From positions 868,001-932,000 of the forward strand of contig NZ_CP147243.1 in assembly GCF_037198285.1 (NCBI RefSeq): a stretch of DNA of 64,000 nt, in the 5' to 3' direction. Below the pieces are notes generated by a model. It worked only from the letters and a program-made list of their open reading frames with translations, did not search any database and was not told where the DNA came from. Made by a program: the position numbers and the translations under genes. The stretch is from Haladaptatus sp. DJG-WS-42. Lineage in GTDB: Archaea > Halobacteriota > Halobacteria > Halobacteriales > Halococcaceae. Below, one piece after another: positions 1 to 64,000 of this stretch; the stretch's first letter is position 1; every line of letters starts with the position of its first letter.

Positions 1-151
1 CGTCGGCTGGGTCCGCGTCTTGTGGGTGGTCGAGTTGCTCGCTCGATGCGTCTGCGGTCGAATCTGCGTCAGTGTCGTCGCCTGCGTCGTCCGAGAGGCC
101 GCGTTCGAACCAGTCGTCACCCTTGTCAGTCGGCTGTTCGTCCTCGCTCAC
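1..151 (-). CDS. Partial acidic protein, N-terminal end only
   Basis: A minus-strand reading frame enters the window and starts at a GTG at 151, with GAGGTG six bases upstream as a ribosome site. The visible 50 residues begin VSEDEQPTDKGDDWFERGL and continue as an Asp/Ser/Thr-rich, probably disordered acidic stretch. The composition fits a haloarchaeal cytoplasmic protein. It is divergent from the NAD kinase gene. From memory, KaiC-type ATPases with similar acidic N-termini occur beside NAD kinase in some haloarchaea, but nothing visible here proves that, so no function is assigned. Confidence 0.6.
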   Translation of the reverse strand, partial: MSEDEQPTDKGDDWFERGLSDDAGDDTDADSTADASSEQLDHPQDADPAD

Positions 152-233
152 GAACACCACCTCATGACTGGCCGCTGAGACATACGCTGACCTCGCGCCG
201 ATGCCTGATTAATGTTGCCCGAACGTGGGCAGA

Positions 234-240
234 TTTTTAC
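234..240 (+). promoter_or_regulatory. TATA-like box of nadK
   Basis: TTTTTAC ends 22 nt before the ATG at 263. This fits a leaderless haloarchaeal transcript. The same heptamer lies at the same distance before the gene at 8036. Confidence 0.5.
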
Positions 241-262
241 ACCGCCAGACGAATCGCCACAC

Positions 263-1087
263 ATGAGAGTCGGTATCGTCGGCCAGCGCGGAAATCCACG
301 GGCGGCGTCGCTCACCGACGAGATTCGCGAGAGTCTCCTCGCTGAGGGCGTGGACGTCTGGATTGACGAGGAGATGGCCACAGCCCTCGACATCGAAGGC
401 CACGACATTCCGTCGATGAACGAGTGTGACCTCGTCGTGAGCATCGGCGGTGACGGCACGTTTCTGTTCGCCGCCCGCGGTGCTGAGGCCACCCCCGTCA
501 TGGGCGTGAATCTCGGGGAAGTGGGCTTTCTCAACGCGGTTTCGCCCGAGGAAGCGGTCGAGGCCGTGTCGAAAGAGGTCGCGCACTTCCGCGAGGCGGG
601 CGAGATTCGTACGCGGTCGATTCCACGCTTACAAGCCGAAGGCGACGGCTGGGAACTCCCGCCTGCGCTCAACGAAATCGTCATCCAAGGCGACCAACGC
701 GGCCACGGACAGGGGCTCAGCATCGAAGTCAGAATCGATGGCGCACTGTACTCGGGCGGGCACGCGGACGGCGTGCTCATCGCGACGCCAACGGGTTCGA
801 CGGCGTACAATCTGAGCGAGGGTGGCCCACTTATCCACCCGTCTGTTCCGAGCCTTGTCGTGACCGAGATGTGTGCGACCGAGTCGATGCCGCCGCTCGT
901 CACGGGCGTGGAGAGTGAAATCGTCATCCGCGTTGCAGACGCAGACACCGCCGTCGTCATCAGCGACGGTCGGACGAAAGAGTACGTCACGCCACCTGCG
1001 GAAATTCGGGTGTCGGTAGCAGCTGTGTCGATGCACGTCGCCGGGCCGCCGCTCGATTTCTTCAAAGCCCTTGGCAAACTCGACTGA
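263..1087 (+). CDS. nadK: NAD kinase
   Basis: ATP-dependent NAD kinase that makes NADP in the cytoplasm. The 274-residue protein shows the family hallmarks: GGDGT at residues 62-66 (phosphate binding), the NLGEVGFL segment at about 83-90, and the conserved [15 protein letters not shown] region in the C-terminal beta-sandwich domain. The ATG at 263 was chosen over upstream in-frame starts because MRVGIVGQ begins the Rossmann-like strand directly and a TATA-like TTTTTAC sits 22 nt upstream. Length is normal for archaeal NadK. mptA follows 50 nt downstream on the same strand, so co-transcription is possible. Confidence 0.95.
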
Positions 1088-1137
1088 GATGTCACCTTTC
1101 GTAACCCATAATCGCGCGCGGGTTCTTACTGCAGGCA

Positions 1138-2067
1138 ATGGCCCATCAACTGCCTGACGTACAGGCGACGAGCCCGGACGTCACCGTCGGGCTGAACCGC
1201 GTTGGCGTCACTGGCGTCGAGAAACTCGTCAAACTCGCTCGGAAAGACAAACGGCCAATCGTTCTCATGGCCGACTTCTCCGTCTTCGTTGACCTCCCGA
1301 GCTGGCGCAAAGGCGCGGATATGTCCCGCAACATGGAGGTGATCGACGAGGTGTTAGAGCAAGCCGTGAGCGAACCGGCCTACCGCGTCGAAGACGTGTG
1401 CGGCGACGCCGCAGAGCGCCTGCTGAAGAAACACGAGTACACGACCCGTGCTGAGGTGCACATGGAGGCCGAGCTGGTCATCCGCGACCACACACCCGCG
1501 AGCGGCTTAGAGACCCAGAGCACCATCGACATCATCGCCTCAGCAGAGGCCACAGAAAAGGGCACCTTCGAAGAAATCGGCGCGCGCGTCGTCGGCATGA
1601 CCGTGTGTCCGTGCTCGCAAGGCATGTCGGAATCGCGCGCCCGCGACACGCTCGAACAGCTTTCGGTGGACGAAGCAACCATCGACGCCTTCCTCGAAAA
1701 AGTCCCCCAACCGGGCCACTCCCAGCGCGGCCACGCGACGCTGACGGTCAAATGCCGCGACGCCCCGAAAGTAGACCTCATGGACATCGTAGAAGTCGCC
1801 CGCGATTCGATGAGTGCGCGCATCTACAACCTCGCAAAGCGCCCGGACGAAGACCACATGACCTACGAGGCACACGCGGACGCGAAGTTCGTCGAAGACT
1901 GCGTGCGAGCGATGGCCGAAGACGTGGTCGAAAAGTTCGACCAACTCCCCGACACCACGGTCGTCACGATGAAACAATCGAACGACGAATCCATCCACCA
2001 GCACAACGCCCACGCAGAACGTGTCGCAGAGATGGGGCAGCTGCGCGGAGAAGTAAACGGCGAGTAA
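1138..2067 (+). CDS. mptA: GTP cyclohydrolase MptA (FolE2/COG1469 family)
   Basis: Metal-dependent GTP cyclohydrolase that converts GTP to 7,8-dihydroneopterin 2',3'-cyclic phosphate. In haloarchaea this feeds both pterin/folate and archaeosine synthesis. The 309-residue protein has the family cysteine segment [12 protein letters not shown] at residues 157-168 and a C-terminal His-rich [11 protein letters not shown] stretch, both characteristic of FolE2-type enzymes. The archaeosine enzyme RaSEA lies far away in this window (62175-63245), so the pathway is not clustered. The ATG at 1138 follows nadK by 50 nt. Confidence 0.93.
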
Positions 2068-2068
2068 G

Positions 2069-2695
2069 TTAGCGAATTTTTGCGACTCTGGCGTCGCCCG
2101 TGGCCGCATCGATGTGGACGTTGAACGTGTCGCCATCGCTTTCTGCCCGAACAATCCACGTACTGCTCTCTTGGTAGGGCGTTTCAGGAACCGCAGTGAG
2201 TGCGCGTCCTTCTCGTTCGAGGGCGTCTCGCGCCACCTCGATGGCTTCGTCGTCGGTGGTTACAGCCTTGTCCGGTCGCATGAGTTTGACCGTCAACACA
2301 GGCGTGTTTCCGGTGCGGATGACGCGCTCGGTCACGCTGCCGAGGAGATAGCGGTCGAAGCCACGCCGTCCGTGTGTCCCCATAACGATGAGATCGGCGT
2401 CGATTTTGGCTGCGTAGTCGAGAATTTCTGCGTGTGGCGTCCCGTGGAGCACGGTTTCCGTCACCGCCACGTCTCGCTCCGCCGCAAGTGCGGCGACGCG
2501 CTCGGTCGCAGCTGTCGCTTCGTCTTCGAGCGACGAGAGGACCTGTTCTAAATTTCTGGCGGGAATGTCCGCATCGTCTACGACGAAGCAGGTGTAGAGT
2601 TCCCCACCGCTGAGAACCGCAAGGTCGAGGGCGTATTCGACAACCCGAGACGTGCGTGGGCTGCCGTCTGTGGGAACGAGAATTCGGTCGTACAT
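2069..2695 (-). CDS. UspA-family universal stress protein with C-terminal extension
   Basis: Cytoplasmic nucleotide-binding stress protein. Residues 1-140 form a complete Usp domain: it starts MYDRILVPTDGS, and the ATP-binding loop is GTHGRRGFDRYLLGSVTERV. A further 65-70 residues follow (208 in total; single Usp domains are about 140-150) that read like a small PepSY/YpeB-like fold, with the segment ESSTWIVRAESDGDTFNVHIDAATGDARV. The gene is convergent with mptA and separated from it by 1 nt. The extension's assignment is my inference. Confidence 0.88.
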   Translation of the reverse strand: MYDRILVPTDGSPRTSRVVEYALDLAVLSGGELYTCFVVDDADIPARNLEQVLSSLEDEATAATERVAALAAERDVAVTETVLHGTPHAEILDYAAKIDADLIVMGTHGRRGFDRYLLGSVTERVIRTGNTPVLTVKLMRPDKAVTTDDEAIEVARDALEREGRALTAVPETPYQESSTWIVRAESDGDTFNVHIDAATGDARVAKIR

Positions 2696-2857
2696 ATCAA
2701 TTACAGAGATGCAAGCAGCGGATAAAAGACGAAGCGGCGATTCTCAGACCGTAAGAATCCGAGTGAACAGTTACGTCCTTTGACGGAGACTATCTACATA
2801 GTTGTCATTCGGTGGATCGCAAACGCGAGAAAGTCCGGACGACACAAGGGGGAGACA

Positions 2858-3079
2858 ATGACGAAATCACAACCAAAAAAAGGGACGCAAGCCGCGGACG
2901 ACCACGAGCTACTACCGGCAGTCGGTATCGAATTCGAGCTCCAGTCAGTGCTCGTGAAGTACGAACACGCACCAGACGAGCTGACCGTGTTCCCACGTAA
3001 CAGAAGCGAGGTTGACGTGTACACGACGTGGATTACGGCGAGCGAAGGGTCGTTTTGCGACCTCGGCGAGATGTGCTAA
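2858..3079 (+). CDS. Small conserved haloarchaeal protein (DUF7511-like)
   Basis: A 73-residue acidic cytoplasmic protein starting at the ATG at 2858, just after a GGGGGAG ribosome site; upstream in-frame codons lack haloarchaeal composition. The C-terminal pattern YEHAPDELTVFPRN...TTWITASEGSFCDLGEM matches, from memory, the DUF7511 family of short haloarchaeal proteins. The function is unknown. It lies alone between the convergent usp and TrmB-type genes. Confidence 0.7.
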   Translation: MTKSQPKKGTQAADDHELLPAVGIEFELQSVLVKYEHAPDELTVFPRNRSEVDVYTTWITASEGSFCDLGEMC

Positions 3080-3094
3080 CCGAGCGGGCTCGAA

Positions 3095-3898
3095 TTAAAA
3101 CGAGAGGGGGTGAGCGGCCTCCCACCGGGGGGAAAACTCATTTTTGATGCCGGTCGCAAAGCTCCGGTCTTTTAAGTCTATCATGGCGAAAATTTCTTCG
3201 GTGTCGAGGGGATGGGGAACCTCGATAACGACTTCCGTGCCATCGATAACGTTGAACGTCCCGCTCACGTCGGTGCTCGTCCGCACATCGAAGTCAGGAT
3301 GCGACGAGAGTGTGGCGGCGTAGTGGTCACCAACAGATTCTGGGAGGAGGTCTACCAGTTCAGGGCGCATCAACACCTTGACTGAAACGCCGCGGTCGAG
3401 GGCGTTTTGGAGCTGTTCTGCGACGAGCGCCCCGATTTCGCCGATGTCGAACTGCTGGCTAAGCGTTGACGCGACGATGATGATGGTGTCGTCTGCGGCC
3501 GCGAGTCGTTCGAGAAGCAGGTCAATCGTCTGTGTTGGACCGACTGCTGCGGTCCAGAACGTTTCTTCGACGGGTTCTGCGGCATCGAGTTCGTGGGCGA
3601 GTTCGTCAACGATGTCCTCGTACTGGTCTTTTTTCTGGTCGAGTTCGCGTTTTTTGTCATCGAGGAGGCGGTCGAGCGCGGTCGTCGGTTCGACGGCGAC
3701 GTACTTTTTCGGGCGGCTCGCACTCTGGCTGCGAACGAGGTTGTACGTCTCGATGCTGTTCAGAATGTCGTAGATGCGACCCATCGGCACGTCGCTCGCC
3801 CGCGACAGCTCCTTTGCCGTGGTCGGGCCGGTTTGTAAAAGCGCGCGGTACGCGCGCGATTCGTACTCAGACAGGCCCAAATCTCTCAGACTCGCCAT
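3095..3898 (-). CDS. TrmB-family winged-helix transcriptional regulator
   Basis: DNA-binding regulator of the archaeal TrmB/sugar-sensing type, 267 residues. Residues 1-70 form a winged helix (LGLSEYESRAYRALLQTGPTTAKELSRASDVPMGRIYDIL). A short coiled linker rich in Lys/Glu/Asp follows (about 80-105), then a C-terminal effector domain resembling the phospholipase-D-like TrmB C-terminus. ATG 3898 is preceded by AGGTG; a GTG six bases further upstream is an alternative. TTTATAG about 33 nt upstream on the minus strand serves as TATA box. The target genes are not evident, although the DUF255 gene follows upstream in the same orientation. Confidence 0.88.
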   Translation of the reverse strand: MASLRDLGLSEYESRAYRALLQTGPTTAKELSRASDVPMGRIYDILNSIETYNLVRSQSASRPKKYVAVEPTTALDRLLDDKKRELDQKKDQYEDIVDELAHELDAAEPVEETFWTAAVGPTQTIDLLLERLAAADDTIIIVASTLSQQFDIGEIGALVAEQLQNALDRGVSVKVLMRPELVDLLPESVGDHYAATLSSHPDFDVRTSTDVSGTFNVIDGTEVVIEVPHPLDTEEIFAMIDLKDRSFATGIKNEFSPRWEAAHPLSF

Positions 3899-3942
3899 AT
3901 ACACCTTGTTTTGGCGGGAGGGGCTATAAACGAAGGGGCAGT

Positions 3943-5574
3943 TTACTCGAGGTTATTTTGGTCGGTCGTCGTCACGGTGGCTAGCAACTCATCGGGGGTT
4001 TCGACGGTGTGCGTCTCGCCGTCGATGGTGACGCGAGCTGTTCCCGAGGAACCGTCGCTCTCGGGGATAACGACCTTTTCGTGGTCGGGCAACTGGAGTG
4101 CTGCGCGGTGCAGCGGCGAGCCAACATCCCCGACAAAAACGGTGAGCGGCGTGTCGGTGAGTCGGGCGGCTGTCGTCGCGTAGCCCGCGACTTGGACGCT
4201 CATTCGGTCTGCTGCGCCCGCGAACGCTTCGATGGTTTCCCGAGCGACGGTTCGGTAAGTGTCGTCGCCGGTGAGTAGTGCGAGGTCGAGGAGCGCGTCT
4301 GCGAACTCGGCGTTTGCGTCGAGTGGGCGAAGCGGGAGCGAGAGCAGGCCGAGTCCGTCCGTTGGCCCGTCTACGAACGAGGTGCCGTCGCGGCGGTGTT
4401 CGATGGTGTAGTCTGCAACGGCGCAGGCGAGCGATTCGTACTCGCCAAGCACCTGCATCGCCGTGGTGAGTGCGTCGAGGACGCGGGCTTGGTCCGCGAG
4501 CAGGCCAATCTCGCTTGCTTCGCCGTTGAAGTGGGCGACAGCGCCGTCTTCTGCGATAAGGGTGTCGTCGAGATAGCGAAGTGCGCGTTCGGCGAACGCC
4601 CTCGACTGCTCGTGGCCCGTCGCGGCATAGAGCGTGAGCAGAGCGTCGATGGCGAGGCCGTTCCAGTCGGCGAACGCCGTCTCATCAACCTGCGGTTGGT
4701 CGGCTTCGGCGCGTTCATCGATGGGGAGGCCGTAGTACTCGTCGTCCGGGCGTTGGCTTCCGGCGAAGGCCTCGCCGTTCCAGAGCGTCGTCATGAGGAA
4801 CTCAGCCGAGTTCTCGGCCGTCTCTTTGTACTCCTCGTGACCGGTGTAGCGGTAGGCGGTAGCGAAGGTACGGACGAGCGCGGCGTTCACATCAAGCACT
4901 TTCTCGCGGTGAGGGGTGCTCCAGTCTGCGTTCTCTGCGAAGCGGAAGAAGCCGCCGTCGAAGTCATCGTAGAGGTGTGACTGGATGGCGTCCAGCGTGC
5001 GGATGGCCTGCTGTTGTTCGCGCTTTAAGGCGAACTCGATGGTGCGCGCGAGCGGGAACTTCGGGGCCTCGCCCCAGCCGCCGTGTTCGGTGTCGAACTC
5101 GCCTGCGAGTTGGGCGAACAGTTCGCCTTCGATGGTGGGCGAAAGCGGCGCCTGTGGCGTCTCTGCGTCCCGCAGCGCGCGGGGGACGCGACCGGCCGAT
5201 GTACCTTTGCTGTCCCACGCACGGCGCACGCTGTCGAGCACCTGGCGCATGCCGCCTTGGGCGAGGAATCCGGCTCCAGAAATGAGTTCGCCCTCCGGGG
5301 TGAGGAACACGGTCGACGGAAAGCCACCCATGTTGTAACGGTCGCGGATGCGCGGCTGGCGGTCTACGTCCACGCGCATCGGCACAAAGCCGTCGTTCAG
5401 GTGGGCGGCGATGCGCGGCTCTGCGTACGTCGCTGCGTCCATCTCGTGACACCAGTCACACCACGTGGCAGAAAGCGCGAGCAGGAGGGGCTTTTTTTCC
5501 TCCTGTGCTTCCGCAAAAGCGTCCGCGCCCCACTCGCGCCACTCGACCAGCGTCTCGACTGCAGGGTCGTCCAT
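3943..5574 (-). CDS. DUF255 thioredoxin-like / (alpha/alpha)6-barrel protein (YyaL/SPATA20 family)
   Basis: The 543-residue protein pairs an N-terminal thioredoxin-fold domain with CxxC motif WCDWC near residues 38-42 and the family GGFPSTVFLTPEG segment, followed by a long helical six-hairpin-barrel region like GlcNAc 2-epimerase/cellobiose epimerase folds. Homologues are widespread (bacterial YyaL, human SPATA20), but no reaction is firmly established. Somewhat shorter than bacterial relatives (about 600-700). It has no signal peptide, so it is cytoplasmic. Confidence 0.88.
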   Translation of the reverse strand: MDDPAVETLVEWREWGADAFAEAQEEKKPLLLALSATWCDWCHEMDAATYAEPRIAAHLNDGFVPMRVDVDRQPRIRDRYNMGGFPSTVFLTPEGELISGAGFLAQGGMRQVLDSVRRAWDSKGTSAGRVPRALRDAETPQAPLSPTIEGELFAQLAGEFDTEHGGWGEAPKFPLARTIEFALKREQQQAIRTLDAIQSHLYDDFDGGFFRFAENADWSTPHREKVLDVNAALVRTFATAYRYTGHEEYKETAENSAEFLMTTLWNGEAFAGSQRPDDEYYGLPIDERAEADQPQVDETAFADWNGLAIDALLTLYAATGHEQSRAFAERALRYLDDTLIAEDGAVAHFNGEASEIGLLADQARVLDALTTAMQVLGEYESLACAVADYTIEHRRDGTSFVDGPTDGLGLLSLPLRPLDANAEFADALLDLALLTGDDTYRTVARETIEAFAGAADRMSVQVAGYATTAARLTDTPLTVFVGDVGSPLHRAALQLPDHEKVVIPESDGSSGTARVTIDGETHTVETPDELLATVTTTDQNNLE

Positions 5575-5650
5575 GCGCGGGCTTTAGAAAGGGGTGGGCA
5601 AAGGGGTTCTCATCCGCAAGTATTTCACGCTGCCACCGTTATGCCAACCC

Positions 5651-6181
5651 ATGTTGCTGCGGATTGCAGCCGTCTTGCTGTTGATTCCCGTGCTCGACGC
5701 GATGCTACTGGTGGTTCTCGCCGGAGAAATCGGTGGCGTCGCAACCGTCGCGCTCGTCGTCCTCACCGCGCTCATCGGCATGCTCCTCGTGCGCGCCGAG
5801 GGCCGCCACACGCTCAGAAAGATTACGACGAAACTCGAACGCGGCGAGCCGCCGACGAACGAACTCTTAGACGGCGGCCTCCTGCTCGTCGCGGGTGCGC
5901 TGTTGCTCACCCCCGGCGTCGTCACCGACCTCGTGGGCTTCATCTTCATCGTCCCGATTACGCGCATCCCGATTCGAATGGCCGTCAAACGCTGGTTCGT
6001 GACGCCCTACATCGACAAGCGCATGGACGGGTTCGTCACCGGAAACGTCTACACCGCTGGCTTCCCGAACCAAGACGACTTCGACGACACCGGCGACGAC
6101 ACCGTGGACGTAGACGGCTTCACGGTAGAGCGCGACGACGACGATGACCGGCGCTCCACGGGAAGTCACGACGCCCCATAG
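5651..6181 (+). CDS. fxsA: FxsA-family membrane protein
   Basis: A 176-residue inner-membrane protein. The N-terminal 110 residues carry three to four hydrophobic segments with the family hallmark LLDGGLLLVAGALLLTPGVVTDLVGF. The tail is Asp-rich and haloarchaea-specific, ending in a run of acidic residues. ATG 5651 begins the first membrane helix; upstream in-frame codons are not plausible. Escherichia coli FxsA is known for reducing F exclusion of phage T7, but its molecular role is unclear. Confidence 0.85.
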   Translation: MLLRIAAVLLLIPVLDAMLLVVLAGEIGGVATVALVVLTALIGMLLVRAEGRHTLRKITTKLERGEPPTNELLDGGLLLVAGALLLTPGVVTDLVGFIFIVPITRIPIRMAVKRWFVTPYIDKRMDGFVTGNVYTAGFPNQDDFDDTGDDTVDVDGFTVERDDDDDRRSTGSHDAP

Positions 6182-6239
6182 TACTGGCAAAAAGAAACGC
6201 TTAAACACAACACCGCGCAACGATAAAATGCGCCAACCT

Positions 6240-6313
6240 GGGCCAATAGCTCAGTCAGGTTGAGCGCTCGGCTGATAACCGGGAGGTCCGCGGTTCAAAT
6301 CCGCGTTGGCCCA
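6240..6313 (+). tRNA. tRNA-Ile (anticodon GAT)
   Basis: The 74-nt cloverleaf is complete. The acceptor GGGCCAA pairs with TTGGCCC, the D arm is GCTC/GAGC, and the anticodon arm CTCGG/CCGGG holds the loop CTGATAA, giving GAT. The T arm CGCGG/CCGCG carries TTCAAAT. The discriminator is A and no CCA is encoded. No intron is visible. Confidence 0.97.
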
Positions 6314-6453
6314 CTACGGGCGACAATCGTCGCCATGGTGGTTGGGCCGCAAACTCCCCAGCCACCTAACTTTCGGATACTATACTCCTGAGCATCGCAG
6401 CTGCTTCTTACGACCTGATTTAACCATCTGCCAGCCGTAGCTTTCTGTGACAC

Positions 6454-6774
6454 ATGCCAATCGTGAAAGCCGGAGACGCGAGGGCCGAATCGTTCCGGGG
6501 AACCAACTTTGAAGTGCTCGCCGTTGGTGAGAACTCGATGGTCACGAAGATGCACTTCGAGAAGGGGACGGACGTGCCGACCCACAGCCACGAAAGCGAG
6601 CAAAGCGGCTACGTGGTTTCTGGAACATATCGGCTCACGTTCGGCGAGTACGACGAGGTGCTCGAAGCCGGTGATAGCTACTCGATTCCCGGCAATGTCG
6701 AACACACCTACGAGGTGCTCGAATCGGGCATCGTCATCGACGTGTTCTCGCCGCCCCGCGAAGACTACGTCTGA
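6454..6774 (+). CDS. Cupin-domain protein
   Basis: A 106-residue single-domain beta-barrel. The first cupin motif is visible as PTHSHESEQSGYVVSGTYRLTFG and the second as PGNVEHTYEVLESG, so His/His/Glu and His metal ligands are all present. It is small and cytoplasmic. The substrate cannot be told from sequence. It stands alone downstream of tRNA-Ile. Confidence 0.88.
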   Translation: MPIVKAGDARAESFRGTNFEVLAVGENSMVTKMHFEKGTDVPTHSHESEQSGYVVSGTYRLTFGEYDEVLEAGDSYSIPGNVEHTYEVLESGIVIDVFSPPREDYV

Positions 6775-6812
6775 CCAAAACCTACGAATACCAACCGGTC
6801 TTACAATCAAAT

Positions 6813-7010
6813 ATGGCTTCAGGAACGTTTGGCTGGGTGGTCTGGGCGCTGTTTCTCGTTATCTCTGTTTTGTTCATCTGGGAGGATGCGGTCATCTGGG
6901 TGCGGCAGGGCATCGTCCCCGGCATCGAATTTTTCCTCGTCGGCCTCGTGACCCTCGGGCTGGTGTTCGTGTTGCTCCGCGAGATGCCTCGACCCGTGAA
7001 ACGCCGGTAG
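6813..7010 (+). CDS. Small two-helix membrane protein
   Basis: A 65-residue protein with two predicted membrane helices (about residues 6-26 and 34-55) and a positively charged tail REMPRPVKRR, which suggests a cytoplasmic C-terminus. I do not recognise the family. It lies 38 nt downstream of the cupin gene and 40 nt upstream of a Usp gene, all in the same direction. Confidence 0.7.
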   Translation: MASGTFGWVVWALFLVISVLFIWEDAVIWVRQGIVPGIEFFLVGLVTLGLVFVLLREMPRPVKRR

Positions 7011-7050
7011 GCTGGGCGACGGCTATAGTGGTCGACGTCGTACATGACGT

Positions 7051-7488
7051 ATGGCAATCACCTCGATTCTCGTCCCGACCGACGGCTCGCCCATGGCAGA
7101 GCGGGCGCTTCGCCACGCCGTCGAAGAGTATCCCGACGCGACCATCACCGTGTTTCACGCCCTCGATTTCCGCGGGAGCGACGACTACCCCGGCGGCTGG
7201 GGTGAAGCCCCCGGCACGTGGGAGGAGTGGTTAGACCACGCCCGCGAGGAGACCGCGTCGCTGTTCGAGCAGGCGAAGGCGGTTGCCGCTGAGTACGACC
7301 ACGACATCGAGACGGATTCGACGGTCGGACAGACGACCCGCGCGATTCTCGACTACGTCGAAACCCACGACTTCGACCTCGTAGTGATGGGTAGTCACGG
7401 CCGCACCGGAATGTCGCGCATCCTCATCGGAAGCGTCGCAGAGACCGTCACGCGGCGGTCGCCAACGCCCGTGGTGGTCGTCCGATGA
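7051..7488 (+). CDS. UspA-family universal stress protein
   Basis: A 145-residue single Usp domain. It starts MAITSILVPTDGSPMAERAL and carries the nucleotide-binding signature GSHGRTGMSRILIGSVAETVTRRSPTPVVVVR at the C-terminus. Length is typical of ATP-binding Usp proteins. Its stop overlaps the start of the next gene (ATGA), so the two are probably translated together. Confidence 0.94.
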   Translation: MAITSILVPTDGSPMAERALRHAVEEYPDATITVFHALDFRGSDDYPGGWGEAPGTWEEWLDHAREETASLFEQAKAVAAEYDHDIETDSTVGQTTRAILDYVETHDFDLVVMGSHGRTGMSRILIGSVAETVTRRSPTPVVVVR

Positions 7489-7958
7489 CCACGATTTCGG
7501 GGGCGTGGTCGGCGACAGAGATTGAGCGATTCCTCGACGACGCGATCATCCCTATTCGGCTCGCGTGTACCACCCCCGGCGGCAAACTCTGGATGCTCTC
7601 GCTCTGGTTTCGATACGACGAGGGGAGTTTCTGGTGTGCGACAGGGCGGGATGCCGACGTGGTGGGCTACCTCAACTCGTCTCCTGAGGTGACCTTCGAG
7701 GTGTCCACGAACGACCCACCCTATCGCGGTGTGCGCGGGCGGGGCGTGGCGTCGATTACGCCGGATACAGAAAAATCGCTGCTGACTGCCCTCTTAGTGC
7801 GGTATCTCGGCGGCACTGAGTCGTCGCTCGCCCAGCAGTTGCGCAGCGCAGGCCGCGAAGAAGTGCGCATCGAAATCGTCCCGGAGAAGCTCTACTCGTG
7901 GGATTTCAGCGAGCGTATGGCCGATGCAGTAACCCCACAACAAGAAAAGTCGACGTGA
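7485..7958 (+). CDS. Pyridoxamine-5'-phosphate-oxidase-like flavin-binding protein
   Basis: A 157-residue protein with a split-barrel pattern: IPIRLACTTPGGKLWMLSLWFRYDEGSFWCATGRDADVV, then VSTNDPPYRGVRGRGVASI. This is the usual layout of small PNPOx/heme-utilisation flavoproteins of haloarchaea, a diverse group. The exact reaction is unknown. It overlaps the upstream Usp gene by 4 nt (ATGA). Confidence 0.75.
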   Translation: MTTISGAWSATEIERFLDDAIIPIRLACTTPGGKLWMLSLWFRYDEGSFWCATGRDADVVGYLNSSPEVTFEVSTNDPPYRGVRGRGVASITPDTEKSLLTALLVRYLGGTESSLAQQLRSAGREEVRIEIVPEKLYSWDFSERMADAVTPQQEKST

Positions 7959-8004
7959 AACCGACCGCACACCGAGTTGGATAGCAAGACGAGTCGGTTA
8001 CCTG

Positions 8005-8011
8005 AGTTTTT
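8005..8011 (+). promoter_or_regulatory. TATA-like box of the CNNM/CorC gene
   Basis: TTTTTAC ends 24 nt before the ATG at 8036, identical in sequence and near-identical in spacing to the nadK box. It implies leaderless transcription. Confidence 0.45.
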
Positions 8012-8035
8012 ACCTGCCCCGGACAAACCTGACCT

Positions 8036-9331
8036 ATGGTCGTCATCACTGCGCTCACGCTCGCTGGCCTCCTCGCAATCGTGGTGTTGGTGCTTGCAAG
8101 CGCATTCTTCTCGTCTGCGGAGATTGCCATCTTTTCGCTCGAAGACCACAAGTTCGAAGTCGAAGGTGGAGAGTCCCCCGGCGACGAGGATACTCGAATA
8201 CACACGCTCAATCGACTGCGTGACAATCCACACCGACTCCTTGTCACGATTCTCGTCGGAAACAACGTCGTCAACATCGCCACCGCGAGCGTGGCGACGG
8301 GACTGTTGGTCACGATGCTCCCCTCCGGGTCTGCCATCACCGTCTCCACCATCCTCGTGAGCTTCGTCGTTCTCGTGTTCGGGGAGATTACGCCGAAGTC
8401 CTACGCCATCGCGAACGCCGAATCGTGGTCACTGCGGGTGTCTCGACCGCTTGCCACGCTGCAAAAACTGCTCTACCCCATCGTCGTCAGCTTTGAACTG
8501 CTGACGAGCGCGATTGCAGCCCTCGTCGGCGGGAGTACGGAGTACGAATCTCCCGCGGTGACGCGAGAAGAAATCACAGCACTCGTCCGGTCTGCTGGTC
8601 GTGCGGGTGTTCTCGACCGCGACGAACAGCAGATGATTCAGCGGATTTTTCGCTTTTCGAGTATCACGGCCCGCGAGGTGATGGTACCGCGTGTCGAGGT
8701 CTTGAGCGTCCCACTCGACACCTCGTGTGCGGACGTCGTTTCGTTCTGTGCGACAGAGCGGGTGACGCGCGTCCCCGTGTATACGGACACCATCGATCAC
8801 ATCACCGGCTACGTAGACCTCCGTGACGTGGTCGGGAACCAGGATGAGAACACCCCGCTTTCCACCTTTGTCAGACCCGTACTGCACGTGTTCGAGGCGC
8901 GAGAAATAGACGAGGTGCTCACCGACCTCCAAGACGAGCGACTGGAGTTGGCCGTCGTCATCGACGAGTTCGGGACGACGGCAGGCTTGCTCACGGCGGA
9001 GGACATCGTCGAAGAAATCGTCGGTGAAATCTTCGACGCAGACGAAGAGCAAGCAATCGCCACCCTTCACCGAGGGTCGGTCACAGCCAGAGGCGACGCG
9101 AAAATCGAAGACGTAAATCGCGCACTCGACGCACACCTCCCGGCCGAAGACGGGTTAGAGACGATTGCCGCGTTCATCTACAACGAATTGGGCAGACCCG
9201 CAGAGTCGGGCGAAGTACTCACCTACGACGGGCTGCGGGTGACTGTTGGGGCGGTCGAAAACAACCGCATCCTCCGCGTCAGAGTCGAACGAGTCACGAC
9301 GGATACGGCGAACACAACGACGCCAGAGTGA
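8036..9331 (+). CDS. CNNM/CorC (hemolysin C) family membrane transporter-like protein
   Basis: A 431-residue membrane protein with a DUF21/CNNM transmembrane domain (about residues 1-180, including the ASAFFSSAEIAIFSLEDHK and LVGNNVVNIATASVATG motifs). A CBS pair follows (about 200-330: ITAREVMVPRVEVLSVPLD, then VIDEFGTTAGLLTAEDIVEEIVGEIFDADEE), then a C-terminal CorC/HlyC domain. Relatives are implicated in Mg2+ export or ion homeostasis. It is monocistronic, followed by a convergent gene. Confidence 0.92.
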   Translation: MVVITALTLAGLLAIVVLVLASAFFSSAEIAIFSLEDHKFEVEGGESPGDEDTRIHTLNRLRDNPHRLLVTILVGNNVVNIATASVATGLLVTMLPSGSAITVSTILVSFVVLVFGEITPKSYAIANAESWSLRVSRPLATLQKLLYPIVVSFELLTSAIAALVGGSTEYESPAVTREEITALVRSAGRAGVLDRDEQQMIQRIFRFSSITAREVMVPRVEVLSVPLDTSCADVVSFCATERVTRVPVYTDTIDHITGYVDLRDVVGNQDENTPLSTFVRPVLHVFEAREIDEVLTDLQDERLELAVVIDEFGTTAGLLTAEDIVEEIVGEIFDADEEQAIATLHRGSVTARGDAKIEDVNRALDAHLPAEDGLETIAAFIYNELGRPAESGEVLTYDGLRVTVGAVENNRILRVRVERVTTDTANTTTPE

Positions 9332-9405
9332 CTCAGGGTGAGAGTACGGGCAAGCGCACAGGCTCCGCCAGCTGTGCGAACACAACCGGGATGAATGCTG
9401 CAGAA

Positions 9406-11094
9406 TCAGACGCGCGGCGGGGCGATGACCTCTTCTGGGGTCAGCTGGGATTCGCTGGTCGAAAGCCGCATCCACCGGCTGATGTCGTTGATGCGGAGTT
9501 TCATCCGCACGGGCAGCGAGTGCACCGACTTGTAGCCGGGGAACAGCTTCTGGTCTAAGTTGTACCGGTCGTAGACGACGCGGCGGTCTGGCCACGGGTT
9601 GCCCGCGGCTTCGAGGCCGGGGACGACCCGCCGGAGGAACGTTTCGACTTCGTTCAACTGCGAGGAGTCGTGTGGGCGGTCTGGCGGCCGGTGTTTCAGG
9701 ATGTCCGGGTCAAGCTTGCGCAGCGCCTTCAGGTACGTCTGCTCGTTGCGGTGTTCCGGCGGCGTCTTCAGGTGCCACTCAATGAGTTCCTTGTCCGCGG
9801 CGATGAAGGCGTCCAGATAGTTCGACGCGAGGTGTGTGTGGAACGCCTGCGTCGGCATCGCGCGGACGGTAAACAGTTCGATGGCGTCGTACACCGTCTC
9901 ACACCGGTCGGTGAAGCGGCCGTATTCGGAGCGAATCTGCTCGCGGATGAACGTTGAGGCGTCGTTTGCGTCCACCGACGCGCTCGTGAGGTCTAAACTC
10001 TCGTTGGAGCTGAACATCCCGAGCGTGGTCGCGAGGTGCTCGATTGGGTCTGGGTCGGGCTGGAGGCGCTCGCGCGGGACGGTTTTACCTAATATCTCGA
10101 TGCCATCGCGGGGCAGGAAGTGCCCGCGCAAGAGCGTGTCGAACAGCAGGCCGTGGAACAGCGTATCGACCTGCATCTCGTCGTCGTAGCCGCCGTGGTG
10201 GATGTGCAGCGACTCTTTGACGCCGTTGGTGTGTTTGATGACCTCGTCGCCAGTGTTCAGATACTTGTCGTCCGTTTCAAGCACCGAGTGAGACGCGCCG
10301 TACTGGTCTGCGAGACGCTTTGCCACCTCGACTTCGGGCGTGCCCGTCGTGCCGATGGTGAACGTCTCGTCGATTTCGGGCAGTTGCGAGAGGATACAGC
10401 GCGAGTCGTACCCTGCACTCAACAGAAGGCCTTTGCGACCGGGGAGGTGCGAACGCCGACGAATCGCGCGCTGGAGGCGGCGAGCGAGTTCTTCTGCGTA
10501 ATCGAACTCCTCTGGCTCGTAGACGAACCGGCGAAGCGTCTCCGTGCTCGTCTCGGTGAGGTAGCCATCAAAGGGCACGCGGCGAAGCTGGTCGAAGACG
10601 GTTCGGCCGTCTAAGACGAAGCCGAGGTGGAGGAACTCATAGAGGGACTTCTGAGTGACTTCCGGCGTCTGGATGGGGCGTGCGACCTGCGAGGCGTCGG
10701 TACCGAATACGCGCTTACCGGGTGCGTCCGTGTAAAACACCTCCCACGAGCGAATGGTGTCAACGGCGATTTTCGCCTCGCCGTCGTGTTCGATGAGGAT
10801 GACCGACGAGCCATTGTTCTCGCCAAAGGCCTCGTCACCATCTGCCTTGTAGCGCTCGAACAGCCACTCTGCCGGTGGCTTCGTGACCGGATTTGGTGGG
10901 AACACTTCCCCCCAGATGACACAGAGGCCGTCGTCACCGTTGTAGATGGACGTGCGGCCGTCGATGCCAAGGCCGATGTCTCTGACACCGACGGTGACAA
11001 CGTCGCCACTGAGCACGCGGTCGAACTCGTATTCCGAGCGATAGCGCGTGAAGTCGTCCCGGTCGCCGAACACACCGAATAGTTCTTTTTTCAT
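9406..11094 (-). CDS. Asparagine-synthase-like protein lacking the glutaminase Cys
   Basis: A 562-residue protein of the AsnB superfamily. The N-terminal half resembles the class II glutaminase fold, but the mature protein begins MKKELFGVFG, so the Cys2 nucleophile is absent. The C-terminal half is a PP-loop ATP pyrophosphatase domain with a variant loop SAGYDSR at about residues 226-232 (the canonical form is SGGLDSS). It should adenylate and amidate or amidotransfer using free ammonia, or act on a noncanonical substrate. A GGAGGG ribosome site precedes ATG 11094. The gene starts 28 nt after glmS on the same strand, which points to amino-sugar or glycan modification (inference). Confidence 0.8.
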   Translation of the reverse strand: MKKELFGVFGDRDDFTRYRSEYEFDRVLSGDVVTVGVRDIGLGIDGRTSIYNGDDGLCVIWGEVFPPNPVTKPPAEWLFERYKADGDEAFGENNGSSVILIEHDGEAKIAVDTIRSWEVFYTDAPGKRVFGTDASQVARPIQTPEVTQKSLYEFLHLGFVLDGRTVFDQLRRVPFDGYLTETSTETLRRFVYEPEEFDYAEELARRLQRAIRRRSHLPGRKGLLLSAGYDSRCILSQLPEIDETFTIGTTGTPEVEVAKRLADQYGASHSVLETDDKYLNTGDEVIKHTNGVKESLHIHHGGYDDEMQVDTLFHGLLFDTLLRGHFLPRDGIEILGKTVPRERLQPDPDPIEHLATTLGMFSSNESLDLTSASVDANDASTFIREQIRSEYGRFTDRCETVYDAIELFTVRAMPTQAFHTHLASNYLDAFIAADKELIEWHLKTPPEHRNEQTYLKALRKLDPDILKHRPPDRPHDSSQLNEVETFLRRVVPGLEAAGNPWPDRRVVYDRYNLDQKLFPGYKSVHSLPVRMKLRINDISRWMRLSTSESQLTPEEVIAPPRV

Positions 11095-11122
11095 TGTAGT
11101 CCCTCCTGAGAGCTCTTGCTGA

Positions 11123-12940
11123 TTACTCGACCGTGACGCTCTTTGCAAGGTTCCGTGGCTTGTCGATAGACCGCTCTAAGGTCGCGGCCATGTGGTACGA
11201 CAGCAACTGGAGATGCACGTTAGAGAGGAGCGCCGAGAGTTTTGGATGGGTGTCGGGCACCGCGAGGTGTGCATCTGCAACCTCGATTTCGGCGCTTGGC
11301 TCCTTCCCAACGGTGATGACCGGCGCACCACGAGCGGCGGCTTCCTCTGCGTTCTGAATCGTCTTCTCGTCTTTCTCACCCGTGAGGATGGCGAACACCG
11401 GCGTTTTGTCCGTGACGAGCGCGAGCGGGCCGTGTTTGAGTTCGCCCGCCGCGAAGCCCTCTGCGTGCTCGTAGGTGATCTCTTTGAACTTGAGCGCGCC
11501 TTCTAACGCCGTCGGGTGGCCGAGGCCACGACCGATGAAGAAGAACGACTCATCGTCGACGTAGTCCGCCATGAGCGGTTCTGCGCGGGTGGCCTCTAAC
11601 ACCTGGTCGAGGTGGCGCGGGAGTTCTTCGATACCGCGGAGCAACTCTTTGCGGTCTGCGGTTGGCTCGCCGCCGTCTACGTCTTCGAGGATGCGCTCTG
11701 CGAGGAGCGTGAGCGTGACCGCCTGTGAGGAGAACGTCTTGGTCGCGGCGACCCCGATCTCGGGACCGGCGCGGATGAACAGCGCGTCGTCTGCTTCGCG
11801 GGCAGCCGACGAGCCAACGACGTTCGTCACGGCGAGCGTGCGGGCACCGCGCTCTTTGGCGAGGCGCAGCGCGCTCATCGTGTCTGCGGTTTCACCACTC
11901 TGGGTGACGGCGATGACGAGCGAGTCCTCCGTGAGGAGTTCCGACTGGCCGTTGTACTCGCTGCCGAGGAACGGCTGGGCGTGGACGCCGCCCTCTGAGA
12001 GTTGATGTGCGCCGTACATCGCGGCGTGATACGACGTGCCGCACGCGACGAACTGGATGTGGTCTACGTCAGAGAATGCGCCTGCAGGGAAGTCTTCGAG
12101 CGTGACCTGCTCGTTTTCGACGTCCACGCGGCCTTTGATGGTTTTCGAGAGTGCCTCAGGCTGCGTGAAAATCTCCTTTTGCATGTAGTGGTCGTAGCCG
12201 TCTTTCTCTGCGTCCTCTGCGTCCCAATCGACTTCTTCGACTTCGCGCTCGATTGGGTTGCCTGCGAGGTCGGTGACTTCGACACCGTCTTCGTCTACGA
12301 TGACCACGTCGCCCTCCTCGACGAACATGACCTTGTCCGTAAAGTCGAGGAACGCCGGAACGTCGCTCGCGATGTAGTACTCGCCGTCGTTGAGGCCAAC
12401 GACCAGCGGCGATCCCTGTCGGGCGGTGTAAATCTTCTTTTCGCCCTCAGGGAGCATGGCGATGGCGTAGCTGCCTTCGAGTTTCCGGATGGTCTTGCGG
12501 AAGGCTTCGTCAGTCGTGTGGCCGTCTGCTTTGAACTCCTCGATGAGGTGTGGGATGACTTCCGTGTCCGTCTGACTCGTGAACGTGTGACCGTTCGCCT
12601 TCAGTTCGTTGCGGAGGGCTTCGTAGTTCTCGATGATGCCGTTGTGGACAACCGCAATGTCGCCCGTGCAGTCTTCGTGGGGGTGGGCGTTGTCCTGCGT
12701 CGGCTCGCCGTGGGTCGACCAGCGCGTGTGGCCAATTCCGGCGTTGCCGTTCGGGGCGTTGTTCCCGATGAGGTTCTTCAGCTCCGAAATCTCACCGGCT
12801 TCTTTGCGGATTTTGATGCCCGTACCGTTCTGGATGGCAATTCCGGCCGAATCGTACCCGCGGTACTCGAGGTTTTCGAGGCCGGTCAGGATGTCGTCGA
12901 ATGCATCGTCGCTGCCGATGCGGGCAATAATGCCACACAT
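11123..12940 (-). CDS. glmS: Glutamine-fructose-6-phosphate aminotransferase (isomerising)
   Basis: Makes glucosamine-6-phosphate from fructose-6-phosphate and glutamine, the first step to UDP-GlcNAc for surface glycans. The 605-residue protein starts MCGIIARIG with the Cys nucleophile, has the glutaminase motif GHTRWSTHGEPT, two SIS domains (the first around CGTSYHAAMYGAHQL), and the conserved C-terminus RNLAKSVTVE. GGGAGGG lies before the ATG. The first gene of a two-gene unit with the AsnB-like gene; a copy of the YTTA-N7-8-mer element lies about 200 nt upstream. Confidence 0.97.
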   Translation of the reverse strand: MCGIIARIGSDDAFDDILTGLENLEYRGYDSAGIAIQNGTGIKIRKEAGEISELKNLIGNNAPNGNAGIGHTRWSTHGEPTQDNAHPHEDCTGDIAVVHNGIIENYEALRNELKANGHTFTSQTDTEVIPHLIEEFKADGHTTDEAFRKTIRKLEGSYAIAMLPEGEKKIYTARQGSPLVVGLNDGEYYIASDVPAFLDFTDKVMFVEEGDVVIVDEDGVEVTDLAGNPIEREVEEVDWDAEDAEKDGYDHYMQKEIFTQPEALSKTIKGRVDVENEQVTLEDFPAGAFSDVDHIQFVACGTSYHAAMYGAHQLSEGGVHAQPFLGSEYNGQSELLTEDSLVIAVTQSGETADTMSALRLAKERGARTLAVTNVVGSSAAREADDALFIRAGPEIGVAATKTFSSQAVTLTLLAERILEDVDGGEPTADRKELLRGIEELPRHLDQVLEATRAEPLMADYVDDESFFFIGRGLGHPTALEGALKFKEITYEHAEGFAAGELKHGPLALVTDKTPVFAILTGEKDEKTIQNAEEAAARGAPVITVGKEPSAEIEVADAHLAVPDTHPKLSALLSNVHLQLLSYHMAATLERSIDKPRNLAKSVTVE

Positions 12941-13262
12941 TATCCGACCCTCCCGTCATGAGCTCGGGCACGTGGCTGTCTCGATTGGGCTGTCAGAAGC
13001 CACGCGGAGGGCTGCGGGGAGACAACGGCCGCAGTCGTGGCGGAGGTTGGCTGTCGGTTCATGGATGAATTGGATGAGTTCATTTGCATGGATGGGTGGG
13101 GCCAGTGGGCGACCCTTGAACTACCCTTCCGACTATGCCTCCCTTACTATACACCGGCTAAGCGGCCGTTTATTTATCATCTAAGCTTACCACTCGCGGG
13201 CGTGAGAGCGGCGTTTCATGAACAACGATGGCATTCAGGCCGCAAACTGTCCAAAAAAGCAG
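12941..13262 (-). other. glmS leader region (322 nt)
   Basis: It contains one copy of the surface-gene promoter element (13141-13162) and a leader of about 180 nt before glmS. A 49-codon minus-strand reading frame (13089 to 12940, starting MQMNSSNSSMNRQ) ends with TAA overlapping the glmS ATG as TAATG. The peptide is Ser/Thr/Ala/Arg-rich, unlike haloarchaeal proteins, so coding status is doubtful. Nothing else is recognisable. Confidence 0.4.
13141..13162 (-). promoter_or_regulatory. Surface-regulon element upstream of glmS
   Basis: Read on the minus strand: CTTA-GCCGGTG-TATAGTAA-GGG. The spacer is exactly 7 nt. The 8-mer departs from consensus at one base (G for A). It is the most distant copy from its gene, about 200 nt from the glmS start. 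Confidence 0.5.
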
Positions 13263-14693
13263 TCAGTCTTCGAGCTGTGATTTTGCGGCATCCGGCTCGT
13301 GACCGGAGAGCGTGACGATGTTGCCACGCCCGATACGGAAGCGGCTGATAGCGCCGTTTTCTTCCATCTTCGAGAGTTCGCGGCTGACTTTGGCCTTCGA
13401 CCAGCCCGACTCATCGACGATGTCCGTCTGTTTCATCTGCCCGCCGCGTTGGGTGAGCAACTGATTGATGAATTTATCAGGCGGAACCAGGTCTGCGTCT
13501 GGGATGGCCGGTTCGTCCGTCTCTACGGGTTCGGGGTCGGGGCCTGCGTCTGCGGCTTCTGCCGGAACGGCCGGACTGAGCGAGTCTTTGGCCGCGCCGA
13601 CCGGAATCACCTCTTCGCGTTGCCACCACGCGAGCCCGGCAATGCCACCGAGGCCAAGCAGTGTCCCGGTTCCGAGCATCCAAACGGTGAGACCGTTGAG
13701 TGGGTCTGTCCCCCAGGAATACTCAGTTTGGTCTGACAGTCCGTCGCCGTCGGTGTCTGTGATGAGCAGGCTCGTCCCCAGCCTCGATTCTAAGCCGTCG
13801 TTGAGCCCGTCACTGTCAGTATCTGCGTTGAGTGGGTCTGAATCGGTCTTCGCTTCGGTGGCGTCGTCGAGTCCATCGCTGTCGGTATCGACGCGCGTCG
13901 GGTCGGTGCCGAGCGACCGTTCTTCCCCGTCGGTCAGCCCGTCATTGTCCGTATCTGCGTCGAGTGGGTCGGTGACCTCTAACTCCTCACCGTCGGTGAC
14001 GCCATCACCGTCAGAGTCGGGGTTGAGCGGGTCTGTCCCGCGCTGGAGTTCGATGCCATCGCGGGCACCGTCATCGTCTGAATCGTCCTTGTTGGCGATG
14101 GTTTGGTACTGCGTGACCTCCTCACCGTCGGTGAGGCCGTCTTGGTCTGTATCAGAGGCGGTGTAGTCGAGGCCGAGTGCGACCTCCTTCTCGTTGGTCA
14201 GGCCGTCGTCATCCTCATCGCCGCCTTTCTGCATCACGTAAATCGGGATGGTTTTCGTGTCGAGGAGTTTGCGATCGAATGACTGGATGTTGTAGAGGTC
14301 GATTTTGAGGTCGTGTGGTCCCGTTGTCTGTGCACTGAGATTCGCCACGGACAACGACACCGAGCCTGCAGAGTTCTGTGTTGATTTGTCTCTACAGGCG
14401 AGTTCCGTTGTCGTCCCGTCGCCAGATTCGACTTGTGACAGACAGATGCGATAGCTCTGGGTGTCTGCACTCGGCGTAAAGGTCACGTTAACGGCCTGTG
14501 CATCCGCTTGCCAGACGTACGTCGTCCCGTTTTTCGTTTCGACGATCCCTGCGCCGGTGTGCGTTACGTTCGTTATGCTAGCGGCGGCTTCTTGCTGATT
14601 GGTCGTGGCAACGGCCCCCCCGGCAAAGCCAGAGAAAAGAACGGCACAGGCGATAAAAAGCAACACGACGTGTCGTACTGACTCAGTTTTCAT
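13263..14693 (-). CDS. Membrane protein with extracellular calcium-type repeats and cytoplasmic winged helix
   Basis: A 476-residue protein with unusual architecture. It has a signal peptide (about residues 1-30), a beta-rich exported domain (30-150), and then seven or more thrombospondin type 3-like acidic repeats of the form DTDxDGLxDGxE (about 156-324), which bind Ca2+ in known proteins. A single membrane helix lies at about 333-356. An Ala/Pro/Glu linker leads to a C-terminal MarR/DUF7343-like winged helix (about 401-465: MKQTDIVDESGWSKAKVSRELSKMEENGAISR). The topology fits an ion- or surface-sensing one-component regulator. It lies between glmS and a second membrane-bound winged-helix gene. 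Confidence 0.82.
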   Translation of the reverse strand: MKTESVRHVVLLFIACAVLFSGFAGGAVATTNQQEAAASITNVTHTGAGIVETKNGTTYVWQADAQAVNVTFTPSADTQSYRICLSQVESGDGTTTELACRDKSTQNSAGSVSLSVANLSAQTTGPHDLKIDLYNIQSFDRKLLDTKTIPIYVMQKGGDEDDDGLTNEKEVALGLDYTASDTDQDGLTDGEEVTQYQTIANKDDSDDDGARDGIELQRGTDPLNPDSDGDGVTDGEELEVTDPLDADTDNDGLTDGEERSLGTDPTRVDTDSDGLDDATEAKTDSDPLNADTDSDGLNDGLESRLGTSLLITDTDGDGLSDQTEYSWGTDPLNGLTVWMLGTGTLLGLGGIAGLAWWQREEVIPVGAAKDSLSPAVPAEAADAGPDPEPVETDEPAIPDADLVPPDKFINQLLTQRGGQMKQTDIVDESGWSKAKVSRELSKMEENGAISRFRIGRGNIVTLSGHEPDAAKSQLED

Positions 14694-15065
14694 ACCCGGG
14701 CTGCCCTCCAGCGAAACAGCCTGCCCGCAGACTGCCTCGACGTGGCGTTACCAGCGAAAACCCGGCGCTCTTGGCGAGTAGCCAACCCGTCCAGGAGTGC
14801 CGTGAATTGTGGTTCATTGTGTTTGTAATCGCGTCCACGCAACGGTGATTGATTGGCCCCTAAATGTACCGTGCCCACGACGGAACCGTTTTATTACTGG
14901 TTCAAAGGTGGTGAGAGGTTAATATATTTCGTCTGGAAGCCCCAACCGTCACAGATTACAGATGGTCTGTTTCTCGTATTAGTCTTTTGGAAAATATAAG
15001 GAAACGCGAATGTAATGATTAGTAGATACGAAAGCGAAGAAAGTCGGCGTGAAAACGGAGCGCAG
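14694..15065. other. AT-rich intergenic region (372 nt)
   Basis: It is richer in A/T than its surroundings and lies between two minus-strand genes. A weakly similar promoter (minus strand, AGTAATAAAACGG at about 14898-14886) lies 190 nt upstream of the 14693 start. A 62-codon minus-strand frame (14878-14690, GTG start) ends on the next gene's ATG, but its Arg-rich composition argues against coding. An A/T run GGAAAATATAAGG at about 14991-15003 may be another promoter or terminator. Confidence 0.35.
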
Positions 15066-15704
15066 TTACGCAATTCGGGCCATGACCGCCTGCCCTGCCG
15101 CACTCAAGGCGAACGCGGTGACGACGAGGACAACTATCGCAAACTGCGGAATAATCGAGGCGGGAATGAGGCCTGCAGAGGAGGCAAGAAGCGTGAGTGT
15201 GCTCAGCCCTGAGAGGCCGAGGTAGTAGTCGCTCCACTCAAACTCGTAGTCACCGAGCGGTGCGGTTGACGAGTCGGTCTCAACTGGAGCGGTGGTGTCA
15301 GCGTCGGCCTCGGCTGCGAGTTGGGGGATGTCGATGTACTCACAGAGGTCTGCGACGTGGGGCGTCGTCTCGATGAGACCACGGCTCTGGTTGTATTCGA
15401 TGACGCCTTCGTCGTCGAGTTTGGGGAGGTGGGTCTGGTAGAGGGCGATGTAGACGCGCTGGCGCTCGTCAGAGTGCAGCTGTTGGACGGTGGTGTCGTT
15501 TTCCCACGCCGCAACCTGCTCTGCCACGTCGCGCATCTCGACGGTGCCCGTCTGCTCGTTCAGGTACGCGAGAGCCATGCGTCGGCGTTCGTTCTGGAGG
15601 AGGTGGAACGTGTTGTCTTTCGAGAGGGGGGTGACGGTTTCTGTGGGGTCGCCGCCAAATTCCGACGAGAGAGCGGCGTCGGTGTTCTGGGGTTGGGTGC
15701 TCAT
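15066..15704 (-). CDS. Membrane-anchored winged-helix protein (DUF7344-like)
   Basis: A 212-residue protein. Residues about 25-125 form a winged-helix domain of the haloarchaeal DUF7344 type (FHLLQNERRRMALAYLNEQTGTVEMRDVAEQVAAWE, then YQTHLPKLDDEGVIEYNQSRGLIETTPHV). An acidic Thr-rich linker follows, then two C-terminal membrane helices (about 158-205). It is probably a membrane-tethered DNA-binding regulator. It is divergent from the nucleotide-sugar dehydrogenase operon, making that operon a candidate target (inference). Confidence 0.8.
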   Translation of the reverse strand: MSTQPQNTDAALSSEFGGDPTETVTPLSKDNTFHLLQNERRRMALAYLNEQTGTVEMRDVAEQVAAWENDTTVQQLHSDERQRVYIALYQTHLPKLDDEGVIEYNQSRGLIETTPHVADLCEYIDIPQLAAEADADTTAPVETDSSTAPLGDYEFEWSDYYLGLSGLSTLTLLASSAGLIPASIIPQFAIVVLVVTAFALSAAGQAVMARIA

Positions 15705-16017
15705 GGTTACTCCACTCTACCGGTGGTTCCACGATAAAGGGGGCCGGTGATTGCAGTAGGTTACGTCGTGTTTCAAGCGTTTAATTCGGTTGTAAAACCG
15801 TTTCTAAGCGTTCAAAACACCAGGATTCGAGACAACCTGATTTTAACCGGCAAATATTGCACTGTTCGTGCGCAGGAACGGCTTACGGAGGGGCAAAGCC
15901 GCGGTAAGCAATCACACGGTCAGCGCCTTAGCTGCCGTATAATAAGGAGGTTAGCCAGTTGAGCGAAGTACAGAGCCCGACTGCTGGGGACACCCCCGGC
16001 ACGGGAGATCGAGAACC
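15705..16017. other. Divergent control region of the glycan operon (313 nt)
   Basis: It separates the DUF7344-like gene from the dehydrogenase/glycosyltransferase operon. It holds one surface-regulon element (15927-15947) immediately followed by AGGAGG. A 20-codon TTG frame at 15959 is noted but probably lies upstream of the transcription start. An A/T-rich stretch at about 15760-15860 may hold the divergent promoter. Confidence 0.45.
15927..15947 (+). promoter_or_regulatory. Surface-regulon element of the glycan operon
   Basis: CTTA-GCTGCCG-TATAATAA-GG, with the invariant 7-nt spacer. The 8-mer ends 72 nt before the small ORF at 16018, so this transcript probably has a leader of about 50 nt. 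Confidence 0.65.
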
Positions 16018-16125
16018 ATGAAAGCAAAACAAAAACTCCTGACCATTGTCGGTGTGGTCGGAATCGTCCTCGCGTTGAAACGCCTCAGCTCGTCCGGTGA
16101 GCCAACCACGGAGGCGACAGCATGA
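16018..16125 (+). CDS. 35-residue single-helix membrane peptide
   Basis: A short ORF encoding MKAKQKLLTIVGVVGIVL followed by ALKRLSSSGEPTTEATA. It has a basic N-terminus, one hydrophobic segment of about 14 residues, then a polar tail. Its TGA overlaps the ATG of the dehydrogenase gene (ATGA), so the two are translationally coupled. It is the first gene after the operon promoter. It could be a membrane anchor or partner for the glycosyltransferase complex, or a leader peptide. The family is not recognised. Confidence 0.6.
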   Translation: MKAKQKLLTIVGVVGIVLALKRLSSSGEPTTEATA

Positions 16126-17471
16126 ACTCCACAGTTGACGACCTCGAAATCCAACAGTCGGCCGCCACCCAGAATGCGGACGTAACAGACGGTGCGACCA
16201 TCGCCGTCGTCGGCCTCGGCTACGTTGGCCTCCCACTCGCTGTCGCGTTCGACCGCGTGGGTCACACCGTTATCGGCTTCGACATCAGCGAACAGAAGGT
16301 CGAAACCCTGAACGATGGCACGGACACCACTGGCGACCTCGGCGACGACGCAATCGCAGCGAGCGAAGTCGCGTTCACGACCGACCCGACGGCTATCAAC
16401 GAGGCCGAGTACGTCACGATTGCCGTCCCGACGCCAATCGACGACCTGAAAAATCCGAATCTGGACTACGTCGAGAGCGCCGCGCGCACCGTTGGCAAAC
16501 ACATGTCCACCGGAACGACGGTCGTCCTCGAATCGACGGTCTACCCCGGCGCGACCCGCGACGTCGTCATCCCCGCCCTCGAAGACGAATCCGGTCTTCG
16601 CAACGGTGAGGACTTCTTCGTTGGCTACTCCCCAGAACGCGCAACCCCCGGCGACGAAGAACACGGCCTCGCGCAGGTCGTGAAAATCGTCTCCGGCCAG
16701 AACGACGCCGTCTGTGACGACCTCGCAGACCTCTACGGCACCGTCGTGGACGCAGGCATCCACAAGGCCGCCTCCATCGAGACCGCAGAGGCCGCAAAGG
16801 CCGTCGAGAACGTCCAGCGTGACATCAACATCGCACTCGTGAACGAACTCGCGATGATTTTCGACAAGATTGGCCTCGACACCCACGCGGTGCTCGAAGC
16901 CGCCGGGACGAAGTGGAACTTCCACGACTACCGCCCCGGCCTCGTCGGTGGTCACTGCATCCCCGTTGACCCGTTCTTCCTCGCCTACCGCGCAGAACAG
17001 GAAGGCGTCTCGCCCGACCTGACGCTCACGGGCCGCGAGGTCAACGAGCGCATGCCCGCTCACGTCGCAAACCAGACCATCAAGGCGCTCAACGAGAGCG
17101 GCAAAGTCCTCAAAGACAGCCGCATCCTCATCCTCGGCCTCTCGTACAAGCCGGATGTCGCAGACATCCGCACCTCGAAGGTCACGGAGATAATCGAGGC
17201 GCTCGACGAGTACCAAATCGACATCGCCGGGTTCGACCCACACGCGGACCCAGCTGCGATGCGCGAGGCCTTCGGCATCGACATCCAGGACGAACTCGAC
17301 TTCGCCGACGTCGATGGTGTCCTCCTCACGACCGGTCACACGGCGTTCATGGACATCGACCTCGGTGACATGGTCAGCCAGATGACCGGCACCCCAGTGG
17401 TCGTCGACGTGGACAACTTCTTCGACCCAGCGGCTGCGGCTGACAAGGAGTTTACCTTCCGGAGGGTCTGA
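16122..17471 (+). CDS. Nucleotide-sugar dehydrogenase (UDP-ManNAc/UDP-glucose dehydrogenase family)
   Basis: NAD-dependent two-step oxidation of a UDP-sugar C6 to the uronic acid. The 449-residue protein has the N-terminal Rossmann motif GLGYVG at residues 31-36, the central helix region, and the active-site segment GLVGGHCIPVDPFF with Cys279. The C-terminal domain contains GLSYKPDVADIRTSK. The closest pattern is WecC/TviB-like, so UDP-N-acetylhexosamine is as likely a substrate as UDP-glucose. It leads a tightly spaced operon and supplies activated uronic acid to the transferases that follow. Confidence 0.92.
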   Translation: MNSTVDDLEIQQSAATQNADVTDGATIAVVGLGYVGLPLAVAFDRVGHTVIGFDISEQKVETLNDGTDTTGDLGDDAIAASEVAFTTDPTAINEAEYVTIAVPTPIDDLKNPNLDYVESAARTVGKHMSTGTTVVLESTVYPGATRDVVIPALEDESGLRNGEDFFVGYSPERATPGDEEHGLAQVVKIVSGQNDAVCDDLADLYGTVVDAGIHKAASIETAEAAKAVENVQRDINIALVNELAMIFDKIGLDTHAVLEAAGTKWNFHDYRPGLVGGHCIPVDPFFLAYRAEQEGVSPDLTLTGREVNERMPAHVANQTIKALNESGKVLKDSRILILGLSYKPDVADIRTSKVTEIIEALDEYQIDIAGFDPHADPAAMREAFGIDIQDELDFADVDGVLLTTGHTAFMDIDLGDMVSQMTGTPVVVDVDNFFDPAAAADKEFTFRRV

Positions 17472-17473
17472 AC

Positions 17474-18478
17474 ATGTATCGGGGGCACACGGTCGGCGTT
17501 GTCGTGCCAGCGTACAATGAGGAGGGTTTCGTCGGTGACGTCATCGACGAGATTCCCGAATACGTTGACCGCATCTACGCTGTCGATGACGCCTCCGCAG
17601 ACGGAACGTGGACGGAGATTCGTGAGGCAGCAGCCCGCCTGAACCGCGCCGAAGCAGATACGGCGCGCGTCGCGGACGGTGGCCTCGCGTTCGACCGTCG
17701 TGTCGTCCCGATACAGCACGAAATCAATCGGGGAGCCGGTGGTGCCCTCAAAACGGGCTACCGCCGCGCGCTGGAAGACGGCGTTGACGTGACTTCTACG
17801 TTGGACGCCGACGGCCAGATGGACCCCGACCGACTCACCGACCTTCTCGATCCCATCGTTGCCGGAGAGGCAGACTACACGAAAGGAAACCGGCTCGCAG
17901 AGCCCGCGTTTCTGGACGCCATGCCTCGCTTTCGGCTCGTCGGAAACGTGCTGCTCTCGTTTCTGACGAAAATTGCGAGTGGCTACTGGCAAATCGCCGA
18001 TTCACAGAACGGCTACACCGCCATCAGCCACGACGCGCTCGAAGCCGTTGACATTCAAAGCCTCTACGAGTACTACGGCTACTGCAACGAGCTTCTGGTG
18101 CGACTCAACATCCACGACATGCGGGTCGCCGACGTGGCGATGCCCGCAGAGTACGGCGATGAGGAGAGTTCCATTGACTACACCAGCTACATCCCGAAGG
18201 TGTCTGGCATGTTGTTCCGGAACTTCCTCTCCCGACTCAAGAAAAAATACCTCGTGACGGGCTTTCACCCGCTGGCGCTGTTTTACCTCGCGGGCATCGG
18301 CACGCTCGGGTTGACGGGCATTTTCCTGCTCACAACCCTCGTGACCCTGTTTACCGCGGGGTCCGCGTTCGTGGCGTTCGCCACGACCATCGTGACGGGG
18401 CTGTTCGCAACGCTGTTCGTCCTGCTTGCGATTAGCTTCGACCACGCCGCAAATGAGCACCTGGAGGTGCCCGCCTGA
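17474..18478 (+). CDS. Family 2 glycosyltransferase with C-terminal membrane helices
   Basis: A 334-residue GT-A enzyme. Its N-terminal domain reads VGVVVPAYNEEGFVGDVIDEIP, has acidic pairs DDAS at about residue 38 and DADGQM for sugar-nucleotide/metal binding, and then a characteristic KGNRL segment. Two C-terminal helices (about 268-325) anchor it. The profile fits dolichol-phosphate sugar synthases or AglD/AglJ-like enzymes of haloarchaeal N-glycosylation. It follows the dehydrogenase by 2 nt and abuts the next gene by one base. Confidence 0.9.
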   Translation: MYRGHTVGVVVPAYNEEGFVGDVIDEIPEYVDRIYAVDDASADGTWTEIREAAARLNRAEADTARVADGGLAFDRRVVPIQHEINRGAGGALKTGYRRALEDGVDVTSTLDADGQMDPDRLTDLLDPIVAGEADYTKGNRLAEPAFLDAMPRFRLVGNVLLSFLTKIASGYWQIADSQNGYTAISHDALEAVDIQSLYEYYGYCNELLVRLNIHDMRVADVAMPAEYGDEESSIDYTSYIPKVSGMLFRNFLSRLKKKYLVTGFHPLALFYLAGIGTLGLTGIFLLTTLVTLFTAGSAFVAFATTIVTGLFATLFVLLAISFDHAANEHLEVPA

Positions 18479-19497
18479 TGCGGGTGATGGTTACTATCCA
18501 ACATCCGGCTCACGTCCACTTCTTCCGCCACGCAATCGCGGAGTTGGAGGACGACGGCCACGAAGTCCACGTCTTCGCCCGCGACAAGGAGATGGCCCTC
18601 GACTTGCTCTCCCGCTTCGACATCGACCACGAAGTGCTCGCGGGAACGGGCAGTGGCCTCTCCCAACTCGCCCGCGTGCAAGCCGTCTACGAGGCGCGCC
18701 TCCTGAACCGAGCCCGCGACATCGAACCCGACGTCATCACCGCCATCGGCGGGGTGGCGGCGGCCCACGTCTCACGGCTCGTCGGCGCGAAGAGTCTCGT
18801 GTTCTACGACACAGAACACGCAACCATCATCAAGGGGCTTGCCTACCCGTTCGCCCACCGCATCGCAACCCCTGATTGCTACCGCGACACGATTGGCCCC
18901 CACCAACGGCGCTACCCGAGCTATCACGAACTCGCCTACCTCCACCCCGACCGCTTCGAGGTGGACGAGTCGAAAGTGCCCGAGGTCGCGGAAACCGACG
19001 ACAAGTTGGTCGTCCTCAGACTCATCGAGTGGGGCGCGTCCCACGACATGGGCAAGGGCGGCTTCGACGATGTCGAAGAAGTCGTCTCACGGCTCGAAGC
19101 CGCGGGCGCAGAAGTCGTCATCACCGCAGAGGGCGACTTCCCCGACGCGCTCGCCGCAAAGCAGATTTCGGTGGCTCCCCACGAAATTCACCACCTGCTC
19201 GGCGCAGCCGACCTATTTATCGGCGAGGGTGCGACGATGGCCGCCGAAAGTGCGGTGCTCGGCACGCCCGCCGTTTACGTAAACTCCCTCACTATGGGCT
19301 ACACTGACGAATTAGACGAGGCGTACGGCCTCCTGTTCAACTGCAACGGCGAGAATCGCCACGAGCAGGCACTCGAGACGGCCGTCTCGCTCCTCGAAGG
19401 CGACACCGACTGGGCGGCAAAACGCGAATCCCTCCTCGCGGACAAGGTCGATACGACCGACGTCATCCGCGAGCAATTACGCGAGGTGACCGCATGA
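18478..19497 (+). CDS. DUF354 glycosyltransferase-like protein
   Basis: A 339-residue protein of the DUF354 family, which has a MurG/GT-B-like fold. It begins RVMVTIQHPAHVHFFRHAI and has the typical AIGGVAAAHVSRLVGAKSLVFYDTEHA segment plus a C-terminal GEGATMAAESAVLGTPAVYVNS nucleotide-sugar site. The reaction is not established for the family; context says surface polysaccharide or glycolipid. Its first base overlaps the preceding gene's last, and it overlaps the next by 4 nt. Confidence 0.86.
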   Translation: MRVMVTIQHPAHVHFFRHAIAELEDDGHEVHVFARDKEMALDLLSRFDIDHEVLAGTGSGLSQLARVQAVYEARLLNRARDIEPDVITAIGGVAAAHVSRLVGAKSLVFYDTEHATIIKGLAYPFAHRIATPDCYRDTIGPHQRRYPSYHELAYLHPDRFEVDESKVPEVAETDDKLVVLRLIEWGASHDMGKGGFDDVEEVVSRLEAAGAEVVITAEGDFPDALAAKQISVAPHEIHHLLGAADLFIGEGATMAAESAVLGTPAVYVNSLTMGYTDELDEAYGLLFNCNGENRHEQALETAVSLLEGDTDWAAKRESLLADKVDTTDVIREQLREVTA

Positions 19498-20423
19498 AAG
19501 CCCTCCAACTCGTCACGACCCCGCGCCCGTTTTTCGACCAGCAAGTTGAGGGCTTAGAATCGCGGGGTATTTCGGCCCCTGTTCGCGCGATTCCCCGGCC
19601 CGAAACCGGTGGCCGCGGCCCGCGCGAATTGCTCGAATACGTCCCCGATGTGCTCAAAGCCTCCCTTGATGGCGCAGACGTGGTGCATGCGAACTTCGGC
19701 CTCACAGCCCCGTTCGCGCTCGCCCAGCCGCGTCGCCCCGTCGTCATGACGTTTTGGGGCACCGACCTCATGGGGCCGACGTGGCTCCAGAAGGTTTCAG
19801 AGCAGTGTGCTCGCTACGCCGACGCGGTGGTCGTGCCCTCGAAGACGCTCTCTGAACGCCTCGACATCGAGCATACAGTGATCCCCTTTGGCGTTGACAC
19901 AGACCTCTTCCGACCCATCGACCGTGCCGAAGCGCGCGAGCACCTTGGTTGGGACACAGACGAAACCGTGGCGCTGTTTCCGTACGAGACCGACCGCGAC
20001 GTGAAAGACTACCCACGAGCAAAGCGGGTGGTCTCCGCCGCGGAAGGTACTGTTACCATCAAACCGATTTCAGGAGTTGACTACGACGAGATGCCGTACT
20101 ATTTCAACGCAAGCGACCTCGTGCTCGTCACCTCGAAACGCGAGAGCGGGCCGATGGTCGTGAAAGAAGCCGCGGCGTGTAACGTGCCCGTGGTCTCGAC
20201 CGACGTGGGGTTCGCCCGCGACGTGCTCGAACCGGTGGCGAACAGCTTCGTTGGCAACACCGACGCCGAACTCACCGCTGCCGTGGAGAAGGTTTCTGCC
20301 GCAGAAACCCGCTCTGACGGCCGTGAGACCATCGACTGTCTGAGCATCGACGAGATGACCGACCGGCTCCTGTCGGTGTATCACGACGTGACCTGCCCGA
20401 TGGCGGAGGTGCGCCATGGGTAG
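19494..20423 (+). CDS. Family 4-like (GT-B) glycosyltransferase
   Basis: A 309-residue GT-B protein. N-terminal acceptor domain, then VIPFGVDTDLFRPIDRAEAREHLGW at the start of the C-terminal domain and KRESGPMVVKEAAACNVPVVSTDVG, the Glu-containing motif of GT4/GT1 donor sites. Somewhat short for the family (usually 350-400). It overlaps both neighbours by a few bases (ATGA upstream; ATGGG start of the next gene inside it), so the operon is tightly coupled. Confidence 0.88.
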   Translation: MKALQLVTTPRPFFDQQVEGLESRGISAPVRAIPRPETGGRGPRELLEYVPDVLKASLDGADVVHANFGLTAPFALAQPRRPVVMTFWGTDLMGPTWLQKVSEQCARYADAVVVPSKTLSERLDIEHTVIPFGVDTDLFRPIDRAEAREHLGWDTDETVALFPYETDRDVKDYPRAKRVVSAAEGTVTIKPISGVDYDEMPYYFNASDLVLVTSKRESGPMVVKEAAACNVPVVSTDVGFARDVLEPVANSFVGNTDAELTAAVEKVSAAETRSDGRETIDCLSIDEMTDRLLSVYHDVTCPMAEVRHG

Positions 20424-22401
20424 ACTCAAGCGATTGCTGGCCTACCGGCATCTCGACAAGGACGCCGCCATCCTCGGGCTCCTGCTAGCGATTGGGCTGT
20501 TCCCGCTGCGCTTTTTCGCCTCCCAAATCTATATCAAGACGATTCCGCTCGTCCTCGGGACGGCGTGTATCCTCTACTTGCTGACGCTGCGCTTCGAAGG
20601 CGGCGACACGGCAGGTCACCCGACGTTACCGGTTGGCCTCTCACGACTGCTCCCGAGCATCGTCTTCACCGGTATCGCGGCGCTCATCATGATTGCGTCG
20701 CTCGGCGGCGGGCGTGTCTCGATATTCTTCGACCTGTCGAGCATTATCGGGGTGCTCATCCTGTTCCAGATACTGTTCGCCCCGGACGAAGACATCCGCC
20801 CGCGGTGGTTGCTCGCCCAGATTGTGACGTTCGCCGTCGTGCTCCGACTCTCCGCGCTGTTCACCTCGCCGGGGTACATCGGCATCGACATCTGGACGCA
20901 CATGGAGCAGATTGCGCGGCCGATTTACGAACAGCGCAGTCTGGCGGCGATTTCCGATGACAAACACTACGCTGCGCCGTTCTTCCACCTGCTGGTTGTC
21001 GGGGTCGCCATCCTGTTCGAGGTGTCGCTGCGCGACGCGCTCTACCTCTCGCTCGGGCTGGCGATGCCGTTTGCCGTGTTGCTCATCTACTCGACGACAA
21101 GACTGCTCGTCGCCACCCGCTGGGCGCTGTTCGCCGCCGCCATCTACGGCGTGGGCGACTACGTGCTCGAATGGGGACTGCACCTCATTCCGACGAGCCA
21201 CGGCCTCCTGCTGTTCCTCGCCGTGCTCTATGCGATGGTACGGGTGATGCAGACTGAACACGAACTCAAAGACCTCGTGTTGCTGTTGTTCTTCAGCATG
21301 GCACTCATCATGACCCACCAGGTGTCGTCGTTCATCATGATGGTGGTCGTCGGCTCTGCGGTCGTCGCCCAAATAATCCTAAGCCTCGACCTGTTCAAGC
21401 CCGATGCCGTCCGTCCCGACGCGGTGAGCTTCACTCCGGCGGTAAACCTCTCGGGGCTGCTCGTGTTCGACGCCGGGTTCATCACGTTCATGTGGTCGTT
21501 CACCCCGTATCGCGGGAACTCGTTCCTCGAAACGGTGTTGAGCTATCTGAGTCGAACGCTCGGTGACACCGCTGGCTTCCTGAACCTTGCGAGCGGTAGC
21601 GGAGCGGGAAGCTCTGCCGGAGCCAGTTCTGGCCCGACGCTCGTCGAGCAAATCGCGCTCTACGTGGACACGATTGGCTTCCTCCTCTTGCTGTTTGTCG
21701 CAATCGTCGGGTGTCTCTACGTCCTGCGCCGCGAGCGCTCCAGACACTCGGTGTTCACCCTGCTCATCGCGAGCGTCATCATGCTCGTGTTCGTGCTTGG
21801 CCTGCCGATGTTCGGGATTCGTAACTTCATCCCACAACGCTGGTTCGCGTTCCTCTACGCACCGCTCGCCATCATGGGTGCAATTGGCGTCCGGCACATG
21901 TCCTTTAACCTCTATCCGAAGGTCGTGGTCGCCGTCATGCTCATGTTCGTCCTCATCTTCCCGGGGATGATGATTATGTCGAGCCACGGGGCCATCGACA
22001 ACCCGGTCTTCGACCAAGACCGTGCTCGGCTCAGCTACACCGAACAGGAACTCGACGCCGTCCACACAGTCGGGACGATGACTGGCCGCCCGGATTCAGA
22101 GGAGATTCGCCCGAACGAGGTGATCTACACGGACCATCCGTACCAGACGGTGTTCTTCCGCTCTGACACCTACATGGCCGATGCGGCCGTCGTGAACGAT
22201 ACAGACCCCGTCACCCACGACGTGGTGATGTATCGCGCGGCCCAGAACGAGGAAGCGACGTTCTTCCAGAACTATCCGGAAGGAAGCAACACGAGCGTCG
22301 CGAAAATCCGCAACATCCCGCAAGACCGCCTCTGCCGGGTGGGCATGGACAACCTCTACTCGAACGGCGACGTGGTGCTCTGTTCGAACGGGGCGATCTA
22401 A
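20416..22401 (+). CDS. Large polytopic membrane protein of the glycan operon
   Basis: A 661-residue protein with about 13-14 hydrophobic helices spread over residues 20-525 and a soluble, extracytoplasmic-looking C-terminus of about 130 residues. Alternating helix/loop layout and conserved-looking HYAAPFFH and MTHQVSSF loops recall DUF2206 / GT-C-like membrane glycosyltransferases or polysaccharide polymerases. I see no classic DxD or WWDYG motif, so it is not an obvious AglB. The last gene of the operon; its likely role is polymer assembly or transfer (inference). Confidence 0.75.
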   Translation: MGRLKRLLAYRHLDKDAAILGLLLAIGLFPLRFFASQIYIKTIPLVLGTACILYLLTLRFEGGDTAGHPTLPVGLSRLLPSIVFTGIAALIMIASLGGGRVSIFFDLSSIIGVLILFQILFAPDEDIRPRWLLAQIVTFAVVLRLSALFTSPGYIGIDIWTHMEQIARPIYEQRSLAAISDDKHYAAPFFHLLVVGVAILFEVSLRDALYLSLGLAMPFAVLLIYSTTRLLVATRWALFAAAIYGVGDYVLEWGLHLIPTSHGLLLFLAVLYAMVRVMQTEHELKDLVLLLFFSMALIMTHQVSSFIMMVVVGSAVVAQIILSLDLFKPDAVRPDAVSFTPAVNLSGLLVFDAGFITFMWSFTPYRGNSFLETVLSYLSRTLGDTAGFLNLASGSGAGSSAGASSGPTLVEQIALYVDTIGFLLLLFVAIVGCLYVLRRERSRHSVFTLLIASVIMLVFVLGLPMFGIRNFIPQRWFAFLYAPLAIMGAIGVRHMSFNLYPKVVVAVMLMFVLIFPGMMIMSSHGAIDNPVFDQDRARLSYTEQELDAVHTVGTMTGRPDSEEIRPNEVIYTDHPYQTVFFRSDTYMADAAVVNDTDPVTHDVVMYRAAQNEEATFFQNYPEGSNTSVAKIRNIPQDRLCRVGMDNLYSNGDVVLCSNGAI

Positions 22402-22420
22402 TCGCGGCTTTGTATTGAAA

Positions 22421-23464
22421 TCACGCGACCACTTCTTGGACATTGACGCTGTAGAGCGTCTCCTCGATTGTACAGTAGTACTGGTTTCGTTCGCCCCATC
22501 GTCCCTTTGCAGTGAGACGGAATTTGAGTTCCATCGCGGCGTCGGGAACGGGGTCTGAAGCGTCATAGTGGTGATTCTCCAAGAGGTCGTCCAACACCGC
22601 CCGCTCCTCGCTTGGAAGGTCGTCCGGGTTCAGCGTCGCAGCCACAAACGGCGCGATACGCTTGCCGAGTGCGGTCGGCGAGCCTGCGTCAAGCCGGGCT
22701 GCTGCGTACTCGTAGGTGACCATCTCGACCGACTGTGTCCCGCGGAATTCGATGGCGTAGTACTCGGCATCGTATTCGACGAAGGAGGGGTCGTCATCGA
22801 TGAGTTGTGACTGTTCGACGGCTGTCTTTGAGTCGTACACGTAGCCGTACCCGGCGCTGAAACAGCCCTCTTGGGCGAACGTATCTTCTCCGAGAAACAG
22901 GAACGATGCTTGGTCTTCCGCAGAGAGATTTTCGAAGGCAACCGCTTCGTTTCGCGCGCGTTGGGCGTCCCATTTCGCACTGCGCGGGCACTTCGAAATA
23001 GCGTCGAGAGTGAATTGCTGTGCGGTCGCCTCCTGCCGTTCGGTCGCTTCGACCGACAGGTGATACGTCTCGTCACCTGTGGAGACGAACTCGTGGCCGT
23101 TCATTCCGGGGCCATCGTACGACTGTCTGGTGGCGGTTCCCTCCTCGACGAGGTCCGTGATTAGCACCTGCGTCGCTTCGTCAAACGAGCCGATATCGCG
23201 TGTAACTCGCTTCCCGAGGTGTTCGTACGTGGGTTCGAACAGCGTGAGTTCGAGGGACCGGCCGCCGCCCGTCACCGCCTGTTGGTCTTCTGTGGTCGTG
23301 CTCGTCGTGGGCGTCTGCGTCTCGTCGGTTGGCACTGGCGCAGGCGGCGGCGTGTCCGTCTCTTCGGGCGTCCCTGAAGAAGCTCCGAGACAACCAGCGA
23401 CCCCCACCGAGAGTGCGCCAGCGCACACAGCGAGGAGACGGCGACGGGTAGGCGGCGAGGGCAT
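22421..23464 (-). CDS. Tat-exported lipoprotein, unknown function
   Basis: A 347-residue surface lipoprotein. The start at 23464 gives MPSPPTRRRLLAVCAGALS with a twin-arginine region and lipobox VAGC. A Pro/Thr-rich linker follows, then a mixed alpha/beta domain with no recognised family. Convergent with the glycan operon (19 nt between stops). TATA-like ACTTATACG lies about 25-30 nt upstream, and a palindrome (23471-23487) occupies the expected transcription start. Upstream in-frame codons were rejected because they would bury the signal peptide. Confidence 0.75.
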   Translation of the reverse strand: MPSPPTRRRLLAVCAGALSVGVAGCLGASSGTPEETDTPPPAPVPTDETQTPTTSTTTEDQQAVTGGGRSLELTLFEPTYEHLGKRVTRDIGSFDEATQVLITDLVEEGTATRQSYDGPGMNGHEFVSTGDETYHLSVEATERQEATAQQFTLDAISKCPRSAKWDAQRARNEAVAFENLSAEDQASFLFLGEDTFAQEGCFSAGYGYVYDSKTAVEQSQLIDDDPSFVEYDAEYYAIEFRGTQSVEMVTYEYAAARLDAGSPTALGKRIAPFVAATLNPDDLPSEERAVLDDLLENHHYDASDPVPDAAMELKFRLTAKGRWGERNQYYCTIEETLYSVNVQEVVA

Positions 23465-23470
23465 GATATG

Positions 23471-23487
23471 ATACCTCACTAAGGTAT
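23471..23487. promoter_or_regulatory. Palindrome at the lipoprotein gene start
   Basis: ATACCT-CACTA-AGGTAT, a perfect 6-bp inverted repeat with a 5-nt spacer. It lies between the TATA-like box and the ATG at 23464, where a repressor would block initiation. Confidence 0.5.
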
Positions 23488-23546
23488 TCGTATAAGTTTT
23501 CTGTGGCGTGGGTACTGTTTTCCCCACGCCTGAGAGACTGCCTGCC

Positions 23547-24185
23547 ATGGAGAAAGCCCTGTACTTCGACCTCGACGGAACCCTGCTTCAGTACGGCGAC
23601 TACTCGGCCATCGTTAGCGAGGCGTTCGAACAAGTGGTTGACCGCGTTGACCCCGCGTGGCACGAGATTCGGAGCAACGCATTCTTCGACGCCTTCGAGC
23701 GATTCGACCCAAACCCCTACGAGACGGGGATGGCCGCGGTGGTCGAACACGCGAACCTCGATGCGTCCGCAGAAACGCTTGCAGAGGCGTGGCTTGCGGC
23801 CGAGCTCGACGCGACAGAACCAACGCCTGCAGCCCACGACCTGCTCTCGGAGTTGGCAACGAAGTACCAACTCGGCGTGCTCACGAACGGCGTCACCCAC
23901 GTCCAAGAGCGTAAGCTCGCCCACCACGGCCTCGACGAGTATTTTGATACCATCGTCTGCTCGTACGACGTGGGCGCGCACAAGCCCGACCCGGCGATGT
24001 TCGAGGTCGCAAAAGACCGACTCGACGCCGATGCGTACGTCATGGTTGGCGACGACCGCGATGCGGACATGCGCCCGGCTGTCGAGGCAGGATTCATGCC
24101 GATTTACGTAAACGAGGGTGCGGAACTGCCGGTGGAGGTTCGCGGTCTCTCAGGGCTTGCCGCGCTCGCGGGGCTGTTCGGATAA
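23547..24185 (+). CDS. HAD-superfamily hydrolase
   Basis: A 212-residue phosphatase of the HAD subfamily I. Motif I DLDGTLL (nucleophile Asp near residue 8), motif II at LGVLTNG, the Lys in AHKPDPAMFEVA, and motif IV as VGDDRDADM. The substrate is unknown, possibly a sugar phosphate or 2-phosphoglycolate-like molecule. The ATG at 23547 starts directly at the first beta-strand. Confidence 0.9.
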   Translation: MEKALYFDLDGTLLQYGDYSAIVSEAFEQVVDRVDPAWHEIRSNAFFDAFERFDPNPYETGMAAVVEHANLDASAETLAEAWLAAELDATEPTPAAHDLLSELATKYQLGVLTNGVTHVQERKLAHHGLDEYFDTIVCSYDVGAHKPDPAMFEVAKDRLDADAYVMVGDDRDADMRPAVEAGFMPIYVNEGAELPVEVRGLSGLAALAGLFG

Positions 24186-24186
24186 G

Positions 24187-25185
24187 TTAGTTTTCAGGCT
24201 GTGAGCCACCGGCGAGGAGGACGAACAGCAAGCCGAGGACAGCGACGAGGCCGACACCCGCGGCGAGAACGGTCTTTCCTTGGCCGTTCTCGCGGATGCC
24301 ATTTTGCGTCGCCCAGAGGATGCCGGGGTAGTGGCGGGTGCGGGCGTTCGACCGGACGAAGTACTGGAGGCCGGTCATGATGTTGCCTTCGTTGAGATAG
24401 AGTTTGGCGAGCACGAGATTGTGGCTCCCGCGCACATCGTGACCTTTTGCCTCTAAGTCGTCAACGACGTCCGAGAATTTCTCTAAGTACTTCTCGTCGG
24501 CCTCACGCACGATGTCCGCCGGCGGGTCGCCCGATTCGTGACGGACGACGAGCGGTTCTGCGACGTGGGCGAGTTTCCCCTCGCGCAGGACGCGCATCAG
24601 GAACTCGGGGTCTTGGAACCGCCGGAAGGTGGTGTCGAAGCCCTCGATTTTGCGTGCCACGTCCGTCCGAACCATGAGCGTCGAACCCGCGCTCGTGTGC
24701 AGGCGGTCTGCGAGCACCTCTTCGACGAGTTCGTCGCCGCCTTCGGTCGGGGTGTCGGGGTCGGATTTCGAGAGGAACGAGGCGGCGAGCGAGCGCATCG
24801 GGCCGCTCGTGCCTTTCGTCTTCATGTCCACGTCGCAGTAGACCGCGACCCAGTCGTCGCCTTTCGATTCGAGATAGTCCACCTGTCGTTCGAGTTTGAG
24901 CGGCAGCCACTCGTCGTCAGAATCAAGGAAGGCGACGTATTCGCCCTCCGCGTGCTCGATACCAGTGTTTCGCGCGGCGGGTGCGCCCTGATTTTCCTCG
25001 TGTTCGACGAATTTTACGCGGTCGTCGTCGTAGCCGGTGACGACCTCCTTCGTGTCGTCCGTCGAGCCGTCGTCCACGACGAGTAGTTCGAAGTCGTCGT
25101 AGGTCTGGGCGAGGACGCTGTCGATGGCGTGAGTCACCTCTTCGCTGCGGTTGTAGGTTGGAATGACGACGCTTACGGTGGGCAT
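24187..25185 (-). CDS. Family 2 glycosyltransferase with C-terminal membrane helix
   Basis: A 332-residue GT-A enzyme: VSVVIPTYNRSEEVTHAIDSVLAQTYDDFELLVVDDGSTDDT, then FLDSDDEW as the DxD metal site. A single C-terminal helix (about 305-325) anchors it. It probably adds one sugar to a surface glycan or lipid carrier. Preceded by one surface-regulon promoter element (8-mer ends 30 nt before the ATG). The stop abuts the HAD gene convergently. Confidence 0.92.
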   Translation of the reverse strand: MPTVSVVIPTYNRSEEVTHAIDSVLAQTYDDFELLVVDDGSTDDTKEVVTGYDDDRVKFVEHEENQGAPAARNTGIEHAEGEYVAFLDSDDEWLPLKLERQVDYLESKGDDWVAVYCDVDMKTKGTSGPMRSLAASFLSKSDPDTPTEGGDELVEEVLADRLHTSAGSTLMVRTDVARKIEGFDTTFRRFQDPEFLMRVLREGKLAHVAEPLVVRHESGDPPADIVREADEKYLEKFSDVVDDLEAKGHDVRGSHNLVLAKLYLNEGNIMTGLQYFVRSNARTRHYPGILWATQNGIRENGQGKTVLAAGVGLVAVLGLLFVLLAGGSQPEN

Positions 25186-25212
25186 CAGTGAGCGAACACA
25201 GACACTCCCCCA

Positions 25213-25234
25213 CCGTTATTATCGGGGGATTAAG
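25213..25234 (-). promoter_or_regulatory. Surface-regulon element of the GT2 gene
   Basis: Minus strand: CTTA-ATCCCCC-GATAATAA-CGG, spacer 7 nt. The 8-mer ends 30 nt before the ATG at 25185. Confidence 0.7.
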
Positions 25235-25235
25235 G

Positions 25236-25811
25236 TCAGTCTGCGCGAGCGTAGCGAACCATGTCCGAGAGCACCGGTGCGCCGTCGTACACCCAGAGCG
25301 CGATGACGCCGAATACGAGCGAGAGTTCGAACACGACCAACGGTGTGAGCCCCTGGGTGGCGAGGTGGTGTATCCAGCGGAAGAAGTACACCGCGGCCCG
25401 GCCGATGAGGCCGCCTTGGTCGGTGCTGTAGGCGGGTAGCGAGACGACCGGCCAGAGCACTCTGCCCACGATTAATGGCTCGTTGAGCAGCAGTGGCTCG
25501 TAGATGAGGTCGCCCACGAGGTGCGAGAGGTGTGCGATGGTGTACGCCGCCACCAGTCGGCGATTTCGCCCGTTCGTGAGCAACAACGCCCCGGCGAGCA
25601 GCGGCCCCATGATGAGGATGGAGTGCATGATGCCGTGGCCCGTCGGCGTGAGGCCGAACGTCCAGCTCAGGGGCTTATCGACGAGGTCGGGTGCCTGTGA
25701 GCCCAGCGCGACGAGGAACGCCGCGGCACCGTCGGGTGAGCGACGGTAGACGGTGTGGGCGAAAAGCGAGTACAACAGGTACGCGAAGGCGAGGTGTTCC
25801 CACGGCCACAT
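25236..25811 (-). CDS. Membrane metal-dependent hydrolase (DUF457/YdjM-like)
   Basis: A 191-residue polytopic protein with His/Asp ligands spread along the helices (WPWEHLAFAY; GSQAPDLVDKPLSW; GHGIMHS; HLSHLVGD), the pattern of the DUF457 family of membrane-bound putative metal hydrolases. About five helices. The stop of the upstream DUF1616 gene lies on its start base, so both are one unit. The substrate is probably a lipid-linked or surface molecule (inference). Confidence 0.85.
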   Translation of the reverse strand: MWPWEHLAFAYLLYSLFAHTVYRRSPDGAAAFLVALGSQAPDLVDKPLSWTFGLTPTGHGIMHSILIMGPLLAGALLLTNGRNRRLVAAYTIAHLSHLVGDLIYEPLLLNEPLIVGRVLWPVVSLPAYSTDQGGLIGRAAVYFFRWIHHLATQGLTPLVVFELSLVFGVIALWVYDGAPVLSDMVRYARAD

Positions 25812-26869
25812 TAGCTTGGGCGTGCGTAAACGGGCTGCGTGGATAGCTGTTGTGACGTGGCCGCGGGCGGCTCGATGTCGCCGCCGCCGTTTACCGTCAC
25901 CCAGCGGTGGATGCTCCGGTAGGCGTTGTCAGCAGACGGGTTCTCCGGCACGTCGCCCTTGTAGAGGTAGAACGCCATCCGGAGGTTGCCGCCGGTCAGG
26001 GTCGGCTCGACGGTGAGGTTCTGGGTGGCGTTCTCACCGTCTGCGACCGATATCTCTTGGCGGAGGAGTTCCTCTTCTTCGACCACCTGTAACTCGCCGT
26101 TGTCGGCTTGCTCGACGCGCTGGAGTTCGCCAACGACGGTGTAAGTCACGTCTTCACCTTCTTCGTTGTTGATGCCGATTGGCACCGCAGCGGACTGGCC
26201 AGCGGCGAACGGGCCAGGAGCCTCCGCTGATTGGCCGGTCGGCACGGAGGCGTAGTAGAGCGCCGAGAACTCTTCAGACTGCGGCGGGACGGTCGCCGCG
26301 AACCCGGCGCTTGCGGCGACCAGCAGCAGGCTGACCGCGAGGAAGATAGTTGGAATTTTCGAGCGTCCCGAGCCAAGCGACCCGGTGTGGCTTGCCGAAT
26401 CCGTGCGCATCCCGAGCGACGGACGATATTGGCGTTCTGCGGGGAGCAAGAGGCGAAGCACGAGCGCCACCACCGCCAACACGAGCGTGAGCGCGCTCAC
26501 GCCGAGGAGGATTGGCGTGGCTTCGAGCGCCCACACAAAGTTCAGGACGAAGACGACGAACGGCACGAGCGCGAGGCTGGCAACGATAGACAGTCCAATG
26601 CGTTCGACCCCACTCATCCCGTAGTTTCCGGGGAGCTTGCGGAGTCCTTTTTTCGGGTCGTCGCGGTCGTGTGCGCCATCTTCAGGGATGCGACCGGGGT
26701 AGAGAGCAGAAACCATCGCATACCCCGGCAACACCAAGATGAGTGGCAGCCCAATGAGAATGCGAAGGGTGCCACTCACGCCCGCGACGAGGATGGCGGC
26801 GTCGGCAAGCAGCGTCAGCGCCACGACCAGCAGTAAGTCCGTCGGAAACGGCGTTCTCGACTCGCTCAT
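25811..26869 (-). CDS. DUF1616 membrane protein
   Basis: A 352-residue protein. Four N-terminal helices (about residues 10-145, with GLPLILVLPGYAMVSALYPGR typical of DUF1616), a fifth near 170-190, then an exported domain of about 150 residues with a beta-sandwich pattern. DUF1616 proteins are common in archaeal glycan loci, but their role is not known. The start overlaps the end of the flippase gene by 4 nt, yet a separate promoter element lies inside that upstream gene. Confidence 0.85.
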   Translation of the reverse strand: MSESRTPFPTDLLLVVALTLLADAAILVAGVSGTLRILIGLPLILVLPGYAMVSALYPGRIPEDGAHDRDDPKKGLRKLPGNYGMSGVERIGLSIVASLALVPFVVFVLNFVWALEATPILLGVSALTLVLAVVALVLRLLLPAERQYRPSLGMRTDSASHTGSLGSGRSKIPTIFLAVSLLLVAASAGFAATVPPQSEEFSALYYASVPTGQSAEAPGPFAAGQSAAVPIGINNEEGEDVTYTVVGELQRVEQADNGELQVVEEEELLRQEISVADGENATQNLTVEPTLTGGNLRMAFYLYKGDVPENPSADNAYRSIHRWVTVNGGGDIEPPAATSQQLSTQPVYARPS

Positions 26870-29109
26870 TGATTCTTACCAGACTCCTCTCTACCTTTAT
26901 TATCGGCTCCGTAAGCGCCGTCATCGCCGCGTCGTATGCGACGCAGTCCCACTCCTAACGTGGAGAGCCCAATGCCCACCGGGAGGGCGAATCCGGCTGT
27001 CGAGTTCGTGCTGGTGGTCGACTCGGTCGTTGATTCGGTCGTTGTCGAATTCACCAGTTCGGTCGTCGTTGTGGTGGTCGAAGTCGTCGTCGTTGTCGTC
27101 GTGGAAGTCGTGGTCGTCGTTGGCTCTTCCGTCGTCGTTGTCGTCGGCTCCTCTGTGGTCGTGGTTGTCGTCGGCTCTTCCGTAGTTGTTGTCGTCGGCT
27201 CCTCTGTGGTCGAGGTCGTCGGTTCCTCTGTCGTCGTGGTCGTACTCGTCGTTGGCTCTTCGGTGGTCGCCGTGGAAGTGGTGGCACTCTCAGTCGTCGT
27301 AGTCGAGGCTGTCGTACCGCCACCGTCGTCCGTTTGTGTGGTAGCTTCGGTCGGCTCTGTAGTCGCCGTGCTGTCGGTCTGCGTCGGCGTCTGCGTGGCT
27401 GCCGTACTCGTGTCGTTGGTCTGGTTCAGCCCGGGCACGTTCACGTCTGGGCTGTCCACCGAGCCGAGGTCTGGCCCCATGACGGCGAAGGCAATCCCCG
27501 AGATGAACAGCACCATGCCAATGAACACGAGGACGTACTGGAGCGAGTCGTTGCCGAACATCGACCCACTGCTCTCGTAGCGGTCGCGCAGCCGAACAAC
27601 TGGGCGCGCAAGGCTGCCGGGCAGCGCAGACGAGAGGATGTCGAGCACCTCGCCGATGCCGAGAGCGCCCGTGACGAACGCCAAGGTGAGGAAGATGACG
27701 AGGCCGACCGGCGGCACGACGATGAGCGTCACGATGTCGCCAGAGATGAACGGCACGAGGGTCTGCGGGATGTAACTCGGCAGCGCGAGGATGGGAATGG
27801 CAGCGAGGCCGGTCGTGAGAGCGATTCGGCCGAGACGCGCATCAGAAAGCGGGTTAAACCCGATCTTCCGCGCAGACCAGATGTGAAACAGGAACATCGA
27901 CGCGTAGCCGATACTCGTTGCAATCGCCGCGCCGTGCATCCCGTACATCGGAATGAGGACGATGTTTAATCCAAGGTTGATGACCGCGGCGGTCGCCGTG
28001 GCGATAATCGGCAGCTTCAGGTCGCCTTTCCCCTGTCCGATGGCGAGGATCGGGCGCGCAACGGCGAACCCGAGTGCTCCAGGAAGGAGGAGCAAGAGCG
28101 GTTCGACGGCGGGCGTCGCTGCCTCACCGAAGTACACCGGCACCGCGATGTGGGCAATCGAGTAGAGCCCGAGTGCCATCACGGCGGTGAGCAGGAGGGT
28201 GTACCGCGTCGCGCGTGCCGCGAGTTCTGAAATCTGTCCAGTCCGGTTTTGCGACCACATCTTCGAGGTCGAGTGAACGAATACCATCTGTATCGAGGTG
28301 GGGACGAACCACAGGAACTCAGCGAGTTTGAGCGCCGCTTTGTAGTGGCCAACCTGCGTGCTGTCGGTGAGCGCCCCGAGCAGGAGGATGTCCGTGTGAT
28401 AAAGCGACATCAGACAGAAGATGAGGACAATCGAGAGCGAATTGAACGCGACCAGTTCGCGCCACGGGAAGCCCCGTGGGGTGCGCCGAACCACGTTCAA
28501 CAGCGTGCTCTTGCGGTGGACGACGATGAATCCGAGAAACATCACGAGCGCACTGCCGAGCACCTGTCCGGCAAGCGCGCCCATGACCCCATAACCGTAG
28601 TAGACGGCGGGGATGGCGATGACGACAAACGTGACTTCATACAGGATTTTGAGCGGTTCAGAGTAGCGTTCGAGGCCGAATCCCATGAGCGTCCGTCTGA
28701 CGAACGTCCGAAACTGCGCGACGATGACGAGCACCGCGAGGACGTAGAAGTACGGAACGAACTCCGCGGAGAAAAAGCGCGCGACGAGACCACTTTCTGC
28801 GAGGAGAACGAGCACACCCGCACCGGCCAGCGCGAGCACGAGCCCCATGCGGAAGTAAAAGCCGATGACGTGGCCACTCCAGTTGTCGAACGTACGGTCT
28901 TCGGGGATGTACTTGCGCACGCCGTCTGCGACCCCTGAGCTCACGAAAATCATGAACATCATGAAGATCGAGAGCACGAAGGCGTACTCACCATACTGGG
29001 CGGGGCCCATGAGACGATAGAGGATGGGCGTCGTCGCGAGTCCAAGGACGAGGATGAAAACCTTCGACCCGAAAATCGAGAGAAAGCCGCTTAGAATACT
29101 ACGTTGCAC
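26866..29109 (-). CDS. Wzx-type polysaccharide flippase with Thr-rich stalk
   Basis: A 747-residue protein. Residues 1-490 are a MATE/Wzx-like flippase with 12-14 helices (IFGSKVFILVLGLATTPILYRLMGPAQYGEYAF), moving lipid-linked glycans across the membrane. A further helix lies at about 523-543, then a mucin-like Thr/Glu/Pro region (about 560-700) with repeats of EEPTTTTT, then a last hydrophobic segment (about 703-722) and a basic tail. Typical Wzx proteins are about 450-500 residues, so the stalk is an addition. The start is GTG at 29109. Confidence 0.88.
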   Translation of the reverse strand: MQRSILSGFLSIFGSKVFILVLGLATTPILYRLMGPAQYGEYAFVLSIFMMFMIFVSSGVADGVRKYIPEDRTFDNWSGHVIGFYFRMGLVLALAGAGVLVLLAESGLVARFFSAEFVPYFYVLAVLVIVAQFRTFVRRTLMGFGLERYSEPLKILYEVTFVVIAIPAVYYGYGVMGALAGQVLGSALVMFLGFIVVHRKSTLLNVVRRTPRGFPWRELVAFNSLSIVLIFCLMSLYHTDILLLGALTDSTQVGHYKAALKLAEFLWFVPTSIQMVFVHSTSKMWSQNRTGQISELAARATRYTLLLTAVMALGLYSIAHIAVPVYFGEAATPAVEPLLLLLPGALGFAVARPILAIGQGKGDLKLPIIATATAAVINLGLNIVLIPMYGMHGAAIATSIGYASMFLFHIWSARKIGFNPLSDARLGRIALTTGLAAIPILALPSYIPQTLVPFISGDIVTLIVVPPVGLVIFLTLAFVTGALGIGEVLDILSSALPGSLARPVVRLRDRYESSGSMFGNDSLQYVLVFIGMVLFISGIAFAVMGPDLGSVDSPDVNVPGLNQTNDTSTAATQTPTQTDSTATTEPTEATTQTDDGGGTTASTTTTESATTSTATTEEPTTSTTTTTEEPTTSTTEEPTTTTTEEPTTTTTTEEPTTTTTEEPTTTTTSTTTTTTTSTTTTTTELVNSTTTESTTESTTSTNSTAGFALPVGIGLSTLGVGLRRIRRGDDGAYGADNKGREESGKNQ
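26894..26915 (-). promoter_or_regulatory. Surface-regulon element inside the flippase 3' end
   Basis: Minus strand: CTTA-CGGAGCC-GATAATAA-AGG, spacer 7 nt. The 8-mer ends 27 nt before the DUF1616 ATG at 26869. It lies in coding sequence for the last residues of the upstream gene, giving DUF1616/DUF457 their own promoter. Confidence 0.65.
27040..27300 (-). repeat. Thr-rich low-complexity coding repeat
   Basis: Imperfect tandem units encode EEPTTTTT/EEPTTSTT in the C-terminal stalk of the flippase. The DNA is built from GTCGTC/GTTGTC steps with scattered substitutions, mostly at third positions. Such repeats change length easily. In the protein they form a likely O-glycosylated stalk. Confidence 0.85.
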
Positions 29110-29203
29110 ACTATCACCTGTCGCTTGGTTTCGGCGGCGAGCGCACGCTGGCAGACCTGGGACGTGCGACGATTCATTCGCTTCTCGCTTGTGTTCACGG
29201 GGT

Positions 29204-29224
29204 GTTTATTATACGGGGGGTAAG
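29204..29224 (-). promoter_or_regulatory. Surface-regulon element of the flippase gene
   Basis: Minus strand: CTTA-CCCCCCG-TATAATAA, spacer 7 nt. The 8-mer lies 96 nt before the GTG at 29109. A 28-codon frame beginning MNRRTSQVCQ at 29177 overlaps the GTG in another phase; it may be a leader ORF. Confidence 0.6.
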
Positions 29225-29265
29225 GTTGGCTGGTTGCTGCGTTCGGTGGTGAGAAACGTGCGTGG

Positions 29266-30180
29266 CTATGCGTAGCCGAGGTCTTGCAGCCGCTCTTGGA
29301 CCACGTCTGCGGTTTCCTCGCGCGCGGTGTCCTCCGTGTCGTCACCGACGGTTATCTCCTTTCGCTCGCCGTTCTGGTAGGTGTGCCACGGGATGGTCGT
29401 GAGTTCCGGCGTGTGGAGCTCCGTTGGATGACCGTACTCCTTCATCGGGATGGGCGAGGAGCGTTCGCCAATCATCTCGGCGTGGTCTGCGGTGACGACG
29501 GTCTTGCCTTGCAGAGTTTCTAAGAGGTCTTCGACGATTGGCATACAGAGGTCGAAGTTCTCCTCGTAGGCCTGCCAGAGGATGTCGTCGTCAAGCGTGA
29601 CCTCGCCGTTTAAGACGCGATTCCAGAAGTCGAGGCTGTCTAAGTCCATGTACTTCTGGCCAGTCTCACCGATGAACGGGTAGTGGGGCTGGATGAAGTG
29701 GCCGACAATTTTCTTGTTTGGATAGGTCTCTGCGGCTTCCTTCATGCGTTTTGCCACGGTCTCCGGGCGGACGGTGCGGAACTCGTCGTCCCAGCCGTCG
29801 TCCTGCCAAATGTGTTCGACCGCATGGAACTGCACGTCCACGCGGTCGCGCTTGCGGTAGAGTTGGGGGTTCGCAGTGATGTACACCGTGTCGCGCAGGT
29901 CTGCGCCGTCAAGATACGTGTCGAGCCACTCGATGGTGGAGGACACTTTCGATTTTTTCTGTTCGAGCGTCCCGGGGAGGGTGTGGCGCTGGGCGAAGGT
30001 GTCGTAGCGACACGCATCGAGGATGATGAGGTTGTCCCAGTCTTCTTCGAACATCTCGACGCCGTCGTTTTTCCCCTTCTTCTTGCGCGAGCGATAGTAG
30101 TACTTGTTCAGCTCGCGGACGACCAGATGCGGTTCGCTCAGGCCACGGCGGATGCGGTTCGCCAGTGCGGACTTCTGCAT
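29266..30180 (-). CDS. Sulfatase / alkaline-phosphatase-superfamily protein
   Basis: A 304-residue protein with the alkaline-phosphatase-superfamily core: NLIILDACRYDTF (metal-binding Asp; Cys two residues later could be the nucleophile or formylglycine position, though the classic CxPxR is absent), FIQPHYPFIG, and VVTADHAEMIGE, the C-terminal Asp-His metal pair. No signal peptide is visible, so it is probably cytoplasmic or membrane-associated. Context suggests addition or removal of sulfate or phosphate on surface glycans. Confidence 0.82.
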   Translation of the reverse strand: MQKSALANRIRRGLSEPHLVVRELNKYYYRSRKKKGKNDGVEMFEEDWDNLIILDACRYDTFAQRHTLPGTLEQKKSKVSSTIEWLDTYLDGADLRDTVYITANPQLYRKRDRVDVQFHAVEHIWQDDGWDDEFRTVRPETVAKRMKEAAETYPNKKIVGHFIQPHYPFIGETGQKYMDLDSLDFWNRVLNGEVTLDDDILWQAYEENFDLCMPIVEDLLETLQGKTVVTADHAEMIGERSSPIPMKEYGHPTELHTPELTTIPWHTYQNGERKEITVGDDTEDTAREETADVVQERLQDLGYA

Positions 30181-30203
30181 GGCTGGTTCTCATCAACCTA
30201 CCA

Positions 30204-30225
30204 CCTTTCTTATTCGCCGCATAAA
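30204..30225 (-). promoter_or_regulatory. Surface-regulon element of the sulfatase-like gene
   Basis: Minus strand: TTTA-TGCGGCG-AATAAGAA-AGG, spacer 7 nt, two or three mismatches in the 8-mer. It ends 26 nt before the ATG at 30180. Confidence 0.5.
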
Positions 30226-30248
30226 CGGGGAGAAACGACCGAGGCGTG

Positions 30249-31811
30249 TTAGCTGGTGTCGTTGCCGTACATCCGTAAGCCAGCACAGCCTTTGTCCCAG
30301 ACGCCGCGTCTGATGTCGCTCTTTTTGATGGTTACGTCAGAACTCTGGTCGTTTAGCTTGACGGCCTTGTACCCCGTCATCGATTGGGCGTCCATGCCCT
30401 CCATCCACGCGCCGGAGCCGTTTACGACGAACGGGATGTGCGAGGCGGTCTGTTTTCCTTTGTAGACGAGGGTGTTGTCGCCATTCAGCACCATTGCCCG
30501 GCGATAGTGTTCGCCCTGCTGGTTGAAGTTCACCACGCGGAACTCACAGTCATTGCGGTTACACCGGAGGGCGTGTCGCCACACGTCACCCTGTGCGTCG
30601 CCGGAGATATCGACGTACTCACAGAGGACGGTGCCCGCGTCAGAGCCGTTGATTTGGATGGCGTTGCCGCCGCGTTGAATCTCGATATCTGAGCGGATAA
30701 TTTTTGTCGGCCCGGCGCTCGACTGCACGACGATGCCGTGGCAGGTTTCGTCGCCGACGGTCACGTCGAGATGGCTAAGGAAGGCGCTCTCACAGTCGTT
30801 CATCACCGTGAGCGCGTGGCCGTTTGGCTCCTCCAGACGAATCGTTGTATCGACCACGTTCATGTTGGGGCCTTCGTCGAGGCGGATGCCGCGCTGGTTC
30901 TGGTTTTCGTCGTGTTGCTGGTCGACGACGATGGTCGCGTCGGTGACGAGGCAGTCGTGGCCGCCGAGCCGGATGCTCGCCGCCTCGCTGTTGGCGTACC
31001 GGCCGCCGTTGACGATGACGCGGCCGTTCGTGAGCGCGTAGAGACCGTTGTCCGGCCAGTCGTCGAGTTCGCAATCTTTGTATTCGATTTGACCTTCGTG
31101 GTAGCGCGTGGACATCAGCCCGGAGGGGCCACGCCAGATGTCGCCCGGCGTGTTCTCGGAGAACGCCCCGCCATAGTTTGCGCGGAAGCGCTTTACCATG
31201 CCCGTGCCGTCTGGTGAAAGAATGTCGAACAGCCCCGGGCCGTAGGTGCCGCTGTCGTGGCGACCAACGACCGTGATGTCGTCGACGAACAACCCGTCTA
31301 GAACCTGTGCTTCGATGACGCGGATACCCGTGTCGTTTGCGCGGAGGTCAACGGCGAAGCCTTGGACGCGCAGGTCAACACCGGGGTCGTAATCGACGCC
31401 CAGTCGGAACAGCCGGTATTGGGGGCCGTCGTAGTTGTGGTAGTTCGCCGGGACGAGCGTGGCGTCGTCGCCGACCAGCCCGAAATTCCGGAAGTCGGTG
31501 AACCGGAACTGCGAGTCCATGTAGTAGCGCCCTGGTGGGAATTTGATGAGCGTGTCATTCGCCGCGTACTGCTCTAAAATCGGCGTGATGGATTCGTCGC
31601 CCGAGTTGTCTGCACCGGCGTCGTCGACGATGTCGATGACGCGGTCGTACTGGTCTTCGACGTGGGACGCTTCGGCTTTTCCCGACGCCAAGAGTGTGGC
31701 ACCTGCCGCCGTTGCACCAACGGCCCCAAGGAAGGTTCGTCTGCCAAGGGTGAGAGAGTCGTTCGATTCGCGGTTCGAGTCTGTCGAGGGAGTCGTGTCG
31801 CGCGTGGTCAT
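30249..31811 (-). CDS. Tat-exported right-handed beta-helix protein
   Basis: A 520-residue protein with a Tat signal (LGRRTFLGAVGATAAGATLLA, cleavage near SGKAEASH) followed by a pectate-lyase-like parallel beta-helix with repeated short strands and turn Asn/Asp residues (for example YANSEAASIRLGGHDCLVTDATIVV). Such proteins bind or cleave polysaccharides. No catalytic triad is evident to me. An AAAATAAGG-containing promoter lies 78 nt upstream but does not follow the YTTA spacing. Confidence 0.82.
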   Translation of the reverse strand: MTTRDTTPSTDSNRESNDSLTLGRRTFLGAVGATAAGATLLASGKAEASHVEDQYDRVIDIVDDAGADNSGDESITPILEQYAANDTLIKFPPGRYYMDSQFRFTDFRNFGLVGDDATLVPANYHNYDGPQYRLFRLGVDYDPGVDLRVQGFAVDLRANDTGIRVIEAQVLDGLFVDDITVVGRHDSGTYGPGLFDILSPDGTGMVKRFRANYGGAFSENTPGDIWRGPSGLMSTRYHEGQIEYKDCELDDWPDNGLYALTNGRVIVNGGRYANSEAASIRLGGHDCLVTDATIVVDQQHDENQNQRGIRLDEGPNMNVVDTTIRLEEPNGHALTVMNDCESAFLSHLDVTVGDETCHGIVVQSSAGPTKIIRSDIEIQRGGNAIQINGSDAGTVLCEYVDISGDAQGDVWRHALRCNRNDCEFRVVNFNQQGEHYRRAMVLNGDNTLVYKGKQTASHIPFVVNGSGAWMEGMDAQSMTGYKAVKLNDQSSDVTIKKSDIRRGVWDKGCAGLRMYGNDTS

Positions 31812-32170
31812 TGCAAACCCTAACTGGTAGATTCCCGGCTCGCGTATGGGGTATGAGTGGAGTCACAACCCGGGTAAAGTATCGAAATACCTTATTTTAC
31901 TGCTTCCGTGACAGTAATTCACACGGGAATTACTCGCCACCCTCACGGAACCACTGGCACCACAAAGTTGTTATGGTGTGAGTATCAACCTGACAGGCGC
32001 GATTTTGAGTGGACTGAGCCACACCCCGAACTCGCATGGTAGCACACAACACGTTCTCCCAGAGCGGCCTGATTATCGGCCGCATAATAATGGGTGTCCT
32101 ATCCCTGTCTCGCGATATATATGGGAACGCCGGGACGGCGAGTTGTACGTGACGGTGGGGCTCGATAGAA
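31812..32170. other. Divergent intergenic region (359 nt)
   Basis: It separates the beta-helix gene from the DUF4129 operon. It holds a surface-regulon element (32072-32094) and a separate TATA-like ATATATAT at 32117-32124 in the plus direction, and AAAATAAGG on the minus strand at about 31897-31889. A palindromic CGCCGGGACGGCG lies at about 32130-32142. No protein is credible here. Confidence 0.45.
32072..32094 (+). promoter_or_regulatory. Surface-regulon element of the DUF4129 operon
   Basis: ATTA-TCGGCCG-CATAATAA-TGGG, spacer 7 nt. The 8-mer ends 80 nt before ATG 32171. A second TATA-like ATATATAT lies 46-53 nt before the same ATG. Confidence 0.55.
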
Positions 32171-32947
32171 ATGGATACGGATAGACTTCTCTCTGCGGTC
32201 GTTGCGGTGCTTTGCATCCTCTCGGTTGGCTTTGCTTCGACGACACTCGATGATTCAGTCGAGACGAAACCAGAGGATGTCATCAACATCGACTATGACA
32301 AATTGCCGATAAATCCGCAAGAAGCAGAAGAGTTCAAGGGCGATTCGGTGACAACTGCAGACCCGGAGTCGACTGGCACCCCTTCTACAGAGAGTAAAAC
32401 AGAAACACAGGGCCAAACGGCGACTCCCGGCGAGGGCAACGAAGAACTTAGTGACCCTCAGAGCGGCGCTGAAAATCAGCAGACACAAACGTCCGGACAG
32501 GGGTCGAGTCCACGGCTTATCGAGGAGAGCCTCCTCGACAAACTCCTCTCGTTGCTCATGACGCTGTTGCCGTTCGTGCTCATCGGAGCCGTCCTCGCGG
32601 TCGCGGTCAAAAAGCGCGAGACGATTGCTGGCTGGCTCGAGACCGCAGAGCGAAACGATCCCGTTTCGACCCAACCGACCGTGGTTGCCCGTCCCGAAAA
32701 CGAAGTGTATCACGCGTGGCACGAAGTTGCGAGCGCGATTCCATACGAGCGCCGGAAGGCAATGACGCCCGACGAAGTCGCGGCCGCGCTCAGAGACGAA
32801 ACCGAACTCAAAGACGAGCTACTCATGGAGCTAACGAAGACGTTCAAACGCATTCGCTACGGCGGTGCGCCGGTGACCGACGACGACCGCGCGCTCGCCG
32901 CACGGGTCGAAGACCAACTGAACGCACAGCGGGTGGCAGAACAATGA
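32171..32947 (+). CDS. DUF4129 membrane protein of the MoxR/DUF58 module
   Basis: A 258-residue protein with an N-terminal signal or anchor helix (about 5-25), a Thr/Ser/Glu-rich exported linker (about 45-115), a central membrane helix (about 125-147), and a cytoplasmic DUF4129 domain (EVYHAWHEVASAIPYERRKAMTPDEVAAAL). In other prokaryotes DUF4129 often joins transglutaminase or MoxR/DUF58 loci. First gene of a four-gene unit; overlaps the next by 4 nt (ATGA). Confidence 0.88.
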   Translation: MDTDRLLSAVVAVLCILSVGFASTTLDDSVETKPEDVINIDYDKLPINPQEAEEFKGDSVTTADPESTGTPSTESKTETQGQTATPGEGNEELSDPQSGAENQQTQTSGQGSSPRLIEESLLDKLLSLLMTLLPFVLIGAVLAVAVKKRETIAGWLETAERNDPVSTQPTVVARPENEVYHAWHEVASAIPYERRKAMTPDEVAAALRDETELKDELLMELTKTFKRIRYGGAPVTDDDRALAARVEDQLNAQRVAEQ

Positions 32948-33546
32948 GCTTCCGTCGCGTCGTCTTTGGCGTCCTCGGCGTTGGTACCTTCCTGCTTGCG
33001 TACCTCGCAACGGGCAACCCCGACCTCGCAGGCGCACTCCCGGGCGAGGCGTTGGTTTCCGCCCTCGGGAACGACTACCTCGTGCTCGTCGTCATCGCCA
33101 TAATCGCCGCCGTGATTACCCTGTTCGTGACGGTGTCTGCGCGAAACGGCGCGCGCGACCACACCACGCCACCGGAAGCAGAACAGGTGACGGACGTCCC
33201 GCTCTCTGGTGACATCTACGACGACCTCCTCTCGAACTCGGCGCTGTGGGCGCTGACCCACCGTGAGGCGTGTGAGCGCGCAAAACAGCAGTTGACCGCG
33301 ACGGCCGTGCGAGTCGTACAAGCAGAGCGTGGGTGTACCCAGAAGACGGCCAAAGAACGCGTCGCGCGCGGGACGTGGACCGACGACCCCTTCGCCGCCC
33401 GCTTTCTCGGAAGCGACGCCCCGCCGTTAGAGCCGGGCCAGTGGCTGACCACGGCCCTCAGACTGGAGACACCAACCCAGCGGGGTGCACGCCACGCGGC
33501 GACCGAACTCGTCGCCCGTGCCGGAGGTGACGCCCATGCTGCGTGA
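32944..33546 (+). CDS. Membrane protein of the MoxR/DUF58 module (DUF7269-like)
   Basis: A 200-residue protein with two N-terminal helices (about 5-25 and 43-63) and a cytoplasmic domain of about 130 residues (ALTHREACERAKQQLTATAVRVVQAERGCTQKTAKERVARGTW). From memory this resembles DUF7269, seen in haloarchaeal MoxR loci. ATG 32944 overlaps the DUF4129 stop, and its own end overlaps the DUF58 start by 11 nt. Confidence 0.78.
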   Translation: MSFRRVVFGVLGVGTFLLAYLATGNPDLAGALPGEALVSALGNDYLVLVVIAIIAAVITLFVTVSARNGARDHTTPPEAEQVTDVPLSGDIYDDLLSNSALWALTHREACERAKQQLTATAVRVVQAERGCTQKTAKERVARGTWTDDPFAARFLGSDAPPLEPGQWLTTALRLETPTQRGARHAATELVARAGGDAHAA

Positions 33547-34789
33547 GACGAACCGCTGGCGCGGCGTCACCGCAATCAGCCTGCTCACCGCGATGGGCGG
33601 GCTGCTCGCAAACCGGCCGCTGTTGTTGCTCGTCGCCACCGTGGGCATCGTCTACCTCGTTTACCCGCGCGTGACCGGCACGCCAGACGGGACGCTCGAA
33701 CTCGACCGCCGCCTGAGCACCGACACCCCCGGCCACGACGAGGTGGTCGAAGTGACGGTGACGCTCAGAAACACCGGTTCGTCGCTCCTCCCCGACGTGC
33801 GCATGGTGGACGGCGTCCCCGAAACGCTCACCGTGGCATCGGGGTCGCCCCGCCACAGCGCGACGCTGTTGCCCGGCAAAGAGACCACGTTCACCTACTC
33901 GATTACCGCAAAGCGCGGGGCGCACCCGTTCACGCCTGCGACGGTCATTTTGAACGACATCGCGGGCGCGCGCGAGGTGGAGACGAACGTCGCAAGCGAA
34001 ACCGAACTCCGCTGTGACGCAGACGTCTCTGAGATGCCGCTTCGCCAGCAGACGACCCAACTCTACGGACGCGTGCTCACCGCAGACGGCGGCAGCGGCG
34101 TCGAGTTCCACCAGACCCGCGAGTATCGCCCCGGCGACTCCATCCACCAAATCGACTGGAATCGCCACGCGCGGACGGGCAAGCTCTCGACCATCGAGTT
34201 CCGTCAAGAGCGCGCTGGGCGCGTCGTCATCCTCGTTGACGCCCGCGAGCAGTCCTACCGACGGGCGTCAGCAGACGACCCACACGCGGTTGCCTACGCG
34301 CGCTACGCCGCAGAACAGCTGTTCGAGTCGTTGCTCGCCTCCCGCGACCAAGTCGGGCTCGCCGTCGTTGGCCGCGAGTTCGCGTGGCTTTCACCGGGAG
34401 CCGGGAACGACCACCGTATCCGCGGCAAAACCCTGCTCGCAACGTCGAACAGCCTCGCCCCACGCCCACCGGAGCGAGACGACTTCACCGACGGCCAGTA
34501 CGCCGAGTTGCGCACGCAACTCTCGGCCTCGACGCAGGTGGTCGTCCTCTCGCCGTTGGTCGATGACGACATCGTGGGCGAGGTAAAGCGCCTCGACGCC
34601 CACGGCCACCGCGTGACGGTGCTCAGCCCGCGCGTGACGGGCGGGGACACGCTCGGGGGCGAAGTCGCCCACGTAGAGCGCGTCCAGCGGATTCGGCAGC
34701 TTCGCGCCGGTGACATTCCGGTCATCGACTGGAACCCAGACCGGCCGCTCGAAGCCGCCTTAGAGGACATCGGGAGGTGGCGGCTATGA
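33536..34789 (+). CDS. DUF58 protein with vWA-like domain
   Basis: A 417-residue protein: two N-terminal membrane helices (about 15-45), an immunoglobulin-like exported or peripheral domain (about 60-160), the DUF58 signature EYRPGDSIHQIDWNRHARTGKLSTIEFRQERAGRVVILVDA (about 200-245), and a vWA-like remainder. DUF58 proteins partner MoxR AAA ATPases. The GGAGGTG site 6 nt before ATG 33536 decides the start. Confidence 0.92.
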   Translation: MLRETNRWRGVTAISLLTAMGGLLANRPLLLLVATVGIVYLVYPRVTGTPDGTLELDRRLSTDTPGHDEVVEVTVTLRNTGSSLLPDVRMVDGVPETLTVASGSPRHSATLLPGKETTFTYSITAKRGAHPFTPATVILNDIAGAREVETNVASETELRCDADVSEMPLRQQTTQLYGRVLTADGGSGVEFHQTREYRPGDSIHQIDWNRHARTGKLSTIEFRQERAGRVVILVDAREQSYRRASADDPHAVAYARYAAEQLFESLLASRDQVGLAVVGREFAWLSPGAGNDHRIRGKTLLATSNSLAPRPPERDDFTDGQYAELRTQLSASTQVVVLSPLVDDDIVGEVKRLDAHGHRVTVLSPRVTGGDTLGGEVAHVERVQRIRQLRAGDIPVIDWNPDRPLEAALEDIGRWRL

Positions 34790-35469
34790 GCGGACCCGTG
34801 CGGAAACCAACCCGCATTGCGAGCGTCGCGGCGGTGCTCGCAGCAGCGCTTCCGGCGTTTTTCATCGTCGACCTGCCCGCGATTCCGAGCGCGCTTGTCT
34901 TCATCCTTGGCGGCCTGTTCGTCGCCGGCCTTGGGGACGAAACGCGAACGCGGGGGTATCGCTGGCTCGGCAACGGTGTGCTCGCACTCGGCGTGGTCGT
35001 CGGCCTCGTCGGCGTCGTGCGTGGGTTCGCTGGAGCCCCGAGTCCGCGGTTCATGGTCGTCGTCGGCCCACTCCTGCTCGGCGCGTGGGTGCTCGGACTC
35101 GGCGTCATCCCGCTTCGGAAGGGGTCGCGCTGGCTCGTCAAGGCGGGGAGTTTCTTCCTGCTCGCGGGCGTCGTCATGGCAGGTGTCGTCCAGATGGGCG
35201 ACCTCGGCACGTTCTTGCTCGCGACCATCGCACTCGTCGTCGCGTGGGACGCAGGCGACCACAGCATCACCCTTGGCCAGCAACTCGGCCGGGGGGCACA
35301 GACCGCACAGGTCGAAGTGACGCATCTCGTGGGAACGGTTGGTGCAGGAATCGTCGCGTATCTCGCCACAAAAGCAGTCGAAGGGTTCGGGACGCCCGGC
35401 GTCCCGCTTTCGGCCCTGCTTGGCTTACTCGTCGCGGTGCTCGTGTTGCTTATCGCGTTGCATAGGTAA
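34786..35469 (+). CDS. Polytopic membrane protein of the MoxR/DUF58 module (DUF7519-like)
   Basis: A 227-residue protein with six or seven membrane helices and short loops. It starts in ATGA overlap with the DUF58 stop. From memory it matches the DUF7519 family that accompanies haloarchaeal DUF58/MoxR sets. The last 20 nt overlap the 3' end of the convergent MoxR gene. Confidence 0.8.
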   Translation: MSGPVRKPTRIASVAAVLAAALPAFFIVDLPAIPSALVFILGGLFVAGLGDETRTRGYRWLGNGVLALGVVVGLVGVVRGFAGAPSPRFMVVVGPLLLGAWVLGLGVIPLRKGSRWLVKAGSFFLLAGVVMAGVVQMGDLGTFLLATIALVVAWDAGDHSITLGQQLGRGAQTAQVEVTHLVGTVGAGIVAYLATKAVEGFGTPGVPLSALLGLLVAVLVLLIALHR

Positions 35470-36415
35470 TCGTCGGCACGTCCACCGACGACAACACCGA
35501 CTCGATAACGTCGTATTTCTCTGTGCCGTTCACCCGTGCGTCAGCGGTAAGCACGATACGGTGGTCGAGAACTGGGTGAGCCACGCTCTTTACGTGTTCT
35601 GGCGTGACGTACTCCTCGCCTTCGAGAACCGCACGAGCGCGCGCGGCTTCGAACAGCCGCTGGGTCGCACGCGGGGACGCGCCAACGGTCACGCGCTCGT
35701 CTCCGCGTGTCGCCCGCGAGAGGTCAACGATGTAGTCTTGGACGTCTTTTTGGACGCGCACTTGCTCTGAAACGCGCTGGAGGTCGAGCACTTCCTGTGG
35801 CGAGCAGACGGTGTTGACGGTTGGGCTCCGGTCTTCGCGCGATTCACGGCGTGCGAGCAGCTCGCGTTCGCCCTCGCGGTTTGGATAGCCCATGCTCGTC
35901 TTGATGATAAACCGGTCTTTCTGGGCTTCCGGAAGCGGGAATGTCCCCTCGTTTCGCTCTGCGGGGTTCTGCGTCGCGATGACAAAGAAGGGGTCGGGGA
36001 GTTTGTGGGTCTGACCGTCCACTGTCACCTGCTTTTCCTCCATCGCTTCGAGCAGCGCGGCTTGCGTCTTCGGCGAGGCGCGGTTGATCTCGTCTGCGAG
36101 GACGACGTTCGCGAAAATGGGACCTTTCTTGAACTCGAAATCGCGGTTCTTCTCGTTGAAGACGTGCGTCCCCGTCACGTCGGCTGGGAGCAAGTCAGGC
36201 GTGAACTGGATGCGCGAAAATGAGAGTCCAAGCGCCGTGCCAAGACTCCGGGCGGTGAGCGTCTTTCCCGTGCCGGGAACGTCCTCTAAGAGAACGTGCC
36301 CGCGGGCGAGCAGTCCGGTGAGAACGGTGTCTAAAAACGCTTGTTCGGTGATGACCGCGTTTCCAATCGTGTCGGTCACGCGACGGCTCAACTCGTGTGC
36401 CTCAGCAACTCGCAT
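35450..36415 (-). CDS. MoxR-type AAA+ ATPase
   Basis: A 321-residue AAA+ chaperone-like ATPase. Walker A EDVPGTGKT (about residues 40-48), Walker B VVLADEINRASPKTQAALLEAMEE, sensor 1 FFVIATQNP, and a C-terminal lid domain. MoxR proteins activate or load vWA/DUF58 partners; the partner genes are convergent with it, overlapping by 20 nt at the 3' ends. One surface-regulon promoter lies before the ATG. Confidence 0.95.
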   Translation of the reverse strand: MRVAEAHELSRRVTDTIGNAVITEQAFLDTVLTGLLARGHVLLEDVPGTGKTLTARSLGTALGLSFSRIQFTPDLLPADVTGTHVFNEKNRDFEFKKGPIFANVVLADEINRASPKTQAALLEAMEEKQVTVDGQTHKLPDPFFVIATQNPAERNEGTFPLPEAQKDRFIIKTSMGYPNREGERELLARRESREDRSPTVNTVCSPQEVLDLQRVSEQVRVQKDVQDYIVDLSRATRGDERVTVGASPRATQRLFEAARARAVLEGEEYVTPEHVKSVAHPVLDHRIVLTADARVNGTEKYDVIESVLSSVDVPTITYATR

Positions 36416-36847
36416 GTAGAGTGCCTATGGCGCTACCCCTTTTATTATCAGTGGGCTAAACCAGTCAGCTATTCTGGCTGTCGCTCAGGGTGAGCGGATG
36501 CGTGGGAGGTGAGCGGCCGGGACGTGGGTGCACACGCGAACCCGGGCAAAGTTCGCAGGTGGAGCGTCCGACCAGCCCACGTGACAGAAGTAACAGCCAC
36601 GCAGTTGCGAACACGACGTACCGGGCAGATACGTCGCCTCGCGTCGCAGTAGGTGGCGTGAACACGTGGTTCAGAGCCACCGCCCGCGTCAACGCCACTG
36701 GCGCGAGAGAGATGTACGCGGACACCCCGGGCAAAGGCGTCTGGTACAGGCGCGTCCAGACGGGCGTTGGATGGCGGGTTTATTTCAAACCGCATCAACC
36801 AGTTAATTACGGGACTGTATAAGTATTACTGCCGCGTGTCGAGTCGC
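36416..36847. other. Intergenic region between MoxR and DsbA-like genes (432 nt)
   Basis: It holds the MoxR promoter element and several inverted repeats: CGCTCA-GGG-TGAGCG at 36482-36496 and GCGAAC/GTTCGC at about 36536-36556. Three overlapping frames of 89-110 codons exist (36465-36734 minus, 36469-36798 minus, 36490-36822 plus). None has haloarchaeal acidic composition or a recognisable family; the 89-codon minus frame has one hydrophobic stretch and is the least unlikely. Confidence 0.4.
36437..36460 (-). promoter_or_regulatory. Surface-regulon element of the MoxR gene
   Basis: Minus strand: TTTA-GCCCACT-GATAATAA, then AAGGG; spacer 7 nt. The 8-mer ends 26 nt before ATG 36415. Confidence 0.7.
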
Positions 36848-37693
36848 TTAGTTTTCGATTGCGGCTTCGATTTCGGCGCGGGTCTTTTCTGCGTCCACGG
36901 TTGGGCGAACCATCGTGCCGTCCTCGAAGACGAGGCGTGGAACCGTAGAGACGTTGACTTCGCCTGCGGCTTCGGTCGTGGCTTTCACATCTTCGAGGTA
37001 GGTCTCTTGCTCGATTGCCGTGGTGAGCGCCTCGACATCTTCGATGCCCGCTTCCTCTGCGAACACTTTCATCTGTGCTGTGGTCCCCCAGTCGAAGCGT
37101 TCCTGTGGCTGGTTTTTGAACACGTACGCGAAGTAAGACCAGTAGTTGTCTGGGTCTGTGTCCCACGCGGCAAGTCCGGCCTGAGCCGAGAGCGGAGCGT
37201 CCTCGCCGAGGAACGGCTCGCCACCGAGGTACGCGAGCGAGCGGTACTCGATCTGGAGGTCGCCGGGGGTGACGTACTCGCGGACGATTTCGTCGAGGAA
37301 GCCGCCGACGGCGAACTCTTGGGTGTATGGGCACTTCCAGTTACCATAGAACGTCACCTTCGCGGAGGCGTCACTCGACCCCATCACCGCGTACGTGGAG
37401 TCGGTCTCTTCTACGGGCGCGTCCATGAGCGCACCAGCTGGTTTCACGATTTCTTCACTCTTGCGCGTGACTGCTTGGCTGCTGTCGCCGTTGCCCTCGT
37501 CCGGCGACTGGTCGATGTTTTCGGCCGTCGTCGTGCCCGAAGTGTTCTGCTGGCTGTCTGCGGCCGTGGTGGTCTGTTGTTCTTCTTGGCTGTCAAGAGC
37601 GTTATCCGTGAGGCTCGCACAGCCTGCGAGGCTGAGCAGCGCAGCGCTACCGGTCAGTTGGAGGATTCGGCGTCTTGATTTTTTTGCTGTCAT
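36848..37693 (-). CDS. DsbA-like thioredoxin-fold lipoprotein with CPYT motif
   Basis: A 281-residue exported protein: Tat-type signal SRRRILQLTGSAALLSLAGC with lipobox, an acidic Thr/Gln/Asp linker, and a DsbA/thioredoxin-like domain (VTFYGNWKCPYTQEFAVGGFLDEIVREY). The redox motif is CPYT, with only one Cys, so it cannot form the classic CxxC disulfide. The helical insertion and C-terminal cis-Pro segment (VSTVPRLVFEDGTM) are intact. A surface-regulon element precedes it by 26 nt; ATG 37693 was chosen for that and for the signal peptide. Confidence 0.85.
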   Translation of the reverse strand: MTAKKSRRRILQLTGSAALLSLAGCASLTDNALDSQEEQQTTTAADSQQNTSGTTTAENIDQSPDEGNGDSSQAVTRKSEEIVKPAGALMDAPVEETDSTYAVMGSSDASAKVTFYGNWKCPYTQEFAVGGFLDEIVREYVTPGDLQIEYRSLAYLGGEPFLGEDAPLSAQAGLAAWDTDPDNYWSYFAYVFKNQPQERFDWGTTAQMKVFAEEAGIEDVEALTTAIEQETYLEDVKATTEAAGEVNVSTVPRLVFEDGTMVRPTVDAEKTRAEIEAAIEN

Positions 37694-37715
37694 ATCTCGT
37701 ACTGACGGTGCTACC

Positions 37716-37738
37716 CCCATTATTATCCGTCAGCTAAG
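37716..37738 (-). promoter_or_regulatory. Surface-regulon element of the DsbA-like gene
   Basis: Minus strand: CTTA-GCTGACG-GATAATAA-TGG, spacer 7 nt. Its CTTAGCTG half is identical to that of the glycan-operon copy. The 8-mer ends 26 nt before ATG 37693. Confidence 0.75.
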
Positions 37739-37837
37739 CCCGGGTTTCAGGGCGTCTGCGCACGGTTCACACACAACCGCGCGTCCTCGGATGGATTCCA
37801 CCCGTCTGCAACGGTGAATACGGGTGAATGAGTCCAG

Positions 37838-37859
37838 TTTAGGCCCCAGATAATAAGGG
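37838..37859 (+). promoter_or_regulatory. Surface-regulon element of the hydrolase lipoprotein gene
   Basis: TTTA-GGCCCCA-GATAATAA-GGG, spacer 7 nt. The 8-mer ends 25 nt before ATG 37882. With the previous copy it drives a divergent pair, 100 nt apart. Confidence 0.75.
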
Positions 37860-37881
37860 AACTCGGGGACGGAAGACGGGT

Positions 37882-38709
37882 ATGACCGGGACCAATCCGA
37901 CCCGCCGCCACCTACTGGTGGTGTCTGGGTCGGCGCTCACCACTGCCCTTGCGGGGTGTGCGTCACAAGGAGGTGACGACGGCACCACGACCGACACAGA
38001 ATCGGCCGCGGACGCCTCGTCAGATACACAATCGGCCACGCAAACGGCCACGAACGACACCGACGGAGCCGAAGAAAGTCAGTCAAATGCTTCGGAAACG
38101 ACGATGACGCCAGACCCAGCGTCGTTCGAGGGTGAGTCAGTAACGTTCACCGCAGATGGCGACACCGAGATTCAGGGCACGCTCTACGGCGATGGCGACT
38201 ACGGCGTTGTCATGGTGCCACAGATAAATTTCGACCGCGAGAGCTGGCGAGAACAGGCGCAGTTGCTCGCCGCGACCGGGCACGCGGCGCTCCCAATCGA
38301 CGAAGGTGACAACCCGCCCGCAGCCGTTCTCGGCGCGATGGCCTACCTGAAAGAAGACGTCGGCGTCTCGAACGTCGTGTTCATCGGTGGGAGCTCGGGC
38401 GGCGAGGCTGTCGTCCGCGCGAACGCACAGGCACCGGACGGCGCCGTCGCTGGCGTCATGGGCATCTCTGCCGCCGGTGGCAGCGACGTCGCGGGCGACC
38501 TCCAAGGCCGAAAACTGTTCGTCGTGGGCAAAGACGACGACCAGCGCTTCGTCGACACGGCAAAACAGCTTCACGAGAACGCCCCCGACCCAAAACGCCT
38601 CGTGATTCTCGACAGCGACGCCCACGCCCAGCGCATTTTCGACTCGCCGCACGCAGACACGCTCACCGACCTGCTCCTCTCGTTCGTCGAAGAATCAAGC
38701 GGCGCTTAG
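37882..38709 (+). CDS. Alpha/beta-hydrolase-fold lipoprotein
   Basis: A 275-residue exported protein. Tat-like signal TRRHLLVVSGSALTTALAGC with lipobox, an acidic Thr/Ser linker to about residue 80, and a hydrolase domain with nucleophile elbow GGSSGGEA (about residue 170), a candidate acid in VVGKDDDQR and His in DSDAHAQRIF. It is possibly a surface esterase. Convergent with the Eis-like gene, overlapping by 4 nt. Confidence 0.85.
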   Translation: MTGTNPTRRHLLVVSGSALTTALAGCASQGGDDGTTTDTESAADASSDTQSATQTATNDTDGAEESQSNASETTMTPDPASFEGESVTFTADGDTEIQGTLYGDGDYGVVMVPQINFDRESWREQAQLLAATGHAALPIDEGDNPPAAVLGAMAYLKEDVGVSNVVFIGGSSGGEAVVRANAQAPDGAVAGVMGISAAGGSDVAGDLQGRKLFVVGKDDDQRFVDTAKQLHENAPDPKRLVILDSDAHAQRIFDSPHADTLTDLLLSFVEESSGA

Positions 38710-39893
38710 AAGTGCTCGCGGAGGTAGGTCTGTGCGCGCGGGAACGCGCCAGAGAGCAGTTCTAACGCGGCGTCAGAGTCGGTTGAAAGGCCGCCATAGC
38801 GGTGAGCTTGTTCGGCCGTGAGATAGCCCACGGTGAGTTGTGAGAGCGTGGCGATGTCAACGGAGACGGTGGCGTCGTCGGTTGTTGGCGTGCACGTTGC
38901 GTTCCCGTTTTCGACGCTGAACGCGAATCGACCGTCGTTCCACGGCGCAATCGGGTCGCGGACGTCGAGAACGACGCGGCCGCTTGCCGCCTCCGGATAG
39001 GGCAACCTCGAAAGGCCAGCTTCGACGTCCGTGAGGCGGAACATCGGTCCAGTGAGTAGCTCGCAGTCGAGCGCGCGCGGGTCTGCCACGCGGTCGAACA
39101 GCGTGCTGTCTGCTGCGATGTGGAGTTCGATCTGCTTCATCTGCGAGAGATGGTGGTAGAAAAATCGCAGGAGCTGTGTGAACGCCGCGTCGTCACGGTA
39201 GGCAATATCCCACGCCTTGAGCGTGCGCTCGAACTCGCCGGTTTTCTCGACGGTGTAGACAACGGCGGCTCGGAGGTCGCCGTCGTGTTCCCAGCCATAG
39301 ATGTAGGTGTCAGACCACGGCGGGTCGAAGATGCGCCGCTCCCACCACTCCTCGGTTCGACGCATCGCGAGATTCCAGCCCGCCGCGAACTGCTCTGTGA
39401 GGTCGCGCAGGGCAGGGATGTCGTCAGTCGAGAGTTTGCGGAAGGTTCCGGCCGCCTCCGGCAGGGCGTCTGCGAGTGCGTCGGGGGCGAACTCCCACTT
39501 CGTGCGCTTGTTGCACGTCCCCCAGCCGTACTTGCGGTAGAACTCGTACTCGAACGGCCAGAGCACAGAGTAGTCGATACCCTCCGCGCGGAACTCTGTA
39601 AGCATGGCCGCGAGCATCTGCTGGACGTAGCCCTTTCGTCGGTGTTCTGGTGGGGTCGCAACGTTCGAGACGCCGCCGACGCGCACCCACTCACCGCGCA
39701 GCGAGAAGGTGAAATCGTGCCACGCACTCGCCGCAAAGAGGTCGTCGCCGTCGTAGTACCCGCGCAGTTCGTGGGTGAAGGGCCGACGCTCCTCGAACGA
39801 CTCCGCAGTCGGATGGTCTTCGGGGCTGAAGGCGTACTGCATCATATCGAAGAAGGCCCGTTCGTCTGCCTCGGGTATCGGGCGATAGTCCAT
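38706..39893 (-). CDS. Eis-like GNAT acetyltransferase
   Basis: A 395-residue protein of the Eis / DUF4081-type family: an N-terminal GNAT domain (GVSNVATPPEHRRKGYVQQMLAAML is the acetyl-CoA loop), a second degenerate GNAT domain, and a C-terminal SCP2-like domain (residues about 290-390). Bacterial Eis proteins acetylate amines of aminoglycosides or proteins; the haloarchaeal substrate is unknown. Cytoplasmic. Confidence 0.88.
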   Translation of the reverse strand: MDYRPIPEADERAFFDMMQYAFSPEDHPTAESFEERRPFTHELRGYYDGDDLFAASAWHDFTFSLRGEWVRVGGVSNVATPPEHRRKGYVQQMLAAMLTEFRAEGIDYSVLWPFEYEFYRKYGWGTCNKRTKWEFAPDALADALPEAAGTFRKLSTDDIPALRDLTEQFAAGWNLAMRRTEEWWERRIFDPPWSDTYIYGWEHDGDLRAAVVYTVEKTGEFERTLKAWDIAYRDDAAFTQLLRFFYHHLSQMKQIELHIAADSTLFDRVADPRALDCELLTGPMFRLTDVEAGLSRLPYPEAASGRVVLDVRDPIAPWNDGRFAFSVENGNATCTPTTDDATVSVDIATLSQLTVGYLTAEQAHRYGGLSTDSDAALELLSGAFPRAQTYLREHF

Positions 39894-39995
39894 AGAAGCC
39901 GTTGGATGTCGAACATAAAAAGCGAGCCGAAACCGTGTGATTCAGGCCTGTGGAGTACCATTGCCCTCCCATGAAGCAGCCACTGGAGGTGCGCG

Positions 39996-40193
39996 ATGGC
40001 CTCTGAGAAGGTCAAGCTCGGGCTCGTGCTCATCGTGGGCGTACTCGGCTCTGGGCTCGCAGATTACTTCCTCACGACGTCCGGATATCCGGCCATCGGG
40101 CGCACTGTCTGGGCGATAGGCTACGTGACGATGGTGCTCGTCATCTGGTACGTCTGGATTCGCCCGCTTGACTTCTCAAGCCCAACCGGCTAA
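39996..40193 (+). CDS. Small two-helix membrane protein
   Basis: A 65-residue protein with helices at about 8-24 and 36-53. GGAGGTG lies 6 nt before ATG 39996, a strong ribosome site. The family is not recognised. It precedes another small membrane protein by 41 nt. Confidence 0.7.
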   Translation: MASEKVKLGLVLIVGVLGSGLADYFLTTSGYPAIGRTVWAIGYVTMVLVIWYVWIRPLDFSSPTG

Positions 40194-40234
40194 CGGAAGT
40201 TTAAAGGCCTAAACAGCGGGAGTATCGACCAAGA

Positions 40235-40492
40235 ATGTACGCGTTACCGATGCAGGTGGTGGACACGTTCTTGCTCCAGTACAATCTGGGGCAGGCAATT
40301 CTCTTCCTGTTCATTATGGCGACGCTGGGCGTCCTTCCCCTCAAATCACAGAAGGTCCTCGCGCTCCAGACGACCATGTTCGGGGTTCTGTTCATGATCA
40401 TCCCGGCCATCGACGGCCCGTTCCACTTCGCGCTGCTCGGGCTCGTGCTGTTGTTGATTGGCCCCATCCTGCTCACGACCGCAAAGCGATAA
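40235..40492 (+). CDS. Small three-helix membrane protein
   Basis: An 85-residue protein, mostly hydrophobic, with three helices (about 12-32, 38-58, 61-80) and basic tail TTAKR. The family is not recognised. It looks like a conserved haloarchaeal membrane protein from composition alone. Confidence 0.7.
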   Translation: MYALPMQVVDTFLLQYNLGQAILFLFIMATLGVLPLKSQKVLALQTTMFGVLFMIIPAIDGPFHFALLGLVLLLIGPILLTTAKR

Positions 40493-40553
40493 GAACACCC
40501 CTCGAATTCGCCCCGACGTACCCCTCGTTTCTCACAGCGACGTAGCCGTGCGT

Positions 40554-40679
40554 TCAAACAACGCGGTACTCGCTTTCAACCAGTTCCTCGTACTGCGCAC
40601 CCGTCTGTTTCCCGCTTTTTGCTCGTCGTGAACGCTTCGCGTACCGGTCCTCGAAAAACGTCGATGCACTCTTGTGCAT
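40554..40679 (-). CDS. 41-residue protein sharing the siroheme decarboxylase C-terminal tail
   Basis: A short ORF starting MHKSASTFFEDRYAKRS, with 14 residues KQTGAQYEELVESE near the end that are identical to the last 14 residues of the neighbouring siroheme decarboxylase. Seven of the 14 codons differ between the copies and all differences are synonymous, which argues for selection on the peptide. TTTTTC about 28 nt upstream of the ATG gives a leaderless promoter. A perfect inverted repeat GATGCAC-TCTT-GTGCATC (40663-40680) covers the start codon. The function is unknown; it may regulate or dock with a partner of the decarboxylase (inference). Confidence 0.65.
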   Translation of the reverse strand: MHKSASTFFEDRYAKRSRRAKSGKQTGAQYEELVESEYRVV

Positions 40680-40753
40680 CGTGCTTTCGTTCGAGTTCCT
40701 CACGAAAAAGTGGGCGAAAAAGGCCGCCACTCCCTTCTGTCGTGGCGGGAGAC

Positions 40754-41848
40754 TTACTCGCTCTCCACTAACTCTTCGTACTGCGCGCCCGTCTGCTTCA
40801 ACGTCTCCGTCGAATAGAGGCGTTCGTGGTCGAACGGGAGCACGTCGCGCGCCAACTCGTCTATTTTCTCGTCGACGGCGTCGGGGTCGCGCCCGTGAAT
40901 CATGGTGAACAGGTTGTACGGCCAGCCCTGTGCCGGGCGGCGCGGGCGGTGATAGCACAGTGTGACGTACGGAAGGCCACCGGCTTCGAGGCCGCGGGTG
41001 TCTAACTCGTCGTCGGGCACGTCCCAAACGACCATGCAGTTCGCGTCGAAGCCGGTCACGATGTGGTTTACAACACAGCCGATGCGCTTGATTGCGCCGT
41101 CTGCGGTGAGGCGATTGATGGCATCGATGATCTCCTCGGTCGTAGCGTCTACGGCCGCGGCGATGTCGGCGTACGGCGTCGCCGTGAGCGGGAAGCCATC
41201 TTGGATTTCGAGGAGGAGGCGCGCGTCGAGCGCTGAAAGCGTTCCCGTGGCCTGCTCTGAGATGTTGGTCGCCTCGATGTCCGTGGCAATGCCTGCTCTC
41301 GGGTCGCTCCGCTCCCCGCTCGCGCGCTCCGAGACGCGTGGCGTCTCGCGGCTCTCTCGTGCAAAACGGTCTGCATTCACGACCGGGAACTCAAGATTGA
41401 TGTAGAAATCGGTGAGCATCGGGAGATTCAACACCGCACACCCGGTTCGTTCCTCGATTTCCGCGAGGATACGGTCGCGGGTTGCTAAGGAACCCGCGGT
41501 CACGACGAACCACATGTTCCACTCGTGGGCGCGGCGGTAGTTGTGGTTCACCTGCTGGTAGCCATTGATAATCTCGGCCACCTCGGCGAAGCGGTCGTCG
41601 GGGGCTTTGACCGCCGCGAGCGTCGAGCTGCCGATGACCGGCGGGTTGAGCACCGCGCCGAAGCGCCGGAACACGCCTGCTTCGCGGAGGGCTTTCACCC
41701 GAGCGAGCGCGTCTGCTTCGGAGATGCCGAGTTCCGCGCCGACCACGCGAAACGGGCGTTCGCAGACGGGGAAGCCACTCTGGAACTCGTCTACGAGTCG
41801 GGCGTCCACGTCGTCGATGCTGGCGCGCCAGTCAACCGGCCTACTCAT
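40754..41848 (-). CDS. Siroheme decarboxylase, fused AhbA-AhbB type (Lrp/AsnC fold)
   Basis: A 364-residue protein made of two homologous Lrp/AsnC-like halves. Each has a winged helix (LDARLLLEIQDGFPLTATPYADIAAAV; DARLVDEFQSGFPVCERPF) and a RAM-like domain with the heme-pathway His/Arg motifs NHNYRRAHEWNMWF and CYHRPRRPAQGWPYNLFTMIHGR. AhbA/AhbB decarboxylate siroheme to didecarboxysiroheme in the alternative heme pathway used by haloarchaea. The linker (about residues 165-190, RESRETPRVSERASGERSDPR) is encoded by palindrome-containing DNA. The tail is shared with the adjacent 41-residue ORF. Confidence 0.9.
   Translation of the reverse strand: MSRPVDWRASIDDVDARLVDEFQSGFPVCERPFRVVGAELGISEADALARVKALREAGVFRRFGAVLNPPVIGSSTLAAVKAPDDRFAEVAEIINGYQQVNHNYRRAHEWNMWFVVTAGSLATRDRILAEIEERTGCAVLNLPMLTDFYINLEFPVVNADRFARESRETPRVSERASGERSDPRAGIATDIEATNISEQATGTLSALDARLLLEIQDGFPLTATPYADIAAAVDATTEEIIDAINRLTADGAIKRIGCVVNHIVTGFDANCMVVWDVPDDELDTRGLEAGGLPYVTLCYHRPRRPAQGWPYNLFTMIHGRDPDAVDEKIDELARDVLPFDHERLYSTETLKQTGAQYEELVESE
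41331..41347. repeat. Palindrome in the decarboxylase interdomain linker
   Basis: GAGACGC-GTG-GCGTCTC, a perfect 7-bp inverted repeat in frame within the linker coding sequence, surrounded by GC-rich direct and inverted repeats (41300-41360). It encodes Arg/Glu/Ser-rich residues foreign to the two flanking domains, which looks like an in-frame insertion. Confidence 0.6.
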
Positions 41849-41926
41849 TGGCTGAAAATAGGACTCTGGAAATTACCCTTTGTCGGTCTGAGATGGCGTT
41901 ATCAGGGTGAAGCCGAAGAGACTGGT

Positions 41927-42492
41927 ATGAGCCTTCCCGACTGCTCGGGCCAGATGGTCATGGTCACCGGGGGAACGAGCGGTATCGGCCGTGAGACGGC
42001 CCGCGGCCTCGCAGCATTGGGCGCGACAGTGGTCATCACCGGACGTGACCGAGCGCGCAACTCGACTTTGACGACCTCTCGCTCTCGCAGTCGTACTCGG
42101 GGATGAAGGCGTATCGCCAATCGAAGCTGGCGAACGTGCTGTTCACCTACGAACTTTCCCGACAGCTCTCGGAGACGGGTGTCACCGCGAACGCGGTCCA
42201 TCCGGGCGTCATCCCACAGACGGGACTGACGCGAAATTCCTCGGTGTTCGCACGACTTGGGTTCAATTCACTGCGATTGATTCCGGGCGTGACCACCTCA
42301 GAGCGTGGCGGAGCGCAGCCCAGCATCTATCTGGCCGTGTCACCCGAGGTGGAAGGAGTCTCTGGGAACTATTTTGACCGAACGAAGGCGGTCGAGAGTG
42401 CGCCCAGCACCTACGACACGGACTCCCAGCGGTGGCTCTGGAAGTGGACCGGAGCGCAGGCGGGAGTGCCCGAAACGCTGCCACTCAGTTAG
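41927..42492 (+). pseudogene. Short-chain dehydrogenase remnant with internal deletion
   Basis: Start at 41927: MSLPDCSGQMVMVTGGTSGIGRETARGLAALGATVVITGRDRAR gives an intact NAD(P)-binding TGGTSGIG motif and the first 44 residues of an SDR. After about 42056 the frame is lost. In another frame, from about 42058, the C-terminal third appears: QLDFDDLSLSQSYSGMKAYRQSKLANVLFTYELSR, with the YxxSK-like active-site motif (Y-R-Q-S-K), through to 42492. The central part holding the NNAG and catalytic Ser regions, roughly 100-130 residues in intact relatives, is gone. The loss is not a multiple of three, so the gene cannot make a full protein. Confidence 0.88.
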
Positions 42493-42998
42493 CCCCGAAG
42501 TCGCGTTCCCATCACGACCATTTCGTTGCCGCCGTCTATGACGAACGGGCGGTGGATGGTCTCCCAGCCGAGGTTTTCGTACATCCGACGGGCGGCGACG
42601 TTGCCGACGTGGGTCGTGAGGACGCTTGTTTTGTGCGGGAGGTCACGAAGGAGCGTGTCGTGGAGCAAGCGGCCGATTCCGTTGCGTCTAGCCGGTCTCG
42701 ACACGCCGAGTTCGACGAACTCGAAGCAGTCGCTGAGCCACGTTTCGGCCACGCTTGGTGGCATCGCTGCGCGGAGTGCCTCGTGGTAGTACTGCCCCGG
42801 CGTGGAAGTGTAGCCGTAGACGTAGCCGATGACTTCCCCACCGTCCACGGCGAGAAAACCGCGGTAGCCCGGGTAGGTCGTGTGGCGTTCAAAGCGGTCG
42901 TGCACCGCCGCTTCGTCGTTCGAGAAAATCTGACAGTAGAGCGCAATGGCTGCGGCAAATTCAGGAGTGTCGGCAACCAGCGGGTGGAGGCCAACCAT
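42489..42998 (-). CDS. GNAT-family N-acetyltransferase
   Basis: A 169-residue GNAT protein with acetyl-CoA motif A RPARRNGIGRLLHDTLL and C-terminal NVAARRMYENLGWE. The start at 42998 (MVGLHPLVADT) fits the first beta-strand; upstream codons are Arg/Pro-rich and unlikely. The substrate is unknown. Stop overlaps the SDR remnant by 4 nt. Confidence 0.88.
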   Translation of the reverse strand: MVGLHPLVADTPEFAAAIALYCQIFSNDEAAVHDRFERHTTYPGYRGFLAVDGGEVIGYVYGYTSTPGQYYHEALRAAMPPSVAETWLSDCFEFVELGVSRPARRNGIGRLLHDTLLRDLPHKTSVLTTHVGNVAARRMYENLGWETIHRPFVIDGGNEMVVMGTRLRG

Positions 42999-43081
42999 GC
43001 GAGAACTTCGTGGGGGAGGACAAAGGGCGTTTCCCCGCCGCAAGCGGGACGCTTTTGCTCACCGCTTCCCAAGCCGCGACC

Positions 43082-44146
43082 ATGACGAATACGACCGCGG
43101 AGTTCGGCGAGTGGCCGCTCAAACGCCTCATGACGGAGGTCGTCGGGTCGGGGCACAAATCCGCAGCTGACATGTCTCGCGCACAGGCGCGAGAGGCGTT
43201 TGCACGCATTCTAGCCAACGAGCCAGACCACACGACGCTCGGCGCGTTCTGGCTCGCAAACCGCTGGAAGCGCAACACCCCGGAGGAACTCGCCGCGTTC
43301 ACCGACGTGATGGTCGAGGAGTCAGTCAAAGCTGCAGAACCGAAGTGTGACCCCGTCGATTGCGGGGCAAACTACGACGGCAAGCACTCGACTGCCCTGC
43401 TCGGCGTGGGCGCGGGACTCGTCGCCGCCGCGGCGGGAACGCCCGTCGTCGTCCACAGCGGCGACCGCGTGCCGACCCAGAAGGCGACGGCCTACAAACA
43501 CGTCCTCGATGAGTTAGGCGTGCGGACCGACCTCTCGCCACAGGAAAGCGCCGACATGGTGGATGAAACCGGCTTTGGCTTCTACTACCAGCCGAACTTC
43601 AACCCCGGTATTCAGGGCATCTGGGAACGCCGCGACATGATGGGCGTGCGCACATTCGTGAACACCATCGAGACGCTCGCGAACCCCGCGAACGCGGACG
43701 TGCATCTCGGGAGTTTCTACCACCTCGCGTTCGCAAAGCGCATCATCGACACCTTCCAAGCGTGTGAGACGCAAGACCTCTCGCGCGTGGTCATGTTCCA
43801 AGGGATGGAAGGCTACGACGACATCCGTCCCGGTTCGACGAAAGTCGCCGTCTGGGACGATGGCGACTTCTCTGATTTCGAAATCGAGACGGCGAACTAT
43901 GGCATGGACTTCGTGAGCGAAGACTTGGAAGTCGAGAACGTCGATGCGGACTCTGCGACCATCACCCGTGAGGTGCTCGCGGGCGAGCGCGACGACCAGT
44001 TCGCGGATGCAATTGCGCTGAACGGCGCGTTCCGTATCTTCGCGCGCGGCGACGTCGAAACGCTCGACGCAGGCCTCGAACAGGCCCGCGAAGTACTCGA
44101 AGACGGCAGTGCGCTCGCCGTCTTAGAAGAACTCCAGTCGTTCTAA
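43082..44146 (+). CDS. TrpD-like (TrpD2) phosphoribosyltransferase-family protein
   Basis: A 354-residue protein of the anthranilate phosphoribosyltransferase superfamily: helical N-terminal domain (TEVVGSGHKSAADMSRAQAREAFARIL) and a Rossmann-like core with DCGANYDGKHSTALLGVGAGLVAAAAGTPVVVHSGDRVPTQKAT, which corresponds to the PRPP-binding glycine region but lacks canonical GTGGD. It resembles the YbiB/TrpD2 group, some of which bind nucleic acid. No trp genes are nearby, so a role in tryptophan synthesis is doubtful. The IS200/IS605 element begins right after its stop. Confidence 0.8.
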   Translation: MTNTTAEFGEWPLKRLMTEVVGSGHKSAADMSRAQAREAFARILANEPDHTTLGAFWLANRWKRNTPEELAAFTDVMVEESVKAAEPKCDPVDCGANYDGKHSTALLGVGAGLVAAAAGTPVVVHSGDRVPTQKATAYKHVLDELGVRTDLSPQESADMVDETGFGFYYQPNFNPGIQGIWERRDMMGVRTFVNTIETLANPANADVHLGSFYHLAFAKRIIDTFQACETQDLSRVVMFQGMEGYDDIRPGSTKVAVWDDGDFSDFEIETANYGMDFVSEDLEVENVDADSATITREVLAGERDDQFADAIALNGAFRIFARGDVETLDAGLEQAREVLEDGSALAVLEELQSF

Positions 44147-44163
44147 AGAAAACAGCGAGAGTT

Positions 44164-44185
44164 CCACGGGTCACCTGACCCGTGG
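44164..44185. repeat. Left-end hairpin of the IS element
   Basis: Perfect 10-bp arms CCACGGGTCA and TGACCCGTGG with a 2-nt loop. Twenty of 22 positions are repeated at 46030-46051. Confidence 0.85.
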
Positions 44186-44204
44186 GTGAATCTCGTACGC
44201 TCGC

Positions 44205-44650
44205 CTAATGTTCAGTCTCCTCGATGTACCGACGAACCAAATCTTCGGAAACTGCACCAGTCGTTCCGACGTAGTATCCATCCTTCCACAAACCACTTCC
44301 CTATAAATACCGTTGTTTGAGTTCTGGGTGGCGTTTCAGAATCGTTCGACCCGAGTAGCCCTTGAATTGCTTGGCAATCTCGGAAGGACTCCATTTCGGG
44401 TCAGCCTCCACGAACAAGTGAACATGGTCGGTAGCAATCTCCATCGACACAATCTCGTGGTCGAACCGTTCGGAAGTTCCTCGAAACAACTCTGCAAGTT
44501 CGTCTCGAACCAACTCCAGCACTCCGTGTCGATACTGAGCGGAGCGAAGCTCCGCGAGGTACGCAAAGCTCTGCTTTGCTTGACTTCGGACACCACAAAA
44601 TGATGTTTATACAAACTAATCGAATGTGCATGACTCCTGTACTCTTCCAT
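44205..44650 (-). pseudogene. tnpA: IS200-type tnpA (Y1 transposase), inactivated
   Basis: Parts of the TnpA sequence are readable in three frames: MEEYRSHAHSISLYKHHFV at the start; ELVRDELAELFRGTSERFDHEIVSMEIATDHVHLFVEADPKWSPSEIAKQFKGYSGR (including the metal-binding HVHLF); then GSGLWKDGYYVGTTGAVSEDLVRRYIEETEH with the catalytic Tyr region. Three lesions are visible. About 2 nt are missing after HHFV. A 49-nt double-hairpin insertion sits at 44535-44583. An in-frame TAG lies just before GSGLWK, probably from a Trp codon. The protein cannot be made, so this copy needs a TnpA in trans to move. Confidence 0.9.
44535..44583 (+). repeat. Double-hairpin (REPIN-like) insertion in tnpA
   Basis: Insertion splits the tnpA codons around GTGTCGATA/CTTCGG. 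It reads ACTGAGC-, a hairpin GCGGAGC-GAA-GCTCCGC (44539-44555), spacer GAGGTAC, a second hairpin GCAAAGC-TCT-GCTTTGC (44563-44579). Flanks and layout match the unit at 47218-47268 read on the other strand. Confidence 0.75.
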
Positions 44651-44661
44651 CCCAATCCCTG

Positions 44662-44673
44662 CTTTTATTAACA
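44662..44673. promoter_or_regulatory. Shared tnpA/tnpB promoter
   Basis: TTTTATTAAC on the plus strand, TTAATAAAAG on the minus strand. It lies 22-25 nt before the tnpB ATG (44694) and about 15-20 nt before the tnpA ATG (44650), so a single A/T core may serve both leaderless genes. Confidence 0.5.
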
Positions 44674-44693
44674 CTTAGTTCGATAGTCAAAGT

Positions 44694-46010
44694 ATGGGTA
44701 TCAAACCTGTCACAAAGACCGCACGCACTCGACTCTGCATCGAGTCTGGCGAGCGGTCGTGGCTCAAAGATGCCCGCTTCACCGCACGAGACATCACCAA
44801 CGACACACTCTATCTCAAACAGCAAGGCTACACCAAGACCGAGATTCAACGCGAAGTTGACCGGGATGGTTTCCTTCGGAACAACAAGTGTGCTGTCGTT
44901 GCCAAGGCCCTGCAAGCGTGGGACTCCTACAAAGAACTCCTCAGCTGGTGGCACAACCAAGACGACACCAACGTCGGGAAGCCGTCGCCACCAGCCACGG
45001 ACAAGAAAGGAGCCTACCCGCTCGTCATGGCACACACCGAAGGATACCGACTCACCTACAACGACGAGGACGACCGCATTCAGTTCCGTGTGAGTCCGAA
45101 GCCGTACAAGAAGGTGACCGGCCACGTTCAAGGGCGACCGGACGACCTCGCGTTGATTGAGAAAGCCTTGACTGAAGACGAGTGGTCGTTGGGACAGGCC
45201 GAACTTCTGTACCGAGATGGCGTGTACGACCTACACGTCACGGTCAAAACAGAACTCGAAGTACCTGAACCCGAAAACGCTGACTCACTCGTCGGCGTCG
45301 ACATTAACGAACGTAACATCGCTCTCACCGCGCTTAATCGTGAGACGATGGAGACGCTCGGAACACTCGTGGTTGACTACGGCTCAGTGAAAGCCGAACG
45401 CCAACGCTACCACACCATCACGAAACGCTGTCAAGAACATGGTCAACACTCCATCCACCACCAACTTGGAGACAAAGAAGAACGCTACACAGAGTGGATT
45501 CTTCACCGACTCTCCCGAGTCGTGGTCGAGTTCGCCCAACAGTTCCCGAACCCGGTCATCGTGTTCGAGGACTTGAGTGGGATTCGAAACGCCATCAAAT
45601 ATGGCACGTATATGAACCGACGCTTGCACAAACTACCGTTCTACAAGTTTGAACAACAAGTTCGCTACAAAGCAACGTGGAATCAGATTCCGTGCGAGAC
45701 GGTGGAATCACCATACAACTCGAAATCGTGTTCGTGCTGTGGTCACCGAGGATACCGTCAGGGTCGGCGGTTCCGTTGTACGAATGATTCGTGTGGGGTT
45801 CAGCAAGACCACGCTGACCGGAACGCGAGTGTGAATGTGGCATGGCGAGCGTGGGCGAAACACGCTGGTATCGGCCTTGAATCGGTTAATTACCGGACTC
45901 GCAAAATCCAACCGAGTGTTCGGAAGGTGAGCCTGTCTGGGTCGGGGCGCGCTGTAAACCGCCCATCCTCATCCCGCGACATCGCGTCGCGTGGAGTGCT
46001 ATCGGCATAG
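44694..46010 (+). CDS. tnpB: TnpB RNA-guided nuclease
   Basis: A 438-residue TnpB, full length. RuvC-like catalytic residues are all present: Asp in VGVDINERN, Glu in VIVFEDLSG, Asp in DHADRNASVN. A zinc ribbon SCSCCGHRG...FRCTNDSCG lies between the second and third. TnpB proteins cut DNA guided by a right-end RNA and favour retention of the element. Here it is intact while its transposase is dead, so it may persist as a stand-alone nuclease. ATG 44694 follows a TATA-like TTTTATTAA at leaderless distance. Confidence 0.93.
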   Translation: MGIKPVTKTARTRLCIESGERSWLKDARFTARDITNDTLYLKQQGYTKTEIQREVDRDGFLRNNKCAVVAKALQAWDSYKELLSWWHNQDDTNVGKPSPPATDKKGAYPLVMAHTEGYRLTYNDEDDRIQFRVSPKPYKKVTGHVQGRPDDLALIEKALTEDEWSLGQAELLYRDGVYDLHVTVKTELEVPEPENADSLVGVDINERNIALTALNRETMETLGTLVVDYGSVKAERQRYHTITKRCQEHGQHSIHHQLGDKEERYTEWILHRLSRVVVEFAQQFPNPVIVFEDLSGIRNAIKYGTYMNRRLHKLPFYKFEQQVRYKATWNQIPCETVESPYNSKSCSCCGHRGYRQGRRFRCTNDSCGVQQDHADRNASVNVAWRAWAKHAGIGLESVNYRTRKIQPSVRKVSLSGSGRAVNRPSSSRDIASRGVLSA

Positions 46011-46055
46011 GCTGAGGGAACAACAAAAGCCACGGGTCACCCGACCCATGGTCGT
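45900..46055 (+). ncRNA. Probable omega-RNA region of TnpB
   Basis: By family precedent the guide RNA is made from the 3' end of tnpB through the right-end hairpin (46030-46051), with the guide lying just beyond the element border. The hairpin is seen; transcription is inferred. If the border lies near 46055, the guide would read into sequence upstream of the cyclophilin gene. Confidence 0.4.
46030..46051. repeat. Right-end hairpin of the IS element
   Basis: Arms CCACGGGTCA and CGACCCATGG, two changes from the left-end copy, which weaken the stem at two positions. Confidence 0.8.
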
Positions 46056-46099
46056 TTACCACCGGCACCGTTTTGTGACGCCGTTGCTAGGATGGGTGC

Positions 46100-46615
46100 A
46101 TGAGCGACAACCCAACAGCGAAGATTCAAACGAACCACGGCACCATCGACGTCGAGCTGTTCAAAGACCGCGTCCCGAACACGGTTGACAACTTCATCGG
46201 CCTCGCCACTGGCTCGAAATCGTGGACGCACCCCGAGACGGGCGATGAGATGGACGAGCCACTCTACAACGACATCCTGTTCCACCGAATCATTGACAGC
46301 TTCATGATTCAGACCGGTGACCCGAAGGGCGACGGTACGGGTGGCCCCGGCTACACGTTCGACGACGAGTTCCACGACGAACTCAAGCACGACGCAGAAG
46401 GTGTGCTCTCGATGGCGAACCGCGGCCCGAACACGAACGGTTCGCAGTTCTTCATCACGCTCGCCCCACAGCCGCACCTCGACAACCGCCACGCCGTGTT
46501 CGGCAAGGTGACTGATGGAATGGACGTCGTCCGCGAAATCGGCAACGTCGAAACCGGCCCACGCGACAACCCAAAAGAGGACGTTGTCTTAGAGCAAGTG
46601 CAGGTCTACCGATAG
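46100..46615 (+). CDS. Cyclophilin-type peptidyl-prolyl cis-trans isomerase
   Basis: A 171-residue cytoplasmic cyclophilin. Conserved active-site residues are visible in ILFHRIIDSFMIQTGDPKGDGTGGPG, MANRGPNTNGSQFFIT and HLDNRHAVFGKV. It catalyses proline isomerisation in protein folding. It follows the IS element by about 40 nt, so its promoter may overlap the right end. Confidence 0.96.
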   Translation: MSDNPTAKIQTNHGTIDVELFKDRVPNTVDNFIGLATGSKSWTHPETGDEMDEPLYNDILFHRIIDSFMIQTGDPKGDGTGGPGYTFDDEFHDELKHDAEGVLSMANRGPNTNGSQFFITLAPQPHLDNRHAVFGKVTDGMDVVREIGNVETGPRDNPKEDVVLEQVQVYR

Positions 46616-46646
46616 ACGCAAATCCGTTCGACCCTTTTTCCCGACA

Positions 46647-46985
46647 ATGAGCGACGACGGACCGATAGACCCGAGTACAATCGGGGAGGCCGATGCGCCG
46701 CCGGTTGCAGAGAAGCCGTATAAAATCATCTTTGAGGCCAACAAGTGCATCGGCGCGGGCAAGTGCGCCGAGGTCTCTGCAAACTGGGACATGGACATCG
46801 TGACCGCACTCGCAAAGCCCGTCTCCTACTTCATCGCAGAAGAGGAGCTGGAGCACAACATCAAGGCCGCAGAGGTGTGCCCCGCAAAGAAAGACCGCGG
46901 CGTCATCCACATCGTGGACCGCCGGACGAACAAAGAGATCTCGCCCGACCCCAACGGGGACGGGACATTGTCCGTCGATTGGTAG
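46647..46985 (+). CDS. Ferredoxin-like protein with three cysteines
   Basis: A 112-residue acidic protein. The iron-sulfur region reads NKCIGAGKCAEV, with a final CP in AAEVCPAKKDRG. Only three Cys are present (C-x5-C and a distant C), as in ferredoxins that bind [3Fe-4S] or use a non-Cys fourth ligand such as Asp. It is probably an electron carrier. It lies 31 nt after the cyclophilin gene and before tRNA-Leu. Confidence 0.8.
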   Translation: MSDDGPIDPSTIGEADAPPVAEKPYKIIFEANKCIGAGKCAEVSANWDMDIVTALAKPVSYFIAEEELEHNIKAAEVCPAKKDRGVIHIVDRRTNKEISPDPNGDGTLSVDW

Positions 46986-47037
46986 CCGCAGACCGAAACG
47001 GACTTTTCATTCAAGCCAACAGTGAGAGTGTAGACGC

Positions 47038-47122
47038 GCGAGGGTGGCTGAGCTAGGCCAAAGGCGGCGGACTTAAGATCCGCTCTCGAAGGAGTTCGGG
47101 GGTTCAAATCCCCTCCCTCGCA
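47038..47122 (+). tRNA. tRNA-Leu (anticodon TAA)
   Basis: An 85-nt class II tRNA. The acceptor GCGAGGG pairs with CCCTCGC, anticodon loop CTTAAGA gives TAA, a long variable arm (TCTCGAAGGAGTTCGG region) and T arm with TTCAAAT. Discriminator A; no CCA encoded. The gene end is repeated 158 nt downstream. Confidence 0.96.
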
Positions 47123-47206
47123 TTTTCTGTCGCGAACCACACGGTGAGCGACGAAAATCTAACTGGTGGGAATTGAACGAACGAGCGAACGGAGTGAGCG
47201 AGTGGC

Positions 47207-47280
47207 GTTCAAATCCCGATGCGGCGAAGCCGCATCGACCCTCGAAAACGCGAAGCGTTTGCTCAGTTCCCTCCCTCGCA
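47207..47280 (+). other. tRNA-Leu 3'-end fragment split by a double hairpin
   Basis: GTTCAAATCCC (47207-47217) and CCCTCCCTCGCA (47269-47280) together reproduce the T loop and acceptor end of the adjacent tRNA-Leu. They are separated by the 51-nt unit at 47218-47268. The outer copy is probably the right attachment site (attR-like) of an integrated element, interrupted later. Confidence 0.65.
47218..47268 (-). repeat. Double-hairpin (REPIN-like) unit in the tRNA-Leu fragment
   Basis: On the minus strand: AACTGAGC, hairpin AAACGC-TTC-GCGTTT, spacer TCGAGGGTC, hairpin GATGCGGC-TTC-GCCGCATC. The ACTGAGC flank and the CGAGG-T-C spacer match the unit at 44535-44583, while the arm sequences differ and stay complementary. 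Confidence 0.7.
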
Positions 47281-47799
47281 GTTCTTGCTGTGAATGACTT
47301 GACTGGTACTGGTGGTTACTCAGCACCAAAGTACCTTACGGCCATTCGACACAAAGTGGACCGGAAAGAGGCGATGCAGACACGTCCGATAGACAGAGTG
47401 CAGAGGAGTTTCAACGTGTTTCGACACAGTGGACCTGGGTGGAAGAGGAAGAAACAATATAGAGATTGGTAGTTTAGAGGCGTGTTGATTTCGCCAATTT
47501 GTCAAAAGAATAAAATAGTTTGTGAAGGAGAATGTAGTGGTGATAGGGACGACGTGTTGTGTCATTCAAATAACTAGACATAGGCAGGCGCAACCCACGC
47601 GGGTTGAGAAAGACGTGAAAAGGACACAATATGCCGTGTACGGTCGATTTAGACAGTACCCTGTGAAGAGGGCCTCGCCAGTCTAGAACAACCTATTTAG
47701 AAGTTGTAGCATTCAGCGTCGGATAGAATTCGGTGATATCAAAATTCAAGATTCCATGTGTCCGAATGGAATACATTTTTGAGGGTGGGGGAATATGTC

Positions 47800-48165
47800 A
47801 TGAGTAGTTTCGGTGAGAGGATGTCAAAACCGCTCGATGCTACCCCAGAGTCTGTTTCCCTCGGCCTAGAGGACGGTATCTACTACGCCTACCACGATAT
47901 GGAGGAAGATGGACTCACGTTTACGATTACGAAGGCGATGTCCGAAGTCACTGGCAAAGAGCTCCACGAAGTCATTCCTCGCTTCGCAGAATACGTTGAT
48001 CCAGACGCCCTGAACCGGCTGTTCACGTCGCGTCCCGACCGCGACCACTACAAAGCCGGACCACTCTATCTCACCATCGACGGCTACGAAGTATCGATTT
48101 ACAGCGACGGAGAGATTCAGATTCGACCGAACGGCTGGTACGCAGACCGCGTCGAAGAATTGTAA
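47800..48165 (+). CDS. HalOD1 output-domain protein
   Basis: A 121-residue protein of the HalOD1 type, small haloarchaeal domains often fused to response regulators. The visible pattern is LTFTITKAMSEVTGKELHEVIPRFAEYVDPDALNRLF, followed by VSIYSDGEIQI near the end. ATG 47800 is preceded at about 20 nt by ATTTTTGAG (leaderless promoter); ATG 47821 is an alternative. The partner signalling protein is not nearby. Confidence 0.82.
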   Translation: MSSFGERMSKPLDATPESVSLGLEDGIYYAYHDMEEDGLTFTITKAMSEVTGKELHEVIPRFAEYVDPDALNRLFTSRPDRDHYKAGPLYLTIDGYEVSIYSDGEIQIRPNGWYADRVEEL

Positions 48166-48292
48166 GCGGCAGTGTCACCGAGTTCAACTCCCACCACGGA
48201 GTCGCAACGAGAATTCAACGGTGTGCTGCCGGAAACTATCCGCCGAATTTAGCCACCGGATAAGGAAGTGGTCGCCGACACAAGGGAGGGCA

Positions 48293-48919
48293 ATGACCCA
48301 CAAGAGTCGCCGTCGATTCGTACAGCTTGCAGGCAGTGTACTGGCCGTTGGACTCGCTGGCTGTTCGTCGCAAGGTGGCGAATCAGAGGGTGAAGAAACG
48401 ACCACAACCGCAGAGTCTACAGAAACGACGAGCGCAGCGACCACCACAAGTCAAGAGACGACGACGGCAGAGACGACCACCGAGGCGACGACTGAAGACG
48501 ACCACGAAAACGACAGCGACCACCCTGACGAACACGAGACGCCCGGTGAGGATGAAGAAGAGATTCACCAGCACGGCACGCTGTATCTCGAAATCGATGG
48601 CGAGCGCGTCGACTTCTCCCGCGAGAAGTTCTTAGACGGCCCGCTTGAGTTCCACTTCCACGACGACGGCAAGCAGTACGAGTGGCACAACGAGAAATCG
48701 TATATCACGCTCGCAGAGGCGCTCAACTACATCCCGGACATCTCCTACGAAAACAGCGGGAGCGACCACACGCTCACCGTCGAAGGGACGACCTACGATA
48801 CGACGGGGGGCGCAAACATCACCTTCGCAGAGCGCGACACCGAAATCGACCCGAACTCCTACGAAATCAAAGAACTCGACATCTACTGGGTGCGCGTCGA
48901 AACAGACGCGAGTAGCTAA
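48293..48919 (+). CDS. His-rich Tat lipoprotein
   Basis: A 208-residue exported protein. Tat signal KSRRRFVQLAGSVLAVGLAGC with lipobox, a Thr/Glu-rich linker (about residues 30-85), then a His-bearing domain (EEIHQHGTLYLEIDGERVDF, then FHFHDDGKQYEWHNEKSYITL). The His clusters suggest metal binding, perhaps copper, but no family is certain. The fixed signal peptide sets the start at 48293. Confidence 0.75.
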   Translation: MTHKSRRRFVQLAGSVLAVGLAGCSSQGGESEGEETTTTAESTETTSAATTTSQETTTAETTTEATTEDDHENDSDHPDEHETPGEDEEEIHQHGTLYLEIDGERVDFSREKFLDGPLEFHFHDDGKQYEWHNEKSYITLAEALNYIPDISYENSGSDHTLTVEGTTYDTTGGANITFAERDTEIDPNSYEIKELDIYWVRVETDASS

Positions 48920-48962
48920 CCGACACAACGCCCTTTTCTTGCGCTGTTTCCTATACTTGCCA

Positions 48963-49463
48963 ATGACAGACACCGTTCCAGAGCGCGCCGTCCGCGCGTT
49001 CGACGCCCACGACGATTTCACGACCGACGAGGACAGATTTGTCTCGACGGAAAGTCAATTTCCCGCCCACGTCACGGTGGCAGAAACAGACGACTGGGCG
49101 CTCGTGTATCGTGTTATCGTCCGCGCGCCCATGCTGTCTGCGGTGGCCGAAGATGAGGTACACGAAGTCGTCGAGGATGGGTGGTTCGAGACGTTCGAAT
49201 TACGGCTCGAAGACGCCCCCGGCGCGGTTGTTCAAGATATCGAGTTTTCAGAGTTCGACGTGACTGCTCGCGACGGCGACGTCGTCGTGACGTTCGGCTT
49301 CGAGTACGGCAATGCAGGGACGGCCCCCGAACTCGCCCACGCGCTCATCGACTACGTCGAAGGGACGTATATGGAAGGCGTCATTCCGGGCTACACCTAC
49401 CGGTCGCCGGTCGCGGAGATGGTGTCGCGGGCCCACCAGTCGAGTGGCGGGTCGCCGCGCTAA
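48963..49463 (+). CDS. DUF5813-like conserved haloarchaeal protein
   Basis: A 166-residue acidic protein without membrane helices, beginning MTDTVPERAVRAFDAHDDF. From memory it fits DUF5813, a family found beside RAM-domain and TrkA genes in haloarchaea. The function is unknown. Convergent with the RAM gene, 6 nt apart. Confidence 0.75.
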   Translation: MTDTVPERAVRAFDAHDDFTTDEDRFVSTESQFPAHVTVAETDDWALVYRVIVRAPMLSAVAEDEVHEVVEDGWFETFELRLEDAPGAVVQDIEFSEFDVTARDGDVVVTFGFEYGNAGTAPELAHALIDYVEGTYMEGVIPGYTYRSPVAEMVSRAHQSSGGSPR

Positions 49464-49469
49464 AATAGC

Positions 49470-49700
49470 TTAGTCCATCGCGATGTACGTCTGGGTGTCT
49501 TCGACGCCACGAATGGCTTGAATCTGGGTCGCGGCAACGTCTTTTACCTGTGCCGGTGTCTCGACATCGACTTTGGCGATGAGGTCTACGTCGCCCGCGA
49601 CGATCGAGGCGCTCGTGACGCCCTCGATGGCTTCGATTGATTGTTTGAGTCGGTCTGCTTCGCCAGTGGTCGCTTTGACCATCACGTATGCTCGTACCAT
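49470..49700 (-). CDS. Stand-alone RAM (Lrp/AsnC ligand-binding) domain protein
   Basis: A 76-residue RAM domain without a DNA-binding helix-turn-helix (VRAYVMVKATTGEADRLKQSIEAIEGVTSASIVAGDVDLIAKV). Such domains oligomerise and bind amino acids or other small ligands. It starts 1 nt after the TrkA stop, in the same orientation, suggesting a shared transcript and possible control of K+ uptake. Confidence 0.9.
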   Translation of the reverse strand: MVRAYVMVKATTGEADRLKQSIEAIEGVTSASIVAGDVDLIAKVDVETPAQVKDVAATQIQAIRGVEDTQTYIAMD

Positions 49701-49701
49701 G

Positions 49702-50385
49702 TTAGTTTCCTCCGGGAGTCGCTGGGGCCGCGTCGCCCACGATGATGCGTCGCACGTCTTCTAACACGTCGAAGTCGGTGAGGACGACGAGACGGTCGTG
49801 CAGTTCGAGCGAATCATCAGGCAGTGGCAGGCGCAGGCGGCCCTCCTCTTTGCCAAAGGCGATGAGTCGGGCGTGGGCAGGGAGTTCGAGTTCGCTAATC
49901 GAGTAGCCGAGCATCGGCGAGGCGTTCGTAATCGTCAGCTCGACTACCTGCAGGTTCTGGGCGATGTCGGCGATGGCGCGGATGTTCCCGCCAACGAGGG
50001 CGTTTTTCGCCCCAATTGCACCGAGACGCTCTGGGTAGACGATTTCGTCCACCTCGTCTGCGTATTTGCGGTAGATGTCTTCGCGGTAGTCCTCGTCGAT
50101 GCGCATGATGGTTCGACAGCCGTGATGTTTCCCAATCATGCAGGCGACGAAGTTGACGTTCAAATCGCCAGAGAGCGCGCCAAGGGCGTCGGCAGCTTCG
50201 ATACCGGCAGCCTCTAAGTTTGCCTCGACCGAGCCGTCACCCTGAATGACCTCAAAGCCCATCCCACGGGCGCGCTCCACGGCCGTTTCGTTCTCTTCGA
50301 TGAGCGAGACCTCGTGTCCTTCCTCTCGCAACACACGCGCCGTCCGGAGACCAACACGACCAGCACCAATGATAACGAAGCGCAT
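49702..50385 (-). CDS. TrkA-type K+ channel regulatory (RCK) protein
   Basis: A 227-residue protein with a Rossmann RCK_N domain (RFVIIGAGRVGLRTARVLREEGHEVSLIEENE) and a C-terminal RCK_C domain (about 145-220). It binds NAD(H) or nucleotides and gates Trk/Ktr K+ transporters. Only one RCK copy is present (E. coli TrkA has two). No trkH is visible in the window. ATG 50385 was preferred; a GTG 6 nt upstream is possible. Confidence 0.92.
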   Translation of the reverse strand: MRFVIIGAGRVGLRTARVLREEGHEVSLIEENETAVERARGMGFEVIQGDGSVEANLEAAGIEAADALGALSGDLNVNFVACMIGKHHGCRTIMRIDEDYREDIYRKYADEVDEIVYPERLGAIGAKNALVGGNIRAIADIAQNLQVVELTITNASPMLGYSISELELPAHARLIAFGKEEGRLRLPLPDDSLELHDRLVVLTDFDVLEDVRRIIVGDAAPATPGGN

Positions 50386-50484
50386 ACGCACCCATACGCC
50401 GAGGTGGGTGAATAATGTTACTCACAACACAGTCTGTGCTCGAACAAACCTTTTTACCCTGACCCGTGGTATCACACGTCGGTT

Positions 50485-50715
50485 ATGGTCCACGCGTTCA
50501 TCATGATGAAAACGGCCGCGGGGAAGTCTGAGAAACTGCTCGAAGATATCCTCGACATGGAACACGTCGCGGAGGCCCACATCGTCGCGGGGAATTACGA
50601 TATCATCGCCGAAGTGGACGCAGGTGAGGTGTACGAGGTCATGCACACCGTGTCGTCCGGACTGCGCGCGATGGAAGGCGTTTCCGACACGAAAACGTAC
50701 ATCTCGCTCGAATAG
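50485..50715 (+). CDS. Stand-alone RAM domain protein
   Basis: A 76-residue RAM-only protein (VHAFIMMKTAAGKSEKLLEDILDMEHVAEAHIVAGNYDIIAEV), a paralogue of the one at 49470 with the same length and similar ends (TKTYISLE versus TQTYIAMD). Divergent from trkA. The pair around TrkA may form hetero- or homo-oligomers. Confidence 0.9.
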   Translation: MVHAFIMMKTAAGKSEKLLEDILDMEHVAEAHIVAGNYDIIAEVDAGEVYEVMHTVSSGLRAMEGVSDTKTYISLE

Positions 50716-50790
50716 CGCCGAACTGTTTTCACAGCGGACAACCCCACCGCGTTCCGATACGCCAAAGCCTCCCGAGTGCCTAGCCCGGGT

Positions 50791-51111
50791 ATGGTCTCGA
50801 CTGTGGGGCTCATTGGACTGCTCGTCATCATCGGCGTCAACGCACTCGTCGCCGCCCTTATGACGCGCTTTTTCCGCGTTCGCCTCTCGACAACGTGGGG
50901 GACGGTGCTCTACTCACTCATCCTCATTCCTATTGTACTGGTCGTCCTCACGCTCATTTTAAGTGGCGTTGCTCGCCTCGGCCCGAATCTCGGAAGCACC
51001 GGTGCAGTGATGGCCGTGGCCGTTGCCCTCCCGTTCGCCCTTGGAGTGGCATTCGACTTCTTTTGGATGCCCGCGCCAGACGAGGTTGAACTGCCCGATA
51101 CCGCGCGTTAG
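50791..51111 (+). CDS. Small three-helix membrane protein
   Basis: A 106-residue protein with three helices (about 5-27, 38-62, 72-93) and an acidic tail. The DNA context (51108 overlap with the tmk stop) shows compact packing. The family is not recognised. Confidence 0.72.
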
Positions 51112-51689
51112 GCGAGCAACTCGTCAACAATCGATTCGACTTCGTCGAGCACGTCCTCCGGCGGTTGGGTCGCATCCACCCGGTAGAATCGGCCCGGCGA
51201 GACGTCGATGAGCCGTTCGTAGTTCTGCTGGACTTTCGAGAGATACGCGGCCTGCTCGAACTTGTTGGTCGCCCCGCTTCGCTCTGCACCCGTCTCCGGG
51301 TCGACGTCGAGGTAGATGGTCGCATCCGGTTCGCGGGTAAAGGGCAGGTGTACCCCGCGAATATACTCGACAGGACGCTTGATAATGCCGTCGAGCGTCG
51401 CGCCCTGATAGGCATAGCGCGAGTCGCAGTAGCGGTCTGAGATGACCACGTCGTCGTTTTCGAGCGCGGGACGAATCACCCGCGAGAGGTGGTCTGCGTG
51501 GTCTGCAGTGTAGAGAAAGAGTTCGGCGACGGGGTCTGCGTCGTCGTCGTGAATCGATTTGTAGACGGCGTCACCGTACCACGAGTCGGTGGGTTCGCGC
51601 GTGAAGACGGCCTCCGGGACGGCGTCGTGAAGTGCCTCCCAGACGGTGGTTTTCCCGCTCCCGTCTAATCCTTCGAGCGTGATGAGCAT
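51108..51689 (-). CDS. tmk: Thymidylate kinase
   Basis: dTMP kinase making dTDP for DNA synthesis. The 193-residue protein has the P-loop GLDGSGKTT at about residues 6-14, the DRY-like motif [19 protein letters not shown], and the LID region at [17 protein letters not shown] 51689 begins at the first strand MLITLEG. Divergent from the NDUFA9-like gene. Confidence 0.96.
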
Positions 51690-51794
51690 ATGCGGCAATT
51701 GCCCGCCCGCGAGAAAAGGGTTCTCGAATGGCGCCCCGAGGAGCACGCTCAGTTAGGGGCCACCCTTTTGAGGGAATCGCGCCTATCAACGAGC

Positions 51795-52679
51795 ATGAAC
51801 GTTCTCGTCACTGGTGGGACTGGCTTCGTCGGAATGCACCTGTGTGCCGAACTCGCTGCTCGCGGCCACAACGTCACCGCCCTCGCCCGAACGCCGGACG
51901 ACACTGCCCTCCCCGACGGCGTCACCACGGCGGTCGGTGACGTCACCGACTATGACTCTATCGAAGGCGCGTTCGAGGGCCAAGACGTGGTCGTGAACCT
52001 CGTTGCGCTCTCGCCGTTGTTCAAGCCCAAAAGCGGCACCAGCCACGAACAGGTCCACCTCGGCGGAACCGAAAACGTGGTGAAGGCTGCGGAGGCACAC
52101 GATGTGCCAAAAATCATCCAGCAAAGCGCGCTTGGCGCGGACCCGAACGGGCCAACAGCGTACATCCGCGCGAAAGGGCGAGCAGAGCAGGTCGTCAAAG
52201 ACTCCGACCTCGACTGGGTCATCTTCCAGCCGTCGGTCATCTTCGGTGACGGTGGTGAGTTCATCTCCTTTACGAAATCGCTCACGACACCGGTCGTGAC
52301 CGCCCTTCCGGGGGCAAATTCAGCCAGATTCCAGCCCATCTGGATTGGTGATTTCACGCCGCTGCTCGCGGACGCCGTCGAGGATGGCGCGCACGTCGGA
52401 CAAATCTACGAGATTGGCGGTCCAGAAGTGTTAACACTCGGAGATGTTACCCGGCTCATCTACCGGGCAAAGGGCAAATCCGTGACCGTCGTCCCGGTAC
52501 CAATGGCGCTTGCCACCCTTGGGATGACGATGGCTGGGCCGCTCCCATTCGTGCCATTTGGGCCGGATCAGGCCCGCTCCTTGCGATTCGATAACACAAC
52601 CTCACAAAATGACATCAGTGCATTTGGTGTGAGCGAACGTGAATTAACAACGCTTGAGACGTATCTCAGTGAAAACTAA
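51795..52679 (+). CDS. NDUFA9-like atypical SDR (NAD(P)-binding)
   Basis: A 294-residue extended/atypical SDR with TGGTGFVG at residues 6-13 (glycine motif) and no clear YxxxK, typical of the NDUFA9/complex-I-like and NmrA-related group. The C-terminal segment TLGDVTRLIYRAKGK and the hydrophobic stretch near 240-255 match this group. It may act as a redox sensor or quinone-oxidoreductase-linked protein. Confidence 0.88.
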   Translation: MNVLVTGGTGFVGMHLCAELAARGHNVTALARTPDDTALPDGVTTAVGDVTDYDSIEGAFEGQDVVVNLVALSPLFKPKSGTSHEQVHLGGTENVVKAAEAHDVPKIIQQSALGADPNGPTAYIRAKGRAEQVVKDSDLDWVIFQPSVIFGDGGEFISFTKSLTTPVVTALPGANSARFQPIWIGDFTPLLADAVEDGAHVGQIYEIGGPEVLTLGDVTRLIYRAKGKSVTVVPVPMALATLGMTMAGPLPFVPFGPDQARSLRFDNTTSQNDISAFGVSERELTTLETYLSEN

Positions 52680-52804
52680 TAAATTGAGAGGTGTCCAACA
52701 GAGTGTAGGATTATTCTGACTGCATTAATTCACTCTTAAACCGGCAGACAGAGGTCGATTTTCGGTATGAAATTCTTTTTACAAGTACTTTCCGCATCAC
52801 AAAC

Positions 52805-52815
52805 TTTATATTATT
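52805..52815 (+). promoter_or_regulatory. TATA-like box of cetZ
   Basis: TTTATATTATT, 37 nt before the cetZ ATG (52852), in a very AT-rich stretch (52680-52850). It predicts a short leader of about 10-20 nt. Confidence 0.55.
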
Positions 52816-52851
52816 GTTGCCACAGTATTCTCTGCAACGAATGGGCAAATT

Positions 52852-54027
52852 ATGAAACTCGCGATGATCGGGTTCGGACAGGCAGGAGGTAAGATTGTAG
52901 ACAAATTCCTGGAATACGACCAGCGAACAGGGAGCGGCATCGTCCGCGCCGCTGTCGCTGTGAACACGGCGAAAGCCGACCTGCTCGGACTCAAAAACAT
53001 TCCGCAAGAACAGCGTGTCCTCATCGGCCAAGCCCGCGTCAAAGGCCATGGCGTCGGTGCCGACAACGAACTCGGCGCAGAAGTCGCAGAGGAAGACATC
53101 GATGAAGTCCAAGGTGCCATCGACAACATCCCCGTCCACGAGGTAGACGCCTTCCTCATCATCGCGGGCATGGGTGGCGGCACCGGCAGTGGTGGCGCAC
53201 CAGTGCTCGCAAAGCACCTAAAGCGCATCTACACCGAACCCGTCTACGGGCTTGGCATCCTGCCCGGCGCAGACGAGGGTGGCATCTACACATTGAACGC
53301 CGCCCGCTCGTTCCAGACGTTCGTTCGCGAGGTGGACAACCTCCTCGTCTTCGACAACGACTCGTGGCGTAAGACCGGCGAGTCCGTCGAGAGCGGCTAC
53401 AGCGAGATTAACGACGAAATCGTCCGCCGCTTTGGGATTCTCTTTGGCGCGGGCGAAGTCGAGGCTGGTGGCGAAGTCGCAGAGAGCGTCGTTGACTCCA
53501 GTGAAATCATCAACACGCTCGCTGGCGGTGGCGTTTCCACCGTGGGCTACGCGGCAGAAGAAGTCGAGAAGCAGTCCTCTGGTGGCCTGCTCTCGCGGTT
53601 CAAAGGCGGCAACAACGAGCAAGTAGACACCGCTCACACCACCAACCGTATCACGAGCCTCGTGCGCAAGGCCGCCCTCGGCCGGCTCACGCTCCCATGT
53701 GAAATCGAAGGAACGGAGCGCGCACTGCTCGTCATGAGCGGCCCACCGCAGCACCTGAATCGGAAAGGGATAGAGCGCGGTCGCAAGTGGTTAGAGGAGC
53801 AGACCGGGAGTATGGAAGTCCGCGGTGGCGACTACCCAGTCTCTGAGTCGCGCTACGTTGCGGGCGTGATTCTCCTCTCTGGCGTGACGAACGTCCCACG
53901 CATCAAGGAGCTCCAGCAGGTCGCCATCGAAGCACAGGACAATATCGAAGATATTCGCCAACAGTCTGAAGCAAACCTCCAATCTCTCGTCGAAGATGAC
54001 TCTGATGAACTTGAGCCACTCTTTTAA
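52852..54027 (+). CDS. cetZ: CetZ tubulin-superfamily cell-shape protein
   Basis: A 391-residue GTPase of the CetZ group, which controls rod formation and motility in haloarchaea. MIGFGQAGGKIVD at the start, the tubulin signature GGGTGSGGAP near residue 108, and the NAARSFQTFVREVDNLLVFDNDSW T7 region. Unlike FtsZ it has no obvious C-terminal conserved FtsA/SepF peptide; the tail ends DDSDELEPLF. The next gene begins 22 nt before its stop. Confidence 0.95.
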   Translation: MKLAMIGFGQAGGKIVDKFLEYDQRTGSGIVRAAVAVNTAKADLLGLKNIPQEQRVLIGQARVKGHGVGADNELGAEVAEEDIDEVQGAIDNIPVHEVDAFLIIAGMGGGTGSGGAPVLAKHLKRIYTEPVYGLGILPGADEGGIYTLNAARSFQTFVREVDNLLVFDNDSWRKTGESVESGYSEINDEIVRRFGILFGAGEVEAGGEVAESVVDSSEIINTLAGGGVSTVGYAAEEVEKQSSGGLLSRFKGGNNEQVDTAHTTNRITSLVRKAALGRLTLPCEIEGTERALLVMSGPPQHLNRKGIERGRKWLEEQTGSMEVRGGDYPVSESRYVAGVILLSGVTNVPRIKELQQVAIEAQDNIEDIRQQSEANLQSLVEDDSDELEPLF

Positions 54028-54775
54028 ACTCCTCCTCGTCGTATCGTTCGCGGTCTCGCTCGTGGCGGCCCCAGCCGCCGCTGTATCAGTCGCAGAAAGC
54101 GGCGTCCCACAGGAAGCCGAAGCCGGCTCCGAAGTCACGGCGACGTTTACGCTCACAGAACTGTACAAAGATTCGAGCAACGAGTGGACGCTCGCAGGCG
54201 AGACGGAGCTAGAAAACGTCTCGTGGACGGTCACAAAGTTCGGCTTAGACGACAGCCAACTCGAAAAGGAGTCCTTCGGTGGGTCTGCGTTCACGGCTGA
54301 CGTGGCCGCAGACGACGACGTGACGCGCGTCGAAGTCACGGTGACGGGCACGGCTCCAACAGTCGAGAACTTCACCTACAGTCCGGAAGAGACGTTCCAA
54401 CTCGCAAGCCTCTCGCGCCAGCAAGGCGACAACACGGAGGAACTGGAGAGCTGGGAGGTCCACCACTACACGGAAGACAGCAAGGAGGCTCGACAGGCCA
54501 TTGCGAGCGCAGAGAGCGCCATCGAGCAAGCTGGCGGTGACGAAGACGCAGAAAAGCAGGTCACTCGCGCCATCTCCTCGTACAACAACGGCAACTTCGA
54601 GAACGCGGCTGACATCGCCGCGGACGCAGAGGAGTCCGCCTCCTCCACGAAGCAGTCCCAAGAGCGCAACGAGTTGCTCCTCTACGGTGGCATCGGTGCG
54701 GTTGCCCTGCTCGCCGTGGTGGGTGGCGTCTTCTACTGGCGCTCCCAGCAGGACACCTACGACAAACTCCGATAA
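54005..54775 (+). CDS. Exported membrane-anchored protein downstream of cetZ
   Basis: A 256-residue protein with a signal peptide (about 1-27, ending PAAAVS), an exported Glu/Thr-rich beta domain (28-125), an alpha-helical segment (about 145-205, rich in Ala/Glu/Gln), and one membrane helix (about 224-243) before a short basic tail. It overlaps cetZ by 23 nt, implying coupling. A role as a surface or membrane partner of CetZ is attractive but unproven. Confidence 0.75.
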   Translation: MNLSHSFKLLLVVSFAVSLVAAPAAAVSVAESGVPQEAEAGSEVTATFTLTELYKDSSNEWTLAGETELENVSWTVTKFGLDDSQLEKESFGGSAFTADVAADDDVTRVEVTVTGTAPTVENFTYSPEETFQLASLSRQQGDNTEELESWEVHHYTEDSKEARQAIASAESAIEQAGGDEDAEKQVTRAISSYNNGNFENAADIAADAEESASSTKQSQERNELLLYGGIGAVALLAVVGGVFYWRSQQDTYDKLR

Positions 54776-54807
54776 TCGCTTGTACGCAGGGCGCACACAT
54801 AGAGGAA

Positions 54808-55410
54808 ATGCGCGTCCTCGTGCCCTACGCGGAAGCAGAACCCAAAACGCGCCTTTCTCCACTATTTTCAGCCACAGAGCGCCGCGACTTCTCGCGCGCA
54901 ATGCGCGATGACGTTCTCTCGACTATCGAAGACGCCGGTGGCGAGCCAACCGTACTCGCTCCCGAACCGCTCGACCTCGACGTGCCAGTCGTCGTAGACG
55001 ACCGCTCGCTTTCGGACGCGGTGAACGCCCACCTCGAACCGACCACGGCCGTGGTGATGGCAGACCTCGCGCTCGCAACGCCCGACGCCCTCTCGCGGCT
55101 GTTCGATGCACCCGGTGACGTGGTCATCGCGCCCGGTCTCGGGGGTGGGACGAACGCGCTCGTTTCTCGCCATCCTGACTTCGTCGTGGATTATCACGGC
55201 GCGTCGTTTCGCGACCACCGCGAGATTTGTCGAGACCTCGGAGCAGAGCTGACCGGCGTCGATTCGTTTCGTCTCGCGGCGGACATAGACGAAGTCGCAG
55301 ACCTCGCGGAGGTGTTACTCCACGGAAGCGGTCGCGCACACGACTGGCTCGTGGACGCAGGCGTGCGCATCGACACAGGCAGCGGCCGCGTTTCGGTCTG
55401 CCGGGAGTGA
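54808..55410 (+). CDS. cofC: 2-phospho-L-lactate guanylyltransferase (F420 pathway)
   Basis: A 200-residue nucleotidyltransferase of the CofC family, activating 2-phospholactate (or phosphoenolpyruvate) with GTP for F420 synthesis. Motifs RVLVPYAEAEPKTRLSPLFS, VVMADLALATPDALSRL and GGTNAL are typical. It sits directly before cofG in the same direction, consistent with an F420 unit. Confidence 0.93.
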   Translation: MRVLVPYAEAEPKTRLSPLFSATERRDFSRAMRDDVLSTIEDAGGEPTVLAPEPLDLDVPVVVDDRSLSDAVNAHLEPTTAVVMADLALATPDALSRLFDAPGDVVIAPGLGGGTNALVSRHPDFVVDYHGASFRDHREICRDLGAELTGVDSFRLAADIDEVADLAEVLLHGSGRAHDWLVDAGVRIDTGSGRVSVCRE

Positions 55411-55446
55411 CAGCCTTTTTGTGCCCGACGCGAGAGTCGAAGACAG

Positions 55447-56568
55447 ATGATTCCCGGGGCGCGCGAATACGACATCGACATCGCGTTCGACGACCGTGCG
55501 GTGCAGCGACTGCTCGCGGTGACGCCGGCTGACGTCGATGCGGCCCCGGAACTGAGCTTTGCGAAAAACGTCTTTCTCCCGCTCACGACCGCCTGCCGGT
55601 ACACCTGCACCTACTGCACCTACTACGACGTGCCCGGACAGGCAACGCTCATGACGCCTGAGCAGATACGCGAGCAGTGTCGCCTCGGCGCGGACGCCGG
55701 GTGTACGGAAGCCCTGTTTACCTTCGGTGACGACCCCGACGACCGCTACACCGAGATACACGACCAACTCACCGAATGGGGCCACGACTCGATTCACAGC
55801 TATCTGCGAGAAGCCTGTGAACTCGCCCTCGATGAAGGCCTGCTTCCCCACGCGAATCCGGGCGACCAGACGCCCGCACAGATGGAACTCGTCGCCGACG
55901 TGAACGCGAGCATGGGTGTGATGCTCGAAACCACCGCCGACGTACAGGCCCACGGCGGCCCACGGGCGAAATCGCCGGGCCAGCGCCTCGCCACGCTCCG
56001 GACCGCAGGCGAACTCGGCGTCCCGTTCACGACCGGGATTCTGGTCGGTATTGGCGAAACGTGGCGCGACCGTGCCGAGAGCCTGCTTGCCATCCGCGCG
56101 ATGTACGAACGCTACGGGCACATCCAAGAGGTCATCGTCCAGAACGTGAGTCAGAACGAGCGCTGGCGACAGGACGGCCCCACTCTCGAGACGATGCGCC
56201 GCGTCGTAGCCATGGCCCGTGTCTGTCTGCCCGAAGAGATTTCGGTGCAGGTTCCGCCGAATCTGGCTCCCGTTCGCGAACTGCTCGACTGTGGCATTGA
56301 CGATTTAGGCGGTGTGTCGCCGGTCACGGACGACTACATCAATCCCGATTACAAGTGGCCTGCACTGCGGGAACTCGAGGATATTGCTGCGGAAGCGGGC
56401 GTGCCGCTCCGCGAGCGATTGCCGGTGTACGAGCGCTTCCTCCCTGCCGAAAACGAAACGGAAAACCACTGGCTCTCTGCGCGGATTACGGAGGCGATTC
56501 GAGAGGATAGTAGGGCGGGCGAGCGCTACCGACGAGTGCTCAATCAGCCGTCGGCGTCTTCTTCGTGA
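55447..56568 (+). CDS. cofG: F0 synthase subunit CofG (radical SAM)
   Basis: A 373-residue radical SAM enzyme for 7,8-didemethyl-8-hydroxy-5-deazariboflavin (F0). The [4Fe-4S]/SAM cysteine motif is CRYTCTYC (CxxxCxxC), and GILVGIGETWRDRAESL is a conserved downstream segment. With CofH it joins a ribityl-diaminouracil derivative and tyrosine to make F0. Its 3' end overlaps the convergent cofH stop by 29 nt. Confidence 0.96.
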   Translation: MIPGAREYDIDIAFDDRAVQRLLAVTPADVDAAPELSFAKNVFLPLTTACRYTCTYCTYYDVPGQATLMTPEQIREQCRLGADAGCTEALFTFGDDPDDRYTEIHDQLTEWGHDSIHSYLREACELALDEGLLPHANPGDQTPAQMELVADVNASMGVMLETTADVQAHGGPRAKSPGQRLATLRTAGELGVPFTTGILVGIGETWRDRAESLLAIRAMYERYGHIQEVIVQNVSQNERWRQDGPTLETMRRVVAMARVCLPEEISVQVPPNLAPVRELLDCGIDDLGGVSPVTDDYINPDYKWPALRELEDIAAEAGVPLRERLPVYERFLPAENETENHWLSARITEAIREDSRAGERYRRVLNQPSASSS

Positions 56569-57913
56569 ACATCGGCGTGCCGTCGGCTTTGGGACCTAAC
56601 ATCGGCCCGGCGGGGCGGACGTCGGGGTCGATACGACGTTGCTGCCGGTAGTCGGTCGAGCGTTCGACGGGGACGCGCCCGATTGACGTGATCATGTCCA
56701 CGTACTCGTCGAAGGTGCGGACTTCGCCGTACTGCCCGCCCGCGCGCTTGGTGATTTCTTCTGAGAGAATCGTCCCCATGAAGTCGTTCGCGCCGGCGTT
56801 CAACATGGCAAGGCCGTGTTCGTCGCCGTACTTGACCCATGACGACTGGATGTTGTCGATGTTGTCGAGATACAGTCGGGAGACGGCAATCATGAGCAGG
56901 TCTTCTGCACGACTCGCGCCTGCATCGACCATTCCCTTCTGTTTGAGCGGCGTGTTCTGGTGAATGAACGAAAGCGGGACGAACTCCGTGATGTTCCCCG
57001 TTCGGTCTTGGAGGGCACGGATTTTCTCGAGGTGAAGAATCCGGTGCATCTCGTTTTCGACGTGGCCGTACATGATGGTCGCCGTCGTATCGAGGCCGAC
57101 GGTGGCGGCGGCTTCCATCGCGTCGAGCCAGCCTTGCGTGTCGATTTTCCCGGGACAAATGGCCTCGCGGACTTCATCGACGAGGATTTCTGCGGCCGTG
57201 CCGGGGACGCTTGCGAGCCCTGCGTTCTTTAGCTCGCGGTAGATTTCCGCATAGGTCCAGTCGGTCCCCCGACTGGCGTGATATACCTCCTCTGGCGTCA
57301 TCGAATGGAGGTGTGCGCCGTCTGCGCTCATCGCTCGCATCTGTTCGACGTAGGTGCCGGGCGAGACGTTGTACGCTTCCGGCGGTTTGTAATTCACTGG
57401 CTCCTCGGCGGTTGCGAGAATTTCGTGGTGTTCGTCGTTGAGCGCGAACCCGGGATGCAGTCCCGACACCGAACACACCTCGTAGATGCCCATGTCGAGG
57501 GCGTCGCGGACGATTTCCCGTGATTCTGCGGGCGTTTTGGTGAACCCACCCATCTCGCCTTGATAGTCGGCTTCGAACTGCCCGGCCGGGTCTTTGAAGT
57601 TACAGAACAGACAGCCGACGTTGCACGCCGTCGTGACGTTGTTGTTGAGGTTTGCGACGAACGTCACATCCTCGCCACACACGGCTTCCCGCCTGCGGTC
57701 TGCGGCTTCTAAGACGCGTTCCATCCGCCGCGGGTCGATAGTGTCTGTCTCGGTGCCCGTAGTCAGCAGTTCGACGCCGTCGGCCACATCCAAGCGCTCG
57801 CCAGCGCGGGCTTTGGCGAGGGCGTTTTCGAACGATTGGTCCGTTTCAGGCAGGTGCGTAAACTCGAAAAGCCCTCTTGGAACGTTCGTTCTCGTGGGGA
57901 AGGCGTCGGTCAT
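56540..57913 (-). CDS. cofH: F0 synthase subunit CofH (radical SAM)
   Basis: A 457-residue radical SAM enzyme, 5-amino-6-ribitylaminouracil-tyrosine 4-hydroxyphenyl transferase. The cluster motif is CNVGCLFC (CxxxCxxC), with VCSVSGLHPGF and GLDTTATIMYGHVEN typical of CofH. It is longer than archaeal relatives (about 360-370) because of an N-terminal acidic extension. ATG 57913 was chosen; a GTG at 57919 is possible. It is convergent with cofG, so the F0 pair does not share a transcript. Confidence 0.95.
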   Translation of the reverse strand: MTDAFPTRTNVPRGLFEFTHLPETDQSFENALAKARAGERLDVADGVELLTTGTETDTIDPRRMERVLEAADRRREAVCGEDVTFVANLNNNVTTACNVGCLFCNFKDPAGQFEADYQGEMGGFTKTPAESREIVRDALDMGIYEVCSVSGLHPGFALNDEHHEILATAEEPVNYKPPEAYNVSPGTYVEQMRAMSADGAHLHSMTPEEVYHASRGTDWTYAEIYRELKNAGLASVPGTAAEILVDEVREAICPGKIDTQGWLDAMEAAATVGLDTTATIMYGHVENEMHRILHLEKIRALQDRTGNITEFVPLSFIHQNTPLKQKGMVDAGASRAEDLLMIAVSRLYLDNIDNIQSSWVKYGDEHGLAMLNAGANDFMGTILSEEITKRAGGQYGEVRTFDEYVDMITSIGRVPVERSTDYRQQRRIDPDVRPAGPMLGPKADGTPMFTKKTPTAD

Positions 57914-58061
57914 ATCCACAGGTCTTTCTCAGGAAGTATAATGCAGGGGGTTGCGGTAGAACGCAGCCGATATGCGTGTTTGTGCATATTTCACCACCCG
58001 CTCAGCAAAAGTTGGACACGAGAGTGAAAGTTTCATTACGGACGCCCACACCGGTAGGAGT

Positions 58062-59081
58062 ATGACGAGCGTCAAGGAGTTCCGCATTGCGGAGGCGGCC
58101 ACGCCCGACTCACTCGGCCGGGGCGCGTTCTACTTCACCGACGACTACTCCGTGTTCGACTGGGGGAAGATGCCAGACCAGATTCCCGAGAAAGGCGCGA
58201 GCCTCTGTGCGATGGGTGCGTTCAACTTCGAGTTGCTCGAAGCGAACGGGATACCGACCCACTACCGCGGCGTCGTCGAAGACGACGAGACGGTTGCGCT
58301 CGCAGACGCTACCGAACCGCCCCGCGAGATGGCCATCGACCTCACGCAGGTGCCAGACCTCCCGAACGACGGGCGCACCTACGACTACGACGCCTACCAC
58401 GACGCGGCGGGCGCAAACTATCTCATCCCGCTCGAAATCGTCTTCCGCAACACCGTACCCGTCGGGTCGAGCCTCAGACGGCGCACGGAACCCGCAGACC
58501 ACGGCCTCGACTTCACGGAGTGGCCAGACGAAGTCGTCTCCCTCGACGAACCGATCATCGAGTTCTCCACGAAATACGAGAAGGGCGACCGCTATCTCGA
58601 CACCGCAGAGGCAGCGAAAATCGCAGGCATCGCAGACCTTGAGGCGATTGCAGCTGTCGCCCGCGACGTGAACCGCCTCGTGACCGAGCAGGCCGCAAAG
58701 GCCGGACTTACTCACGAAGACGGGAAAATCGAATGCCTCTATTTCGACGGCGAGATTCGCGTCGCCGACGTGGTCGGCACGTTCGACGAAAACCGCTTTA
58801 GCTACGATGGGCAGCAACTCTCGAAGGAGGTCATCCGCCAGTACCACAAACGCACCCAGCCTGAGTGGGTCGAAGCCGTAAGCGAAGCGAAAGCAGAAGC
58901 AAAGCGCCGCGACATCGCTGACTGGAAATCCCTCTGCGACGTGGAGCCAGCCCCGCTCTCAGCGGACGTACTCACCGTCGCTCAGCACATGTATGCCGCC
59001 GGGACGAACGCCTACATCGACCGTGACCTCTTTGCCGCGCCGACACTCGCCGAGGCGGTTGCCGCCGTGCGCGACCTCTGA
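58062..59081 (+). CDS. purC: SAICAR synthase
   Basis: Phosphoribosylaminoimidazole-succinocarboxamide synthase of purine synthesis. The 339-residue protein shows GRGAFYFTDDYSVFDWGKMPDQIPEKG at the nucleotide-binding region, IPLEIVFRNTVPVGSSLRRR and EFSTKYEKGDRYL, all conserved in PurC. Longer than bacterial PurC (about 240) but usual for haloarchaea. TAGGAG immediately before ATG 58062 is the ribosome site; upstream in-frame codons look non-coding. Confidence 0.92.
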   Translation: MTSVKEFRIAEAATPDSLGRGAFYFTDDYSVFDWGKMPDQIPEKGASLCAMGAFNFELLEANGIPTHYRGVVEDDETVALADATEPPREMAIDLTQVPDLPNDGRTYDYDAYHDAAGANYLIPLEIVFRNTVPVGSSLRRRTEPADHGLDFTEWPDEVVSLDEPIIEFSTKYEKGDRYLDTAEAAKIAGIADLEAIAAVARDVNRLVTEQAAKAGLTHEDGKIECLYFDGEIRVADVVGTFDENRFSYDGQQLSKEVIRQYHKRTQPEWVEAVSEAKAEAKRRDIADWKSLCDVEPAPLSADVLTVAQHMYAAGTNAYIDRDLFAAPTLAEAVAAVRDL

Positions 59082-59123
59082 GACCAACGTTTTTACGCCC
59101 GCTTTTTGTGCACCTCCTAGGGA

Positions 59124-59636
59124 GTGGCAGGCGCGTATCTCGACCGCATCGACACTGGCACAGGCGGTCGGTATCACACGGGCAATCTTGTGACTGAGAG
59201 CGACGTGTTCGACGCCGTCGTGGCCGACCTGTGCGCGCCGTTCGAGGAGGGGAGTATCGACGCGGTCGCGGGCATCGACGCACTCGGGTTCGCGTTCGGG
59301 ACGGCCGTAGCGCGAGAATTTGGCGTCCCGTTCGACCCGATTCGAAAGGGTGGGAAGCTTCCGATAGCCAACGAAAACCGGCTTTCACGGACGGTCACCG
59401 ACTATACGGAGACGGAGAAGACGCTCGAACTCGACCGGTCGAGCGTGGCAGAAAACGCCCGCGTGCTCGTCGTTGACGACTGGACGGAGACGGGCGCGCA
59501 GCTGACCGCGGCAACGTCGCTCATCGAGGCGGCCGAGGCGAGGGTTGCTGGCATCGCCGTCCTCGGCGCAGACGATAATGCGGCGATTACCGAGCTTCGA
59601 GCCCGCTATGCGTTTCACGCGCTGAGCAACACCTGA
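59124..59636 (+). CDS. Adenine/hypoxanthine phosphoribosyltransferase-like protein
   Basis: A 170-residue type I phosphoribosyltransferase with PRPP-binding motif VLVVDDWTETGAQL (about 113-126) and GIDALGFAFGTAVA for the pyrophosphate loop. It probably salvages a purine base using PRPP. The start is GTG 59124. It lies 42 nt downstream of purC, which fits a purine context. Confidence 0.88.
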   Translation: MAGAYLDRIDTGTGGRYHTGNLVTESDVFDAVVADLCAPFEEGSIDAVAGIDALGFAFGTAVAREFGVPFDPIRKGGKLPIANENRLSRTVTDYTETEKTLELDRSSVAENARVLVVDDWTETGAQLTAATSLIEAAEARVAGIAVLGADDNAAITELRARYAFHALSNT

Positions 59637-59728
59637 ATCTGCCAGAACGCTTTTCGCACGACTCGCCCGTCACAGCACACATCAATGAACCGCTCACGTC
59701 GGGAGTTTTTGCGATTGTGAGCCGCACA

Positions 59729-59804
59729 GGCCGGGCGAACCGTGCTCGTGACCGGAAAAGAGCCCACAGAAAAGCTCGCGGTTCGAGAGACGCTGCCGAC
59801 GGCC
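59729..59804. other. Inverted-repeat segment, possible structured RNA
   Basis: Outer arms GGCCG/CGGCC (59729-59733 / 59800-59804) enclose CGAACCG/CGGTTCG (59736-59742 / 59779-59785). TTTTTG at about 59706-59711 could be a promoter 20 nt upstream. It lies between convergent genes and no frame is credible, so it is either a terminator-like structure or a small RNA. Confidence 0.3.
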
Positions 59805-59811
59805 GAGTAGC

Positions 59812-60759
59812 TCAGTCGTCTGCGAGAATATCTGCGAGGCCATCGACGGGACGGTCTGGGTTCGCGGCGTCTGCGGCCGCGGGAAGCCCGAGTTGGTAGT
59901 CCTCTGCGCCATCGCGGAGGTTTGTCCGGCCCCAGTGCACCGTCACGTCGTCGTTTAGGTGCAACTGCACGGCTTCTAACAGGGCGTCGGCTTCGAGCGG
60001 CTGGCCTTTGAGCTGTAAGTCCTCTACGTCCGCGTCGTCGGGCACCGAAAAGGCACGCTGGGTGATGATTGGCCCTTGGTCTAAGTCGGTCGTAACGTAG
60101 TGGGCGGTGACGCCTGCGACACGGACGCCTTCCTCGATGGCCTGTCGGTAGGCGGACGCGCCAGGGAACGACGGGAGCAGGGAAGGGTGGACGTTGATAA
60201 TCCGACCCTCGTAGCGGAAGACGACGTTCGGCGAGAGGATGCGGATGTACCGGGCGAGGACGATGAGGTCTGCGTCGTACTCGTTGAGGAGGTTGAGGAT
60301 GGCGTCCTCGTCCGGCGAGCCCTTCTCGTCACCCACGTCGTAGAACGGAATTTCGTAGTAGTCTGCGACTGGCTTGAGCGCGGAATGGTTTGCGATAATC
60401 ACGGAGATGTCCGCGCCGAGGTCGCCGTTCGCCCACTCCCCGAGCAGGGCTTCGAGGCAGTGCGATTCCTTCGTTGCGAGGACGGCAATCTGCTTGGTTT
60501 CGCGGTCTGCGGGGAAGCGCACTTTCACGTCCACGCCGAGTTCGTCGCCGAGCGCGTGGAGCTTGTCGCGCAGGTCGTCTTTGCTCGTCGTCATCGCCGT
60601 TGCATCGACGTGCATCGTCATGCGGAAGAGTCCCTTCCTGACCGCCTGATCTAAGTCTTCGATGTTGATGCTGTGGTCGAACAGCAACGACGTGACGCGG
60701 GCGATGAGCCCCGTCTTGTCGTCGCCAACGACCGTGATTTCGGTGAGTTTGCGAGTCAT
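59812..60759 (-). CDS. purU: Formyltetrahydrofolate deformylase-type PurU
   Basis: A 315-residue protein: N-terminal ACT domain (about 1-85, TEITVVGDDKTGLIARVTSLLFDHSINIEDL), then a formyltransferase/hydrolase domain with NVHPSLLPSFPGASAYRQAIEEGVRVAGVTAHYV, including the catalytic Asn-His-Asp set. PurU releases formate from 10-formyl-THF for PurT-type reactions and C1 balance. The Asp/Pro-rich C-terminal tail is haloarchaeal. ATG 60759 was chosen at the ACT start. Divergent from purSQ. Confidence 0.9.
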   Translation of the reverse strand: MTRKLTEITVVGDDKTGLIARVTSLLFDHSINIEDLDQAVRKGLFRMTMHVDATAMTTSKDDLRDKLHALGDELGVDVKVRFPADRETKQIAVLATKESHCLEALLGEWANGDLGADISVIIANHSALKPVADYYEIPFYDVGDEKGSPDEDAILNLLNEYDADLIVLARYIRILSPNVVFRYEGRIINVHPSLLPSFPGASAYRQAIEEGVRVAGVTAHYVTTDLDQGPIITQRAFSVPDDADVEDLQLKGQPLEADALLEAVQLHLNDDVTVHWGRTNLRDGAEDYQLGLPAAADAANPDRPVDGLADILADD

Positions 60760-60849
60760 CTGGCTACCTCGGTGCGCCGATAAGAGACGCTCATTGCACA
60801 AAATCAACAACGCCGAAGTATATGGGTATTGATCACCGAACCCGAGTAG

Positions 60850-60869
60850 CTATACAAAAACGTGTATAG
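60850..60869. promoter_or_regulatory. Palindrome over the purS promoter
   Basis: CTATACA-AAAACG-TGTATAG, perfect 7-bp arms. It overlaps the A/T-rich site where a TATA box for purS would lie, 28 nt before the ATG at 60898. A repressor or TATA-masking regulator could bind here. Confidence 0.55.
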
Positions 60870-60897
60870 ACAAATCATTCCAAAAGGTCTTTTGCGC

Positions 60898-61170
60898 ATG
60901 ACCGCGCAACCTCAACCGATGACTGCCTACACCGCGACCGTCACTGTGCGGCTCAAGCAGGGTGTGCTTGACCCGGAAGCCGAGACGACCAAACGCGCCT
61001 TAGAGCGCCTTGGCTACGACCTCTCCGCGCTCCGCTCGACCGAGCGCTACGAGATTGACCTCGAAACGGCAGACGAAGCGGGTGCAGAGGAGCAAGCCGC
61101 AGAGATGGCAGAGCGACTCCTCGCAAACCCCACCATCCACGACTACACGGTCGAGGTGACCGAGCGGTGA
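60898..61170 (+). CDS. purS: FGAM synthase subunit PurS
   Basis: Small subunit of phosphoribosylformylglycinamidine synthase. ATG 60898 gives 90 residues; the internal ATG 60919 (MTAYTATVTVRLKQGVLDPEA) gives 83, nearer the usual PurS length and so possibly the true start. Family hallmarks LKQGVLDPEAETTKRALERLGYD and a C-terminal PTIHDYTVEV are intact. It overlaps purQ by 4 nt (GTGA). Confidence 0.93.
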   Translation: MTAQPQPMTAYTATVTVRLKQGVLDPEAETTKRALERLGYDLSALRSTERYEIDLETADEAGAEEQAAEMAERLLANPTIHDYTVEVTER

Positions 61171-61838
61171 TTGCCATTGTCCAGTTCGGCGGGAGCAACT
61201 GTGACCGCGACGCCCTGCGCGCGTTTACCGAACTCGGACTGGATGCGCAACTCGTCTGGCATGAAGACGGCCTCCCCGAGGACACGACTGGCGTGATGCT
61301 CCCCGGCGGCTTTTCATACGGCGACTATCTCAGAGCCGGGGCGATGGCCTCGCGCTCGCCCATCATGGAGGAGGTGCGAGACGCCGCAGAAAACGGCGTG
61401 CCCGTCCTCGGCGTGTGCAACGGCGCACAGATTGGCTGTGAGTCGGGGCTGACGCCGGGTATGTTCACAACGAACAAGAGCGCCCGTTTCCAGTGTGAAC
61501 ACGTCTATCTGCGGGTCGAAAACGCGAACACGCCGTGGACGCGCGCCTACGACGAAGGCGAGGTTATCGAACTCCCAATCGCCCACGGCGAGGGACGCTT
61601 CGAAATCACGGACGACGAGCTCGCACAGCTCGAAGCAGACGACCGCATTCTGTTCAAATACTGTGACGAGGATGGCAACGTCACTGAAAAATCGAATCCG
61701 AATGGCTCAAAAGCGAATGTGGCAGGAGTTACGGGGCTCAAGCCGTCAGTCGCGGTACTAATGCCACACCCCGAGCGCGCCTCGTTGCCAGACATTGGCA
61801 CCACAGACGGACAGGGCGTGTTGTTGGGTTTCAACTAA
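61167..61838 (+). CDS. purQ: FGAM synthase subunit PurQ
   Basis: Class I glutamine amidotransferase subunit, 223 residues. Nucleophile Cys in VLGVCNGAQIGCESG, His-Glu pair in MPHPERAS, and the oxyanion region VMLPGGFSYGDYLRAGA. It supplies ammonia to PurL. GTG start overlapping the purS stop (GTGA), so the two subunits are translated together. purL is not in the window. Confidence 0.96.
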   Translation: MIAIVQFGGSNCDRDALRAFTELGLDAQLVWHEDGLPEDTTGVMLPGGFSYGDYLRAGAMASRSPIMEEVRDAAENGVPVLGVCNGAQIGCESGLTPGMFTTNKSARFQCEHVYLRVENANTPWTRAYDEGEVIELPIAHGEGRFEITDDELAQLEADDRILFKYCDEDGNVTEKSNPNGSKANVAGVTGLKPSVAVLMPHPERASLPDIGTTDGQGVLLGFN

Positions 61839-62174
61839 GCGGAACACAGGGCAGCCACCCGTGCTCCAGGGAACGTTATGGCAGGACCTCCATCGGTCTA
61901 TCCGTGGCGATCCATTGGTCGGAGTTCTCACCGTCTCGAATCTCGATCCAGCCGTTTGACCAGACGAGAAGTTCGTACCGCGTCGTAGCTTGTCCCATAT
62001 CCCCACACTCTTCGGCACCCCGAGCGAATACAGCGACCTACCCATGTCAACACCGTACTCTGTTCGGCCGTGCCGTATGACAGTGGATGTCAATTAGTGC
62101 CTTTGTTATAGGCTACCTGTAATGTGCTAACGACTGTTTACAAAAGTGGTAGGACTTCCTTACTGATGGTTCAT
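61839..62174. other. purQ-raSEA intergenic region (336 nt)
   Basis: It contains the 40-residue minus-strand ORF at 61876-61998. The rest is A/T-rich near 62090-62170, with TTTGTTATAGG at about 62102-62112 and TTTACAAAAGTGG at about 62136-62148 as possible promoter or terminator sites. Nothing else is recognised. Confidence 0.45.
61876..61998 (-). CDS. 40-residue conserved-looking small protein
   Basis: A short minus-strand ORF: MGQATTRYELLVWSNGWIEI then RDGENSDQWIATDRPMEVLP. It has haloarchaeal composition, Trp-rich beta-strand pattern (YELLVWSNGWIEIRDG) and a GGGGAT site before ATG 61998. Both neighbours are stop-side, and its frame is too short to appear in standard gene lists. I have an impression of similar small haloarchaeal proteins, but cannot name a family. 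Function unknown. Confidence 0.6.
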   Translation of the reverse strand: MGQATTRYELLVWSNGWIEIRDGENSDQWIATDRPMEVLP

Positions 62175-63245
62175 TCAGTTCGTGAGTGGCATGTTGAAAC
62201 TCGTTTCGTGCGCCATGACGAGGTCCCACGTCTCCTCGCATTCACAGGCTACCTGGTCGAACACCGAGGGGTCCTGGCGCAGGTCGAAGTCTTTTATCGC
62301 GAGTTGGACGCGGTCGTCACACTCCCCGCAGTTGTGCGCGCCGCGCTCTTGGCCGTGACCGACCGGGTCTGAGACGACGATGGCGTCTACGTCTGCGGTT
62401 TCGCGCAGGATGTGTGCGACACTCCAGAGCCACGGCGGGCGGTAGCCCGAGTTGTGGAACAGCTCGTTGACCATCGTGTAGCGCTGGACGTTGGTCGGGT
62501 TCATCGAGACGGTGTGGGCGTACTCCGCACAGCGCTCGATGGAGGAAATCATGTCGGAGACGGCTTCCGGTTCAGAGAGGAACGGGGGCTTGAACAGAAG
62601 GTAGGCTTTGATACCTGCACCCGCGCGGTCGGCTTCTTCGCTCGCTGCGATGAAGTCGTCGAAGTCGAAGTACTTGTTCACGCAGTCGCGGCGCACGCGG
62701 TCGGTGGCCGTTTCGAGGCCTACCGCGATGTCCGTGTTGAGGCCAACGTCCACGAAGTCTGCGACGCGGTCTTCTTTGACGAAGTCCGGGAGACTCTCGA
62801 GGACGATTCGCTTTCGGTCCGAAAAGGTCTCTGCGATGGCCTGTCGGCTCTCTGCAGGGACTTCGCGCTCATCTAAGAAACTGCCGGAGGTGTAGATTTT
62901 GATGAGGTCGGCTTTCTCGTCTGCGCGTTCTTCCTCGTGGTCGAGACAGACCTGAATCTGGTCCATCAACTGCTCGTGGGTGACGCTCCCGCCTTCGACA
63001 GATTCGGAGACGTAGCCACACATGGTGCAGCCACCGGCGCGTGCCCAGCGACAGCCACCGGTGTTCAGAATGATGGTCAACGACTGGTAGACGCCGTCTG
63101 GCGTGTTGTCCTCGTCCAGCCAGACGCGTGTTGGCTCGTGCGGGTCGTAGGTACGCTGTTTTTTCGCGCGAATCTCGCGCATCACCTTGTTGTGGGCGTC
63201 CATCCCGCGCCCCTGTTCGTACACGTCGGGGCCCTGCTTGCTCAT
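62175..63245 (-). CDS. raSEA: Archaeosine synthase radical SAM subunit RaSEA
   Basis: A 356-residue radical SAM protein that works with ArcS to convert preQ0/lysine-modified tRNA G15 to archaeosine. The cluster cysteines are arranged as CRWARAGGCTMC (C-x7-C-x2-C), with ARAGGCTMCGY typical of the TIGR01210/Elp3-like archaeosine group, and LNTDIAVGLETATDRVRRDCVNK downstream. Further Cys in HNCGECDD and VACECEE may bind metal. Divergent from the M20 peptidase gene. Confidence 0.93.
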   Translation of the reverse strand: MSKQGPDVYEQGRGMDAHNKVMREIRAKKQRTYDPHEPTRVWLDEDNTPDGVYQSLTIILNTGGCRWARAGGCTMCGYVSESVEGGSVTHEQLMDQIQVCLDHEEERADEKADLIKIYTSGSFLDEREVPAESRQAIAETFSDRKRIVLESLPDFVKEDRVADFVDVGLNTDIAVGLETATDRVRRDCVNKYFDFDDFIAASEEADRAGAGIKAYLLFKPPFLSEPEAVSDMISSIERCAEYAHTVSMNPTNVQRYTMVNELFHNSGYRPPWLWSVAHILRETADVDAIVVSDPVGHGQERGAHNCGECDDRVQLAIKDFDLRQDPSVFDQVACECEETWDLVMAHETSFNMPLTN

Positions 63246-63336
63246 TACCCGGACTATCGGCCGTGGGGCTAAATCGGCTTCGTCTGCGAACGCACCGTCC
63301 GAACCTTTCTTTGAACGGCGACAAGTATGACGACCA

Positions 63337-64000
63337 ATGACCGCTCGGTTGGCTCTCGAATCTGACCTCCGCCAGTTCGTCTCCCGACTCCTGCGCTTCG
63401 ATACGACCGCACCGAACGAGAAGGCCGCCCAAGCGTGGGTCGAACAAACCCTTGTGTCGTGGGGCTTTGAAACCTACACGTGGACGGCAGACGCCGCCCG
63501 CCTCGCCACACACCCGTCGTTTCCGGACGACCCGGCAGCAATCGACGTGGCAGACCGCCCGAGCGTCGGCGGCGTCCTCGAATTCGGCGACCCAGAAGCA
63601 GGCCCGACGGTCGTCTTGAACGGCCACGTCGACGTGGTTCCCGCAGAAGGTGAGTGGTCCTCAGACCCGTTCGAGCCGACGTGGGACGGCGACAATCTCA
63701 CCGCGCGCGGTGCGGCAGACATGAAATCCGGCCTCTCTGCGTGTATCTTCGCCGCGCGAACGCTGGCCGAGAGCTCGGAAAATCTGAACGGCCGCGTCGT
63801 CGTCGAAAGCGTCGTTGGAGAGGAAGAAGGCGGCATCGGCGCGGCCGCGGCCGCCCTCGACAATCCCTACCCCTTCTCACGCGACATGGCGCTCATCGCA
63901 GAGCCGACCGAGTTGCGCCCCGTCCTCGCCGTCGAAGGGAGCGTTATGAAACGCCTCGAACTCGCGGGACGCTCGGCTCACGCCGCCCGCCGCTGGTGCG
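63337..64000 (+). CDS. M20-family metallopeptidase/deacylase, partial (3' end outside)
   Basis: The first 221 residues are visible and run off the window. NGHVDVVPAEG holds the first metal His/Asp, GAADMKSG the bridging Asp, and VVGEEEGG the catalytic Glu and metal Glu. The group includes ArgE, DapE and succinyl-diaminopimelate deacylases; the specific substrate cannot be told from the visible part. ATG 63337 was chosen because the ATG 10 nt upstream is in another frame and soon stops. Confidence 0.88.
   Translation, partial: MTARLALESDLRQFVSRLLRFDTTAPNEKAAQAWVEQTLVSWGFETYTWTADAARLATHPSFPDDPAAIDVADRPSVGGVLEFGDPEAGPTVVLNGHVDVVPAEGEWSSDPFEPTWDGDNLTARGAADMKSGLSACIFAARTLAESSENLNGRVVVESVVGEEEGGIGAAAAALDNPYPFSRDMALIAEPTELRPVLAVEGSVMKRLELAGRSAHAARRWC

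What the first reader, a model, noticed from the sequence alone, without database searches (positions are those of the whole stretch)
13263..15704. Two adjacent membrane-bound winged-helix proteins, one with outside calcium-type repeats
The 13263-14693 product has a signal peptide, at least seven DxDxDG-type thrombospondin-3 repeats, one membrane helix and a C-terminal winged helix. The 15066-15704 product has the reverse order: winged helix first, then two membrane helices. Both lie between glmS and the glycan operon. A one-component receptor that senses Ca2+/salt or surface-layer state outside and touches DNA inside would suit control of the YTTA-element regulon. The topology is inferred from sequence.
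Basis: partly seen in the sequence, partly recalled or inferred. Interest (0 to 1): 0.75.

Follow-up and report, generated by a model that had tools for sequence, protein, structure and literature searches.

The report
Paired membrane regulators of surface genes
In salt-loving archaea, two neighbouring genes encode DNA-binding proteins anchored in the cell membrane, one with a long calcium-type arm outside the cell; the pair is kept together across 14 genera, and one of the two is found in the same genomes as a distinctive promoter signal in front of cell-surface sugar genes, which suggests a route from the cell surface to gene control that can now be tested.

Summary
Window 13263-14693 (minus strand) encodes a signal peptide, a beta-sandwich with a conserved cysteine pair, eight TSP3 repeats, one membrane helix and a C-terminal winged helix (DUF7343). 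Window 15066-15704 (minus) encodes a winged helix (DUF7344) followed by two membrane helices. N-glycosylation sequons sit almost only on the predicted outer side. The genes form a conserved pair: 32 of 40 fetched wHTH-bearing TSP3 homologues (14 genera) have a DUF7344 gene within two genes, often between glmS and ugd; none of four homologues lacking the winged helix does. The 'YTTA element' is real: YTTA-N8-ATARTAA, spacing-specific (85 hits versus 0-4 at other spacings). Its number per genome follows the full-length DUF7344-2TM protein across 292 haloarchaeal genomes, also within genera, not the TSP3 receptor as such. Direct binding, Ca2+ sensing and protein contact are not shown. A second operator, tandem YGMAACRGTY repeats before DUF7344 genes, leaves open which protein binds which site. 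New variant of known membrane-bound one-component regulators (ArnR-like; TTRs).

The parts
13263..14693 (-). TSP3 receptor gene: signal peptide, beta-sandwich, eight TSP3 repeats, TM helix, DUF7343 winged helix (476 aa)
14601..14693 (-). signal peptide (residues 1-31; cleavage after AVA predicted by eye only)
   Evidence: hydropathy
14232..14579 (-). extracellular beta-sandwich N-domain (residues 39-154), conserved W61, C84, C100; all 4 sequons of the protein lie here
13698..14222 (-). eight TSP3 calcium-type repeats (residues 158-332)
13617..13691 (-). single membrane helix (residues 335-359)
13308..13481 (-). DUF7343 winged helix (residues 405-462)
15066..15704 (-). DUF7344-2TM gene: N-terminal winged helix and two C-terminal membrane helices (212 aa)
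15366..15620 (-). DUF7344 winged helix (residues 29-113)
15072..15239 (-). membrane hairpin (helices 156-176 and 187-211)
13144..13162 (-). YTTA element in the glmS promoter, CTTAGCCGGTGTATAGTAA
15927..15945 (+). YTTA element in the ugd/glycan-operon promoter, CTTAGCTGCCGTATAATAA
25216..25234 (-). YTTA element before a GT2 glycosyltransferase gene
26897..26915 (-). YTTA element before the DUF1616 gene
29206..29224 (-). YTTA element before the polysaccharide flippase gene
36442..36460 (-). YTTA element before a MoxR-type AAA gene
37720..37738 (-). YTTA element before a thioredoxin-like lipoprotein gene
37838..37856 (+). YTTA element before a lipoprotein-like gene
15755..15815 (-). degenerate GMAAC-type repeat region upstream of DUF7344-2TM (TGAAAC at -71; full tandem repeats only in other genera)
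   Evidence: weak in the window itself

Best explanation
The two genes encode a membrane-tethered regulatory module for cell-surface glycan and envelope genes. DUF7344-2TM, a small winged-helix protein held by a membrane hairpin, is the core regulator: it, or a factor that works only with it, acts at promoters with YTTA-N8-ATARTAA, where YTTA lies eight bases upstream of the TATA box. The TSP3 protein is an accessory receptor. Its beta-sandwich is held away from the membrane by a Ca2+-stiffened arm of 3 to 11 repeats among homologues, reads the state of the surface layer, glycan or divalent ions, and passes it through a single membrane helix to a cytoplasmic winged helix next to DUF7344-2TM. 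Shown: architecture, conserved pairing, a real promoter element, and its co-occurrence with DUF7344-2TM. Inferred: DNA binding, signal, contact between the two proteins, and sign of control. The position of YTTA just upstream of BRE/TATA fits an activator, but the element's 3' half covers the TATA box, so repression is not excluded.
For: Pairing: 32 of 40 wHTH-bearing homologues in 14 genera have DUF7344 within two genes, in both gene orders and once divergent; 0 of 4 homologues without wHTH do (loci). The pair lies between glmS and ugd in several families. Element: 17 sites versus 2 reversed control in this genome, 8 of them in the 64 kb window; N8 85 hits versus reversed 1, other spacings 0-4; glmS/ugd elements conserved in other genera; most sites, including several far from the locus, conserved at orthologous genes in two congeners, often 44-51 nt before the start codon. 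Co-occurrence: 85 genomes with DUF7344-2TM average 7.1 sites, 207 without average 1.1 (control 1.9 and 1.2); 264 held-out genomes p = 9e-20; stratified by genus over 15 genera p = 5e-5. Topology. DUF7344-2TM stays with the element where the TSP3 protein is absent.
Against: Genus g10 has pair and DUF7344-2TM but little element (1.7 versus 1.0 control), though its DUF7344s form a separate clade with g24/g26. A different tandem repeat, YGMAACRGTY, lies before DUF7344-2TM genes in 62% of cases versus 6% elsewhere, also in g10, so DUF7344 might bind that instead. In likely recipients of the island most sites lie inside it, so co-inheritance explains part of the correlation. No binding or expression data.
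Confidence: 0.5

Rival explanations
1. The TSP3 receptor itself binds YTTA, and DUF7344-2TM is only its helper.
For: TSP3-pair genomes outside g10 have the highest counts, mean 10.0 versus 1.3 control; the pair sits between two YTTA promoters.
Against: 53 genomes with DUF7344-2TM and no detected TSP3 pair still average 6.4 sites, as in the f4 genomes and in G019/G099, where the locus keeps DUF7344 and the element without TSP3; g10 has TSP3 and little element.
Confidence: 0.12
2. Hitch-hiking: the YTTA promoters and the regulator genes travel together in a glycan island, and YTTA is read by something else, such as a TFB variant or a PadR-type regulator that is itself a YTTA target.
For: Sites cluster in 40-65 kb islands in G291, G218, G111 and G141; DUF7344 rows of G291 and G218 nest within the g23 clade, as if transferred; a short PadR-like gene is a YTTA target.
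Against: In the window's genus many conserved sites lie far from the island, and in G291 a second site cluster flanks its second DUF7344 gene. TFIIB domain counts do not differ between element-bearing and element-free relatives in g23, g7 and g15, and only slightly in g68; specific TFB paralogues were not compared.
Confidence: 0.25
3. DUF7344-2TM binds the YGMAACRGTY tandem repeats before its own gene (autoregulation) and controls the surface genes only indirectly.
For: GMAACNGTY in 33 of 53 DUF7344-2TM upstream regions versus 49 of 869 others, reversed control 0; a 10-bp period; kept in g10 and in TSP3-less g12.
Against: Few repeats in several f4 genomes and a degenerate copy in the window; YTTA targets lack the repeat, so the link to them would need another factor.
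Confidence: 0.3
4. The winged helices are used for protein contacts, not DNA, and the proteins are structural surface components.
For: Winged helices can mediate protein contacts; Foldseek hits for DUF7344 are weak and include non-regulators; four TSP3 homologues lack the wHTH.
Against: The wHTH is the best conserved part (WSK[SA]KVSR; QRVYI.LYQ.HL), DUF7343 resembles IclR, MarR and Crp DNA-binding domains, and the promoter element co-occurs with DUF7344-2TM.
Confidence: 0.08

Closest known systems
ArnR/ArnR1 of Sulfolobus acidocaldarius (PMC6396743)
   Same: N-terminal HTH, two C-terminal membrane helices, one-component, controls surface structures through upstream promoter boxes
   Different: ArnR has a putative HAMP and a sensory domain; DUF7344-2TM has only a short linker. 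DUF7344 is not found in the S. acidocaldarius control genome. No phosphorylation evidence here
Transmembrane transcription regulators, TTRs (PMC10269533)
   Same: Both proteins meet the definition: predicted DNA-binding domain plus membrane helix
   Different: A TSP3 arm with C-terminal wHTH, and two adjacent TTRs as a conserved pair, are not described in the passages read
Haloferax volcanii 'transmembrane glycoprotein/HTH domain proteins' HVO_1944 and HVO_0306 (PMC8241124)
   Same: Secreted membrane glycoproteins with an HTH domain; N-glycosylation of HVO_1944 was measured, which supports this kind of topology in a similar class
   Different: No TSP3 arm, partner gene or regulon is reported in the passages read; homology to the window protein was not tested
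ToxR/ToxS and TcpP/TcpH (own knowledge; TcpP/TcpH named in the abstract of PMC11323476)
   Same: Membrane-bound winged-helix regulator with an adjacent membrane partner
   Different: Opposite domain order in the TSP3 receptor; here both partners carry a winged helix; no sequence relation tested

Membership tests
DUF7343 (PF24034) | score over the curated cut-off | tested here: met
   80.6 bits versus 27.6
TSP3_bac (PF18884) | repeats over the curated cut-off | tested here: met
   102.6 bits, 7 stretches; 8 by pattern
TSP3_bac (PF18884) | Ca2+ actually bound | not testable with these tools
   DxDxDG ligand pattern complete in all eight; no binding data
DUF7344 (PF24035) | score over the curated cut-off | tested here: met
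   109.1 bits versus 27.8
Transmembrane transcription regulator (TTR) | predicted DNA-binding domain plus at least one membrane helix | tested here: met
   both proteins
Transmembrane transcription regulator (TTR) | acts on promoters from the membrane | not testable with these tools
   only co-occurrence with a promoter element
ArnR | N-terminal HTH and two C-terminal membrane helices | tested here: met
   DUF7344-2TM
ArnR | HAMP and sensory domain between HTH and membrane helices | tested here: not met
   no Pfam hit there; linker of about 40 residues, low confidence
ArnR | sequence membership | tested here: not met
   DUF7344 rings in no control genome except Haloferax volcanii; S. acidocaldarius is among the controls
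ToxR-type regulator | OmpR-type wHTH N-terminal in the cytoplasm, periplasmic C-terminus | tested here: not met
   TSP3 receptor has the wHTH at the C-terminus, DUF7343 type

The most novel reading that the evidence does not exclude
A two-protein outside-in switch of haloarchaea: an extracellular receptor on a Ca2+-stiffened arm of variable length reads surface-layer or divalent-ion state and, through its own cytoplasmic winged helix, sets the activity of a membrane-hairpin winged-helix partner that reads a dedicated promoter element (YTTA-N8-TATA) in front of surface-glycan, envelope and export genes. The partner and its promoter class move between genera together.
Probability: 0.3. Interest if true: 0.8.

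Novelty: new variant of a known kind. Interest (0 to 1): 0.62.

Why it matters
No regulator of surface glycan or surface-layer glycosylation genes in haloarchaea turned up in the papers searched here. This locus gives a named candidate regulator, a named receptor, a promoter element with exact spacing, and a set of matched genomes with and without it. Control of the archaeal envelope from outside can then be tested with two deletions and one reporter.

Tried and rejected
PDB sequence search of the receptor: no hit. Foldseek of DUF7344-2TM: no hit at E <= 0.001. Foldseek of the receptor: beta-sandwiches of many kinds (NPC2, CTLA-4, GH2), fold level only. No papers for DUF7343/7344/7345 or for TSP3 in haloarchaea. 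TFB copy number as cause: no difference in three of four genera. A shared repeat element inside the window's own intergenic spacers around the pair: none of note. TSP3 receptor as sole YTTA reader: rejected as above.

Full report
Observation. Both genes are real and lie on the minus strand. The first product has a signal peptide, a beta-sandwich, eight TSP3 repeats, a membrane helix, a disordered linker and a DUF7343 winged helix. The second is a DUF7344 winged helix followed by two membrane helices, the first only weakly hydrophobic. TSP3 repeats occur nowhere else in this 2.78 Mb genome. The beta-sandwich has two cysteines and a tryptophan conserved across the family, and its fold matches Ig-like and ML-type sandwiches. 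Over 25 homologues, sequons are 12 times denser on the predicted outside than inside. In Haloferax volcanii, proteins annotated as transmembrane glycoprotein/HTH domain protein are reported as glycoproteins (PMC8241124). The outside-in topology is therefore well supported, though only by prediction and analogy.

A conserved pair. The receptor's architecture is spread over the class. In fetched neighbourhoods, 32 of 40 homologues with a winged helix have a DUF7344 gene within two genes, in 14 genera; DUF7344 lies upstream in 21 cases (one of them divergent) and downstream in 11. With about four DUF7344 genes in a genome of this size, chance would give roughly 1% (my estimate). Change of order with kept linkage argues for a functional tie. 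Four homologues that lack the winged helix have no DUF7344 neighbour. The eight unpaired ones are mostly short versions, several near uvrC. The pair often sits between glmS and ugd; some lineages have it elsewhere.

The YTTA element. Comparing the glmS and ugd promoters across three congeners and the window's promoters gives YTTA-N8-ATARTAA. This genome has 17 sites against 2 for the reversed pattern; eight by the strict pattern are in the window, not ten. In 1.31 Mb of fetched loci the N8 spacing gives 85 hits, the reversed pattern 1, other spacings 0-4; these loci were chosen around the pair, so the count is not a genome average. Of 186 ATARTAA copies there, 119 have NTTA at the exact position. 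Many sites start 44-51 nt before the start codon, which would put ATARTAA at the TATA-box position of a leaderless transcript and YTTA just upstream of the BRE. Targets include glmS, ugd, a GT2, a DUF1616 protein, a flippase, a MoxR ATPase, lipoproteins, a PadR-like protein and a mannosyltransferase-like membrane protein. Fourteen of the 17 sites recur before the orthologous gene in G124, including distant ones.

Which gene goes with the element. In 28 genomes, those rich in the element had a DUF7344 match running through the membrane helices at E <= 1e-35, and those without had mostly domain-level matches. With that threshold fixed, the other 264 genomes gave means of 6.8 versus 1.1 sites (Mann-Whitney p = 9e-20); permutation within 15 genera gave p = 5e-5, the floor of 20,000 shuffles. 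Contrasts within genera are sharp: in g23, 10-16 sites in seven genomes with the pair against 1-2 in six without; in g7, 12 in G291 and 5 in G278 against 0-2 in the others; in g15, 19 in G273 against 0-5; in g68, 5-7 against 0. These are not fully independent, and horizontal transfer is visible. Genomes with DUF7344-2TM but no detected TSP3 pair keep the element (mean 6.4), and their DUF7344-2TM often lies among asnB, DUF1616 and DUF2206-like glycan genes whose promoters carry it. So DUF7344-2TM, not the TSP3 receptor, is the constant companion. Genus g10 is the clear exception; its DUF7344s belong to a separate supported clade.

A complication. DUF7344-2TM genes are preceded by tandem 10-bp repeats YGMAACRGTY: GMAACNGTY in 33 of 53 against 49 of 869 other genes, reversed control zero. 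It occurs also in g10 and in TSP3-less g12. DUF7344 may bind this repeat, YTTA or both; sequence cannot decide. In G276, where the receptor gene has no DUF7344 neighbour, the repeat lies before the receptor gene itself.

Mechanism. Best reading: a membrane-anchored regulator with an optional outside receptor, working like ArnR in Sulfolobus but not a member of that family. The variable number of repeats (about 3-11) suggests a spacer or arm. Ca2+ sensing is plausible from the complete DxDxDG ligands but untested. The sign of control is open.

Limits. Gene calls come from a simple codon-usage caller of my own. Motif counts were transcribed. Threshold choice and phylogeny affect p-values. TSP3 absence in the 53 genomes rests on the class search, which can miss divergent copies. 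The consensus and the pattern YTTA-N8-ATARTAA were derived in this genus before the class-wide count, but the DUF7344 threshold was set after seeing 28 genomes; only the 264 others are a fair test.

Noticed in passing
upstream of DUF7344-2TM genes, e.g. L080:11150-11220, L118:4915-4945, L181:8360-8420; G000:C1:2388310-2388355: Tandem 10-bp direct repeats YGMAACRGTY, a second candidate operator specific to these genes, perhaps autoregulation.
   Followed up: partly
L091, L094, L110, L111: Homologues with N-domain and TSP3 arm but no winged helix; three of them (L094, L110, L111) are directly followed by a gene for an exported protein of about 820 aa.
   Followed up: no
L097, L104, L105, L132: Short receptor versions (3-4 repeats, DUF7343) beside uvrC-like genes with no DUF7344 neighbour, in genomes with little or no YTTA element.
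   Followed up: no
G000:C1:2387726-2389035 (L101, L150): YTTA element before a small Gln/Gly-rich membrane protein reading frame, just upstream of a DUF7344-2TM paralogue (55% identical to the window copy).
   Followed up: partly
L134 (G000:C1:314526): A short PadR-like regulator gene has a conserved YTTA promoter in all three congeners; similar genes lie near the pair in L124 and L187.
   Followed up: no
G291:C1:975325-983873: Second cluster of YTTA elements flanking a second DUF7344-2TM gene, outside the main glycan island.
   Followed up: no
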